Part shown: positions 1-64,000 of the stretch, one piece after another | Layout of the letters: each line of letters starts with the position of its first letter | How positions within the stretch are numbered: the first letter of the stretch is position 1 | Assembly (NCBI GenBank): GCA_037178675.1 | Contig: JAYMGJ010000391.1 | Coordinates: 1-64,000, forward strand | Length of the DNA: 64,000 bases | From: Scleroderma bovista | Lineage: Eukaryota > Basidiomycota > Agaricomycetes > Boletales > Sclerodermataceae | Direction of reading: 5' to 3' | Position numbers and translations under genes: made by a program | Notes under the pieces: model-generated | What the model was told of the DNA's origin: nothing | Database searches by the model: none | Seen by the model: only the letters and a program-made list of their open reading frames with translations

Positions 1-1564
1 GTCATGGCCTGAGCTAGGAGCACCCCAGCTCCCTTTGTTACTATCTCCTGGACCCTTCCCTCCCTCACCCAGCTCGGCCATCAAGTTAGCGTACTCCGAA
101 TCGAAGCCTCCTTTGTTCATGGGTGGCGCTGGAGGAGCGTTGGGGTCCTTGTTGACTTGACAGTCACGAGCCATGTGGCCCGCGCTACCACAAACACGAC
201 AAATGATGTTAGCTGTGAAGTTGCGTTGCTCTGGACAGTCATATTTGCGATGCCCAAGGCCCCCGCAGTTCTGGCAAATCTGATTCTCGTCGTCACGGAG
301 AGTACCATTCAGTGCAGCGAGTTCGCGAAGTTGATTGCGCTTGTGGTCATTTTGGCCTTCGGGCGTTGATGCGGCCTGGAAGAGCGTTAAGAGGCCGTCA
401 ACACGCACACAAAATCAAACTCACCGTTTCAATGACTCTGTTGATCATCTTCACGCAGGCTGTAACCTTTTCATCGCATTCTGCGGTGACGAGACAATGC
501 AAATCTTCTTCAGCATCTTCCGCGTACTGTTCTGGACGAGCCTTTCCCTCCTTCACACTGCCCTTTCCACGAATGCTAATTTTTGCCCCACTGTCCCGCT
601 CCATCTTCTTCAAGGAATTTCCTCGGGGACCGACAAGAAGACCGAAGAAATTGATCTCTGGGAATTCCTTGACAGGAATGTAGACTTTCTCAGAGGGACG
701 CTGGGAGCGCTTCTGCTGATGGTACTCTACAGGAGGGCGGAAGTTGGGGTCATTTTTGAGTGCACGGTCAACGAGACGGATGCGTTCATCTTCCAGCTTT
801 TTTCGATAACGGACTTCTCGCGTGTTCGTACGACGACCATGTCCATCATATGTGGGCGGAGGGGAAGGCGATCTATTGATGACGTAAACATCTGTTTCAC
901 CGTAACCAAGGCGGGCACTGAACACGTACCTCTCCCTTTCGGAGGGAATGAAGTCATTCAACCTAAGCTTCCTGTTGATCTCTTCTAGACGCAAATGAAT
1001 GGCGTAATTGTCAAGCTGTGCTTGTGAAACACCAGCAGCAGAGATAGCAGTCGGCAATCCGGGGATTTCGGTCTTCACTTCGCCCCAGCGGCTGCGCCGC
1101 TTACGAGGTCCGTTCAGGTCAGCTATAAACAAGGGGAATTATGGGTTATGGGAGTTAGTATTGATCGGTGTCAGTTTGGGGAATGTGTAAGTGTGTAGTT
1201 TGCGAATAAACCTTGCTATTTGAGTAGGTAATCCGAAAAAAAAAGCCCCACCAGATGGCAAGGGAAAACATACAACACTTTGATCGAGGTTAGTAAGAGG
1301 TCTCAGAGCTTACCTGGAGAATTCGGAGTTTCCTCACGCAACCTTCGCGAATCCTGCTCCTGGTGCTGCTGGCGAGGATATGCAGATGGGGAGGGCTGGG
1401 CGAGCTGCGGTGGTGCTGACTCTTCCACTGGTGCTGGGCCAAAGCGCCGCCGGGTTCCGAGTGGAACTGTGGAATTCTGTCAGTAAAAGCTACGCAGAGC
1501 ATCTTGGTCCAAAGAACATACCGTCATTGGTACCACTGACTTCGCGAGTTGCAGGTCTCCACAT
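1..1564 (-). CDS. MSL5: Branchpoint-bridging protein (SF1/BBP), 5' part, runs off the left edge
   Basis: This is the splicing factor that binds the intron branch point in the early spliceosome (nucleus). Exons joined by eye on the minus strand: 1564-1522, 1466-1314, 1122-425 and 375 to the edge. The protein starts MWRPATRE, has the U2AF-binding type motif RKRRSRWGE, then a KH domain with the GPRGNSLKK loop, followed in exon 4 by two CCHC zinc knuckles ([14 protein letters not shown] and [14 protein letters not shown]). It ends at the edge in the family-typical [14 protein letters not shown] stretch. The ATG at 1564 was chosen because MWRPATR is the usual fungal start and the first intron follows with a GTATGT donor. 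The C-terminal proline-rich tail lies outside the window. Family is certain; exact junctions are inferred. Confidence 0.93.
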
Positions 1565-1792
1565 TGTTGATTGAGAGAACGAATGAAAAAGACAACAAAC
1601 CACTGACCAGGACATCCCGAGAGATTCGGACTCCGCTTGAATTTCATTTGATTACCAATCATGACTGAGCACAATCGCACTGCCAGCCGAGGCGCATTTC
1701 TCTGTCTTTCGCTCACCAGTCATCCTTGAGGACCTGCTTGGACGACAGAGAGCGCATCCTTGTTGGCGGGCACATCCTGGGTTTGCACCTGA
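1565..1792. promoter_or_regulatory. Divergent promoter between BBP and SSL2
   Basis: The start codons of the minus-strand BBP gene and the plus-strand XPB/Ssl2 gene are 228 bp apart, so this interval must hold both 5' ends. No clear TATA box was seen. Inference from gene layout only. Confidence 0.5.
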
Positions 1793-5112
<3,320 letters not shown>

Positions 5113-5648
5113 GCTACATAGAGTCGTCGTAGTTTGGACACCTAGTGATCTGAGCTTGCGATGGGTTATGGGAATGCAAGATGGAAAAGGGTGTGGATCC
5201 CGAATGGCTGGCACGGTTGTCCGAGATGCGGAACTGAGGTCTTGCGACGGAGAGGCGTGCCCCCGGACGGATTGCTGTAGGGCGATAAGAGGTGCCACGG
5301 AGGAGGAGGAGGTTCTTGAATCTTGATGGCCAGCCGGTGCCCACACAGCGAAGACGAGCCGCCGGGGAGGGGCGCTCGTGGACGACATCAATTAAATCAA
5401 TAAATCGTGGCCGGCAGCGACGGGGAGGTCTGCGGAGACGCGGGTCTGGCCCAGGTCGTGACCCCCGATCGGGGTTCCGGATTAGGGCGAATGAGTCCGA
5501 ATGTGCTTACGCAAACAAAGATTCTGCCGATGCAGACTTCGGAGGGTCCCTTTTATATGTTGTCTTGTTTTGCCTTTCCTCGTCTTCCCCACTCCTGCCG
5601 TCGTCCACTCTGCTGCACACCGCTGCACGCACCCGCACCCCCTCGACA
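5113..5648 (+). promoter_or_regulatory. Intergenic region with the presumed bZIP promoter and 5' UTR
   Basis: This is 536 bp between the SSL2 stop and the bZIP start. It ends in a pyrimidine-rich tract (about 5565-5640), common just upstream of fungal start codons, preceded by a TTTTATAT stretch near 5550 that could act as a TATA element. No gene is supported; the open frames here have no recognisable protein. Confidence 0.4.
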
Positions 5649-6645
5649 ATGTCGTCCAAGCGTGGTCGCAAGCGCAACGACAATCTCCCCCCCAACAGGG
5701 CGAGAGATGTCCAGCGCGCATTTCGCGCACGCAGAGCCGCACACCTGCAGGTACGGCACCTTTTGTCGACGCCTTCTGTCATCTTATTTGCAATTCCACG
5801 CCCAGGCTCTCGAGATGCGCGTCACCGAGCTCGAGGAGGAGAACACTTGTCTCCGCGCCGCACTCAACCTGCCCCCCGCCAACCGTCCGCCCCTCGGCAA
5901 AGGTCCGACGGGCAAAGACAAACCCAAGACACTCGACAACCCGTCCCTGTCTCAGCCCGCCTCCAAGAGCAGGGACTCGTCTCCTATTGCTGATTCACCT
6001 TCCCCGCAGCGCTCGGAGTCCACATCCCCGCCACTCATGGGGACCAGCAGCCTGCGCACACCTCCTATCATGCAGGGCAGCCAGTGGGACGAGGGGTTCG
6101 TCATGAGCGACCAGCAGTCGACCCCCCACCTCTCGTCGGCGCCGTCCTCGGTGGCGTACAACCTGCGCCCCCTGCCCCCCACCTCAGATCCCCAGAAAAG
6201 CCCCCACCAGTTCACGTTCTCAAGCACCTCCTCTCGTCCAGTCATTGCCAGCAACGCCATGCCATCGTCCTATCCGCACACGACAGACAGGCCCATGGCT
6301 GGCGGCTACAACGACATGAACTATCTGCTGTGCGATGTCCGTGACAACACACACTACTCTTATCATTATCAGCCATCTCCCTTTTCTGGGGAGAGCTCCC
6401 TGCCCGCCCAGTCGCCCCAAGTCCCTGTCCATTCCCAGACATCCCCCACCGCACCGCGGCCCTCCTTGCCACCCGCACTCTCCTTTCAGTCCCGTCGATC
6501 CCACCACGAACCACCCAGTTTTCGTCCGCTGGTCAGCGATCTCCATCTCCCGAGCCCCACACCCCATCACAGTGCTCGCCTGACATCTCCGTCGTCGCCA
6601 GCCCTCCACGATGTCCGGTCACATTATACATCGCATGGCAAATAA
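5649..6645 (+). CDS. bZIP transcription factor with a variant basic region
   Basis: Predicted DNA-binding regulator. Two exons: 5649-5750 and 5806-6645, with the intron splitting the basic region from the zipper. The N-terminus MSSKRGRKRND leads into a Pap1/Yap-like basic region ending QRAFRARRAAHLQALE, then a heptad zipper (MRVTELEEENTCLRAAL). The remaining ~250 residues are low-complexity Ser/Pro/Thr-rich sequence without a known domain. Oddity: when QRAFR is aligned with Pap1, the position normally held by the invariant Asn of bZIP proteins is Ala; an Asn occurs two residues earlier. Other basidiomycete bZIPs may share this form, but that is from memory and unverified. Target genes cannot be told from the sequence. 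Confidence 0.85.
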
Positions 6646-7258
6646 GTTAACCTGCTTCCCGCGACTCCTACTCTATCTATCATCCATATTGTATGTGAGC
6701 TACCCCTTCAGCTCGGACTTGCCACTACCTGCAGTGCTTTCGGTCGACTTGAGAACTCTTTTTTTGTATCGCTATCGCATGCGGATACGTGTCTTTTCTG
6801 GGGCGCAAGGTGGTTGTTTTATCTTAGATATACATACGGCAGTTATTACCTACGCATGCCAATTAATCCCTGATGTTTTGATGCCGCTCCCCGTTTTATT
6901 TTCGCTGCGGCTATGTACTACGATGAGTATGGACACCTGTTTCGAACTAGCACTCTTCATAAAACGCGACAGGGTCCAACAGACGAAGCATTAAGGTGCA
7001 ACAGGCACGGTACAGCCACTTCCCCACGTGGGGACCTGCCGCGACAGGGGCCCGAGCTGGAACGGAAATGGCCCACGGCGGTGCCAGGTCGCCCGCAGAC
7101 CCACAGCAGATACCGTGTCGAATGGGGCCATGACAGCGGTGCATCCGCGACCGGCGATATAATGGCCGTTGACGAGTCCCATCGCGCTCACGTGTGCACA
7201 TACGATAGCTGAGCAAGCCGACGAGAATTTATTTACTTCCAAACGGGGGCTTCTGGTA
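6646..7258. other. Convergent intergenic region, no gene seen
   Basis: Lies between the stop codons of the bZIP gene (+) and uracil-DNA glycosylase (-). It should hold both 3' UTRs and polyadenylation sites. T-rich runs occur near 6740-6900. No coding or RNA gene could be supported. Confidence 0.5.
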
Positions 7259-8760
7259 TCAACATGTTGGGTAGTCAAGACGGCACCAATCCACCTTGCC
7301 TTCTCCACCGTACTTTTTCTCGAGCCAATCGTTGGCAGCTCTAAAATGCCCGTTGCCCAGAAAGCCCTTCCGGGCACTCAAAGGGGACGGATGCTGCAAC
7401 CATGGCGCTAAGTCAGAAAGGGAGGGCAAGAACCGGTGGCTTACTGCACTGGTCAGGATCAGGTGCTTGGTCTAAACCAGGTCACTCGGTCAATTCTACG
7501 ACCTGTCGTGTGGCAGACACTGACCTTGTTCAATTTGGCGACACGCTTCCCTGCCCAAGCACCCCATGCCAAGAACACGACCCCTCGACCAATTCCGCGA
7601 GCGTCGGAACCATCGCCCGAGCTAAGATTGGCGCCGCCATACCTGTCCACCACATCGACAACCTTGTCCGTGAACTGCTCCCAGCCTCTCCCAGAATGAG
7701 ACCCTGCCTGGTTCGCCTTCACCGTGAGACACGTGTTCAGCATGAGGACACCGTTCTCAGCCCAGCTCGTCAAGTTTCTGCACGTTGGGTGAATACCCGT
7801 CACATGAACTGATCTTCCGATATTAGATCAGCTTACCCGTGTTTGGGAGGTTCGAAATCTGGGTACTCAGATTTAATCTCTTTATATATCTGAGATGGCG
7901 CTCAGCAGAGCCCCGATAATCAATCAGAGGAATAGCAGTCCCCTACATTGTGCAGGGATGGCGGAACGCTGACCCCCTTCGGTACAGAAAAGCAGAGTCC
8001 TGACATCGATCCATGTCAGACCTGCCTCAGCTGCGGATCAACGTCACAGAAACGGCTCACCGTGTGCTTGATTGGGCCCGTGGTATGGATCCTGCCCAAC
8101 GATCACCACTCTGACCTTGCCAAGCGGCGTGTTCGACCAGGTGTATATATTGCGAGCTGTCCAACGTTTCGATTCCCTTCACTTTCGGATGCGGAGATGC
8201 CATTGAGCTTACGGGAAGGATATATTTTGCCCGTGACACTGTCATTGGGCCCATGGACTCCTTCAATCCAGAGGAACTTCTTCAAGTCTATAAAGTATGG
8301 CTTCTTAATTTCATCTTTTAATAGCTTGAGCCTGCGAATGCGAGGGCATGTCAGGTGGTTGTTCCGGTCAGCAGGAAACCCGTTCCGAGGTGCGATCCAC
8401 GCACCAGCTCTTTCCCATGCATTCGCACTCCAACTCGAGGAATTTCCTGTCATCTGCTGGAATAGATTCTATGTACTCTGTCAATGCGAACGGAATAGAA
8501 TTCAGTGGCTCAAGTTCGCCGGCCGCGCGAGCGGTGATCTTCGGGGTGCCATTCCCCAGCTTTGTCTTTTTCACCACAGGCTTGGAGTCGTTGTTAGTGG
8601 AGTCCTGAGAAGTGAACATGTCCAGTATGCTCCGCTGTCTCTTGTTCGAGACCGTGGCAGTGGATGCCGTGGACTGCGTCGACTGCTGGGACGAGCTGGG
8701 TGCCGTGTCCGTTGCCACCGCTGCGTTCTCGCCATCCTCGACACGCTTTTCCTCAGCCAT
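7259..8760 (-). CDS. UNG1: Uracil-DNA glycosylase (family 1) with N-terminal PCNA-interaction motif
   Basis: Removes uracil from DNA in base excision repair. Spliced from about eight exons. From ATG 8760 the Ser/Thr-rich N-terminus contains QRSILDMF at about residues 42-49, a good match to the PIP box (Q-x-x-[ILM]-x-x-[FY]-x) that recruits UNG to PCNA. The catalytic domain follows: [19 protein letters not shown], the water-activating GQDPYHG motif, [29 protein letters not shown], the HPSPLS loop, [15 protein letters not shown] and the C-terminal [11 protein letters not shown] with TGA at 7259-7261. All catalytic motifs are present. No in-frame ATG exists upstream, so 8760 is the first available start. 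The divergent dolichol kinase seems to start only 16 bp away. Confidence 0.93.
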
Positions 8761-8776
8761 GGTTGGGGAAAGAGAA

Positions 8777-11700
8777 ATGCGCGCGACGCGACCCTCGTGA
8801 CCGCGTCTCGGCCCGGTCCGCAGGATGTCCACATATGGAAACCCAGCATAGGCCGTTTCACTTTTTTGTCGGGACTCACGACGTTGCACCAAGCTGACCC
8901 GTCTCGTCCAGACAGTCTGCCAAGCTGCCTCGCTCAACGTCTTCGCCTTCCCCGCCGTTTGCCAATGCGTCTGGGCGTGTGGACTCTGCTAGAAGACAGC
9001 TGGGTGTCCGCTCCTCGAAACGCCGTCCAACTCCAACCGAGGTGACCGTTTCTGGTCCGAACGGCGTGAGTTATGTGGATATGAGCTCTACATACCATGC
9101 CGGATCATCTAGGTATGTGATCAGCATGTTGGGTGGTGCTTGCATGTCTCACTTCCCAGGATAGCGATGATCGCGGTGCAGATACCTCGAGCGACGACAC
9201 TGACCGTGGGTTACTTCGTCCTTCCCGAGGGCGCCGCACGTCATCCACGTCTTCGCGACGGGAAGCTAGGGCGGCTATTAGGAAAAAACGTCAGCAATTG
9301 TCCCCGTCCCAGCGAATTCTGAGTCCAGTGCCAACCGACTACGTGGCAGAACAAGCTCCGAAGTGTTCTACCCCTCCACAGCTCTCCTTTACTCGATCTC
9401 GTTCACCGCATATACGTCCGGGGAGCTCTTCCAGCCATGGAGTTAACCCGCAGCCTGGCACAGCCCCGCCATTTGTGAGGCACAAAGCACCCCCCACTTT
9501 CTATTCCTACCTGCCCGCATCAGTTTCTGCACAGTTCTGCATCCCATTCTCGGCCATCACTGTCTCGTTTTCCGCGGGTTCTAGAAGTTTGACAGAATCT
9601 GCTCTGTTACTTGGATCCTTATTTATCGCAAATCGACAGCTGGCATTTGCAACCAAGTCCTTAGATGCATCAGATATTTATACATCACCCGGTAAGGCTA
9701 TTTTCTTGTCTGGGGGACCTCGTCCTGACATGCCTGGTTCTCAGAAATAGATGTTCTTGTAATTATTTGCATTGCATACATCGTGTGGGCACACACATCC
9801 CTGTCCAGAGCAGTACACCCCCTATCGACTTCAGATGATGGCAGATTGTCCCCTAGAATCGAGGCTCGGGAGAACAGACGGAACGGTGGTATCACCGCCT
9901 CGTTGACCAGGCCCTTTTTTGGCTTTGTGTGGATGAGCGTCCCAAAGAACTTCAGGTCAGGGTGTGATGCATCATTCTCGCCCCTCGTTTTGGTGACGGC
10001 GTTTTGTACACACACAGGCCCTGTTCGGATGACGGTGCCTCGACTGGCCTGTCCTTACCACCTCTGATTGCTGTCGCGCTTCTATTGTCGGCAGTGCGCA
10101 AAGCTGCTTCTCCTGATTCTGGGCTTCTGCCCCGAGGTTGGCTTATCGAGGCCCCTCGCGTGCTCACGAAAGGCCGTGTCCCCCTCTCGGCGCTCGAAGC
10201 TCTGATACTATCAAGACGAGGCTTGATCGACTACGCATCGCTATGTTCTATCATCCTCGTGGTCCAGATCCTTGCTTCCTCGTGGTATGAGGCACGCTAC
10301 CGACACCGCCGGAGTGTGGCTGAGGGGGAGCGAGGCTCAGTGCCTCGAAAAGAGATGCTTCGGACCTGGCTGTATACGGCTTTTTCGTTGGTCCTGGCCC
10401 TCGTCGTGCTGTGCTTGAAACTCCTATTTGCACGATATCATGTTGGTATTTGGCAAAGTGAGTGGTCTTTTTGGTCGTGAAATCCAGGGCAGCAGCCAAC
10501 GGACCTATATGTTGCACCAGACATTGGTTATATCGAGATCGTCATTGGAACAGTGTTTTACCAGTTCTGTTTGTATGTTGCACTTCGCATGGCTCATGGG
10601 GGTTTCACATTGGGGGAGTTGGCCGTCGTCGCTTTTGGTGGATTGGCGCTGGGAACGGAAGTGCTGGGTCTGACACGGACCAAAGTAAGTTTTGATGTAC
10701 AAGATTATGTGAGCTGGTGTACTAATATATGACGAAGATATGGCCGAAGACGACACCCTTCATCAAGACGTTCCGTCTACCTACGCCCCTGTTAATACTT
10801 CAAATTGCTCTCATAGCTGGGTCCCTCGTCACGGGGTTTTTACTCTCTCCCTTGCTTGTTTTATCACGGCATATCGCCCGCCGTCCAGTGCGCCGCCTCC
10901 GTTTACCCAGGGAGAAGCCGAAGCACAGGCGAGCGCTTGCGGCAGGGTTCTACTTTGGCACTGTCGTTATTGTTGTTGGGCTGGTTGGGTCATGGACGTG
11001 GTGGAACCTTGGCAGGCGGGATCCATGGATTTGGTCCATTTTCTGGATTTTGGAGGGTAAGAAGAAATGGACTAGGCCTCTCCTTTTGGCGTATTGGTCG
11101 CTCCTAGGAAGTATCAGTGTTGCCGGCTGGAATCGCCAGTTGTCGAGGTCCCGAAAGTATCGACCACGGAACACTTCTATACAGGTTGGAGAGAACATAA
11201 TTGTGCCTGTGGCTGCCATGCAGAGCCAGAGAGGTACCGAGGGCGTGCCACAGGCTCCTATGTCAGCAGGGCTTGGCCTCTCCTTCCCTAACCTTCCCAA
11301 CGGAACGCAGGTTGCCACGGACCTATTAGACGCTGCTGACAAACATGTTCCGACGTTAGGTGTCAATGCTCGTCGGAAGTTTTTCCATGGGTTGGCAGTC
11401 GCAATGTTTCTGCCGGGGGTGGCCATTGACGTCAGTGATCTCGATGATATGCCCCCGCGTGTCCTGACCTATTGGTTTAATACAGCCTGCCTTTATGCAC
11501 CTGTCGTTCAGCGCGGCCTTCGCGTTGTTCATCTTTACCGAGTATGTCCGATACTTTGCCATTTACCCGTTCGGAGCAGCTGTCCATCTGTTCATGAACG
11601 AGTTCTTGGATCACAAGGATAGTGGAACTGCTATTTTGAGCCATTTCTATCTCCTCACCGGCTGTGCGGGCTCGGTATGGCTTGAAGGGTGAGTGGCATT

Positions 11701-12130
11701 GAACAGCGCCGAGTCTGTTTGATGCCAAAACTCTAACTCTTCCCCAGACCCTCCCGACTTCACCTGTATACTGGTATTCTAGCCCTCGGCGTGGGAGATG
11801 CATTGGCTTCGATCGTCGGCAAGCGGATTGGCAGACACCGCTGGTTTGCGGGCTCGCCTAAAACGATGGAGGGCACAGCAGCGTTTGTCGTGTCCATCGT
11901 CACGTGTGCGTCGCTCCTCCGTGTTTTTGGGTTAGTGGACGATTTCTCGGTGAGGATTCATTTCTTGAACGCATGATGCACTCTCGCCCTCTGACACCGA
12001 CCGCTTCCAGATAGCACGATATGCAGGGGTGGTGACGCTGGCATCGGCGTACGAGGGTTTTTCTGATCAGAATGATAATCTTACCTTGCCATTATACATG
12101 TGGAGTATGCTTGTAGTGTTCGGTGTATGA
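8777..12130 (+). CDS. SEC59: Dolichol kinase (CTP-dependent), 5' end uncertain
   Basis: Makes dolichyl phosphate, the ER lipid carrier for N-glycosylation and GPI anchors. The C-terminal half carries the diagnostic block GVGDALASIVGKRIG followed by KTMEGTAAF, the CTP-binding region of Sec59. It also has many membrane segments (such as LVLALVVLCLKLLF and FGTVVIVVGLVGSW) and KFFHGLAVAMFLPG. A ~100-residue disordered basic/Ser-rich N-terminus precedes the first membrane helix. Clear introns include 9066-9161, one after TSP near 9691, and one after WQ near 10456. The start is the weak point. The frame is open back to an acceptor at 8911, and the only ATG I could join is 8777 through a poor GTGACC donor. 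That would place it 16 bp from the UNG start codon. Stop TGA at 12128-12130. Confidence 0.85.
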
Positions 12131-12481
12131 AACCTATAATGTATGGCAAGGGTTATGTTCATCATCTGACGGCGCGGAATGACGTCGAGGGCGGTTGGAG
12201 TCAACAGAATGGGGTGCTTAGTCATCGCGGCTGCCTTGCTGTCCGGCTCCAGCTCGACACGACCGTCACTAGTACTCCATCACCGGGTACCTGCAAGATC
12301 GGCGACGCTGTCTTAACTACCCCCCGTACCACTGCAGGGCCTTGCCTTTCTTCTCTTTCGCTCTCCCCTCGTCCAGCGCGCCGTTGTAGTTTTATAGCCC
12401 ACCAGGTAATGATCCCCCGCTGGATCGCGTCCGCACAAGCATCACGCGTCCGAATTCCTGTACTACGCTTGTTGTAGCTTC

Positions 12482-15400
12482 ATGGAAGAGCCGACCACTT
12501 CAAGTAGTATCGGGACCTCCAAGCGTCCCTTTCCCCCTCTGGGCACTCCTTTCCCTGTCATACAGGATCCGTCGTTTCAGATGCCAGTACCACACTTCCC
12601 TCAATCCGCCGAGCGACCTCGTCGTGCCTCAAGACCAGCCACTGCCTCCATTGTGGAGGGGGGCCCGCTGTTCGTTCTCCTGGATCCGTCGACCTCAGCT
12701 ATATCCTCGGTACGTGTTCGTCCTCCTTTCTTTCCATGTTTGAGCGCAAACAACCTGCGGCCAAGCCTTCTGGCTACACACCCTCCAATCCTGAGCTATC
12801 GGAATGCGGTGGTAGCCCCTCGGGAGAAATATGCGGTAAGCTGGGTTACTCATCTGGTTCGCACCGTCCCGTCTGAGGCCGTTTTTTTTTCTTTCCCTGT
12901 GCCCTGATGTGACAATACACAGAGGGGTCGATTTTCGAGCCCAGTTCCACACCTCGTGGTTCTGATTGTAGATCCGATTCCTACAATTCCGATTACGACT
13001 GGGTTTCGTTCATGACGGCGTATGCTTCTGGCCAATGGAACCCACATCGAACGCCTCATCCTCCTCGTCCTGTGCTAGAGTCCCCGCTGCGCAGCGTGCA
13101 GAATGCTTCCCCAAGAGCTGCAAAGTCCCCATTGTCGTTACTGAAACCGATGCCCCTTGCGCATACTGTATCCGATTCTTTCCTTTCTGGACGCGCCATC
13201 GTATCGTCTCCAGTGGCTGATGTAGCACGCAGGGACGATTTCCACAAACCGCAAGCAAGTCCTGCATTGCCTTTGGACAAGCTGTTCCCCAAGCTCAATC
13301 CGCCTAGCGCCTCGCTCATGGGGCGCCGCTTCCGGAAATCGTTCAACGACATAAGGCATCCCACTGGTGGGCAACCGCTGCATTTGTCTCTTGACGGTAC
13401 ACAGAACATGAACTTCAGCTCGGACGCAACTACAGCTGCCGCGACCATGCGGGTCGCCGCTGCGAGAGTGAATATCTCGCCATTGGCTCTGCCCTCTCCG
13501 GAGCATGAGCTTACTGATCCGATGCGTGGAGTGCATACCGCTATTCCGGGATCACATCCACCGAATTGTAGTCCCCCGGTAAGCCAGGGGACACCGGGTA
13601 GCGGTCGCAAAACTCGCCTTGGAAGTTTCTGGGAAGGGACTCAGGATATTGGTGAGGATACAGAAAGACTACCAACAATTCCGGGACCAGGTCCAGGCTC
13701 ACCCATGCGCTCTGAGGTAGATGAAACCACGTCAAGTGCACCATCGGTCGACCACCCCCAGTCTCCACTGCCGCCGCCACCCCCGCCGCCACCAGCGACT
13801 GCTCCCATCGGCCGTTCTCCTGGCACGAACACGGACGAGGACTACTTCACCGCCTCCAATACCCGCGCCAATTCGATCGACACCCACCCACGTGGTACTG
13901 TTCTAGAGGTGCCTAGCCAGTGGCAGGATTATGTTTCTCTTCGCCGGGATACTGAGCCAGTCGATTTGAATGTAACGACTGTCCCAGCATTGCCACGTAG
14001 GATATGTCTTACACGACAGACTTCGTCCCCGCTGCCGGAGATCAGTGCTCGAGACAAGATCCTTCCCGGGGGGCGATCTGTTTCGGATACCATCTCCAGT
14101 TACCGCATTGGGCGGGCCGCCAAGGAAGAGCATATGTTTTCGGAGTTGGGGTATTTGGCTCCTCCTAATCCCCCGGACGAACTTGAGCGCAGGCGGGCCC
14201 TGTACAAGTACGTTGTTCGTATACCGACTTTAGTACTGATGCGATGGAATGTTGTGTAGGTTCAATATTTGGAACACAGCCCCTGATATCAACTTTGACC
14301 GGATCGCACATCTGGTCAAGCTCGTATTTAACACGAAGTTTGTCTTGATATCTCTCCTAGATGGAACGGAGCAGTATGCGTTTTCAATCATTCTAACTGA
14401 CGTTGCTGATTGGCTCACAGATGGTTCAAATCTCAATGTTTGTGTTAACGCATTTAATATTGCTTTTACATAAACGAGGAATCATTTTTCATTAGGCGGT
14501 ACGTCGTTGGAGCGTTGTCCACGCATAGCGTCATTTTGCGCCCATGCGATACTACAACGGTAAGGTCCGATCACTTCTGGAGATAACTTACTCATTATTG
14601 GTAGGGGAGATGAGCCCACTGTTGTCTTGGACACGCACGCGGATTGGCGTTTCGCGAGGAACGTGAGTAGACCAAATTGTCGCGCTATGCCCCCGTTCTC
14701 CTGTTTATGCTGGATCAGCCCTTCGTCATCGGCGCACCGCTTTCCCGATTCTATGCAGGAGCACCGCTGCGAACACACGATGGCTATAACATTGGCTGGT
14801 AGATTACTCGTTATTCCCTGTGCTGATGGCAGCTGATGCATGGTTCGGTAGCTTGTCGCTCATGGATGACTCTCCCAGGCAGGACTTTACTCCCCGACAA
14901 CGACATACCCTCAAAGAGTTCGCGGTGGGTGATGTGGTTATTCGCAAGTAGCATCACCTTGATATCTTCACAGGCTATCGTTATGCGTGAGATGGAACTT
15001 TGGAGAGATAAGGTTAGTCCGAACATACATCCAAGAGTGAATTTCTACCATCGGCACAATAGATTCAGCTTCGGATAAGAGATAAGATACAGACGTCGGT
15101 GAGTAAAATGGTTCCTTTTCTTTCTGCCTGCCTATATTCTCCCAAAGATGGAACATTTCAGCCGTGAATGCCTTGAGATCGATCAGCAAGAATCTCGAAA
15201 GGCAGACATATATACTTCCGCGTCTATGGATAGGGTGTATGACCGGGCCGCCAAACTAGTCAAGCGCACTTTAGATGTGGAAGAGGTGCTGGTGATGGAT
15301 GTATCGCATTGCGACGTACTGGAGACGCTGAATAGCGAGGCGACAGTATCTGTGGTGATGCACCACGGCACTTCGACCCGCGCAACTTCACGAACCCTTA

Positions 15401-18377
15401 CTGCTGACGAACAGCACAAACTCAATGCGTTCTTTAATCAATACCCCGAAGGTAAAATATCTGAAGGGATTTTGCCTGTTTGCTTCCGTCCTTTTATTCC
15501 GACTCATATACAATATGCGCTAAGTGGGTCGTCATTTCAACTTCTCGTAGAGCGTGTCTCAATCTTCCTGAAGCTGTCCCTGTTTTCAACATTGACAAAC
15601 GGCCGTTCGCACTCATATGCGCATATAATGCATGCGATCCTTCGAGGCGCTTTGTAAGTACTGCTGCTACCCTAGCCATCCTTGCTTATAGTTTTTGCTA
15701 GCTCGAAGGACATGAGCTGTCCTATCTACGTGCTATAGGTCGGTGTCCTGGCTATCCCAACGGACGATTTTTTCACCATTTATGCAGGAGTGATCATCCT
15801 CTCGGCGGTGCTAAAACGACGGATGGTGCTTGCAGATCAGGCGAAGAGCTTGTTTATCTCCAAGTAGGCCCATTCTCATTGATACGGTTTCAGTATCTTA
15901 ACGTGTTTTTTCAGTATCTCTCATGAGCTACGAACACCACTTCACGGAGTTAGTGCAAAATTTCCCCTGAAAGTATTTATGCTAATGCAATGCAGATATT
16001 GGCTGCTGCTGAGCTTCTTGTGGACACACCCCTGAACCACAGCCAAACATCATTTCTGCACACCGTTCAGGCGTGTGGCACGTCTCTAGTGGAAACGGTC
16101 AATCATGTACTTGACTTTACGAAGCTCAGCGGTAATGTCAAGTCAGGTGGTGTTGATAATGTTATCACGCGGAGCAGGTGATGCGATTTCCGGTATATAT
16201 GCGTAGCTTCGCTGACTGCACTTTTTTTTTGCATAGGGTTGACCTCGAACAACTCGTGGAGGAAGCAATTGACGGATCATGGATCGGTTATTGCGCTCGC
16301 ACTTCTGCTCTGCGAGAATCGGAGATTGGCAGCGTATACGCACCAATGCTAGATCAACGAACTTCTAGCGTGATGACAGCGCCTGCCTCAGCGCAAAATG
16401 TTGAGATAGTAGTGGACATTGATCGCCGAGAAGGGGCAAGTATATTTTCTCAATTGACCACAATTGATTAATTTCTGGACACAGGGATGGACGTTAAAAT
16501 GTGACAAGGGCGGCATACGACGCGTCCTGATGAATTTGTTCGGGAATAGCCTAAAATTCACATCTGTAGGTTGCTTTGTTCTGCGGAACAACTTTCTGAC
16601 TGAAGCGTCGTAGCAAGGCTATGTGCATGTTTCTCTGCGTCAGGTGTCACCTCCAGAAGAGAATGGTACCGTGAAAATCGAGCTTTCTGTTAGTGACACA
16701 GGGAAGGTAAGTTCATCGTGACGTTTTCCGCCACATTTGCTTTACTCTTTTCGCAGGGTATTAGTCAGAACTTCCTGAAGGTGTGTACGATTGCTTTCGG
16801 AAGCTGCTTTTTTCCTCATCAATCGTCTCAGAATCACTTGTTCCACCCATTCTCTCAAGAGAACCCATTACAAACTGGGACAGGACTTGGCCTTGCTATT
16901 GTCAATAGCATCGTTCGGTCTCCTAGTGTCTCAGGTAAAGTAGAAGTCATCAGCGAAGAGGGAGCGGGAACAGAGATCAAGGTTGTCTTCGAGACGGAGA
17001 TCCTCAACGAACCTTACAACCTGCAGGAGCCTTTTGTTTTTGACGATCCCCAGAGACCACTGGTTATATCGCTTCTCGGCTTCAAAAGGCGTAGTCGGGG
17101 CGTACAACTTATGTACGAGGTCCTTTGCAAGTATCTACAGACCTGGTGGGGATTTGCTCTGAGACAAGACGGCGATGAACTCGGTGATATAGTCATCGCG
17201 AACGAGGACCCTTCTCCGGTTGTCACTGCTCTAGAACAGATGGCCACCCATCGTTCTTTTATTATTCTATCGTCAAGCCGAGGAAGCCCCAGGGTCATGG
17301 GCATATGCAATGCATACGAGAGCAGCGGTGGATTCTGTCATATCGTACACAAGCCTGGTGGTCCGCACCGGTTGCGGGCAGCCCTGAAGCAGCTGCTCAG
17401 GTCCAGGAAACGGCATCAACAGCGAATGTCCAGTTTCACCAACGCTGGAGTCACATCAGATGATTCAGTATCGGTGCATTCTATGTTTATGGACGACTTG
17501 GCGGGGCCAGAGAAGCGTCGACGAGGAAGCATGGACACTTGGAGCCATTTTCCACGTTCACCACCCATCGCTCCTGGTCCCGAATTAGCTGGCCCTGTGT
17601 TCTCCGAGCCTGATGGGGACGTGATATTCCGGCACTTGGACACGGAGTCAAATATGCCTCAGGGCATATATGGTTCTGTAGTGTCGAGTGGTGCAGGCAG
17701 GACCTTGCTTAGGAAAGCATCCAACGACGAAATGCACCGTCCTAGACGAGTTCTAGTTGTAGAAGACAACTGCATTTTGCGAAGCCTGCTGTACGTTTTT
17801 ATCACGGTTTAGATAGCCCTTTCGCTTACCAGACCTCGTGCAGTATCAAGTGGCTTACAAGGAAGGTGCGTAACACAGGTAATATAAAAAGGTGGCTAGT
17901 CTGAAGGATTTTGATATGCCAGGGCTTTGACTATCGAGAAGCCACCGACGGCCGTCAAGGAGTTGACGTTTTCAGGTCTGAGGGACCATTCGAGTGAGTG
18001 TTACTGTATGAGACTGCGACTTCGCTTATTTTCGTTCCAGTGTCGTACTACTAGATCTGTCAATGCCAGTTCTCGATGGTAAGCCGACATTGCCCACTTC
18101 TTTTACAGCTTACTGAACATGCACAGGAGTTGGTGCTACAGTGGAAATACGACAGATTGAACGTGCAGGGCCTGTGCAACGGTCAAGTGTTATCCTTGCC
18201 CTGACCGGGATGTCGTCCCTTGAGGACAAACGAAAGGCATTTGAGGCCGGGATGGATGGATAGTATGTCTCCAAGTCCTCACAAGTATCTGTGCTAATGA
18301 CGTATCATTGCAGCCTTGTCAAACCTGTCGCCTTCAAAACTCTAGATGATATGTTCCATAAACTTGGCCTTTCATGA
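12482..18377 (+). CDS. Hybrid histidine kinase: GAF - HisKA - HATPase - receiver
   Basis: Cytosolic-looking sensor kinase of the fungal phosphorelay (signal passes to an HPt protein). No signal peptide or membrane helix was seen. Order: ~570-residue Ser/Pro-rich N-terminus with a run of eight to nine prolines near 13770; GAF domain from [19 protein letters not shown] (about 14260-14960); linker; H-box [11 protein letters not shown] (15925-15955, split by an intron); N-box [12 protein letters not shown]1 DTGKGIS; F-box FHPFSQ; G2 GTGLGLAIV; then a receiver domain with VVEDN, phospho-acceptor DLSMPVLDG and VKPVAFKTL. All catalytic residues look intact. Many introns. The ATG at 12482 requires a 35-nt intron (12710-12744); a simpler start would be ATG 12736. 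The sensed signal is unknown; I do not assign it to a numbered fungal HK class. Confidence 0.9.
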
Positions 18378-18971
18378 CGTTGGCGCATGTAAGCGGCCAG
18401 AGTTCGTGTCTGGCTAATTGTTCCTTCTCTCAATTACACATACCTTGGATGTGTGTCGCCCCGCATCCGCACCATTGTGCCCTTCAGGCCTATTCTCTGA
18501 CTGACATCGACAACACCCTACCTTCCGTTGACGAAATGTCATGTCAAGTCGACGAATTACTTGTTATGCTCGGCTCGAAGGACAGTCATCATTTTTCTCT
18601 TCTTTCCTACGCTCTCCGTCACTGACGCTTCCTGTATTTGCTGTGATTTCAAATCATGTTTGTTCGTCTCATTGACAATACATATAGACACTGATCAGCT
18701 TCAGTATCATTCCTTTTCTTTCTCAGATCATGTGTTGTATGCTTGTATTACGATTGATATTCAATATAGAATCTATCATACATGCGTTATGGATGCTCTG
18801 TATGATGTAAAATTCCAAGATGATCAACCGTTAACGCATTACAGTCAAACGTGCTTGCTGGTCGTGAACAAACCGACGTAAACGCTAACAAGTGTGGTGC
18901 AAGCTAATTGAGTGCAATCTGGCACTGCAGGTGAAAGAGGGTAAGAACTTGTGACAGCACAATCCCGTGGG
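18378..18971. other. Convergent intergenic region, no gene seen
   Basis: 594 bp between the histidine kinase stop (+) and the Swc6 stop (-). T-rich, with several AATATA/TATATA tracts suited to 3' end formation. No coding sequence or structured RNA could be supported. Confidence 0.5.
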
Positions 18972-19656
18972 CTATATGACCCTCCGCTCGCAGCGTGTTT
19001 CGTCGTGTATTTGCCCACAGTTCATGTCACAATAAGACATGGAACATTTCTTGCACCTGTAGGCGCCTTTGTATCCGCATACAGAGCACAAGAGGCGAGG
19101 CGGATAAGGGAGTGGAGGAGCGGTGGCCGTTAGATACGATGATACGGTATGAGGCAAGGTAGATATACCCTATGGCACATGCATTAGAGAGTGTGGAACC
19201 GTAAAAACTTGAGGAGCTTACGCTCTCTTCTATGAGCGTTGGCAGTCCTTTCCTATATAATATGGCAGTCCTAACATTCATAGTCGACTTCTTCTTGGCC
19301 TTCCCCTCATTAGGGTTACCGAACGTGCGCTTGTCTGATATGACAGTCTGGCGAGCACGGAACTTCGACTTTGGGTTGGCGGAAGACTCGGGATCTGAAT
19401 CGAGATCATTGAAAAGGGTAGATGCAGTATAATTTGTGCGCTTGATGACCACGGGTCAAGGTATAGAGAAACAAAAAGAACCCTGACGAACCTCGAGCTC
19501 CTCAAGATGTCTCTTTGTGCGCTTGGTGATAACTTGTGGATCAAGTGCCTGCTTTGCGACATTGACTTGTCTTATTGCTAGGTTTGAGTTCAGTCAAAGA
19601 GTCGGACCCTTGGAAGTTACACCACCTTGTCCTCTGGATTTCTTATACTGCGGCAT
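18972..19656 (-). CDS. SWC6: SWR1-complex subunit Swc6/Vps71 (HIT zinc finger)
   Basis: Nuclear subunit of the SWR1 remodeller that deposits histone H2A.Z (ZNHIT1 in animals). Joined exons give a basic ~177-residue protein: MPQYKKSRGQ, a helical stretch QALDPQVITKRTKRHLEEL, a middle region with KKKSTMNVRTAILYRKGLPTLIEES, and a C-terminal HIT zinc finger CSVCGYKGAYRCKKC..YCDMNC..H....C with all eight ligands. Introns are short; a GTTCGT donor at about 19491 is the least certain. Start ATG 19656 is favoured because MPQYKKS immediately precedes a good intron. It diverges from the lyase-kinase gene, with 147 bp between start codons. Confidence 0.85.
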
Positions 19657-19803
19657 CGTCGTACTTGCTTATGTGCTGGACGTTGGACACGTTGATGAAA
19701 GTTGGGTGAGATTTGAAGTCAATCACGCCATGTCTCACTAAGCGATACGATCGGTAATTATAGTGGTAAACCGAAGTGCGCCCACTTGTCGTGACTTTCA
19801 ACA

Positions 19804-22800
19804 ATGTCCAACAAGCCCGCCTTCCAGATCGTCACTGGTCTTGGTGACTTACCAACGCCAGAACCAGACTCACCATATCGACCCCGCAGGCCATACAGAC
19901 TTTCCACGCTATGTGCAACAGTCGAGAATCCAGGACAAAAAGACCAGTACGGATCATCCTCCGTGCCAATATACCAGACGGCCACATTCAAGGGCGTTGC
20001 TGGGGAATACGACTATTCGAGGAGCGGCAACCCCACCAGGAGTCACTTGGGTGTGTATGAGCAACATATTTACACCACTGCCCTTACCTCGCACAGAACA
20101 CCACATTGCTAAGATTTCTTCCGCTGTGCGTGCATTCGCAGTGTCATCGGGCATGGCTGCCTTAGACACCATCCTGCGACTGTTGAAGCCCTCGGATGCA
20201 GTTATCGCTGGCGACGACCTGTACGGCGGTACTAACCGACTTCTCGCATACCTGCGTGACCATGCCGGAATCATCGTGCATCATGTCGACACCACCAAAC
20301 CCGACACGTTGATTCCTCTGTTAAAACCGGAGAACAACATTGCGATGGTCCTCCTTGAATCTCCCACTAACCCCCTTCTCAAAATAGTAGACATCGCAAC
20401 CATTGCCAAAGAGGTCAAGGAACGTGTACCGGATGCGATTATCGTTGTAGATAATACGATGATGAGCCCATTCCTACAACGCCCCCTCGAACATGGTGTA
20501 GATATCGTGTACGACAGCGCGACCAAGTACCTTAGCGGTCATCATGATCTTATGGCCGGTGTTATCACCTGCAACAGGGATGACATTGCAAAAGTAAGTT
20601 GTACCCTCTAGGCTATAGTCTGCTCTGTGTGGTTTACGTTCTCTCTTTAGCAAATGGCGTTCATAATTAACGCTTCCGGGAACGCCCTTACCCCGTTCGA
20701 CTCCTTCCTGCTATTGCGAGGGACCAAGACACTTGCGGTCCGCATGTCCCAGCAATCTTCTACTTCCATGCTCGTCGCTCGTTACCTCCACTCCCTTGGA
20801 TTCCCTACCTTCTACCCTGGACTACCAGACCATCCCAACAGAGAGGTTCTTGAACGCATTTCAAGTGGCTACGGCGCTGTGCTCAGTTTCACCACCGGAA
20901 GCAAAGATATTAGTGAGCGTGTCGTCGCTGGCACGAGATTGTGGTCTGTCAGTGTCAGTTTTGGGTGTGTGAACTCACTGATCAGCATGCCTTGTGTAAT
21001 GTCGTAAGTGGCGCCATCCTTGATATTATTTGTACCTCTTATCATCCACTCTAGTCACGCATCTATTCCAGCTGCTACTCGCGCTGCTCGGGGCCTGCCG
21101 GAAGATCTGATTCGTCTCTGTGTCGGAATTGAAGATCCCACAGACCTCCTCGACGATCTTGAAAGGGCCCTTTTTGACGCGGGCGCCATTCGGAGGACTG
21201 GTTCCGGTCTTGTGCGTGTGCAAACATCAATAGGAGAGGCTGTCCAGAAACTTGCGGAAAAGGAAGCTGCAGGTGGTGATACTCCACCGCACCAAAGACA
21301 GTGGGTCGTATCGGCCCCTGGCAAGGTCATTCTGTTTGGCGAACATGCAGTCGTATATGGCATCGTAAGTCTTACTCGGCCTCTTCGGCCGTTGTATAAT
21401 CCACTGACCCTTTCCAAGCCCGCTTTGGCGGCATCACTGTCTTTGCGATGCTATGGCATCTCCACACCACGCTCAGACGATATCATTGGTGTTCACTTCC
21501 TCGATATTGATGTTGATCAGCCAGGGGGATTCAAATACGAATGGAATGTGTCAGAGTTGCCATGGGACTCTGTTCCTTCTAGTAAGCACCTCAAAATTTT
21601 CTGCATTGTTGTCTAATTGTTCTGGGTTACCTAGCCTCATTGCCGCAAGACGAGGGTGAAATTGCACTAGATATCCAGCTTCTTGACCTATTGACATCAC
21701 GATCTTTCCCTGCTAATTTGGATTCTCACGCACGCCAGGCGGGCTTGACATTTTTGTACTTGTACATGATTCTTGGAGTGCGTACAGGTCAAAGGTGGGT
21801 ACATCCATACCTGAGTTTACCCGGTCTAGTCGAAAGTCTTACTCATCACGCTACAGACCCGTACTCACTCTCACCGCTCGCGCCAACCTTCCGGTAGGCG
21901 CCGGCCTTGGATCGTCAGCATCCTTCTCGGTCTGCACTGCGACCGCATTATTACTTGTATTTGGGCAAATCCGCGTGCCACCACAGTCCTCGCCATCTTC
22001 GCCCATACCCCAAGAGGACTTCTCTTCGTCTTCTGCACAGAGTCCTTTGCCACCTACAAAACTCGTTGATACCCTGGCCCAGTCCACGAACAGGTATGCA
22101 TTCCTTGCAGAAAAAATATTGCACGGGACACCAAGTGGTGTCGACAACTCAGTTGCCGTCTTTGGTGGTGGCCTCCAATACACAAAAGACCTAGGTCAGG
22201 GCGGTGGAATGGAAGCCATCGAGGGATTCAAGGCCTTGCGGTTCCTGCTAACGGATACACGCGTACCAAGGAACACGCGTTCTCTTGTTGCGGGTGTTGC
22301 CGCACGTTTGGCAGAAGATCCTGACCGGGTGCGCGAACTTCTCCAGAAAATCCGAGGGGTTGTGGCCCGTGCGAAACAGGTACTTTGTGGGGAGAATGGA
22401 CAGGAACGGGAGGAACTTGCTGTGAGTACTCCGTGGATAGCCCCGATTATGTGCCAACTGGCTGATGGCGATTGCGTTAGGCCCTTATTGACGAGAACCA
22501 CCAACACCTCGCTGACCTCGGAGTTTCGCATCCCAGCTTGGAGGACGTGCGGACAGTGACTAGGACTCACGGGCTTGTGACGAAGCTAACCGGTGCTGGC
22601 GGCGGCGGCTGTGCCGTAACTCTGGTCCCAGAGGGTGAGGCTATCTTTGTCGTCCCATCAGTGCTCTGGAACTTATCTGTTCGGCAGACTTCCCCGAGTC
22701 ATCGCTTTCATCACTCGTCGCTAACCTCCACGACAAAGGGTATGTCCCGTACCTGACGCAAGTCGGAGGGCCTGGGCTTGGGATTCTCGCATGCCACGAT

Positions 22801-22962
22801 ACGGTTCTACTACCGATGACCCCTCCCGAGCCCGCCACTGGCAACGGTGAAGTTGGTGGTATCATGAATGAGCGTGGGTCACTGGCACCCTTGTTCGCTC
22901 AGAAGCCGAAGTCGGAACTAGGTCCTTGGATGGATACGTTAGGGCCTTGGGCGCATGTCTGA
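19804..22962 (+). CDS. Fused cystathionine beta-lyase - mevalonate kinase
   Basis: Nine exons (19804-20050, 20097-20593, 20651-21003, 21055-21364, 21419-21581, 21635-21794, 21857-22421, 22481-22634, 22688-22962) give one 907-residue frame. Residues 1 to ~404 are a PLP-dependent cystathionine beta-lyase (methionine synthesis): SGNPTR, SSGMAALD, AGDDLYGGT and the PLP lysine in SATKYLSGHHD. After a ~45-residue linker, residues ~449-907 are a complete GHMP-family mevalonate kinase (isoprenoid/sterol synthesis): APGKVILFGEHAVVYG, ARANLPVGAGLGSSAS, GTPSGVDNS (catalytic Asp) and TKLTGAGGGGCAVTL. Between 21004 and the kinase's first motif (about 21302) there is no stop in frame and no ATG in any frame, so a separate kinase start is hard to place. 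Both halves have their catalytic residues. Whether the product is cleaved is unknown. Confidence 0.85.
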
Positions 22963-23149
22963 ATGCGACAAAGAATCGACTTCCGAATATGATGCGGAGT
23001 ACGGGGACGCGTGGCTGATGGGTGTATGTATGTATATTAGATGCAAGGTGTTTTTCCCACTTTGGATCCCATTGTTACCAGCATGTTATATGAGTCTGCT
23101 ACAACTACAAGAATAAACATTGTAACTCGATGAAACGGATAAGCGTGAA

Positions 23150-25096
23150 TTATCATTTGCAGTTGACACCCTACGATGAGCATCTATTGCTCTCATGCTA
23201 TTAACTGGACAATGTCAATTAACTCTACTGGTAAATAAGGTCCCTTAAACAAGTCCGGGTATCGAATTAATAGTATGCCTAGATTTGAACACCCTGAATA
23301 CCAAATGTTCACTGAAATCACTAAAAACCCATATACTAGAAGTCAACTTCCTCCGCCAGATTCTACAAAATGAGTGGAATCAGAAGTCCTTTCTTGTGCG
23401 GCATGTTACAAAATCCGCACCATGTTCTTAGAAAAATCATACTAGGAGTGATATATGAGGCTATGATAACTTCAAGAGCGAGCAATGGACATACCCTCGG
23501 TTGTTGCATCCGTGCATCAAATTGAGCATCAAGACTTACTCCACACGCTGGAAGGCGGTGGGAGTTCTGCTTAAGTACTTTATTTATGCGCTCCCTAGGT
23601 GCACAGATGAGGATAAGAAATACTCGGTAAGAGAGCCCACTCACCCCATCTGAGTGCGTAACTCCTCCCAAGTTATTTGCTTCTTTTCTATGGATTAAAT
23701 GAGAGGGGCGTTCAGCAGCTTGGCGACTGTCGCACCAACGAGATTAAGAAAAATCTGCCGATGAATGGTGAGCAAGACTTCTTGAAATTTGAAAAAGAAA
23801 AAACCTTGGTAGCCGTAACCCCATTATCCATGTCATCGTACGCAAGCTGACCATCACCACAGGGTGACAACGAAATCTGGTTCAAGTTTGATTTCATATC
23901 AACAATAAGGTAAGAAGAAACCCACCGCACAAAAGCCGGATTCTTCTTTGACAGGCACTGGCATAGTACCACGGACCAGAGTGTCAACTGAGTGGTTAGG
24001 CAAAAGTTGACGTTCGACTTTGTCTTTCGATGACATTATCGAGCGAAACCACCTCACTGCCAAAATATGAGCTCATAATGTCACATTTATCGAGATACTT
24101 ACGAAGGTGAGGGACAGCTTGGAATAATCCTGACGTGTAACTCGGATCAAGCAACCACTGTACGTTCACTGTAATAGGTACTTACCTTTGGCCATGCGCC
24201 CAGGGCCACCGTTCCACTTTCGCGAGTATTTACGGTCACGACCCAAGTCTGGGTGGAAAATAATATGAATTCGGGACGTTGATATGAAGCTGCAAACCTA
24301 CCCAACATGGTCTCCGCATGACAGCAATCGAAGAAAGTCTACATGAATATATCAGCGACGGCCCACTCCTGCCAATGAATGCTGAGGGACTTACAAACAG
24401 TCGGACCTTCATGTTTTGCAGTGGCACGATCAACTCGTCGTGAAGGCACTGCTTCAGGTGTTAGATTATATACAGGAAACATACGGGACGGACATTATCT
24501 AATATCCATTTTCCATCGGTCGTAGCAATCCCTTTGAGAAGAGTGAGTAACCGCGTTTGAATGAATAACAATGTAAGAAGGGGTTTGAGACCCGTGCCCA
24601 GAATCTTTATGGAATTTTGCAGTAAAAGATATCAGAATACCTTCAATGCAAAAATCCTTTACTCTCACAATATAAGAAAAAATAGTCACCATCCGAAGCG
24701 TTGTCGACTAGGACTTGGATCTGCTGTAACTGAACAGCAAGGATAAACAGGGAATAGATCACACATCGCGAGTGGTGCAACTCACGATGTTGAACCTTGT
24801 TGGCCACAAGTAGTCCGGCACGCCCTTTACATCCTGCATTACGACGACATTTTGATAACCATACACTTCTGGGCGTGAAGGTCAGCTAGTGCCCTAACCA
24901 CCGACAAGTCATAATATCGAGCCTACCCATAAGGCAACCTCGAAGGTCCAGAGTATACCGGTGAGCCAACGGGAGTGGAGGTTGGTGGTCGAAACTTTGT
25001 ATGGAGATGAGAAGCGCGTACTTTGTCATTGTACTGATGGTATCATGCCTCCACGATGGGACTGCCATGGAAGACCCTTTTAAATGGAAGTGAAAT
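23150..25096. repeat. Segmental duplication, copy 1 (metacaspase-like region)
   Basis: About 1.95 kb nearly identical, in direct orientation, to 26157-28137. The match begins at TTTGCAGTTGACACCC, just past the mevalonate kinase 3' end, and stops at AATGGAAGTGAAAT near 25094, where the hAT-like sequence begins. Differences are scattered substitutions, small indels and a ~39-bp deletion in this copy near 24574. Confidence 0.9.
23336..25029 (-). pseudogene. Metacaspase-like gene, copy A (broken)
   Basis: Same exon order as the intact-looking copy at 26320-28073. N-terminus MTKYALLISIQSFDHQ..RGCLM; then VYGYQNVVVMQDVKG, VLVDNASDGDYFFLY, the His motif DSGHGSQ, the Cys motif FFDCCHAETM, SLSPCGDGQLAYDD, and a terminal exon NLAEEVDF ending at 23336. 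Relative to copy B, about 39 bp are missing near 24574. This removes the end of the exon after SGHGSQ together with its splice donor, so the frame runs into unrelated codons and stops. The catalytic Cys exon is still intact downstream, but a normal product looks impossible. Metacaspases are caspase-fold Arg/Lys-specific peptidases. Confidence 0.75.
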
Positions 25097-25200
25097 TTGG
25101 CACACCGTACCCGTACCCGTACAAACCGCAACCCGCACGGGTAAGGGTAACCCGTGCAGACCCGCAGTTTGATACCCGCGGTGTGGAAGAAACCCGCGGG
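25097..25200. repeat. ACCCGT/ACCCGC-rich array, probable hAT subterminal sequence
   Basis: Contains repeated, imperfect copies of the hexamers ACCCGT and ACCCGC, some inverted as ACGGGT and CGCGGGT. Such arrays are typical of ends of hAT transposons. It starts exactly where the 1.95-kb repeat ends and lies on the 3' side of the minus-strand hAT transposase relic, so it is probably one end of that element. No matching inverted end or 8-bp target duplication was found. Inference. Confidence 0.5.
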
Positions 25201-25280
25201 TTGTTGATACATGAATGAGACAAATTTATTAACGTTAGTAATAGCATACAGGACAAATTTTCTACTTATCATGTGGTCAT

Positions 25281-25800
25281 AGCAGGGTCCATCTCAGTAA
25301 ATTTCTCTTCTTTGATTGCTATACTATGGATACCACCCCTTCGACAACATGAGATCCGTTCTAAGCCACGAACCAAGACAAAGTAAGGCACAGGTTGATG
25401 ACGGAGACAGGCGGTTTCGCGGAGAAAACAGATCGTCTAGGCCGCCATGTTCAAGGTGAATAGTCCACGCACAATGAAAGCCCGGTTGGTTCGGAGACGT
25501 CCAAGCATCAACTGCGAAATGAAGACAGCCGGGATGTTCCTTGAAAGTCGGTGCTACATTAGTCCAGTGCTAATGAGTTGTGCGTCGGAACTCACCAGCT
25601 GAAGACTGAAGTAACTTGCCAATGCGTTCCTGACACTTGAATGTCACGAATGTCACGTGAGATTGGAAGATCGATGCTTGGTCGCTGACGAAGGATCCGG
25701 TCGTTGATAATGTTAGCTGGGCGATTATTTTCAGTCGGCCAGCGCACGAGATTAGCACTTGGACAATGATCAGCTTGAAGAACGTGCCAGAAGCACAACA
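25281..25800 (-). pseudogene. hAT-family transposase relic
   Basis: Minus-strand reading gives NNRPANIINDRILRQRP, then PISRDIRDI, a frame change, CQERIGKLLQSS, another break, and KEHPGCLHFAVDAWTSPNQ followed by AWTIHLEHGGL. The order and motifs (SRD, RIGKLL, the DAWTSPN block that opens the DDE-type core of fungal hAT transposases) are diagnostic. At least two frame breaks and loss of the C-terminal catalytic part make it a dead fragment. It sits at the junction of the tandem duplication. Confidence 0.75.
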
Positions 25801-25841
25801 TGGCCTCACCGAATGTCATCATTTGCACGGTGAGTTTGAGG

Positions 25842-26131
25842 GACCAAGACACTCGCGGTCCGCATGTCCCAACAATCTTCTACTTCCATGCTCGTCGCTC
25901 GTTCCCTCCACTCCCTTGGATTCCATACCTTCTACCCCGGACTACCAGACCATCCCAACAGAGAGGTCCTTGAACGCATTTCAAGTGGCTACGGCGCTGT
26001 GCTCAGTTTCACCACCGGAAGCAAAGATATTATTGAGCGTGTCGTCGCTGGCACGAGATTGTGGTCTGTCAGCGTCAGTGTTGGGTGTGTGAACTCACTG
26101 GATCATCAGCATGCCTTGTGTAATGTCGTAA
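25842..26131 (+). pseudogene. Fragment of the cystathionine beta-lyase gene (duplicate of 20714-21007)
   Basis: About 290 bp that copy the end of exon 3 of the lyase-kinase gene, from GAGGGACCAAGACAC to the intron donor GTAAG. I count roughly nine substitutions plus a 4-bp insertion (CTGGATCATCAG against CTGATCAG) that shifts the frame. Several changes are non-synonymous (Tyr to Ser, Pro to His, Ser to Ile), as expected for an unselected relic. Nothing of the mevalonate kinase part is present; homology resumes directly with the metacaspase region 26 bp later. Confidence 0.9.
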
Positions 26132-26156
26132 GCTGGTCGCTGAAATCACTATTTTG

Positions 26157-28137
26157 CAGTTGACACCCTACGATGATCATCTATTGCTCTCATGCTATTA
26201 ACTAGGCAATGTCAATCGACTCTACTGGTACTTAAACGGGGTATCGAATTAATAGTATGCCTAGGTTTGAACACCCTGATCAAATGTTCACTGAAATTAC
26301 CAAAAAAAAATCCCATATACTAGAAGTCAACTTCCTCCGCCAGGTTCTACAATATGAGAGTGGAATCAAAACTCCTTTCTCGTGAGACATGTTACAAAAT
26401 CCGCACCATATTCTTAGAAAGATCATACTAGGAGTGATAAATGAGGTTTTGACAACTTCAAGAGTGAGCAATGGACATACCCTCGGCTGTTGCATCCGTG
26501 CATCATATTGGGCATCAAGACTCACTTCACACGCTGGAAGATAGTGGGAGTTCTGCTGAAGTACTTCACGTATGCGCTCCCTAGGTGCACAAATATGAGG
26601 GTAAGAAATACTCGGTAAGAGAGCCCACTCACCCCATCTGAGTGAGTAACTCCTCCCAAGTTATTTTCTTCTTTTCTATAGATTAGATGAGAGGGGCGTT
26701 CAGCAGCTTAGCGACTGTCGCACCAATGAGATCAAGAAAAATCTGCCAATGAATGGTGAGCAAGACTTCTTGAAATTTGAAAATGAAAAACCTTGGTAGC
26801 TGTAACCCCATTATTCACGTCATCGTACGCAAGCTGACCATCACCACAGGGTGACAACGAAATCTTGTTGTTTGATTTCATATCAACAATAAGGTGACAT
26901 AATGTAATGAAAAACCCACCGCACGAAAGCTGGATTCTTCTTTGACAGGGACTGGCATGTTACCAGGGACCAGAGTGTCGACTGAGTGGTTAGGCAAAAG
27001 TTGACGTTCGACTTTGTCTTTCGATGACATTATCGAGCGTTTGAACGACCTCACTGCCAAAACATGAGCTCATAATGTCACATTTATTGAGATACTTACG
27101 AAGGTGAGGGACAGATTTGAAGAATCCTGACGCGTGACTCGAATCAAGCAATCACCGGACGTCCACTGTAATAGGTACTTACCCTTGACCATGCGCCCAG
27201 GGCCACCGTTCCACTTTCGCGAGTATTTACGGTCACGACCCAAGTCTGGGTGAAATATAATATGAATTCGGGACGTTGATATGAAGCTGCAAACCTACCC
27301 AACATGGTCTCCGCATGACAGCAGTCGAAGAAAGCCTACATGAATATATCAGCGACCGGCCCTCTCCTACTAATGAATGCTGAGGGACTTACAAATAGTC
27401 GGACGTTCAAGTTTTGCAGTGGCACAATCAACTCGTCGTGAAGACACTGCTTCAAGTGTTAGATCACATACAGGAAACACATGAGACGGACATTATCTAT
27501 TATCCATTTTCCATCAGTCGTAGCAATTTCTTTGAGAAGAGTGAGTAACCGCGTCTGAACAAATAATACGAATGTACTAACGTTCGTCCGCGCCATCCCA
27601 CTCGTTGTCATCCGAAGAAGGGATTTGGGATCCGTGCCCAGAATCTTTATGGAATTTTACAGCAAATGATATCAGAACATTTTCAATGCAAAAATCCTTC
27701 ACTCTTACAATATATGAAAAAATGATCACCATCCGAAGCGTTGTCAACTAGGACTCGGATCTGCTGTAACTGGGCAGCAACGATAAATGGGGAATAGATC
27801 ACATCGCGAGTGGTGCAACTCACGATGTTGGACCTTGTTGGGCACAAGTAGCCTGGCACGCCCTGTACATCTTGCATTACGACGACATTCTTTTCCTGAT
27901 AACTATACACTTCTGGGCGTGAAGGTCAGCTAGTGCCCTAGCCACCGACAAGTCATAATATCGAGCCTACCCATAAGGCAACCTCGAAGGTCCAAAGTAT
28001 ACCGGTGAGCCAACGGGAGTGGAAGTTGGTGGTCGAAATTTTGTATGGAGATGAGAAGCGCGTACTTTGTCATTGTACTGATGGCACCAGGCCCCTACGA
28101 TGGGACTGTGGAAGGCCCTTTAAATGGGAGTGAAATA
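26157..28137. repeat. Segmental duplication, copy 2 (metacaspase-like region)
   Basis: Direct-orientation counterpart of 23150-25096. Homology ends at AATGGGAGTGAAAT near 28137, and what follows (GCGGTGCTTGCTG) differs from copy 1, which there joins the hAT-like array. Together with the lyase fragment just upstream, this shows that a block reaching from the lyase gene through the metacaspase gene was copied in tandem. Confidence 0.9.
26320..28073 (-). CDS. Metacaspase-like protein, copy B (apparently intact)
   Basis: Exons joined by eye: MTKYALLISIQNFDHQ..RGCLM; VYSYQEKNVVVMQDVQG; VLVDNASDGDHFFIY; SGHGSQIPSSDDNEWDGADE (catalytic His); EIATTDGKWIIDN; CLHDELIVPLQNLNVRLF; FFDCCHAETML (catalytic Cys); DLGRDRKYSRKWNGGPGRM; a Lys-rich linker exon; SLSPCGDGQLAYDD (p10 part); IFLDLI joined to EKKKITWEELLTQM; ERIREVLQQNSHYLPACE; and a last exon NLAEEVDF, stop at 26320. 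An apparent in-frame TAA after NAPLI is avoided by an intron (GTGCGA..CTATAG) that also exists in copy A. Caspase-fold (C14) peptidase, probably Arg/Lys-specific; Agaricomycetes commonly carry several. No prodomain repeats were seen. Some donors are weak (GTTTTT), so expression is not certain. Confidence 0.65.
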
Positions 28138-29893
28138 AGCGGTGCTTGCTGTGACACCCGAAGAATTGGGATTTATGCATAAATTAGAGCACTGCTAATC
28201 TCGTCACCGTGTTCAGAGAGTGTTCAGAGCTATGCAGGATAAAAATAGGCCGTTTCCAGAAATAAGGCTCGAAGGTGGTACAGCCCTTATTACGAGGAGC
28301 CCTAGGACACTTGCAAGTAGTTATTGAGACCAGCATCAAACACCGTACAAATACTGGTACGCGCACATTATCAAGGGAAGATCCAGTTTTCGCAGGTAAG
28401 CTACCCCATAGATTAATGAAGGGGAGTCGTGCCGTTCAATCTTGATACCGCAATGGGATCTAAGGTACGAGCTAGAACGAATTGGGTTTTTGACAGGATA
28501 AACATGTAGACTTCGCGACTTACATATCGAAGACTCACCTGTACAAGGGACCTAATTCTTGACAGTGGCCCGCCTTTATCTGCGTACTATTTGGGGTCAT
28601 ATGGATGCAAAGCTAGGAATCCACGAAACAGCAGAGAGCGTACAATAAGCTTGGATGTAGAATCAGTGGGAGGATGTGCTGTGCTACATGATAAAACTTG
28701 TGGCCACGTGTAGACGTGGCTCAGACTTTACATAAGGTCCACTATTAGGCGTAAAAGCCTCTGTAACACATGGCGGAAATCTGTGCACTGTAATATTGCC
28801 AAGGACGCATGGGAGCGAAGCCACGAAACCGCATAGTTTGACATGCAATATGATAACATTGAGATGCTGGACGTGGAGAGGACCTGTAGTGGTGGTGGAA
28901 TGACGAATTGCAAAAGAAGAATTGGCAAGCAGAACTGAGGCATCGGATGTGTGGATTTCGAGTTGAGTGTGATAGATTGGCATGGTTGTAAAGCGCAAAC
29001 ATAATCGAAACGATCGAAGGGAGGGGGAATCGATACTAGTAAACGGTTAACCGGGGGAAAGAGCTGAGAACAACAAGTGATGGTCAGGCCACGAAACACG
29101 CAGATAGTCGTTGTCCTCGAAAGCCGTCCGCGCCAGTTGCAGCAGAACCCCTGCAGTCTCCACAATTGGGTTAGCGCTTCTCATCGTCAATCAAGCTCCC
29201 ACGAATTAAGAGGGTCCCAGAACCCTTGTCAAGCAAGGGAATTGTCGCAGCTGCTGAGAGAAACACGCGCTCGTTGAACTTACCATCTGATGGCACTGGC
29301 AGTGGTTATGTAAAACAAGGTGTGGCTGTGGCGGTGTGACCTCCAAGGAACGTTCCCATTTGCCAATCGCCACCTCCCTTGCATCAATGCATCTGTCGTG
29401 CGGTAACACAGTTGCACGGCGGCTGGAGAACTGTCCCAGCTTGGAAATCTCAAGAATTCAAAGCCGATTTTTGTGCAATCTATGTGCGAAGTGCGCCTGT
29501 TCATGGTTGCCTTCTTCGTTCCTTCGCAGAGCACTGAGTACACTGAGCACTCTACCTATAGAATGATTGGTATGTACTTCAGCCCACTGATGACAATGCG
29601 ACACAGGTCCTTCAAAAAATTTTACTTCCAATAACCCCTCCTTGATTCATCCGTCTTGACCACCCATGACCCAAGTGTGGGGTTTATACCTCTCCCGATG
29701 GAATCGATTCCATGCGTGATTGCGACCACACCTGGAAGTGGCGTTCGAGCGCATTTCGGCGGTGTCACACCAGTGCTTCCTGTTTGTCTCCTGTGGTCGG
29801 ATTCCGTCAACGTACCGCCCCCAGGGGGTATAGAAGTCGCCAGTCAGAACTACTCGAGGTAAATCAACTTTTTTCCCTGTACAAATCACCGCT
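28138..29893. other. Intergenic region between two divergent metacaspase-like genes, no gene supported
   Basis: 1.75 kb. Open frames occur on the minus strand (28728-29165, 145 codons; 29280-29543), but their translations match no family I recognise and have no convincing splice context. I therefore leave them uncalled. The last few hundred bases should hold the promoter of the plus-strand metacaspase. Base composition is similar to neighbouring intergenic DNA. Confidence 0.5.
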
Positions 29894-31681
29894 ATGGGAA
29901 AGAAGGCCCTCCTTATTGCGATCAAGGAGACTAGAAACCGCCCAGACCTTGGACTATCATCGCTTCCATTTGCTCATCGGGACGCTCGCGCCATGTGCAA
30001 ATGCCTAATAAGTCACGTCACAATTACCCGGCCTTTCAGTGGATGCTCCTTATTAACTTCGTTGACAGGGGACCACAGTTATCAGCAAGATGATATCGTG
30101 GTCATGTTGGATTCACCAGAAATTCCAGAACACTTGCAGCCGACTGGGCCAAACATTGTAAGCCAGACATTCCGATGTCCACCTACGCCATAATTGGCTC
30201 ATTACTACCACCTCTCAGATACGTGAAATTCGCAACCTAGTCAGCAAATCAGCAAAAGGCGACCATCATGTCTTCTACTGTAAGACCTCTTTATCGTTTT
30301 GGTAGAGGACGCTAAGGCAGCCAAATGAATGGGCAGATTCTGGGCATGGCGTCCAGACCATTTGTGAAGATAACACTGAGTGGGATGGTCGTAACGAAGG
30401 TAAATGTCTATCCAGCCTCAACCAACTTTTCATGACCTTGCACAAAGGAATTGTTGCAATGGATGGCGAATATATCGTGGACGATGTACGTGCTTGGGAT
30501 TTCCAGGTACAGGCTGAACTAATATCTACGACAGTTGCTCCACAATAAACTGGTTGTACCCTTAAAGAAGACAAAGAAGACAACGCTATTTGTACGACCC
30601 TTGGCATATTATATACTCGAAGGATCGGGTTCTAATCCCTCTACAGGCTTTATTTGACTGCTGCCATTCTGAAACAATGCTGGGTAAGTTCATAGTTTTT
30701 GGGAAAGTATGCCGGACTCACCATATGCTCCGTTCAGACCTGCGTCGTGGTCGATTCTCCAGGACTTGGTCAGGAGGTCCAGGGCGTACTTTCGTGGGTA
30801 AGCGCCGATCCGATTCGCGTGGTATTAACCTTGGAGCCCATGTGTTGACTGACACTTCTTTAGGGGTATGCAAATCCTTTGTGCAGCTTCGTACGTATCA
30901 CCGCATCAAACACATGGAAACCTATACAATTATACTTCTCCAGTGAAATGTTCCGGAGCAGCAAATAAGGGCAAACAACAACCGATGATTGATCCCCTGG
31001 CTCGTAATCAAGCCTCGTGCACAGTGTTATCTGCTGGTGATAAGAAAAGAAGGAGAAATAAAAAGAGAAAGAGAAACGGTCTCATTGCAGTGAGTGTTAA
31101 TCAGTATTCGCACTTGTCTTGTAACTGATTTCCCTTCGATGATAAGATTTCATTGTCAGCCTCCCGAGACAGCCAGCTTGCGTTTGATGATGCAAAATAT
31201 GGGATCACCACTACAAAGGTGCGTCATTTCCACCCTATCTGAGCCTTCCCCAAGTTCACAGGCGGCGTTACCAGTTCTTTCTCGATGTGATCAGTATGCG
31301 ACCACACGAACACGATGATCATCCCCGCCGTTTCACGCATCCTGTAGCGCGAAAGGATCTTACATGGGAGGAGTTACGCGATCGCATGACGTGAGTAACT
31401 ATCTAGTAGTCATTTCTTATCCTCTCACCAGTACACCCAGAGAACGCATCGGAAGTATGGGAGAGCGACGTGCACTGCTTTTGCCCCAGGGAAGCCTCCA
31501 TTCGGATCCTGACATGCGCGCACAGCAACCAAGAGTAAGTTCATTGAGCCTTTCGGTTGCCGTGGACCTCACCTCCCTCCTTCCAGTATGACACCTTTCT
31601 TGATATGGTACGTCCATTCTAGTATGCAAGACTACTTATTGACTTGCTGTGCAGAATCTGAAGGACAAAGTCGTACTTTAG
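29894..31681 (+). CDS. Metacaspase-like protein, third divergent copy
   Basis: Starts MGKKALLIAIKETRNRP, a caspase-fold first strand, then PFAHRDARAMCKCL, DDIVVMLDSPEIPEH, SKSAKGDHHVFYYSGHGVQT (catalytic His), GIVAMDGEYIVDD, LLHNKLVVPLKKTKKTTLF, LFDCCHSETML (catalytic Cys), DLRRGRFSRTWSGGPG, a Lys/Arg-rich linker (DKKRRRNKKRKRNG), SLSASRDSQLAFDD, FFLDVISMRPHEHDDH, DLTWEELRDRM and a final exon NLKDKVVL with TAG at 31681. Exon borders coincide with those of copies A and B, so all three descend from one gene. Both catalytic residues are present. It is clearly older than the A/B duplication, as the proteins differ at many positions. Orientation is opposite to A and B. Confidence 0.8.
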
Positions 31682-32346
31682 GCCTTATTACCACTGTCTC
31701 GCCACAGTACGATGACTTGATTGATCTCAAGCTATAATGTGCTTGGAAGGAATTTTATTGTGCGATATATAACCTATAGGTTCATCTTACATATGTATTT
31801 ATCCGTGTAGCAAATAGTCCATTCATGTGCTTTTTATCTTCGTAAACCAGTCGACAAGCAATCCCTGCATCTTGTGAGAAAGTGCAGCCCCTAGTAGTAC
31901 GTAGTATTAGTAGACACTACACTTTGATCGACTTTGCGTCACCTTGGGCCTCGTCACCCAGTGCTTTGCGACCGAGTCATTAGGGTTGCCAGCGACAGCC
32001 CGCACTTCCCCGAGTGATATCAGTCAAATTAGATGTTCTATTTGATCGGCCGAGAGTTCGGAACTTTTGTCCGACTAGTTCTGACTCGTTTTTTCTGTCG
32101 TAAAAAGCGGGGACAAGATGAGGGAAGCTCCACACTTTCATCGCCAGGCATTCGTTACTGTGTCAGTGGCGATCTATCAGAGGTCGCAAGTGAGAGTTTC
32201 TTGACACTGCCAGTCACGACATTGATCGTCGCCCAGCCAAAGTTCTTTTGCCACATAAAAGTCAAGGGTCTGGCGTTCCCCCCTTCGAAAGTACATCATC
32301 ACCACCGTTTACCGTTTAACTGAATAAAACCGAGTCATCCACCACC
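31682..32346 (+). promoter_or_regulatory. Upstream region of homocitrate synthase
   Basis: 665 bp with no gene. It contains TGACTC at 32082-32087, the core of the Gcn4/CPC1 amino-acid starvation site, 260 bp before the start codon of a lysine-pathway gene, and an A/T-rich CATAAAAG at about 32253 that could serve as a TATA element. A single hexamer can occur by chance; regulation by Gcn4/Cpc1 is inference from the pathway. Confidence 0.35.
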
Positions 32347-34093
<1,747 letters not shown>

Positions 34094-34452
34094 AAAAGTC
34101 TCGGTAGATGAAGGGCTCTCACGGAAAGGGTGTCGGCAGATATCAAGACTTTTCAGGCCAAAAAAGCGACAAGGTCGCGCAGCTGGAAAATATATGTATT
34201 CCCTGGACGCTTTGTGTAAATGTATATGTAATGCGTATCAATTTGTTCTTGCAATCTCGCCGAACTGGATACCAGTCCACAACGAAGCCAGCTTGGATTG
34301 TTCGCCTTTCTTTTTATACAGTCTTCGACGTAGTTGGGTTACGATGTATTGAATGGTACATAACAACTCGCACACTCTTACACAAAACATGGACGACTAC
34401 GTATTTCTAGCAGCAGTGATCTTGTAAACAGGTGATCCACGAAACCTTCTAA

Positions 34453-36739
34453 TCACTTCTTGATATCCTTTAGCCACTCCAATACAAAATGGATCATTTC
34501 GTGATGGATTTTCTGAATCTGCGGGGGTTCGTCTGCAATGTTTGGAAGTCCATTTTCGTCATAGTGGTGGACACCACCTATTGGAGTTGTAAGTTTGCAG
34601 AACGTCCCAAATGATAGCACATGAAAGTAAGTGGTGGATGATAATGACACGCACGAGGTATAAGTTTGAATGGGCGAAGGATGGTATCTGGTCTGTCCTT
34701 CGCATATTGACTGTGTGGTGTACATGGTCTCCAGGGGTCCACTGCGTCGAGCACGGTGCAACAGTGGCAAGACTATTAGAAATAAGAAGCAACTGGCACC
34801 AATCCACGCACCTTCACCATCGATGAAGGCCAGTTTATCAGCGGCAATCGCAAAACCACCGAGCGCATTCACAGCGGTAATGTTCGGCATAGGCGGAACT
34901 GTGAAATATTTCCCGGGAGGAAAGGCCTAACAGTGGACGTGCTCAGAGTAAGCTAACTATGTAACGACAATCGTGCATGAATCACCTGACGACAAATCTT
35001 GGAGGCATGGTCAAGTGTCAGTAGTTTCGATACAATCCGGGGGTATGCTGGGTCAGGAGGAGCTGTCTGATGCCGCTGTCGTTCATCATCATGGTGAAAA
35101 GACGAACTACTGCTCACATCGAAAAAACCCCATTCCGTGCAGACCTGGAATGTCCAAGGTCGCCAATCCTGATCGAGAGATGTATCAAGGAAAACAGTAT
35201 CATTGTAAGTGCCGAAACACTAGTGCAGGAATCATTATTAAGTGAGTAGAATGAACCTTCGACTATTACTCACATCCTCCACGGTTAAATTAGCGTCAAG
35301 GCAGCTTTGGACTAGGTTCTAGCTCCAAAATGAACAATTGCAGCACGAAACCCAGGTCAAATTAATCCTCACTTCTTTGATATAAAGAGCATAGTTCAAG
35401 ATGGAGAAATCAACTTGACGTCCCCATAGCAGATTCTTGTGGCCAACTGGTAGATGTGGAGTATGTGCCGAGCCAATGGTCGGTTGATTCAGTGCTTCGC
35501 AAAATTCGTCGAACATCGTATCTCCGACTGCGGGATCCCAGTTCTTCTCCTGCCAATACGCGACCGGGATCTAGGTTACCAAAGTTCTGTCAGACACATG
35601 ATCATCGAGAAGCATACACTACCTCACTCCAAGAACAGACGCAAAATCGTCGTCATGCTTGAGATTTTTCAAGCCAAATAAATCCTTGACTGAATCCTTG
35701 ACATTTGGATCTTCAAGGAGTATGTCAATGGTCTCAATGGCACTCATGATGTTAGCGGAGCAACGAGAATCAGCAGCTTGGCGGATGACATCATAATACT
35801 CCCAATTGGAAAGATCAGCATGCGTAACGGCTTTTGGTGAAGAAATGAGTAGGACGAAGAACAAAGCAAGTGAACATACACATACCGCTGGAAGCGATGG
35901 AGCCAAAGACCAATTCCGGGTATAATATCTTCATATGCGCCGCACGGGCGCCTGCGTAAGAGCCCTAGTATAATTCGTCTCATTGAATCTTGGAGTGCGG
36001 GTAGAGACATACACCATAATATATCCAAGGAACATGGGGGGCAGTCAAATTCTCGTCTGTGCCGGGGAACTTGACGTTTGCCATGAAGTTGGCTGAATCG
36101 GCAGCAGCCTGATCATTGTTGAGCCATCTATCATGGTAAATCAGGTTAACATGCACCTGGACAGAAGACAATGACTGCTTACCTCAGGTTGTCAGTGCTG
36201 AAGTCGGGCACTGGGATAGATTTGCCTGCTTGGCCTCAGTTCGAAGTTCGTGACGTCTCAGATGGTGACAGACCGTAGTACCGATGCTCAAGCACAACAC
36301 CAACTCCTCCGGTTGCATTTGCCAATATTTCCACAATTCCAGTATCTAAAAATGGAAGTCGATCTTCACCACTGGTTTCACCACCGTCAAGAACAATCAC
36401 AGGTCCGCCTGAGCCAGGATGGTAATGGCGAGCATTAACCCAATAGCGTTGGCTAAAGGTACCAAGCGTGGGGTTGTGATGATCAATGGGTTGTGTGAAA
36501 TGCTGCTCAGGAAACTGGAGTGCCCTTGAGGACACGGTTAGCGCTGGGGGAAAGTCATCATGACCTGTATCTTGCAGGACAAAGGGTGAAGGGTTCCGAG
36601 AATCTGCCAAAGCCTTTTCAAGTTTCCAAAGGTTGATGCTCTGAGGGCTGAACGAGAGTCTGGAGTCCACCACATTGATAAATGTAAACACGGTTGAGAT
36701 CACGATGAGAAATGAAGCGAAGCTACTCGTAAGCTTCAT
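34453..36739 (-). CDS. Secreted serine carboxypeptidase, family S28 (Pro-X type)
   Basis: Start ATG 36739 gives MKLTSSFASFLIVISTVFTF, a signal peptide. Then the S28 blocks: FPEQHFTQPIDHHNP, YWVNARHYHPGSGGPV, LDGGETSGEDRLPFL, VGVVLEHRYYG, NLRWLNNDQAAAD, WIYYGGSYAGARAAH (nucleophile Ser in GGSYAG, split by an intron), FDEFCEALNQP, NLVQSCLDANLTVED, CFGTYNDT, WRPWTFQVCTEWGFF, RLAFIDGE-VDPWRP (catalytic Asp region) and RGGVHHYDENGL (catalytic His), ending DIKK at 34453. About a dozen introns; every exon in the middle could be joined in frame. Several N-x-S/T sites suggest glycosylation. It likely cleaves after proline, outside the cell or in the vacuole. Confidence 0.93.
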
Positions 36740-37640
36740 AATTCCCACCGAAGCGTCGACAGTACACCGGACACCGAGGAGTCAGAGGAGTACGGGGACA
36801 GGGAAGTTGAAATTGAAGCGGGCTAATAGCAGCTGCCAGCCTGCCACCGCCTGGCCCGAGCAACTGCCGACTTTCTTCGGCCAGTGCCGCACGCGTCTTA
36901 TTGAAGCTCGCCAACATCGAAAGTTGGCCAAGCATACAAATTATTATGCCTCACCGATATCTGCTGAGTGTAGGCAATCAGGGACACGGTGGAAAAGTAG
37001 AATGGCTATGGACCCTGCCCAGGTTGAACTTCGAAGACTGATCTCGGACACTCAGAGTCCCTGTACATATTTGCTTATCCGTGCTAATAGGACCGATCTG
37101 TGTAGCGTTTGGCCAACCATCCCATCCACATTGTCCTGCATGCCAATCAGCATAGTTTCGTTAAGACCTTAAAGCCACCACAGATGCCCGTGAAAACGGA
37201 TAGATCCCTTTGTGAATGATGCATATGATGAAAACAGGGGACGCCGGTGAACCTCGGAGCTCATAGATGCATCCTACCGTCATTCGGTAAATCATGTTCG
37301 AAACATCGGCATCGCTGCGATCATTTCCGCATGATGCTTGGCATGACCCTATGTAGCTGGCAAGCACTTTTGTAATCAGCGTCACGGGCTCCACCACTGA
37401 GAAGCAGTGACGCAGTCAAGGTAGCGGACAAGCACAAGGACGAAACAAGACAGCACGACCAGAAGAAAAGAAAGGGGGAAATAATCGACGTTTTAGCTTC
37501 CGGACCTAGAGCATATCATAATGTCCCTGCCTCTGCTTACCGTCTGCGTTGGCGTCAATCAAAGGTGCGCAGGGGAACTGCTGTGTTTGCTGTCCTTGAC
37601 ACAAAGGACGAGAACGAACGCCTTGCATTGAAGGCGTCGT
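36740..37640. other. Intergenic region upstream of the S28 gene, no gene supported
   Basis: Should contain the S28 promoter next to 36740. Short open frames on both strands have no recognisable product. Confidence 0.5.
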
Positions 37641-37699
37641 GGCAAGACATCACTCAAATAAGGAGCCCGTTGCGTCATCGTAGAACGGCTCATTTATTG

Positions 37700-38040
37700 G
37701 CAATTGTCTGATCTTTTTTGGGGTGTTCTTCTCCTTGTAAACATAATGAAAGTTCTGTGAACATAAACTCTGTTTGCACGCAGCTGTGCCCTGGTTACCA
37801 TTCGAGCATGTGCCCTCAGTGGAGAAGTTGGTTGAACAACAGTCCATACTTTTCCATGATGGACAACCAGCAATGGCAGCTGCAAGACGGGACACCAAGA
37901 ACAGCACAGATATCTTCGAGCTCCCATCCTGTATCCCATAGACGGAGTGCACACAATTTGGGGTGCTGATGGCCCGCGGTAGGGCATGGCGACTGGAGGA
38001 AGTAGTTATCCATTCCATTAATTCCGCACACCTCACGACG
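37700..38040 (-). pseudogene. Mariner/DDE-type transposase relic (helix-turn-helix part)
   Basis: Minus-strand translation gives ALRLWDTGWELEDICAVLGV followed by a degenerate second helix (CHCWLSIMEKYGLL) and, one frame over, VVQPTSPLRAHARMVTRAQL. This matches the N-terminal DNA-binding region common in basidiomycete Tc1/mariner-like transposases, where it continues into a PSPLRGRPR-type linker. A stop and a frame change lie between the two parts and no DDE catalytic domain follows, so it is a short dead fragment. The family call is from remembered conserved pattern. Confidence 0.55.
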
Positions 38041-38595
38041 CAGGTCGAAACATTTTTGTTATTGACAAGATTTTCGCGAACTGCAGTAAACGCTGAGTAA
38101 GCACTCCATGAATTCAGATCCAGGGGGCATACAGACAACCGCACGGAGGTTAGGAATCATGTCAGAGAGTGTACCAAGGTTGACAAAATGATTCATACCT
38201 TACTAGACTCATCAGTGACATTGATAGCGAATTGATCCCTGGTACACTACCAATGCAACATCGTTCAAGCAATAGCGCAATATGTTGGTCCATGCAAGCT
38301 AACGAATGATCCTAGACTTTAATTACCAGCAGTGAGCTTTGGGTGGGGTTACTGGAAGTCATAGCTAATGAGATAGGTATACCCCATAGTCTAGAAGAGC
38401 GGGACGCAGGCAAACACTGATGATCCAAGCACAGTACATCGCCGAGGCGGGCGTGTCAGCGGCTCCATTGATTTGGACTGACAATGATACGAGATGGTCA
38501 CCTGCTGTTCGTTCAACGTGCGCGTGCTACGATAAATACGAAGCTGAGAAGACCAATGTCCCGGGTAACGAATCAGATAGAGAGGAAGGTGCTGC

Positions 38596-39476
38596 CTAGA
38601 AACATATGCGGTAGCTTGCGTAACGCCCACTCGTCTCACTAGGTCGGGTAATTTTTACAACTTGACCACGGCGTAGACCGTAGTAACGCGCAACAGGATC
38701 TGCAAGTTGGATGCGAGGGAGTTGTGTATCCTTTAGGCGGCTAGACGGCTGCTATGAGCATTTTGGCTAATGACAAATGTGGCAGCATACTATTTTTCAA
38801 GCAATTGTTTTTTCTGTTCTGGGGAGAGGACCTCATGTTGGGGCACTAGTGTATGGTGTGTAATATTAACGAGGAGGTCCGCTTCAGAGAACTCTTCCAG
38901 CCGATACTGAGCGGACATGCCCGCAATTACCTATCATCGGAGGATTAGACCAATATCTATGAGAACTACTCATCTTTCGAAAGCCTACTTTGCGTGCAGA
39001 GGGGGTCATGTTCCCAGGGAAAATGATGATACCCCTCATGATAGATTTTTCCTCCAAAATACCAAGCAGCCTTCAAAGACATGGGTTTCACCAAATATAA
39101 GACAGGTGACGGGGCATACTTTCGCATTGTCTTCACACCTACGCTTTTTTCATCACTAAAGAAGACAAAGATTTGGTCTGCGTGATTTTCTCGTGAATTT
39201 GTGAAAAAGTTGAGTTGATTTCGGCTGCGCATGGTCGGCCTCGTGCATTCAAAACCAGAAATCTTAGCACGTACTCAACGCTCCCTCCGCTGTTCGCATA
39301 GTGAGCACGAAAGGTGACAAGGTCCATGTTAATTTCGTCGTCTGACACTTGATACCCCTGTAGTCCAAGGTTTACATACATATGTTCAGGAGACAAACTT
39401 GACTGACCCTGTCCTTGACGAGTTCGTGAATAGTCCGGTTGACTTTCCATAGCTTTGCGGTATCGTCTTCTGCCAT
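38596..39476 (-). CDS. RPB5: RNA polymerase subunit Rpb5 (shared by Pol I, II, III)
   Basis: Six exons give a ~212-residue protein, the usual Rpb5 length. The N-terminal jaw domain starts [20 protein letters not shown], then [52 protein letters not shown] and [19 protein letters not shown]. The conserved C-terminal assembly domain follows: [15 protein letters not shown], then [16 protein letters not shown] and a final [14 protein letters not shown] at 38596. Start ATG 39476. All introns are phase-consistent. It diverges from SWD2, with only 60 bp between the two start codons. Confidence 0.96.
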
Positions 39477-39536
39477 CGTGATGTGCAGGTGCAAAAGTTG
39501 TATTCAAACTCAGATCCATACAAGCTGACCGTCGAG
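39477..39536. promoter_or_regulatory. 60-bp bidirectional interval between RPB5 and SWD2
   Basis: Both genes must initiate transcription in or across this interval or inside each other's 5' end. No TATA box is visible. Inference from the two start codons. Confidence 0.5.
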
Positions 39537-40915
39537 ATGCCACCACCGCCAGCACCAACCGCCAGTGCTAATGGAAGCAATGCACCACCATCCTCAACAG
39601 TCCCACTCACCAATGGGTTGATGGTGAGAGTAGTCCCGGATAAAAAGAACTTCAGTGTGTGACTGCAGAGGCCCCCCAGACCAAGTTGAAGCCCGCCAAA
39701 GTTTTTAAAAATGCGGTCGAACCCACACCCCCGTTACCAGCAGGAAGCAGTTTAAGACTCAACGCTGGTCCTCGACATATCACTTCCATCACTTTTGACG
39801 ACAGGGGAGACCAAGTCCTGACTGCATCAGAGGATGAGACCTTCCGATTATATAGCTGCAAATCTGGCAAGCAAGTTGTCACTATGTTTATAACTTCCAT
39901 TGGGCTGACATTTGATACAGACACATCAAGACGCTCTATTCCAAGAAGTATGGTGTCGATCTTCCGCGTTTCACCCATAAAAACACCACCGTAGTGCATG
40001 CCTCGACGAAGGAAGATGATACCATACGTTATCACTCCCTACATGACAACAAATACTTGCAGTACTTCAAGGGTCACAAGCAACGCGTCATCTCGCTGGA
40101 AATGTCGCCCGTTGATGATGGATTCATGTCTGGCTCGCTGGATAGGACGGTGCGGCTATGGGACCTTCGTGTGCCGACTTGTCGTGGTCTACTGAACATC
40201 CCGTCGGCACCAGTGATCGCTTACGACACCTCTGGCCTCGTCTTTGCAGTTGGCGTCAACAACTACTCCCGGATTTTGTTGTATGACCAGGCGAATTATG
40301 ACAAGGCCCCGTTTCTCACTGCTACATTGGAAGATCCGACACTTGCACTGGTTAGCTATCCACCGCGACCCATCTACATGACATCGCTTGCATTTTCCTC
40401 CAATGGCAAATACCTCCTTGTCGGCTGTTCTGGCGATGCACATTACATCCTTGACGCATTCGAGGGGCACTTGGTTGCGAAATTGGAAGGTTTCGTAGGT
40501 CTAGAGAGACGACGTCTCGAAGCACCCCCAAGCATCGACCCTGTGAAAGGTAACAGTGGGGAGGAGGTCTCATGGACACCAGACAGCAAGTACGTTATTG
40601 GAGGAAGTCTCGATGGCCGGGTGATAGTGTGGGATGTACAAAATCTACCCACTCGAACAGGTCCTGTGGACCTGAAGTTGCCACCCCTGTGCCTCCAGCC
40701 TTTGGCTAACCTTGATGGACATCCTGGTCCAGCTAGATGTGTGAAGTTTAACCCTCGGTTAGCGATGTTAGTAACTGCTGGGGCGGAACTGGTGTGTACT
40801 TCTTGTGTACTATTGTATTCTTGCTGACGTCCAGTGTCTACAGGCATTCTGGTTACCAGACCAATCAGCGGACAACGAGGAGATTGCTAGGGACCTGTTA
40901 AGGAAGAAGCCTTAA
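39537..40915 (+). CDS. SWD2: Swd2/WDR82-like WD40 subunit of COMPASS and the 3'-end processing machinery
   Basis: Seven-bladed WD40 protein of the H3K4 methyltransferase complex; in yeast it is also in the cleavage/polyadenylation factor. Short Pro/Ala/Ser-rich N-terminus (MPPPPAPTASANGS), an intron ending at a GAG acceptor, KLKPAKVFKNAV, then ITFDDRGDQVLTASEDETF, LYSKKYGVDLPRFTHK, HASTKEDDTIRYHSLHDNK, FKGHKQRVISLEMSP, FMSGSLDRTVRLWDLR, NGKYLLVGCSGDAHYILDA, WTPDSKYVIGGSLDGRVIVW and a final exon AFWLPDQSADNEEIA, TAA at 40915. Residues match Swd2 closely throughout. Exact splice around GKQ/TLYSKK (about 39870-39935) is ambiguous. Confidence 0.93.
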
Positions 40916-41065
40916 AGGCCTATTTCAAAATGTAGCATACATACATTGTATCCACTATGATGATGATGTGCAAACGTCACTACTCTATTATTCAACTACT
41001 CCACAATATTGGCATACAAACTCAACCAGCCAGCAGTTAAGGTAAGTCATACATACATACATACA

Positions 41066-42899
41066 TCAAGGGGTTGAGAGCTTCGCCAGCGAAATCGTAT
41101 TGTTGTTAACATTAGTGGAAAAATACGCGTTCTTCAAGAACACGTCACCGACCTAACAAATGTATGAGTGAAAGCTGAAATAGGGACGGGCCAAGAAGCC
41201 TACCAGCCACTGAGTCGCTGTTCCGAATTGTCCAGGTTGGATTCCAGAAGCGCAATCACCTGTTGGGTTGTTGGCGTCTACAGGTATCATCGCAAGGTCC
41301 CTCGGATCGATGGAGAACGAGGAGCCTCCGAATGTCAAAGCAAGGCTAGCATTGGTAGTGCACGGAATAATGCATTGTTGTGAGTCACATGTCCCACCGA
41401 GACCTTGCATCAGTGTTTGTGCATCGGAAGGAGGCAACAACATCAGAGTGGTGCCCGTGTCAAGCACTGCAGTGCGTCCCGTAATGCCACCCTCTGCTCC
41501 GTTGATGGTAACCGCATCGATGGAGCCCTCCCAGAAGCCCTGTTGGTTGACATTCGGGATAGTAATAAGGGAATTGGCAATGAATTTAGAAGGGTCGAGG
41601 CCTCCGAAAGTGACTTCGCCATCATTAAGTTGGTCGGCGAGGCGCGAGATCTTGAACGAAGTGATCGCAGCCGAAATCAAGCCATTAGAAGCGAAAGATT
41701 CCACAGGTGTGGGAACATTCTGCTGGGACAAACCCTACACGAACGAAACTTTGTCAAGCCCTCGAAAGAAGACACTAGACTAACCGATAGCGCAAGGCCC
41801 ATGAGTCCGTCGAACGGTACACCAGGGTCGGCAAACTGCCTGCTCTCTGCTGTCGTAACTCCGAAAGTGTGATTGCTTAGGGCGATGCCTCCGATGCTAA
41901 CTTGATCTTGACACACTGTCCCAGCTACTTCTCCAGAACCATACGTGACTTGGAATCGTGTATTACTTGGCACAAACGAGGTAGAACTTTTGGTGCCCAG
42001 GAAGGTGTGGTTGCCCTTGTAAGGAGTCAGCGAAGTGTCCCGTAGCTTAGAGGAAGGACTCACACAATCGCCCAATGTAGATTGACAGTTTTCACCACCA
42101 ACCCCTGATGTGTGCAAGAATCAAGATAAAGTTTCAAGGTGCACACATTGGTATGCTTACAAAAGTCAGCACTCCCAGAATCCATCAGAATCTTAAAATC
42201 TCTTGGGGGCGTGCCAATTTGAATGGTCGCAATGTATGCGACATCATTGGCCCTGTTTAGTTTCTGTTAGGTAGCTTTCGTACATATAGATATACGTACA
42301 ACTTACTCGATGTCCAACCCCAGAGAGCCATTGGTCGTAGGTGGTTTGGCGAGCGTCAAGCCCCCATTAGTAGCTGCTTGGATGTCGAGAGGGGAGACAC
42401 CTGTGTTGTTCCCAGACGTAGCTCCACTTCCACCAAGCATAGTACCATTCGCGATCGTACCGTTACTCGTGATCCCATGGGACCCATGACGACCATATGA
42501 AGCTGCCATTCCAACGCGAGTATTCCCAAATTGGAAGGACTTTCCTTGACCACTCTCGAGGAGATACAAGCGTTTGTGTATAGCAGAACGGAGTTCGTGT
42601 TCTGGAGGTTCTTGACGGCCTATCATACGAGAAAGACGCTTTGACCCACGGTTGATGTATTGCTGCATGAGCTGTTTGGGATGTAAGCTGTCAAGCGTGC
42701 ACGCAGAGGATCCGATACAACAACCAACCAGCTGAGGGTGAACATTCGTACGAGTGGTTTGGAATCGTTTGAGAGGTAAAGTGACCCGTCCAGGACTAGG
42801 AAGTGTACGACCTCGCGCCCGAAGAGGAATGGCGTTTGCGAGTGTGCAATTTAAGAGGCATGCAGTCAGGACAATGAAGATCAGCGACCACTGCTTCAT
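41066..42899 (-). CDS. Secreted pepsin-like aspartic protease (A1) with a long N-terminal extension
   Basis: MKQWSLIFIVLTACLLNCTLANA is a signal peptide. About 175 residues of Ser/Gly/Asn/Thr-rich pro-sequence follow, with a Cys cluster (GCCIGSSAC) and Arg-rich stretches, longer than typical propeptides of this family. Catalytic domain: YIATIQIGTPPRDF, first active-site MDSGSADFWVG, FQVTYGSGEVAGT (flap Tyr), FDGLMGLA, then the second active-site VLDTGTTLMLLP, a Cys pair GGTCDSQQCIIPC, and WLVGDVFLKNAYFSTNV, ending LSTP with TGA at 41066-41068. Both catalytic Asp are present. Start ATG 42899 is the first in frame. Likely secreted or vacuolar. A short CATA microsatellite overlaps the 3' end. 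Confidence 0.92.
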
Positions 42900-43534
42900 A
42901 TTGACCAAGGGAATAGAAAAAAATATCAAGAGCGAGGCCGGCCTGCGGTAACCTCAGTGAAGTGAGAAGAGAAGGATTGAAGGGGTTATGGAGAAAAAGA
43001 AAGACGGTGGCAGCACCAGGCTCCAATTACTTCGACCTGGGAATGAGAGAGGGTGAAAAAACGACGGCTGCTCGTAAACCCCGTGCTTCGCCATTTATAC
43101 TTGTCACCTTTGTCTCGGAACAGGTCAAGTCGCTGAACGGTTGCTGATGTAATCGACAGTGGCGAGACTTTCACAGAAACCGCAGTCATCGGAAATTTTC
43201 ACAACGGGCAGTCCTGACAACGGAAGAGCCAAGCAAGGCATACAATACATACATACCTCTTTCTTAAGAGGGTCATCATTGCGACCGGGGAACGAGGGGA
43301 AACTTTGTACATCATTCCACACTTGTGGAAACGCTGATATTGTATTCCACTGCCTGGCCCACAGTAACAATGCGACAATGAGGCGAATTGGCGCTCCGCC
43401 ATAACAAGCTAGGAACCTTATCCGTTACAGCTGTGCCTGCGTATCATTGCAACGTCGGACCATTCATACGATCCCGAACGTACCTTTGACAATTAAGCAA
43501 CATTCGAGGAGGGATTGAACAAGAGCCCATCCAA
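42900..43534. other. Intergenic region, no gene supported
   Basis: Lies between the start of the aspartic protease (-) and the 3' end of the enoyl-CoA isomerase/hydratase (-). It should carry the protease promoter. ATACATACAT repeats occur near 43240. Nothing else was recognised. Confidence 0.5.
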
Positions 43535-44509
43535 CTACAGCTTTGCTGTGGTAGATGGCAGTATGGAGTCAGTTCGTGCGTCCAGCCCAACAGACTCCAA
43601 ACAATCTCTATAAAGAAAAGCCTTGATGGTACCCCAGACACCCGTTTTTGGTAGCACCGAGACTTCTTTGGCAAACTTCATGGCCTCGGTCAGAACATTC
43701 TCGGTCCCAAGTTCAGTGCCTGTCCCACTGCAGCTTGCAATACGGTCAACGAGACCCGTTGTGAGTGCTTCCGAAGGTGTAAATCGGTGGCCCTCCAATG
43801 CAATGCGTCTTCGAACGGTAGGCTCGGACACCTTTGCGTTCAAGATAGCGGTGAATGATAGGGGCCAAGGTGCACCAAAGTGGACCTGTAAGAATATCAC
43901 ACTCCTTTTAAGCGGAAAAATGACAATGCAAAGGGACAACGTACCTCATTCATACAGAGCCATGCTCGCCTTCTACTTCCATCTGTCATAACACGGTAGT
44001 CACAAGCCAGGGCTAGCATCATCCCAGCTGCAAAGCAGTGCCCATTGATAGCTGCAATGGTGGGAACTACATCACCTCGTTAGACACTGCGAGCAGTTAG
44101 TTGGCACGTGATAGGTGGCCTACTTGGAAATGTCAGGAGACGAGCGAAGAGCGGATTTGCAGTTTCTGGGAAACAGAAAGGTAAATGAACTGGATTAGTA
44201 GAGCCGCCCAAAGCACGCGCCAGTGAAGAAGGCCAGGTTGCCCTTCACGCTCTCGTATTCGAAGCCATTGCTGAAAAACTTGTCCTGGTCTCGTTTGCCC
44301 ACAATGATAAGAGCACCTTCGCCGCCGTGTCCTGTTGACATATCTTTCTTAAGAGTGGTGGAATCTAGGTGCCTGTTCTCGTTCCAGTGTTGCTCGATCA
44401 CGTCCAATGCAGGGCGAAGTGCATCGTCGATCATTTGCTTGGTCAATCGGGAGTCCACTCCATTGTGCATTTCGATTATCCATAAACCATCAATGGCTGG
44501 TAGATTCAT
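43535..44509 (-). CDS. Enoyl-CoA hydratase/isomerase family protein (peroxisomal Eci1/Dci1-like)
   Basis: Crotonase-fold enzyme, likely Delta3,Delta2-enoyl-CoA isomerase of fatty-acid beta-oxidation. Start ATG 44509: MNLPAIDGLWIIEMHNGVDSRLT, then GGEGALIIVGKRDQDKFFSNGFEY (substrate-binding loop), NPLFARLLTF, TIAAINGHCFAAGMMLALACDYRVM (oxyanion-hole glycines), MNEVHFGAPWPLSF and the helical C-terminus to STTAKL, TAG at 43535. The last three residues AKL resemble a PTS1 peroxisome signal (S/A-K-L), consistent with peroxisomal beta-oxidation. One intron (near 44180-44225) fits no phase-correct GT donor; a GC donor would work. Isomerase against hydratase cannot be settled from motifs alone. Confidence 0.85.
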
Positions 44510-44791
44510 ACCTCAACTACACCGACTCGAAGTGCAGAAATGACATTACTCACGGTAAGTTATGGTGAGCAGGGGTGAAGCTGATGGGAGGGAGAGGGGA
44601 AACCTCGATAGTGTTTGAGTGGTAGGCGACATATCTCCAAGCGTTTCACAGATAGTTCAAGGCGGTCTATAGGCAACCTCTGGCGGACGAATACACCACC
44701 GGCAACTTCGTTGACTCTGCAGGCCGGCAGACATGTGAAAAGGTAAAGGAATACCGGGTAGTCTGTTGGCAGTCCGTTTCGAGTATTAGGT

Positions 44792-44821
44792 TGATCATGT
44801 GACCATGAGGTCACATGATCA
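44792..44821. promoter_or_regulatory. 30-bp inverted repeat in a divergent promoter
   Basis: Two perfect 13-nt arms, TGATCATGTGACC and GGTCACATGATCA, separated by ATGA. It sits 70 bp upstream of the TRAP-alpha-like start and about 280 bp upstream of the enoyl-CoA isomerase start. A perfect palindrome of this length is a likely site for a dimeric regulator, containing ATGTGAC half-sites. Which protein binds is unknown. Confidence 0.5.
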
Positions 44822-44890
44822 GCATTAGGGGGACACGTTTGCCGTCTAAAAAGTTCCAACTAACTGGTTTCTTGGGTATTTGCTCTCGGT

Positions 44891-46013
44891 ATGCGTCCAC
44901 AATCTCTTCTCGCGCGCGGCTTTGGTTTTGCGCTTGCCTTATTGTCCCTGTCTGCAGCAGGTAAGCACATTGTGACTCACCTTGGTCAAATCGATCTACC
45001 GTCTTATACCGCTCGAGCAGCTGTTGACTCAGTTGAACCCGAAATTGTTGCCCAAGCAACGTTTCCAGACTCTAATCCCTTTAGTCGTATGTTGCCTTGG
45101 TGCATCGCTCAACAAAGCATGGTTTGGAATCTCATGAATGACAGACGTCGTAAACGGTGAACGCAATCAAATCTTTCTCGCTGTTGAGAACAAAAGTGAG
45201 CGGAACGTGACTCTGCAATCTGTTGGCGGGTCCTTCCACCACCCGGATACTGGCGTCATTGTGAAAAACGTATGTCAATACACTCGTTTTTCGCAACTTG
45301 GTTGACGCAGGATTGTAGACTCCCTCTGTCACTTACGGCATTCCACTCAACGAAGGGTCAAAATTACAGATTCCTTACGGATTCTATTCCGAGTGAGTAC
45401 CGTGCTCGTGTGCAATCGTTGGTAGACTGATAGCTTCCAGGTTCAAGGTTTGTCTATGGGTCCTATCTGCGCAGAACCTACTCACATGACGGGCTAGACT
45501 GGAGATTTGAGACTGAACATTTGGCTAGAACACACGGTTGAGGTAGGGTACCGATTTTAACCCTCTTCGCGACTGCTGATCTTCTCTTTGCAGGGCGAGA
45601 AATATCGCGTGATTGCCTATGACTCTATTGTTACCATCGTTGAGCCTGAAGCATCTTGGTTTGACTTCAAACTGTCAGTAATCCCTGCTCTGCGCATATT
45701 CTAGCACTGACCCCGCCCCCGTAGTGTCTCCACATATGCTATTGTAGCTGCTATGCTTGGTGGAGTCTCATACTATGTCTATCTCGCGTACCTTCCTGCA
45801 CCAAAAGCGAAGAAGCCTAAACGCCACCAGGAAGTGAGCACGCCTGCTGCCACTGCCACAAGCACTAGCGCAGGTGGATATGAAGAGGAATGGATACCCG
45901 AACATCATCTCAAGAAACCCAAAGCCAGAAAGACCGCAGCTAGCAGTGGGGATGAAGTCAGCATCGGCCAGACAAGTGGTACGGAGGGTAGGAAGAGGAA
46001 AGGGAGGAAGTAG
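44891..46013 (+). CDS. Translocon-associated protein alpha (TRAP-alpha/SSR1)-like ER membrane protein
   Basis: Type I ER membrane protein probably associated with the Sec61 channel. Start ATG 44891 begins a signal peptide (MRPQSLLARGFGFALALLSL) interrupted by an intron to AVDSVEPEIVAQATFP. Lumenal beta-domain: ERNQIFLAVENKSERNVTL, GGSFHHPDTG, TPSVTYGIPLNEGSKLQIPY, RLNIWLEHTVEGEKYRV. One membrane segment (VSTYAIVAAMLGGVSYYVYL) is followed by a basic cytosolic tail (KAKKPKRH..GRKRKGRK) ending at TAG 46013. The lumenal domain matches the TRAP-alpha family (fungal Irc22-like proteins are related). An N-x-S/T site lies at NKS/NVT. Confidence 0.8.
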
Positions 46014-46201
46014 AAGCCGGTCACTGGTAGCTTGCAATAATTATTGCCTCACAACATTAGTTGCTTGGATTTGGCACATAGCTAATTTATACATGCTCAG
46101 CATGTCTAATGTGATGTTGGTTGCTGGCTGTAATATGATGAACCAGTGGTAGATAGTGGGCTAACCTGCCAAATTGCGGGTGTATGAAGAATAGAAGTCA
46201 G

Positions 46202-46528
46202 CTAAACCTCGATTTTCTTATATCCCTTGACCTGAGATGCACTAAGACATACGACGTGCAAATACCAAAGACTACGCACCCTGTTCTCCTGAAGCATTTT
46301 GATGTACTTCTGCGCTAGCCAGCTGCAGTTCTCGAGGTGGTTGACGCCTTCGTGTCGTTGACACTTGACGAGTTCGTCCCGCACGAGGCGAGCCTCCATC
46401 GCCTGCACCCATGATTCGCGGAGGTGATTTTCGCGCTCTTGTAGCTTGGCTACGAGTATCGTCCGATTATCCAGTCGAGAGGATGGCGGCGGAAACATAC
46501 CTTTGATGAGCTCTGCTGTGTCAGACAT
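46202..46528 (-). CDS. Mitochondrial complex I accessory subunit (NDUFB10 / fungal 12-kDa type)
   Basis: A protein of about 90 residues from two exons: MSDTAELIKGMFPPPSSRLD, then RLVRDELVKCQRHEGVNH and CSWLAQKYIKMLQENR, with the short last exon VKGYKKIEV, stop at 46202. The C-x8-H..C spacing and the closing NRVKGY block match NDUFB10-type subunits of NADH:ubiquinone oxidoreductase, which lie on the intermembrane-space side and use twin Cys pairs. Start ATG 46528 is the first in frame. No cleavable presequence, as expected for this subunit. Confidence 0.8.
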   Translation of the reverse strand: MSDTAELIKGMFPPPSSRLDNRTILVAKLQERENHLRESWVQAMEARLVRDELVKCQRHEGVNHLENCSWLAQKYIKMLQENRVRSLWYLHVVCLSASQVKGYKKIEV

Positions 46529-47114
46529 GGTCACCGTGAACAATTCGGATGTGTTTGCGTTCTATTTGGTACATAGCTCTAAGTCCTGTCCTGCACTTCA
46601 CGTCTCTTCCATCATTTGCCGAAAAACATGTACCATAGCAGTGCATACGATTGTTGCCTTGATATTAAAGCGTTCACTAGTCTGAGCTCTGGAGTTCAGG
46701 CTTCAGTTGCATGACAGTTCTGATCAACCCGAGACCCTGACTGACTGAGTTTAGTATCACACAAGATGTTCTGAGAGTCGTACGTATTCTTGTTTTTACC
46801 AGGGAAGCCTCCTTGATATCACACGTTACAGGAGACTGGGTTCAAAGTAGTGGGCGTCATCGATGGTGGTGCTGCGGCCACACGCGTTTCCCAGCGTCAC
46901 ACTCGGTACCTCCAGACATCGATATTAGAGTACGGAGTGTGTGCATAGATCGATGTCAACGGGCAGCGTGCATCGTACTACATTCGATCGCGTGTACCCG
47001 CTCTTCTGTGCTCCTCTCGGATCACAGGGACTCCAGTCCATCAGCCCGCGCAACATGCAAACGCAAGATGCGGCTCGGATTGAGATATACTTGATCGAGT
47101 TCCATATCACATGG

Positions 47115-47262
47115 CCCTTGATGAGGACTAGTAATCTGGTCTCACCCATACATGTGCATTCTGTTGGCTCATGCACAGCTACTCTAGAGCAACCTCACCC
47201 ACCGCTTTCATCAGAAAATCAGAAGTGAATTCGTCAAGAAATCAATTCATCTCACCAAGTAC
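47115..47262. repeat. Diverged direct repeat R1, copy 1 (second copy about 47715-47929)
   Basis: Shares with 47715-47929 the stretches TTGATGAGGACTAGTA, CACCCAT/CACCCAC, CTAGAGCAACCTC, GAAAATCAGAAG and GAATTCGTCAAGA in the same order and orientation. The second copy has extra sequence in the middle. Identity is moderate, so this is an old repeat. Confidence 0.65.
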
Positions 47263-47389
47263 TTATCGGAGAGTCATGAGCTCTTGAGTATCCAACGAGC
47301 TCAACTTCAGGAATTCCCCTCTGAGTCGTCAAGGTCAGGTGTGAACAAAACCACCTCATCGCAGGAAGTCACTTTGTTAGGCGTTTTCT

Positions 47390-47620
47390 ATAGATTCCTC
47401 ATCGATGGGTACTATGGCGACATGCAGTTTGTCCCCCTCCTGCGATTTCGAACGCTTTGAACTACTTTCACCTCACGCCGTCCCGAAGTGCCCCAACTAC
47501 TATGACTGGAAATTGGAAGAGCCAAGCGAGGACCGATAATCTTTTTCATGCCTGAACAAGCGATCGCCGTCAACGTCAGATGTACAGTATCAAATCAGAA
47601 TCAACTAAAAGTCCTGATAA
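47390..47620. repeat. Diverged direct repeat R2, copy 1 (second copy about 49160-49350)
   Basis: Shared ordered blocks with 49160-49350 include TAGATTCC, CATCGATG, CACTATGACGACACGCAG-like sequence, CCCACGCTGACCCAAAGTGC-like sequence and TCAAATCAGAATCAACT. Old, degenerate, direct orientation; no coding capacity seen. Confidence 0.6.
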
Positions 47621-50247
47621 TCCACATTCAAGGTGACAGGCAGTCACGGTTGGGAAGCAGTCCAGGATGGCTAGTGCTGACTCCTGACGGAGCGCTGAGA
47701 ACCAGCACTTCAATGAGACCTTGATAAGGACTAGTACTCTGGCGTCACCCACCCCTCTTACACGTGCATCCAGGCTTTCATCTGCGATATCTTTCAGGGC
47801 TGTTCTGGTCGTATATGGAGGGCGTGTCTCTGAGAGAATTTGACTCGCACAGCTGAACTAGAGCAACCTCGCTTTCGTCCGAAAATCAGAAGAGAATTCG
47901 TCAAGACGCAACACTCATCTCACCATGGGCAGGACCACCCTGTTCATACTTTCGTTAGAAAATCTGAAAATGGCTCATCAAGTAACAAGGGGGGGGAGTA
48001 AACAGCGGGTCAGAAATGTCAAATTCAGCTGTGATTGACTTGAGCTTGACTCGCTTTCTCTGGAAATTGAGCCGTGACACTGAGGGATGTTCCAGGCCAG
48101 GGTTGGTTCCTCTTGGGAACACACCGTGCCTATCCTATAAATCATATTCACTTCCAGAAAACTATTCGCCGTCTACTGAGTCACGACACTGGGACACGGG
48201 CCCTGTGGGTGGCGATTTTAGTGTTGATTAAAGAGAGACAAAGAACTTTAAAAGTGGAGATGGACAGCTGATAGACAAGTGTCAAATCAATGTTCGATTT
48301 CCAGGAGGCGTTCGGTTCGGGTGCCAGCGATATGGCCAGGAATGTCACTATCCTGACAATGGAGTCAAGGGACCGATCATCGAGGTTTAACCGTTTAGTT
48401 AATCCGAAACAAGCGAGGACTGGATTATCTTACCCAGACAAGACCTCAACGTTCGTGTCGCCTGCGAAAATGTCGAGAAATTGACCGAATTCGTCATACA
48501 ATAGCATCCCCCGAATTCGAACCCGTTGGGGCACCTGTACGCCAAACGCAGAGAGCAGAGAATCAATCGGACCCGAAGGCCGTGCTTGTCAATATTGATA
48601 GAAGACGGTACATAGCCTTGCGACTCTGGATCCGTGCCAATCAGCATACCACATGCTGGCAGAGGGAACAGTGATCTCATTCTCTCGTTGCAAAGCCTAG
48701 AATCCGGACTCCACTTAATTGGGTGAAGAAATAAGTTGCATACGAGTACATTATGTTTGAGGTTAAATTATTCTCCTGGAAACACAAGGGAACTTGAAAA
48801 GGGTATTGTAAGACGACTTGAGCTTCTCAAGCTGCAGATTTGGGTTCAGACCGTAAGTCTGGCAAGACCGAGAACTGAGCGTGGGCCAGAGATTTGACGG
48901 TCGATGTGGAGGGGCAGTGAACATTGAACATTAAGATCTTGAGAGGCTGGTAGTCAGCCTTCCGGGTTGCGCACGGCCAGATAATTTGAATGAGAAACCA
49001 TTCCATTTTTTGTAGCAAAGTTCGCACTGTCAACTTGAAGCAGCTCGTTCAGGCAGGGGCTTGGACTTTGTATTTAGGGTTAGGGTTTTATTTCTCAGAC
49101 CGAAATCAGTGGTTTCTGGTGGCCTGCACCATACAAGAATATTGCTCGGAGGCCTCCGGGCACTGTTTTATTTTAGATTCCCATCGATGAGCACTATGAC
49201 GACACGCAGTTTGTTCTTTCGAACACACTAATTTTACCCCACGCTGACCCAAAGTGCCCCAATTGTTAAGACCTAATAGTACCTTGCCATCAAACGTTTG
49301 AAGCCATCGCTGTCGCTGTATCAGAATGTCAAATCAGAATCAACTGCGAAACAATGAAGCGCATAAAATAGCCGATACCGATGTCAAGACTGGCTGACAA
49401 CGATCGGAGACTATCATCGATGTTGCGTTCCAAGGGGCGTGGCCTAGACTTACTATGCCTCCTTGCTTACAAGCCCGGCGTGAATTGCTTCAGGACGGGC
49501 CGTGGAGCGGTTTCCATGCTGTGGCCAGGAACAGAACAATGACCTATTTATGAGAAATGCTCCCAGCGCACTCACCTATGCAATCAGAATGTAGGCGTCA
49601 TTGTGGAGACAGATTGGTGAGTACAGGGGAAGGCAGGTCGCTAGTAGTTCCAGACAGCAGTATCTGCTGTGGTATCGGCGCGGAGAATGGACAGTAAAAT
49701 GTTGACAATTCAATGGGCCCTCATGTGGGTGGAATGGTATAGTACATACTACTATGTATCACTCAAAAGGGTGACGCTGCTGGCATTGGCGTATACGATA
49801 TACTTCTCTCCATAGTGCCAGCAATGAGACAATTCAAGGAAGCCTCTACCTCGATTGCATCCGGCAGTGCGGTGGAGATGGGGTAGAAAGTCCAAATCAG
49901 ATTTGAGGGGGTTTCTCCAGAGATTCGGGAAATAAGTGATTTGAAGATGGACCACCGTTATCAAGCTGCAAAATTCGACCGTATTTTCATTTTGATCGCA
50001 CTACTCATCCTGCAGCATTCATTGTGACCAGAAGAAAAAAATGCAACCCATTAATCTCTTGACTTTAAGGACTGGGGGAGTCCTGGTTGCGCCCCAGTGT
50101 GGCGAGGACAAATATAGATGAGACACCTCCAACATCACACACTCAAAGCTAATGATGTGCCGCACGGGGCGCGTCTATGATGTCGACGGCTCCCTCATAA
50201 ACGGTCTGGTCATCATGGTGCCAGACTAATGGAGCCCCTCTCCTGGG

Positions 50248-50255
50248 TATATAAA
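50248..50255 (+). promoter_or_regulatory. TATA box of CipC-like gene A
   Basis: TATATAAA 76 bp before the ATG, followed by CCCCTTGTAT and CGCCCCATCACACACACATC, a 5' UTR shared almost word for word with genes B and C. Confidence 0.75.
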
Positions 50256-50323
50256 CCCCTTGTATTGTCTCCTGGAAAACGCCCCATCACACACACATCT
50301 CACCTACCATCTGATAATTTACC

Positions 50324-50854
50324 ATGGGTTGGTTCAGCCACGATTCCGACGAGGCTAAAGCCTACAATGAAGTCACGGTAATGCACCTTCAGCTTCACTT
50401 CGCGCCAGAAGTTGAAGGAAGTTTCAAATCTAGGGAGATCACAAGGCCCGACTTTCTCATGAGCTCATCGCTGGTGCGGCTTCGTATGAGGTAAGACCCT
50501 ACGCTCTATTGTTGCACGGTTAGGACAACCTGGCACAGGCAGCCAAGGCATACGAGAAACACAGGGAGGCCAACGGTCATTTTGAAAGTCATGCCAAGGC
50601 TAAGGAGTTCTTGTATGCCGAATACTTTCCTGTTTTCATCTCCAATGTTAACAACGCTACAGGGCTGGTACCTCCGGGGTTTTCATTGACCGTATGGTTG
50701 AAACCAAAGGTCTGAATTTCATCGACAAAGAGAAGGCAAAGCACCATGGTGACTGGTCTCATCTGCATTGGGCACTATCTTGGTGCTAAACATGGTTATT
50801 TTCACAGCCAAAGAACAATCCGAGAAGGCACTCGCTAAGCAGGGCCATTATTAA
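50324..50854 (+). CDS. CipC-like small protein (DUF3759), copy A
   Basis: Five short exons: MGWFSHDSDEAKAYNEVT; DHKARLSHELIAGAASYE; AAKAYEKHREANGHFESH and KAKEF; GTSGVFIDRMVETKGLNF then IDKEKAKHH; AKEQSEKALAKQGHY, TAA at 50854. The MGWF..D start, the SHELIAGAA(A/S)YEAAKAYE core and FIDRMVETKG identify the family of Aspergillus CipC (concanamycin-induced protein C), small stress-responsive fungal proteins of unknown molecular function. The intron before DHKAR begins its exon with GGA GAT where B and C encode N-(A/S)-P, so this copy has diverged there. No signal peptide, so cytosolic. Confidence 0.85.
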
Positions 50855-51890
50855 CTGAATCTCATCGGATAGTGCGCTTCTGTGCATCTGTCATCAACTT
50901 GTACAGTACTACGATTGTGAACATACATACATGGCTTTGCATCCAAAGCGGGCATGCAGCTGCGGCATATACTAGCATGAGGGGTCCGATGTCAGCGCTC
51001 TTCATCTCTCACGCATTCGCATCGATGCCGGGGAGCACCCTTGCAGGGGCTGACAGCGTCGATCACGACACAAGCACGCACGAAGCGATCAAGTGTGAAG
51101 CCAGCTGGGTAACGACCATATGGGGTAAATAATCGGACCCGTGTGCTTGAAGCTTCGGACTGATCTTGCGTTGGCCTTCCAAGTGAACTGCGCTACTAGT
51201 CACCTGAATCACCAGGGTAAGCAAAGTCCATGAGCGGCAAATAAAAGTACAAAGAATAACGCATTTCTCATTCAAGATTCTGGCAGTGGCTTTCGAGGGT
51301 GATTAGTGCGGCAGAGCTATATAAAAAAAACTAGCACGAAGACCGCATGCAAGTGGAACTCCAGTCGTCACGGCATTAGCAAATACATCTGCACACAAAG
51401 CCTGTAAAGGCCATGGGGTTATAGCACGTGTGCGCGAATGAACGAGAGTCTTGATGGCGAGGATTCTGGGCTGCACGTGAGTTTGAGTCGCTGCAACGAG
51501 TTGGTAGTGGTGACGAAGATAGCGACAACCAATGATCACAAGCGCCGACGCTTTCCCTTTTTGGGGCACCCCTGACATACTGCATCACAAGATAAGATAA
51601 TTTTCCCCGTTTCATTTGGAAACGAACCTTGCCAAATTCCTTCAAAGGTTGTCCCCGCAGCACCTGCCAGATTGATACATTCTGATCGGGGGGTAAATGC
51701 GGGAGATTGCGATATCGTTTAATGGTTGGACCTTGCAGGATTGGTGTCCAGATTCCCAGTAACGGGGCGTGTTGTCACCAAGTAGGGAAAATAGAAAGGC
51801 GAGGACAAATTTAGGTCTGACATAGACAGATGGGACCTTCAATATTCCAATTTGAAGTTCGAACGTTGCACTGATCACATGCCACGTCGG
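50855..51890. other. Intergenic region between CipC-like genes A and B, no gene seen
   Basis: About 1 kb. It is not obviously homologous to the region downstream of gene B, so gene A is not part of the younger B/C duplication. Short open frames only. Confidence 0.5.
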
Positions 51891-51912
51891 TGCTGGGGTC
51901 CCTCTCCTGCGG

Positions 51913-51920
51913 TATATAAA
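51913..51920 (+). promoter_or_regulatory. TATA box of CipC-like gene B
   Basis: TATATAAA 69 bp before the ATG, in the shared context CTCTCCTGCGG-TATA and followed by GACTGCCGAACGCCCCATC, identical to gene C. Confidence 0.75.
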
Positions 51921-51981
51921 CCCCTTGTATGGACTGCCGAACGCCCCATCACACGCACATCTTACCTACTATCCGATAAAC

Positions 51982-52521
51982 ATGGGTTGGTTCAGCGACG
52001 ACTCTGACCAGGCTCGGGCCTACGATGAAGTCACGGTAATGCACCTTCAACTGTATGTCACGTCAGGTCCTAATGGTTCATGATCTAGAATGCACCACAC
52101 AAGGCTCGGCTTTCGCATGAGCTCATCGCTGGTGCAGCTGCGTACGAGGTAATTCATCACGCTCGTGACTCATGGGTGTTGCAGTGATGATGACCGTGTG
52201 TTGCAGGCGGCCAAGGCGTACGAGGAACATAGGGAACGCAACGGTCAACCTGACAACCATGCCAAGGCCAAGGAGATCGTGTATGACTGATACTTAAGAG
52301 TCTTCGTCTCCGATGTTGATCATGCTACAGAGCGGGTCTCGCTGGGGCTTTCGTTGACCGTATGGTTGAAACAAAAGGCCTGGACTTCGTCGACGCGCAG
52401 AGGGCAAAACACGCAGGTAATGGGTTTCCTCGGCATCACTTGCTATTAGTTGTGCTAAAACATGGTTATTATCATAGCCAAAGAACATTATGGAGAATCC
52501 CTTGCAAATGAGTACAACTAG
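51982..52521 (+). CDS. CipC-like small protein (DUF3759), copy B
   Basis: About 105 residues from five exons: MGWFSDDSDQARAYDEVT; NAPHKARLSHELIAGAAAYE; AAKAYEEHRERNGQPDNH and KAKEIV; AGLAGAFVDRMVETKGLDF and VDAQRAKHA; AKEHYGESLANEYN, TAG at 52521. Intron positions match copies A and C exactly. No frame defects. Family members are induced by stress or antibiotics and on wood or litter in other fungi, but their biochemical role is not known. Gene and 3' flank form one unit of a tandem duplication with copy C. Confidence 0.88.
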
Positions 52522-53822
52522 GACACATCCAACGGGAAGGCCTGTATAATTGTACACTAGTGAAGATAACATTCGAGAGATAGTACAGACAAAGATACAC
52601 ACATGGTAGTTTTGTAGAGAGTATTGATCAGACCATCAAAGGTGTGTTTGCGCCAGCGAACCATGAATTTTCCCGTCAGATGCGCTGTCAAGGGGAGTTT
52701 CAAAGGGAATGGGCGGTGTCCCATGAGTTCCTGAGGGATATTGATAGATAAAGCTGTCGTGAACCCACTTACCTGTTTCTGAGCTTCAAACCTCAAACTT
52801 GTCTCCAGTTATTTACTCTGGTCAAAGAATGGATACTCACCAATAAAGCCAAGCGTTGCATTTAGAGCTGACCTGGCTGAAATCCCTCAAGCTTAATCCA
52901 ACAGTATCGAAAGATAGCCGTGGGCCGCGAAATCCATATACACCGCAAGTTAACCCATTTCTGGAGTATACGACCCTACAGACACTGCAGAGGTACGCCA
53001 GCGATGCCATAAAACCCTGGAACCTCGTTCTGCGGGTCGTCCTAGATGGCCTATTATACAGAACAGCTATAGTGGTTGTCGATAACAGTATCTGTAGGAG
53101 GCTAAGGCTTATGAAGACACGTTCGCCAGATGGGCCATCGACTCTGGGCTCAGGGCTGAATATGAATATATTTGTAGGCTCGAGAGCGTGTCGCAACGAC
53201 TGCTAACCTCGGTATGAAAACACTGCAGCGCCGGGTGATTAGGCCTTTCGTTGATCGTATGCTTGTCAAAAGTGAGTTCGACGGATCATGGAAGTTGCTT
53301 ATCTAAATGAACATTTTAGCTGTGTGGTCAACGGGTGTTGCTCCATTTGGTTGCTATTCGTGAGGTATCGGAGTGTACAGTATCCGGGTATGCATGTAAC
53401 CGCAGGTCTGTGCTTCGACCAGAAGGCTGGGTGAGTACTACAGCGCTATACTTGAACTAGCGAGGCGATCCTAGCCTTCCAGAGGCACAGCCAGGGAATA
53501 CCCAGTGACCTTGAGGTCTGACAACGATGCATCGATGAGCACCCATGGTAACCCAATGCAAGTGCTAGCTGACACCATTCAAGCCGGGGATCTCCTCGCG
53601 ACGTCACTGCATGTGGGTCAAGTGGAGTGATCATTTAGGGTCCGGGCGGCCATAGAACAACAGAACAACCCTGGAAGTTGTTGTCCTGTCAGCCCTATAC
53701 ATAGCAGCAACAGTACTCCTACAGAGGTCCGTGTATACGATCCGTCACGAGTCACCTGTGGCCGAATTCATGCAAGTTCACCCTCCAGTTTCTTCTGATC
53801 CGGGTTCATCCGAAGGACTAGA
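52522..53822. repeat. 3' flank of CipC B: duplicated downstream of CipC C (54449-56282)
   Basis: Ordered matches between the flanks include AACCATGAAT, GCTGTCAAGGGG, TGGTCAAAGAATGGATAC, GGCCGCGAAATCC, CATTTCTGGAGTATACG, CCTCGTTCTGCGGGTCGTC, TGTGGTCAACGGGTGTTGC, AGAACAACAGAACAACCCTGG and GGGTTCATCCGAAGGAC. The second copy lacks about 270 bp present here (near 53060-53320) and contains two inserted elements. Confidence 0.85.
53090..53280 (+). pseudogene. Degenerate CipC-like exon remnants
   Basis: GAGGCTAAGGCTTATGAAGA at about 53098 resembles the exon encoding AAKAYEEH, with an AG acceptor before it. CTTTCGTTGATCGTATGCTT near 53250 nearly equals the exon encoding FVDRMVETK, with a 3-bp loss and a GTGAGT donor soon after. 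Spacing fits exons 3 and 4 of the family. Exons 1 and 2 are not recognisable and no continuous frame exists. Probably a fourth, dead array member. Confidence 0.55.
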
Positions 53823-53846
53823 TATGGAGGCAACGCCTGCGGTATG

Positions 53847-53854
53847 TATATAAG
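53847..53854 (+). promoter_or_regulatory. TATA box of CipC-like gene C
   Basis: TATATAAG 69 bp before the ATG, same spacing as gene B, followed by the shared GACTGCCGAACGCCCCATC leader. Confidence 0.7.
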
Positions 53855-53915
53855 CCCCTAGTATGGACTGCCGAACGCCCCATCACACGCACATCTCACC
53901 TACTATCCTATAAAC

Positions 53916-54448
53916 ATGGGGATTTTCAGCCATGACTCTAAGGAGGCTCAAGCTTACGATCAAGTCACGGTAATGCACCTTCAACTGCGCTTCACGTCAG
54001 GTACCAATGGTTTCGTGATCTAGAACTCACCACACAAGGCTCAACTTTCGCATGAGCTCATCGCTGCAGCAGCTTCGTACGAGGTAATTCCTCACACTCA
54101 CAGGTGTTGCAGTGATAATAACCATATGTTGCAGGCGTCCAAGGCGTACCAGGATCATCAGAAACGCCACGGTAAACCTGCCAATCATTCCAAGGCCAAG
54201 GAGCTCCTGTATGGCTGATGCTTCGAGTCCTTGACTCCAATATTGATAATGCTACAGAGCGGCTGCTGGTGGGGCTTTCATTGACCGTATCGTTGAAACC
54301 AAAGGCCTGGACGCCATCGACAAACAGAAGGCAAAGCATGCAGGTAACGGGTCTCCTCGGCATTGCTTACTAGTGATGCTAAAACATAGTTATTATCATA
54401 GCCAAAGAACGTGCACACACTGCACTTGCTGAGTCTGGAAAAGATTAA
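53916..54448 (+). CDS. CipC-like small protein (DUF3759), copy C
   Basis: Five exons at the same positions as A and B: MGIFSHDSKEAQAYDQVT; NSPHKAQLSHELIAAAASYE; ASKAYQDHQKRHGKPANH and SKAKELL; AAAAGGAFIDRIVETKGLDA and IDKQKAKHA; AKERAHTALAESGKD, TAA at 54448. Intact frame. It differs from B at many residues although introns and promoter are very similar, suggesting change in the protein under retained regulation. Function unknown; cytosolic by absence of a signal peptide. Confidence 0.87.
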
Positions 54449-54548
54449 CTGACACATCCGACGTGAAGGCTTGTACGCACCTATGTAATCAAACTGTACA
54501 GTAGCGGAGATAACAGTATTAATCAGTCCCTGTGAACCATGAATTATA

Positions 54549-54885
54549 CTATCACTTACACCGTTGTCGGCACCCCCACCCATTCGGCAGTCACAGAAAT
54601 GTCACCATATGTCACTGGTGTCACACAGATTCCGTGGTGAGAATTGTGACTCCACTTCGGCAGTTGTGACAACTTGGGTGACAAATGAGCGTGACTGCCG
54701 TTCAACCCAGCATTTTTTGCGATCTCAACAACTACTGCACGTATATCGATGCTTCAAGCTATCAGAGTATCCGAGTGGTATAAAATAAATTTTATACTAG
54801 TCAATGTTGTGTGTAGTTGAGCGGTGGGTGGTAAAAAACCAAAGTGCCGAATGGGTGGGGGTGCCGACAACGGTGTAAGTGATAG
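54549..54885. mobile_element. 337-bp MITE with perfect 41-bp terminal inverted repeats and TA target duplication
   Basis: Left end CTATCACTTACACCGTTGTC.. (54549-54589) is the exact reverse complement of 54845-54885. TA flanks both sides (54547-54548 and 54886-54887). The interior is GTCAC/GTGAC-rich without coding capacity. The homologous flank of CipC B (AACCATGAATTTTCCC, about 52665) lacks the element, giving an empty-site allele. TA duplication fits a Tc1/mariner-type non-autonomous element. Confidence 0.88.
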
Positions 54886-55003
54886 TATGGTCAGACTTGG
54901 CTGTGCTGTCAAGGGGTGTCCCTCAATCTCACATAAGTTCCTGAGGATATCAATACTTACCCAGTGGCTCTAAGCTTAATTCAAGTTTCAAAATTGTGTC
55001 CAG

Positions 55004-55574
55004 GGGGGCCCGCAACCACGACCATGGTCGGGTTTCCCACGCTATGATAGCTGGGCAAGGTAGTGCACGAACGATAAAAAGCACACAGAACACCACTGGC
55101 CCCCCCTAGAACGATTATTACGAGTCATTAAGTTGACCAAAACACACGAACAATGCCAGACTGGCAAGAACAACCACACTCAGCGACCACGTACTCACGA
55201 ATTTTTCTACCCAATGTAGACATCCTGAACATACCAAAGACCAACCAAAGATGAGTTGAAATGTGAACCAATCACACAAGCAACACGATTACTCCATGTG
55301 ACAGTCCACTGTGATGCTGTCCCCTCTTGCGAGATGTTCGCCTCCCTTTTCCCAACCTGAGGTTTTAGTGGGTATAACGCCTACCAGGCGCCCTTCAACA
55401 GGTTTACCAGTAGGCTCACGGAGTCCCACATACCCCCATCCTTGACGGGAAGTGCATAAGAGCATTTTTCCTCGGAACGAAGCCCAACTGGGTTTTCGAT
55501 CTAGTGTATTATGTAGAGCTTGACTTGTCAGTGGCTACATAATGATATCACTTGTCCAAAAAAAAAAAGAAATA
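55004..55574 (+). mobile_element. 571-bp poly(A)-tailed retroposon with 8-bp target duplication
   Basis: Flanked by GTGTCCAG at 54996-55003 and 55575-55582. It ends in an 11-A run (55558-55568) followed by GAAATA. The duplicated flank of CipC B reads CTTGTCTCCAGTTATTTAC at about 52796-52815 without the insert, so the site is known. No reverse transcriptase is present, so it would depend on a LINE or be a processed transcript copy. I could not identify Pol III boxes or a parent gene with confidence. Confidence 0.7.
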
Positions 55575-56282
55575 GTGTCCAGTCATTTACCCTGGTCAAA
55601 GAATGGATACATGACCACACAAAGCCAAACAAACGTTGTATATCCCGTAGGCCGCGAAATCCCCATTTCTGGAGTATACGGCCCTACAGACAGTGCCAGC
55701 GATGTCATAGAGACCATGCAACCTCGTTCTGCGGGTCGTCTTAGATCCCGAACAGCTATGGTGGTTTTGGTGGGATGTCAATAATCAATTGGCTGTGTGG
55801 TCAACGGGTGTTGCTCCATTTGGTTGGTGCTCGTGAGACGCTGCTAATATATTGAACGTCTGAACGTATCGGGGTGTCACACAGTATCCGGCTATGCATG
55901 TAACCGCAGGTCTGTGCTTCGACCAGTGGGTGGTGAGTGCTAGTACTTACTACCAATCGAGGTGACACAGCCAGGGAATGCCCGGTGACCTTGAGGTCTG
56001 ACAACGACTCTGCCCAATCGATAACCCAATGCAAGAGTGCCAGCTGACACCACTCAAGCAGGGCAACTCCTTGCAACGTCTCTGCACGTGGGTGACTAAT
56101 AAGTGGAGTGGGGCGACGATAGAACAACAGAACAACCCTGGTTGCTGTCCTGTCAGCACTACAGTCTACAGAGGTCCGTCCTATACGCTCCATAATTCAC
56201 CTGTGGCCGAACTCATACGAGTTCTCCCTCCAGCCCTAGAGGCGCCAATCTAGATCTGGGTTCATCCGAAGGACGCCATTCG

Positions 56283-57160
56283 CCGGGTCTTGGTCTGCAT
56301 CGTTCGCCGTATGCCGGATTGTACCCTCGAACAGGACTCGAAACTGCCTGAAACAGGGGACGGCGTCTCGTGGGTAAAATCCAATGGATAATTTCGGATC
56401 TGTGAGGCACTATCTATCGCTACAAGCTCCAGCTGGCCACGTTCGTGAGGTGCACCCTAGTGTCCTTGTGATACAAATGCACGGCTTGCTCGAAGCCATC
56501 ATATGTGTTCAGGGCGGAACCGGTCACGCAAAGTCAGTATCATACTGGATCAGTCGATGGGCAGCAGACATGAACAGGGTAAATGATCTTTGAGGCGCCC
56601 GCATTGGTCTCGTGGCCCGTCACTTCTTATCTGGAAAACGTCACGAGTTACTATCGGTTCACCGAGGCCACCCACCTAACCGTTTGCGGGACCTTGCTGG
56701 TTCCAAGAGCTGTGCATAGTGGAGCGCTAAACTGCCACAATACTGCTGCCATGTCATGCATATGTATATCGTTTCCCCTCCCTCGTTACGTTTCCGAATT
56801 GCAGTGAGCCAATTACCGATTGTTGCTTCTTCAAAGGCCTCCGTGATTGTCATATTACATGGGTTTTAAGAAGTCTTGTGCAATGAGGAAAACATATGTA
56901 CTGCTTGGACGGAGCATTTGCTGGACAGTGGCGATCGAGATATGAGGTAGAATCAAACACAGTGGGGTCGACGTGGACCGATTGAGTCGTACAAGGCCAA
57001 GACGGAATATAATAGCACTTCCAACACGTAGAAATGAGGGGTGGCAGCGAAACCCAGGGATAACAAGGAGTGATGTGAATGGCGTGAGCGCGAGGTGGGT
57101 GGAAATGTTCAAAAGGGTGATCTACAACAAAAAAAAAACAATAGATAACGGTTCATTAGG
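56283..57160. other. Intergenic region, no gene supported
   Basis: Between the end of the CipC duplication and the 3' end of the LAMMER kinase (-). An A-run lies near 57128-57137. Open frames are short and unrecognised. Confidence 0.5.
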
Positions 57161-59162
57161 CTACAGCTCTTCTGGGATGGAAAGGGAGAAGTAAGGATGT
57201 TGTAGAGCACCACGGACTGTTATCCGTTGTGCAGGATCGAAAGCAAGTAGTCGCCGCACAAGGTCTGCAAACTCCCGGTTAATCAGGTCTGTAGGTGGTA
57301 TCACATCCTACATATAAAGGGGTTGAGTGGACGTTCTGGCAGATTGTAGGTGAGATCTCACCTGGAGCGATCGTGTGGCACGAACATCCTTCTTACTCTG
57401 TCGTGAGGCTTTAGGTTTCGGCCAGTCTAACCGTGAGCCATCCTTGAAAAACTCTGGCTTTAAACGTGCGCCAGCGCGTGCAAAGCGCTCTGGCATCTTT
57501 CCCATGACCATCTCCATCATGGCGAGATGCTCTAGGTTGTCATGGGTTTGGTAGAGGGCGACCCCGGTGTAAAATTCCACGAGGATGCATCCCAAGGAGT
57601 ATGCATCACACGGGTATGACCATCCCAAGCCTGCATATGCGTCTCAGTAAAAAGCCTGTAGACGCGGACGACAAATGCACCTAGGATGATTTCTGGTGCT
57701 CTGTAATGCCGTGTTGATACGACCGTAGAGTGGTACTCATCCTCAAACGTGGCAGATCCAAAATCAATGAGGCGGATGTCTGTCGATTGGAGGATCCGTT
57801 TGGTGCGCGGCGGCGGATTACGCTGCGGAATGTGTCATCAGAAACGCCGTCAGTATGCGCGGACAAGCACCGCATACCTTGCCAGGTACAGGAACAACAG
57901 CCAGTCTATAGTCATTGTTGACAAGTAAGATGTTTTCCGGTTTAAGGTCCGTGTGAATGAGGTGGAGATCATGCAAGACTGTACGGACAGTACTTGGTAA
58001 GAAAATGCACCAGAGGAAGAATGGAAACGCACAAGCGACACTGTCCAGTAATTGCCGAGCAAAAGACTGTATGTGGTGTCGCGGGAACGGGGCAAACTCG
58101 TTCTCTTTGAGGAAATCATATACGCACATGCCCAATAGTTCTGAAACTAGGCAAATATGGTTGCGATGGTCAAAGGTGTGCAACAAATGGATGCATTTGC
58201 TGGAAATGGAAAGGTCACGAAGTGCCTAGGGCAAGTCTGGGGACAGACGAACTGAACGTTTGTCGGATCTTTCTCCTTGAGCTTCTGTAGAACACGAATT
58301 TCGATCTTGCTTGCATCACGATATTTTGGGATGGCACGGATAATTTTGATCGCCACCCTGTTATGAGTGTGCATGTCGATAGCTTCTACAACTTTACCGA
58401 ACGTTCCTTGGCCCAGGAGACGAACGGTGCGATCTGGAAGCCAGGGATATACGGCAGGAACGAAAGGCATGGAGGAGACAGCGTACATCGGTTATGAATT
58501 ATGTCATCTGGTATGATGATGTAGTGACCTTCCTTGTCATCACAAGGAACGACCCCGCTGGATACCTGATGATAAAGATAGACGCGAGGATTAGGTCGTA
58601 TTCGGAGTTGACGATGACTGTTACGTACATCCGTTGTTGCAGGACCGCTTCCACTGGCCCACGACTTCGTGGAAGGGATGGGGACCTGTGGCTGCAGGCC
58701 AGTAGCCAGTTTCTTGGTGATAGTCCCACGGGGTTCGTCAGCCTGGTCCCGCTTCCTCTTTTTTGGCGCTGGCGCCACTGGGACTGCAGAGGAGGTGGAA
58801 GCAGACAGGGCCTGAGCCTCGGCGGCAGCACGGGCTCTTGTTCTGATTGACGCAGTGGGATAGGGTCGGTTGACAGGATCATATCCGATGGGGAGAATGG
58901 TAGCGGGTGATATGGTCGATGGCGGGGGTGGAGTGTCATCAATGACGATAACTTCGCGGAGTCGACCTTGGTTGTCTACTTCTTGTACTTCACTGTAGCT
59001 GACGGTGAACTGGTGGACTCTCTTTCTCTTGCGGGAGACGACGGGTGGAGTTGGCATGACGGATGTGTTAGTGCGAGGTGAATTGAGGGCAGTGAGATGA
59101 TATTGAGTGAGAATTTGGGGAGGCAGCTGGGGAGGCAGCTGGGGATGGACGACAGCCTGCAT
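57161..59162 (-). CDS. LAMMER (CLK-type) dual-specificity protein kinase
   Basis: Nuclear kinase that phosphorylates SR splicing factors and other regulators (Kns1/Lkh1 in yeasts). N-terminus of about 240 residues is basic and disordered, with likely [13 protein letters not shown] and KKRKRDQAD. Kinase core: [19 protein letters not shown] (P-loop), NRVAIKIIR (ATP Lys), [40 protein letters not shown] (catalytic loop), [10 protein letters not shown] (DFG), [27 protein letters not shown], the family signature [11 protein letters not shown] and a C-terminus [21 protein letters not shown], ending EEL at 57161. All catalytic residues are present. The kinase domain seems complete. Start ATG 59162 is the likely first codon, but the long N-terminal frame is open further upstream without ATG support. 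Confidence 0.92.
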
Positions 59163-59394
59163 CAGTGGGGGATGGGTGGGTGGGTGGTGGTGGTGGTATG
59201 GAACGAAGAAACGAGAGCAGCACGGACCAGCCAAAGGTTCACCCAGCGAGTTGTTCAGGTCAAGTGCTATTTGTGTGTCCGTGTTTGGGCGGTGTGACAC
59301 CCTTTTCGATTCTGTGACGCGGTGGCCGTCACGCGCGACCGTGACAGTCGCTCGCTGTGGAGGTCGTCGAACTGCACCCAGCGGACGTCGCAAC
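59163..59394. promoter_or_regulatory. Divergent promoter between LAMMER kinase and MYST acetyltransferase
   Basis: 232 bp between the two start codons. Contains (GGGT)n/GGTGG-rich sequence near 59165-59200 and GTGACGCGG/CGCGACCGTGAC around 59315-59345. No TATA box seen. Inference from layout. Confidence 0.45.
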
Positions 59395-63399
<4,005 letters not shown>

Positions 63400-64000
63400 A
63401 TGATGGATGGACACTGCATGGTATTTGTGTACTCATACAATTCCTTGTAATTACAGCCGTATTGACTATTAGTTATATTTCTCCGTAGGTGTTAGTAGAA
63501 CGTGTGTTGATCAGCGACGTTAAATATGTGGTGGAGCGAACCAGTTGGAAAATGAACTCGTAGACTGTATTTGTGTCTGTTTGCTATTGGCTTCTGAAGC
63601 AGTGCGTGCGCCTTGCGAGCGAGCCACGTCGAGCGCGAGCGGTTCACAGCTGGTTCATTGCAGTTCATCGACCAACACATATAGAATGGATAACGGGCCA
63701 CAACCGCATGGGTGAGCACATCCTTGCCATGTCGCAGCTGCCGCCATTCAGGATGGTAGCGATGTGGCCCTCCCCCATCTTTTCCGTGTCTCTCACCCTA
63801 CTGCTTGCTGTGCAGTGATCCGAGCATGGCATTCGGGCACATACAACGAGATCCAACGCTTACAAACAGCGTCACTAACGTATCTGTAAGCCACGGCCCG
63901 CTCACTGCGCATGCACTATGATCCATTCTCTCCCCACAGAGTTTGAACCAAGCACTAGGATCGCACCTAACGCCCGGGTTGAACCCGCGACCCACATTTC
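63400..64000. other. 3' flank of the MYST gene to the window edge, no gene supported
   Basis: 601 bp. The first ~150 bp are A/T-rich and suit a 3' UTR. Near 63970-63992 there is CCCGGGTTGAACCCGCGACC, superficially like a tRNA T-arm but without a foldable cloverleaf. No coding sequence could be supported. Confidence 0.45.

Follow-up and report, generated by a model that had tools for sequence, protein, structure and literature searches.

A cystathionine beta-lyase-mevalonate kinase fusion gene in Scleroderma bovista and its relatives across Basidiomycota

Organization of the locus

The plus strand of positions 19804-22962 of a 64,000-nucleotide stretch of the Scleroderma bovista genome (hereafter the window, meaning the whole stretch that was analysed) carries a single gene in which nine exons, separated by eight GT-AG introns of 46-62 bases (435 bases in total), yield one stop-free frame for a protein of 907 residues and 97 kDa; its splicing was deduced from the sequence and from relatives, i.e. 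this is a predicted gene model. Along the protein, a complete cystathionine beta-lyase is followed by a linker of ~35-45 residues and then by a complete mevalonate kinase. An earlier note on this DNA had proposed just such a spliced lyase-kinase frame of 907 residues, and the proposal was confirmed by the nine exons, by all eight introns being of the GT-AG type, and by both halves passing the cut-offs of their families (see below).

All nine exons lie on the plus strand. Exon 1 (19804-20050) contributes the start codon and the lyase N-terminus up to YSRSGNPTRSHL, exon 2 (20097-20593) the lyase core with the PLP lysine K226 at 20525-20527, and exon 3 (20651-21003) the C-terminal half of the lyase. 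The lyase had previously been taken to end with this exon at 21003; the exon does end there, but the last ~46 lyase residues (to ~21190) are encoded by exon 4 (21055-21364), which also holds the linker (residues ~412-446, 21191-21295) and, from 21311, the kinase motif SAPGKVILFGEH. The kinase continues through exons 5 (21419-21581) and 6 (21635-21794) into exon 7 (21857-22421), where S597 of GLGSSAS is found at 21915, E662 of AEK at 22110 and D673 of GVDN at 22143, then into exon 8 (22481-22634) with TGAGGGGC, and ends with its C-terminus and the stop codon in exon 9 (22688-22962).

Pfam places a Cys_Met_Meta_PP domain at residues 41-405 and the N- and C-terminal GHMP kinase domains at 580-613 and 762-816, respectively. 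The lyase half scores 519.3 bits against TIGR01329 (equivalog cut-off 487.5) and the kinase half 208.9 bits against TIGR00549 (cut-off 163.05). The PLP lysine K226 and the active-site residues Y71, R73, Y125, D201 and R386 are present in the lyase, as are the catalytic Lys, Ser, Glu and Asp (K456, S597, E662 and D673) in the kinase. By sequence, the nearest solved structures are 1ibj for the lyase half and 2r3v and 1kvk for the kinase half, presumably Arabidopsis cystathionine beta-lyase and human and rat mevalonate kinase, respectively. The match to 1ibj (349 bits, residues 32-404) aligns the PLP lysine and the YxRSGNPTR motif, and those to 2r3v and 1kvk (212 and 208 bits) align the catalytic Lys, Ser, Glu and Asp; unlike the fusion, however, all three are stand-alone proteins, and the Ser/Pro-rich loop seen here at ~618-645 is shorter in the two kinases. 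As the longest chain among the structure matches listed has 478 residues, none of those structures holds both halves.

Downstream of the gene, a broken partial copy of lyase exon 3 occupies 25838-26140 on the plus strand (95% identical to 20718-21014), with two stop codons inside the match. The sequence directly after it, 26153-28136, corresponds at 90% to the 3' flank of the fusion gene (23156-25096), with the kinase exons missing, and the whole of 25838-28136 looks like a tandem duplication from which these exons were lost.

Elsewhere in the window there are direct repeats at 51912-54410 and 53316-56161 (84% over 577 bases and 76% over 339 bases) and an exact 44-base inverted repeat (54546-54589 and 54845-54888). 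The pattern GRVGRVGRVGR occurs 27 times in the window against 12.3 expected, 17 of them in the first 14 kb, and no link of this excess to the fusion gene was seen.

Published accounts of the fusion

The same gene was reached from its lyase side in a 2012 paper on STR3, of which Wilson is reportedly the first author. As far as its accessible text goes, that paper (PMC3468542) describes STR3 with a C-terminal mevalonate kinase in every member of the Basidiomycota that was examined apart from Postia placenta, the basidiomycetes being without a stand-alone kinase; in contrast, a 909-residue Postia fusion (P0093) was recovered here, so the published exception is probably an annotation fault. Liu et al. 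(PMC3342255), likewise in the accessible portion, reported in 2012 the same lyase-kinase order under the name metC-MVK in 12 basidiomycetes, averaging ~886 residues and constituting the only mevalonate kinase homologue of each genome, with Laccaria bicolor as the exception. Laccaria had no entry among the matches listed here. The fusion has thus been known in print since 2012 (PMC3342255, PMC3468542, both as available in part), and the Scleroderma bovista gene differs in no matter of substance from the metC-MVK described by Liu et al., being that of another species. The accessible text of the same paper also mentions a conserved 16-residue kinase insertion in 7 of the 12 species; relative to animal kinase, the Scleroderma bovista kinase has an extra Ser/Pro-rich loop. 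The same fusion, of 918 residues, was found in Lignosus (PMC4129116, partial text).

Not all papers take up the fusion: the accessible parts of two Xanthophyllomyces papers (PMC8420053, PMC4393869) name mevalonate kinase with no mention of it, and those of two reviews of amino-acid and methionine enzymes (PMC11506715, PMC4302243) leave it unmentioned. In the open-licence literature, to which most subscription journals do not belong, neither enzymology nor genetics of the fusion was found.

Distribution and transcript evidence

The earlier note left the question of how far the fusion extends, and the answer is all three basidiomycete subphyla. The best 120 of 742 matches in a full-length protein search are fusions without exception, of 835-952 residues and with query coverage of 92-100%, the best of those listed being a Scleroderma citrinum protein of 92% identity. 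A profile built from six distant fragments gave 3934 matches. Fusions from rusts, smuts, Malassezia, Cryptococcus and Dacrymycetes are among the 120 listed, the genera represented including Ustilago, Sporisorium, Tilletia, Malassezia, Puccinia, Melampsora, Phakopsora, Rhodotorula, Sporobolomyces, Microbotryum, Mixia, Cryptococcus, Kwoniella, Dacryopinax, Calocera, Auricularia and Tulasnella. With these genera assigned to their usual subphyla, the sequence matches put the fusion in Pucciniomycotina, Ustilaginomycotina and Agaricomycotina, i.e. in rusts, smuts and mushrooms. Among the best 120 of 7203 matches in a kinase-only search, all named stand-alone kinases are non-basidiomycete, coming from one animal, from ascomycete yeasts, and from Mucoromycota, zoopagomycete and chytrid-like fungi; two listed entries under basidiomycete names, P0162 and P0206, have no lyase domain and are both truncated.

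Seven of the 120 listed fusion records come from contigs just 2875-3084 bases long, in which 109-339 bases fall outside the reading frame. Since the fusion gene needs 435 bases for its introns, these short contigs look like spliced mRNA, and a transcriptome unigene of Pleurocybella is likewise a fusion (PMC3720577, partial text).

Could two neighbouring genes simply have been joined by a faulty gene model or assembly? The partial tandem copy ~3 kb downstream might invite this thought, but the same architecture recurs in 230 records and the junction lies within a single exon of the model. An artefact, practically inconceivable on these grounds, is refuted by the 120 fusions among 120 listed matches together with the profile-search fusions in rusts, smuts and Malassezia.

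Two peculiarities of individual species may be recorded. Two different fusions, of 896 (P0005) and 835 (P0006) residues, are named as Pisolithus marmoratus, which may reflect duplication, allelic variation or the presence of another assembly. Two Malassezia proteins (P0283, 1249 residues; P0287, 1210 residues) exceed the 830-863 residues of the three other named ones listed, owing either to an extra region or to a joined gene model.

Conservation and predicted structure of the two halves

Conservation was assessed in proteins of at least 780 residues, a set comprising 230 of the 343 collected (120 from the full-length search, seven from the kinase-only search and 103 from the profile search). 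All 230 fusions have the PLP lysine K226 together with K456 and H463 of the kinase, and 229 have S597, E662 and D673, the remaining one having a gap. All 15 checked residues are kept in 217; nine of the other 13 show gaps only, and four carry substitutions (P0094, P0240, P0261, which has gaps too, and P0285). A sixteenth position, kinase T711, is variable (Ser in 122, Thr in 107 and Asp in one of the 230). Seven rust and five Malassezia proteins, inspected individually, have the 15 residues intact except for P0285, with Met at position 71. A strict search for kinase motif I missed four of the 120 listed entries (P0005, P0006, P0091 and P0094), K456 nevertheless being aligned in 230 of 230.

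Identity to the window protein was computed separately for each part in eight relatives. In the six distant ones the lyase is 64-79% identical, the kinase 44-52% and the linker 8-30%. The lower conservation of the kinase could be taken to mean that one half has decayed and persists solely as a structural passenger. The near-universal retention of K226, K456 and H463 (230/230) and of S597, E662 and D673 (229/230), as well as a genome in which no other mevalonate kinase was found, speak against decay, which we therefore regard as very improbable.

AlphaFold was run on the Scleroderma citrinum fusion (P0001) with 52 alignment rows, and gave a mean pLDDT of 80.1 and a pTM of 0.55. The pLDDT exceeds 70 over the greater part of residues 81-340 and of the kinase, lyase residues 1-80 and 341-370 are weak (<65), linker residues 426-439 fall below 50, and values are also low at the loop ~623-635 and at 854-876. 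This single-chain prediction, made for a monomer and thus with tetramers and dimers outside its scope, agrees with two domains whose relative placement is not fixed.

The junction and the linker

The lyase and kinase meet inside one exon of the gene model, exon 4, and from 21002 to 21344 no ATG occurs in any frame of the plus strand; the stretch from the lyase to kinase motif I had earlier been said to lack ATG, and so it does. Of all stretches of this length (343 bases) on the plus strand of the window, sampled in steps of 10, 0.3% are free of ATG. The in-frame Met codons nearest to the junction stand at 20987 and 20999 (residues 361 and 365, in the lyase) and at 21766 (residue 568), the latter within the kinase and past motif I. 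In this gene, therefore, no ATG is available between the two halves from which a separate kinase could start. A hidden splice or start, or a sequencing error, as the note had envisaged for the junction, is unlikely, given that the junction lies in one exon and that the Scleroderma citrinum linker has the same length as that of Scleroderma bovista.

Across the 230 fusions, the segment between residue 405 and motif I is 36 to 165 residues long (median 51), and 82 of them have a Met there, for which reason the absence of ATG was rejected as a conserved trait of the junction. The same 82 relatives lend some credit to the idea of a post-translational split of the product, or of a second, kinase-encoding mRNA that starts in the lyase region. 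A split product would also agree with the low confidence with which the linker is predicted, as a flexible stretch would be, and with the linker being the fastest-changing part of the protein in the eight relatives (8-83% identity vs 64-97% for the lyase). On the other hand, no protease-readable motif common across clades was seen in the 14 linkers inspected, the Scleroderma bovista gene has no in-frame Met between residues 365 and 568, and the transcript-like contigs cover both halves. On balance, separate products seem improbable.

Other kinases and lyases in the genome

Does the fusion gene serve alone? In a six-frame search of the 850 contigs of the assembly, which may be incomplete, with the kinase half as query, no second mevalonate kinase was found, all six matches being exons of the fusion gene. 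The suggestion in the note that one gene supplies both enzymes is supported in that the kinase-half search of the genome matched this gene only. GHMP-N matches occur at five places, one of them being the fusion gene, and the others were each considered as a second mevalonate kinase. The candidate on C760 was rejected as homoserine kinase (209.6 bits, above cut-off), that on C238 as diphosphomevalonate decarboxylase (263.1 bits, above cut-off), and that on C593 as phosphomevalonate kinase (partial, 123.0 bits, below cut-off). A 100-residue piece on C126, taken alone, has mevalonate kinase as its best model, at 31.6 bits against a cut-off of 163.05; neighbouring frames, however, carry a galactose-binding signature above the Pfam cut-off, and three of the four frames have gal_kin as their best NCBIfam match, the fourth being without a match. 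The signature and gal_kin together identify C126 as galactokinase, not mevalonate kinase.

The lyase-half search of the genome likewise revealed no second lyase. It matched the fusion gene, the partial copy within the window, and PLP loci on C218 (L010) and C105 (L011) at 37% identity. The two loci are 98.4% identical to each other and represent either a recent duplication or haplotypes left uncollapsed. Of the pair, only the C218 frame was typed, and it has cystathionine gamma-synthase as its best model, below cut-off.

Origin and retention of the fusion

The kinase halves were compared in a tree of 76 sequences, 75 of the 343 collected plus the window, comprising 43 fused kinases (the window included), 28 stand-alone kinases chosen from the best-scoring kinase-only matches, and five fragments; the tree is unrooted, with a midpoint used for drawing. 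One branch, with support of 100/98, divides the 28 stand-alone kinases from the 43 fused ones and the five fragments, and the groups on the fused side correspond to rusts, other Pucciniomycotina, Ustilaginomycotina and Agaricomycotina. Because the fragments sit among fused kinases, the fused label taken alone needs five changes on the tree; three of the five (P0144, P0145 and P0148) carry lyase-tail residues. A single origin before the rust, smut and mushroom groups split is compatible with this tree and its simplest reading, not proof of it, since the tree is unrooted, covers the kinase half and draws its stand-alone members from best-scoring matches. Adjacent ascomycete genes were rejected as a source of the fusion, as the two genes are not clustered there according to the accessible text of PMC3468542.

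Two metagenomic kinases (P0147 and P0169) start with Met, have no lyase tail and are nested in the fused side near Jaminaea; gene fission or a truncated reading frame could account for them.

What, then, is the fusion, and why has it been kept? The gene model, the intact catalytic residues, the breadth of the family and the clustering of the kinase halves are matters of observation, as are a genome in which no second kinase was found and a gene with no start codon for the kinase. With a probability that we put at roughly 85%, metC-MVK of Basidiomycota is a genuine bifunctional enzyme with independent domains, of one ancient origin and subsequently locked in. The fusion would be made as one polypeptide, in which the N-terminal PLP fold presumably converts cystathionine to homocysteine and the C-terminal GHMP fold phosphorylates mevalonate in an ATP-dependent manner, the two probably acting independently on a flexible tether. 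It would date from a single event no later than the last ancestor shared by the three subphyla of basidiomycetes; the kinase half would have lost its own promoter and start, with no second kinase gene left, and the fusion may have become locked in because of these two circumstances.

A link between methionine and sterol synthesis?

A rival to this picture, plausible but doubtful, is that the fusion was selected for coupling methionine and SAM supply to sterol synthesis through one SREBP-controlled promoter; on the same reading, homocysteine and SAM for the C-24 methylation of sterols would rise with isoprenoid flux. The note, too, had proposed that sterol flux may be tied to methionine demand. 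This thought finds some support in Ganoderma lingzhi, where the 'mevalonate kinase' g3941 is an SREBP target in DAP-seq and is upregulated upon SREBP overexpression (PMC9810662, partial text). All four Ganoderma entries among the best 120 matches listed (P0059, P0063, P0071 and P0115) are fusions, so g3941 should presumably be one as well, in which case the lyase would be under sterol control. The persistence of the fusion in all three subphyla also suits coupling, yet it can equally stem from lock-in; moreover, the accessible text of PMC9810662 does not contain the word 'methionine' and does not state that g3941 is a fusion. In the literature searched, as far as its text was available, no link between SREBP, the fusion and methionine was found.

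Tests of promoter motifs gave coupling no support either. The SREBP patterns were taken from the text of PMC9810662, and palindromic patterns were counted twice in the upstream scan. Neither the Ganoderma lingzhi SREBP motif nor a strict human SRE site is present in the 500 bases upstream of the fusion gene. A pattern relaxed by one base finds a single SRE-like TCACGCCAT there, at 19723, against 0.05 expected; in the whole window, the relaxed pattern occurs six times against 5.8 expected, i.e. with no excess. Within 1.5 kb before the match it was found at one of six other sterol or isoprenoid loci and at neither of two control loci, the one positive being diphosphomevalonate decarboxylase, with the pattern ~1.25 kb away on the minus strand. 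With these and with Cbf1 and CYS3 binding patterns, no convincing promoter motif for SREBP or for the sulfur regulators was detected upstream of the fusion gene. That SREBP, through one promoter, sets both lyase and kinase throughout Basidiomycota, and that prenyl-diphosphate feedback on the kinase domain may even reach the lyase, seems rather unlikely.

Implications

As a rule, fused genes combine steps of a single pathway. The Scleroderma bovista gene itself belongs, as an unremarkable member, to a gene family already in print, but a fusion across unrelated pathways that has been kept since near the base of the phylum is an unusual case. If functional, it would allow a clear-cut test of what preserves such fusions, selection or lock-in, and overexpression of a native mushroom 'mevalonate kinase' in sterol engineering would then alter methionine synthesis too.
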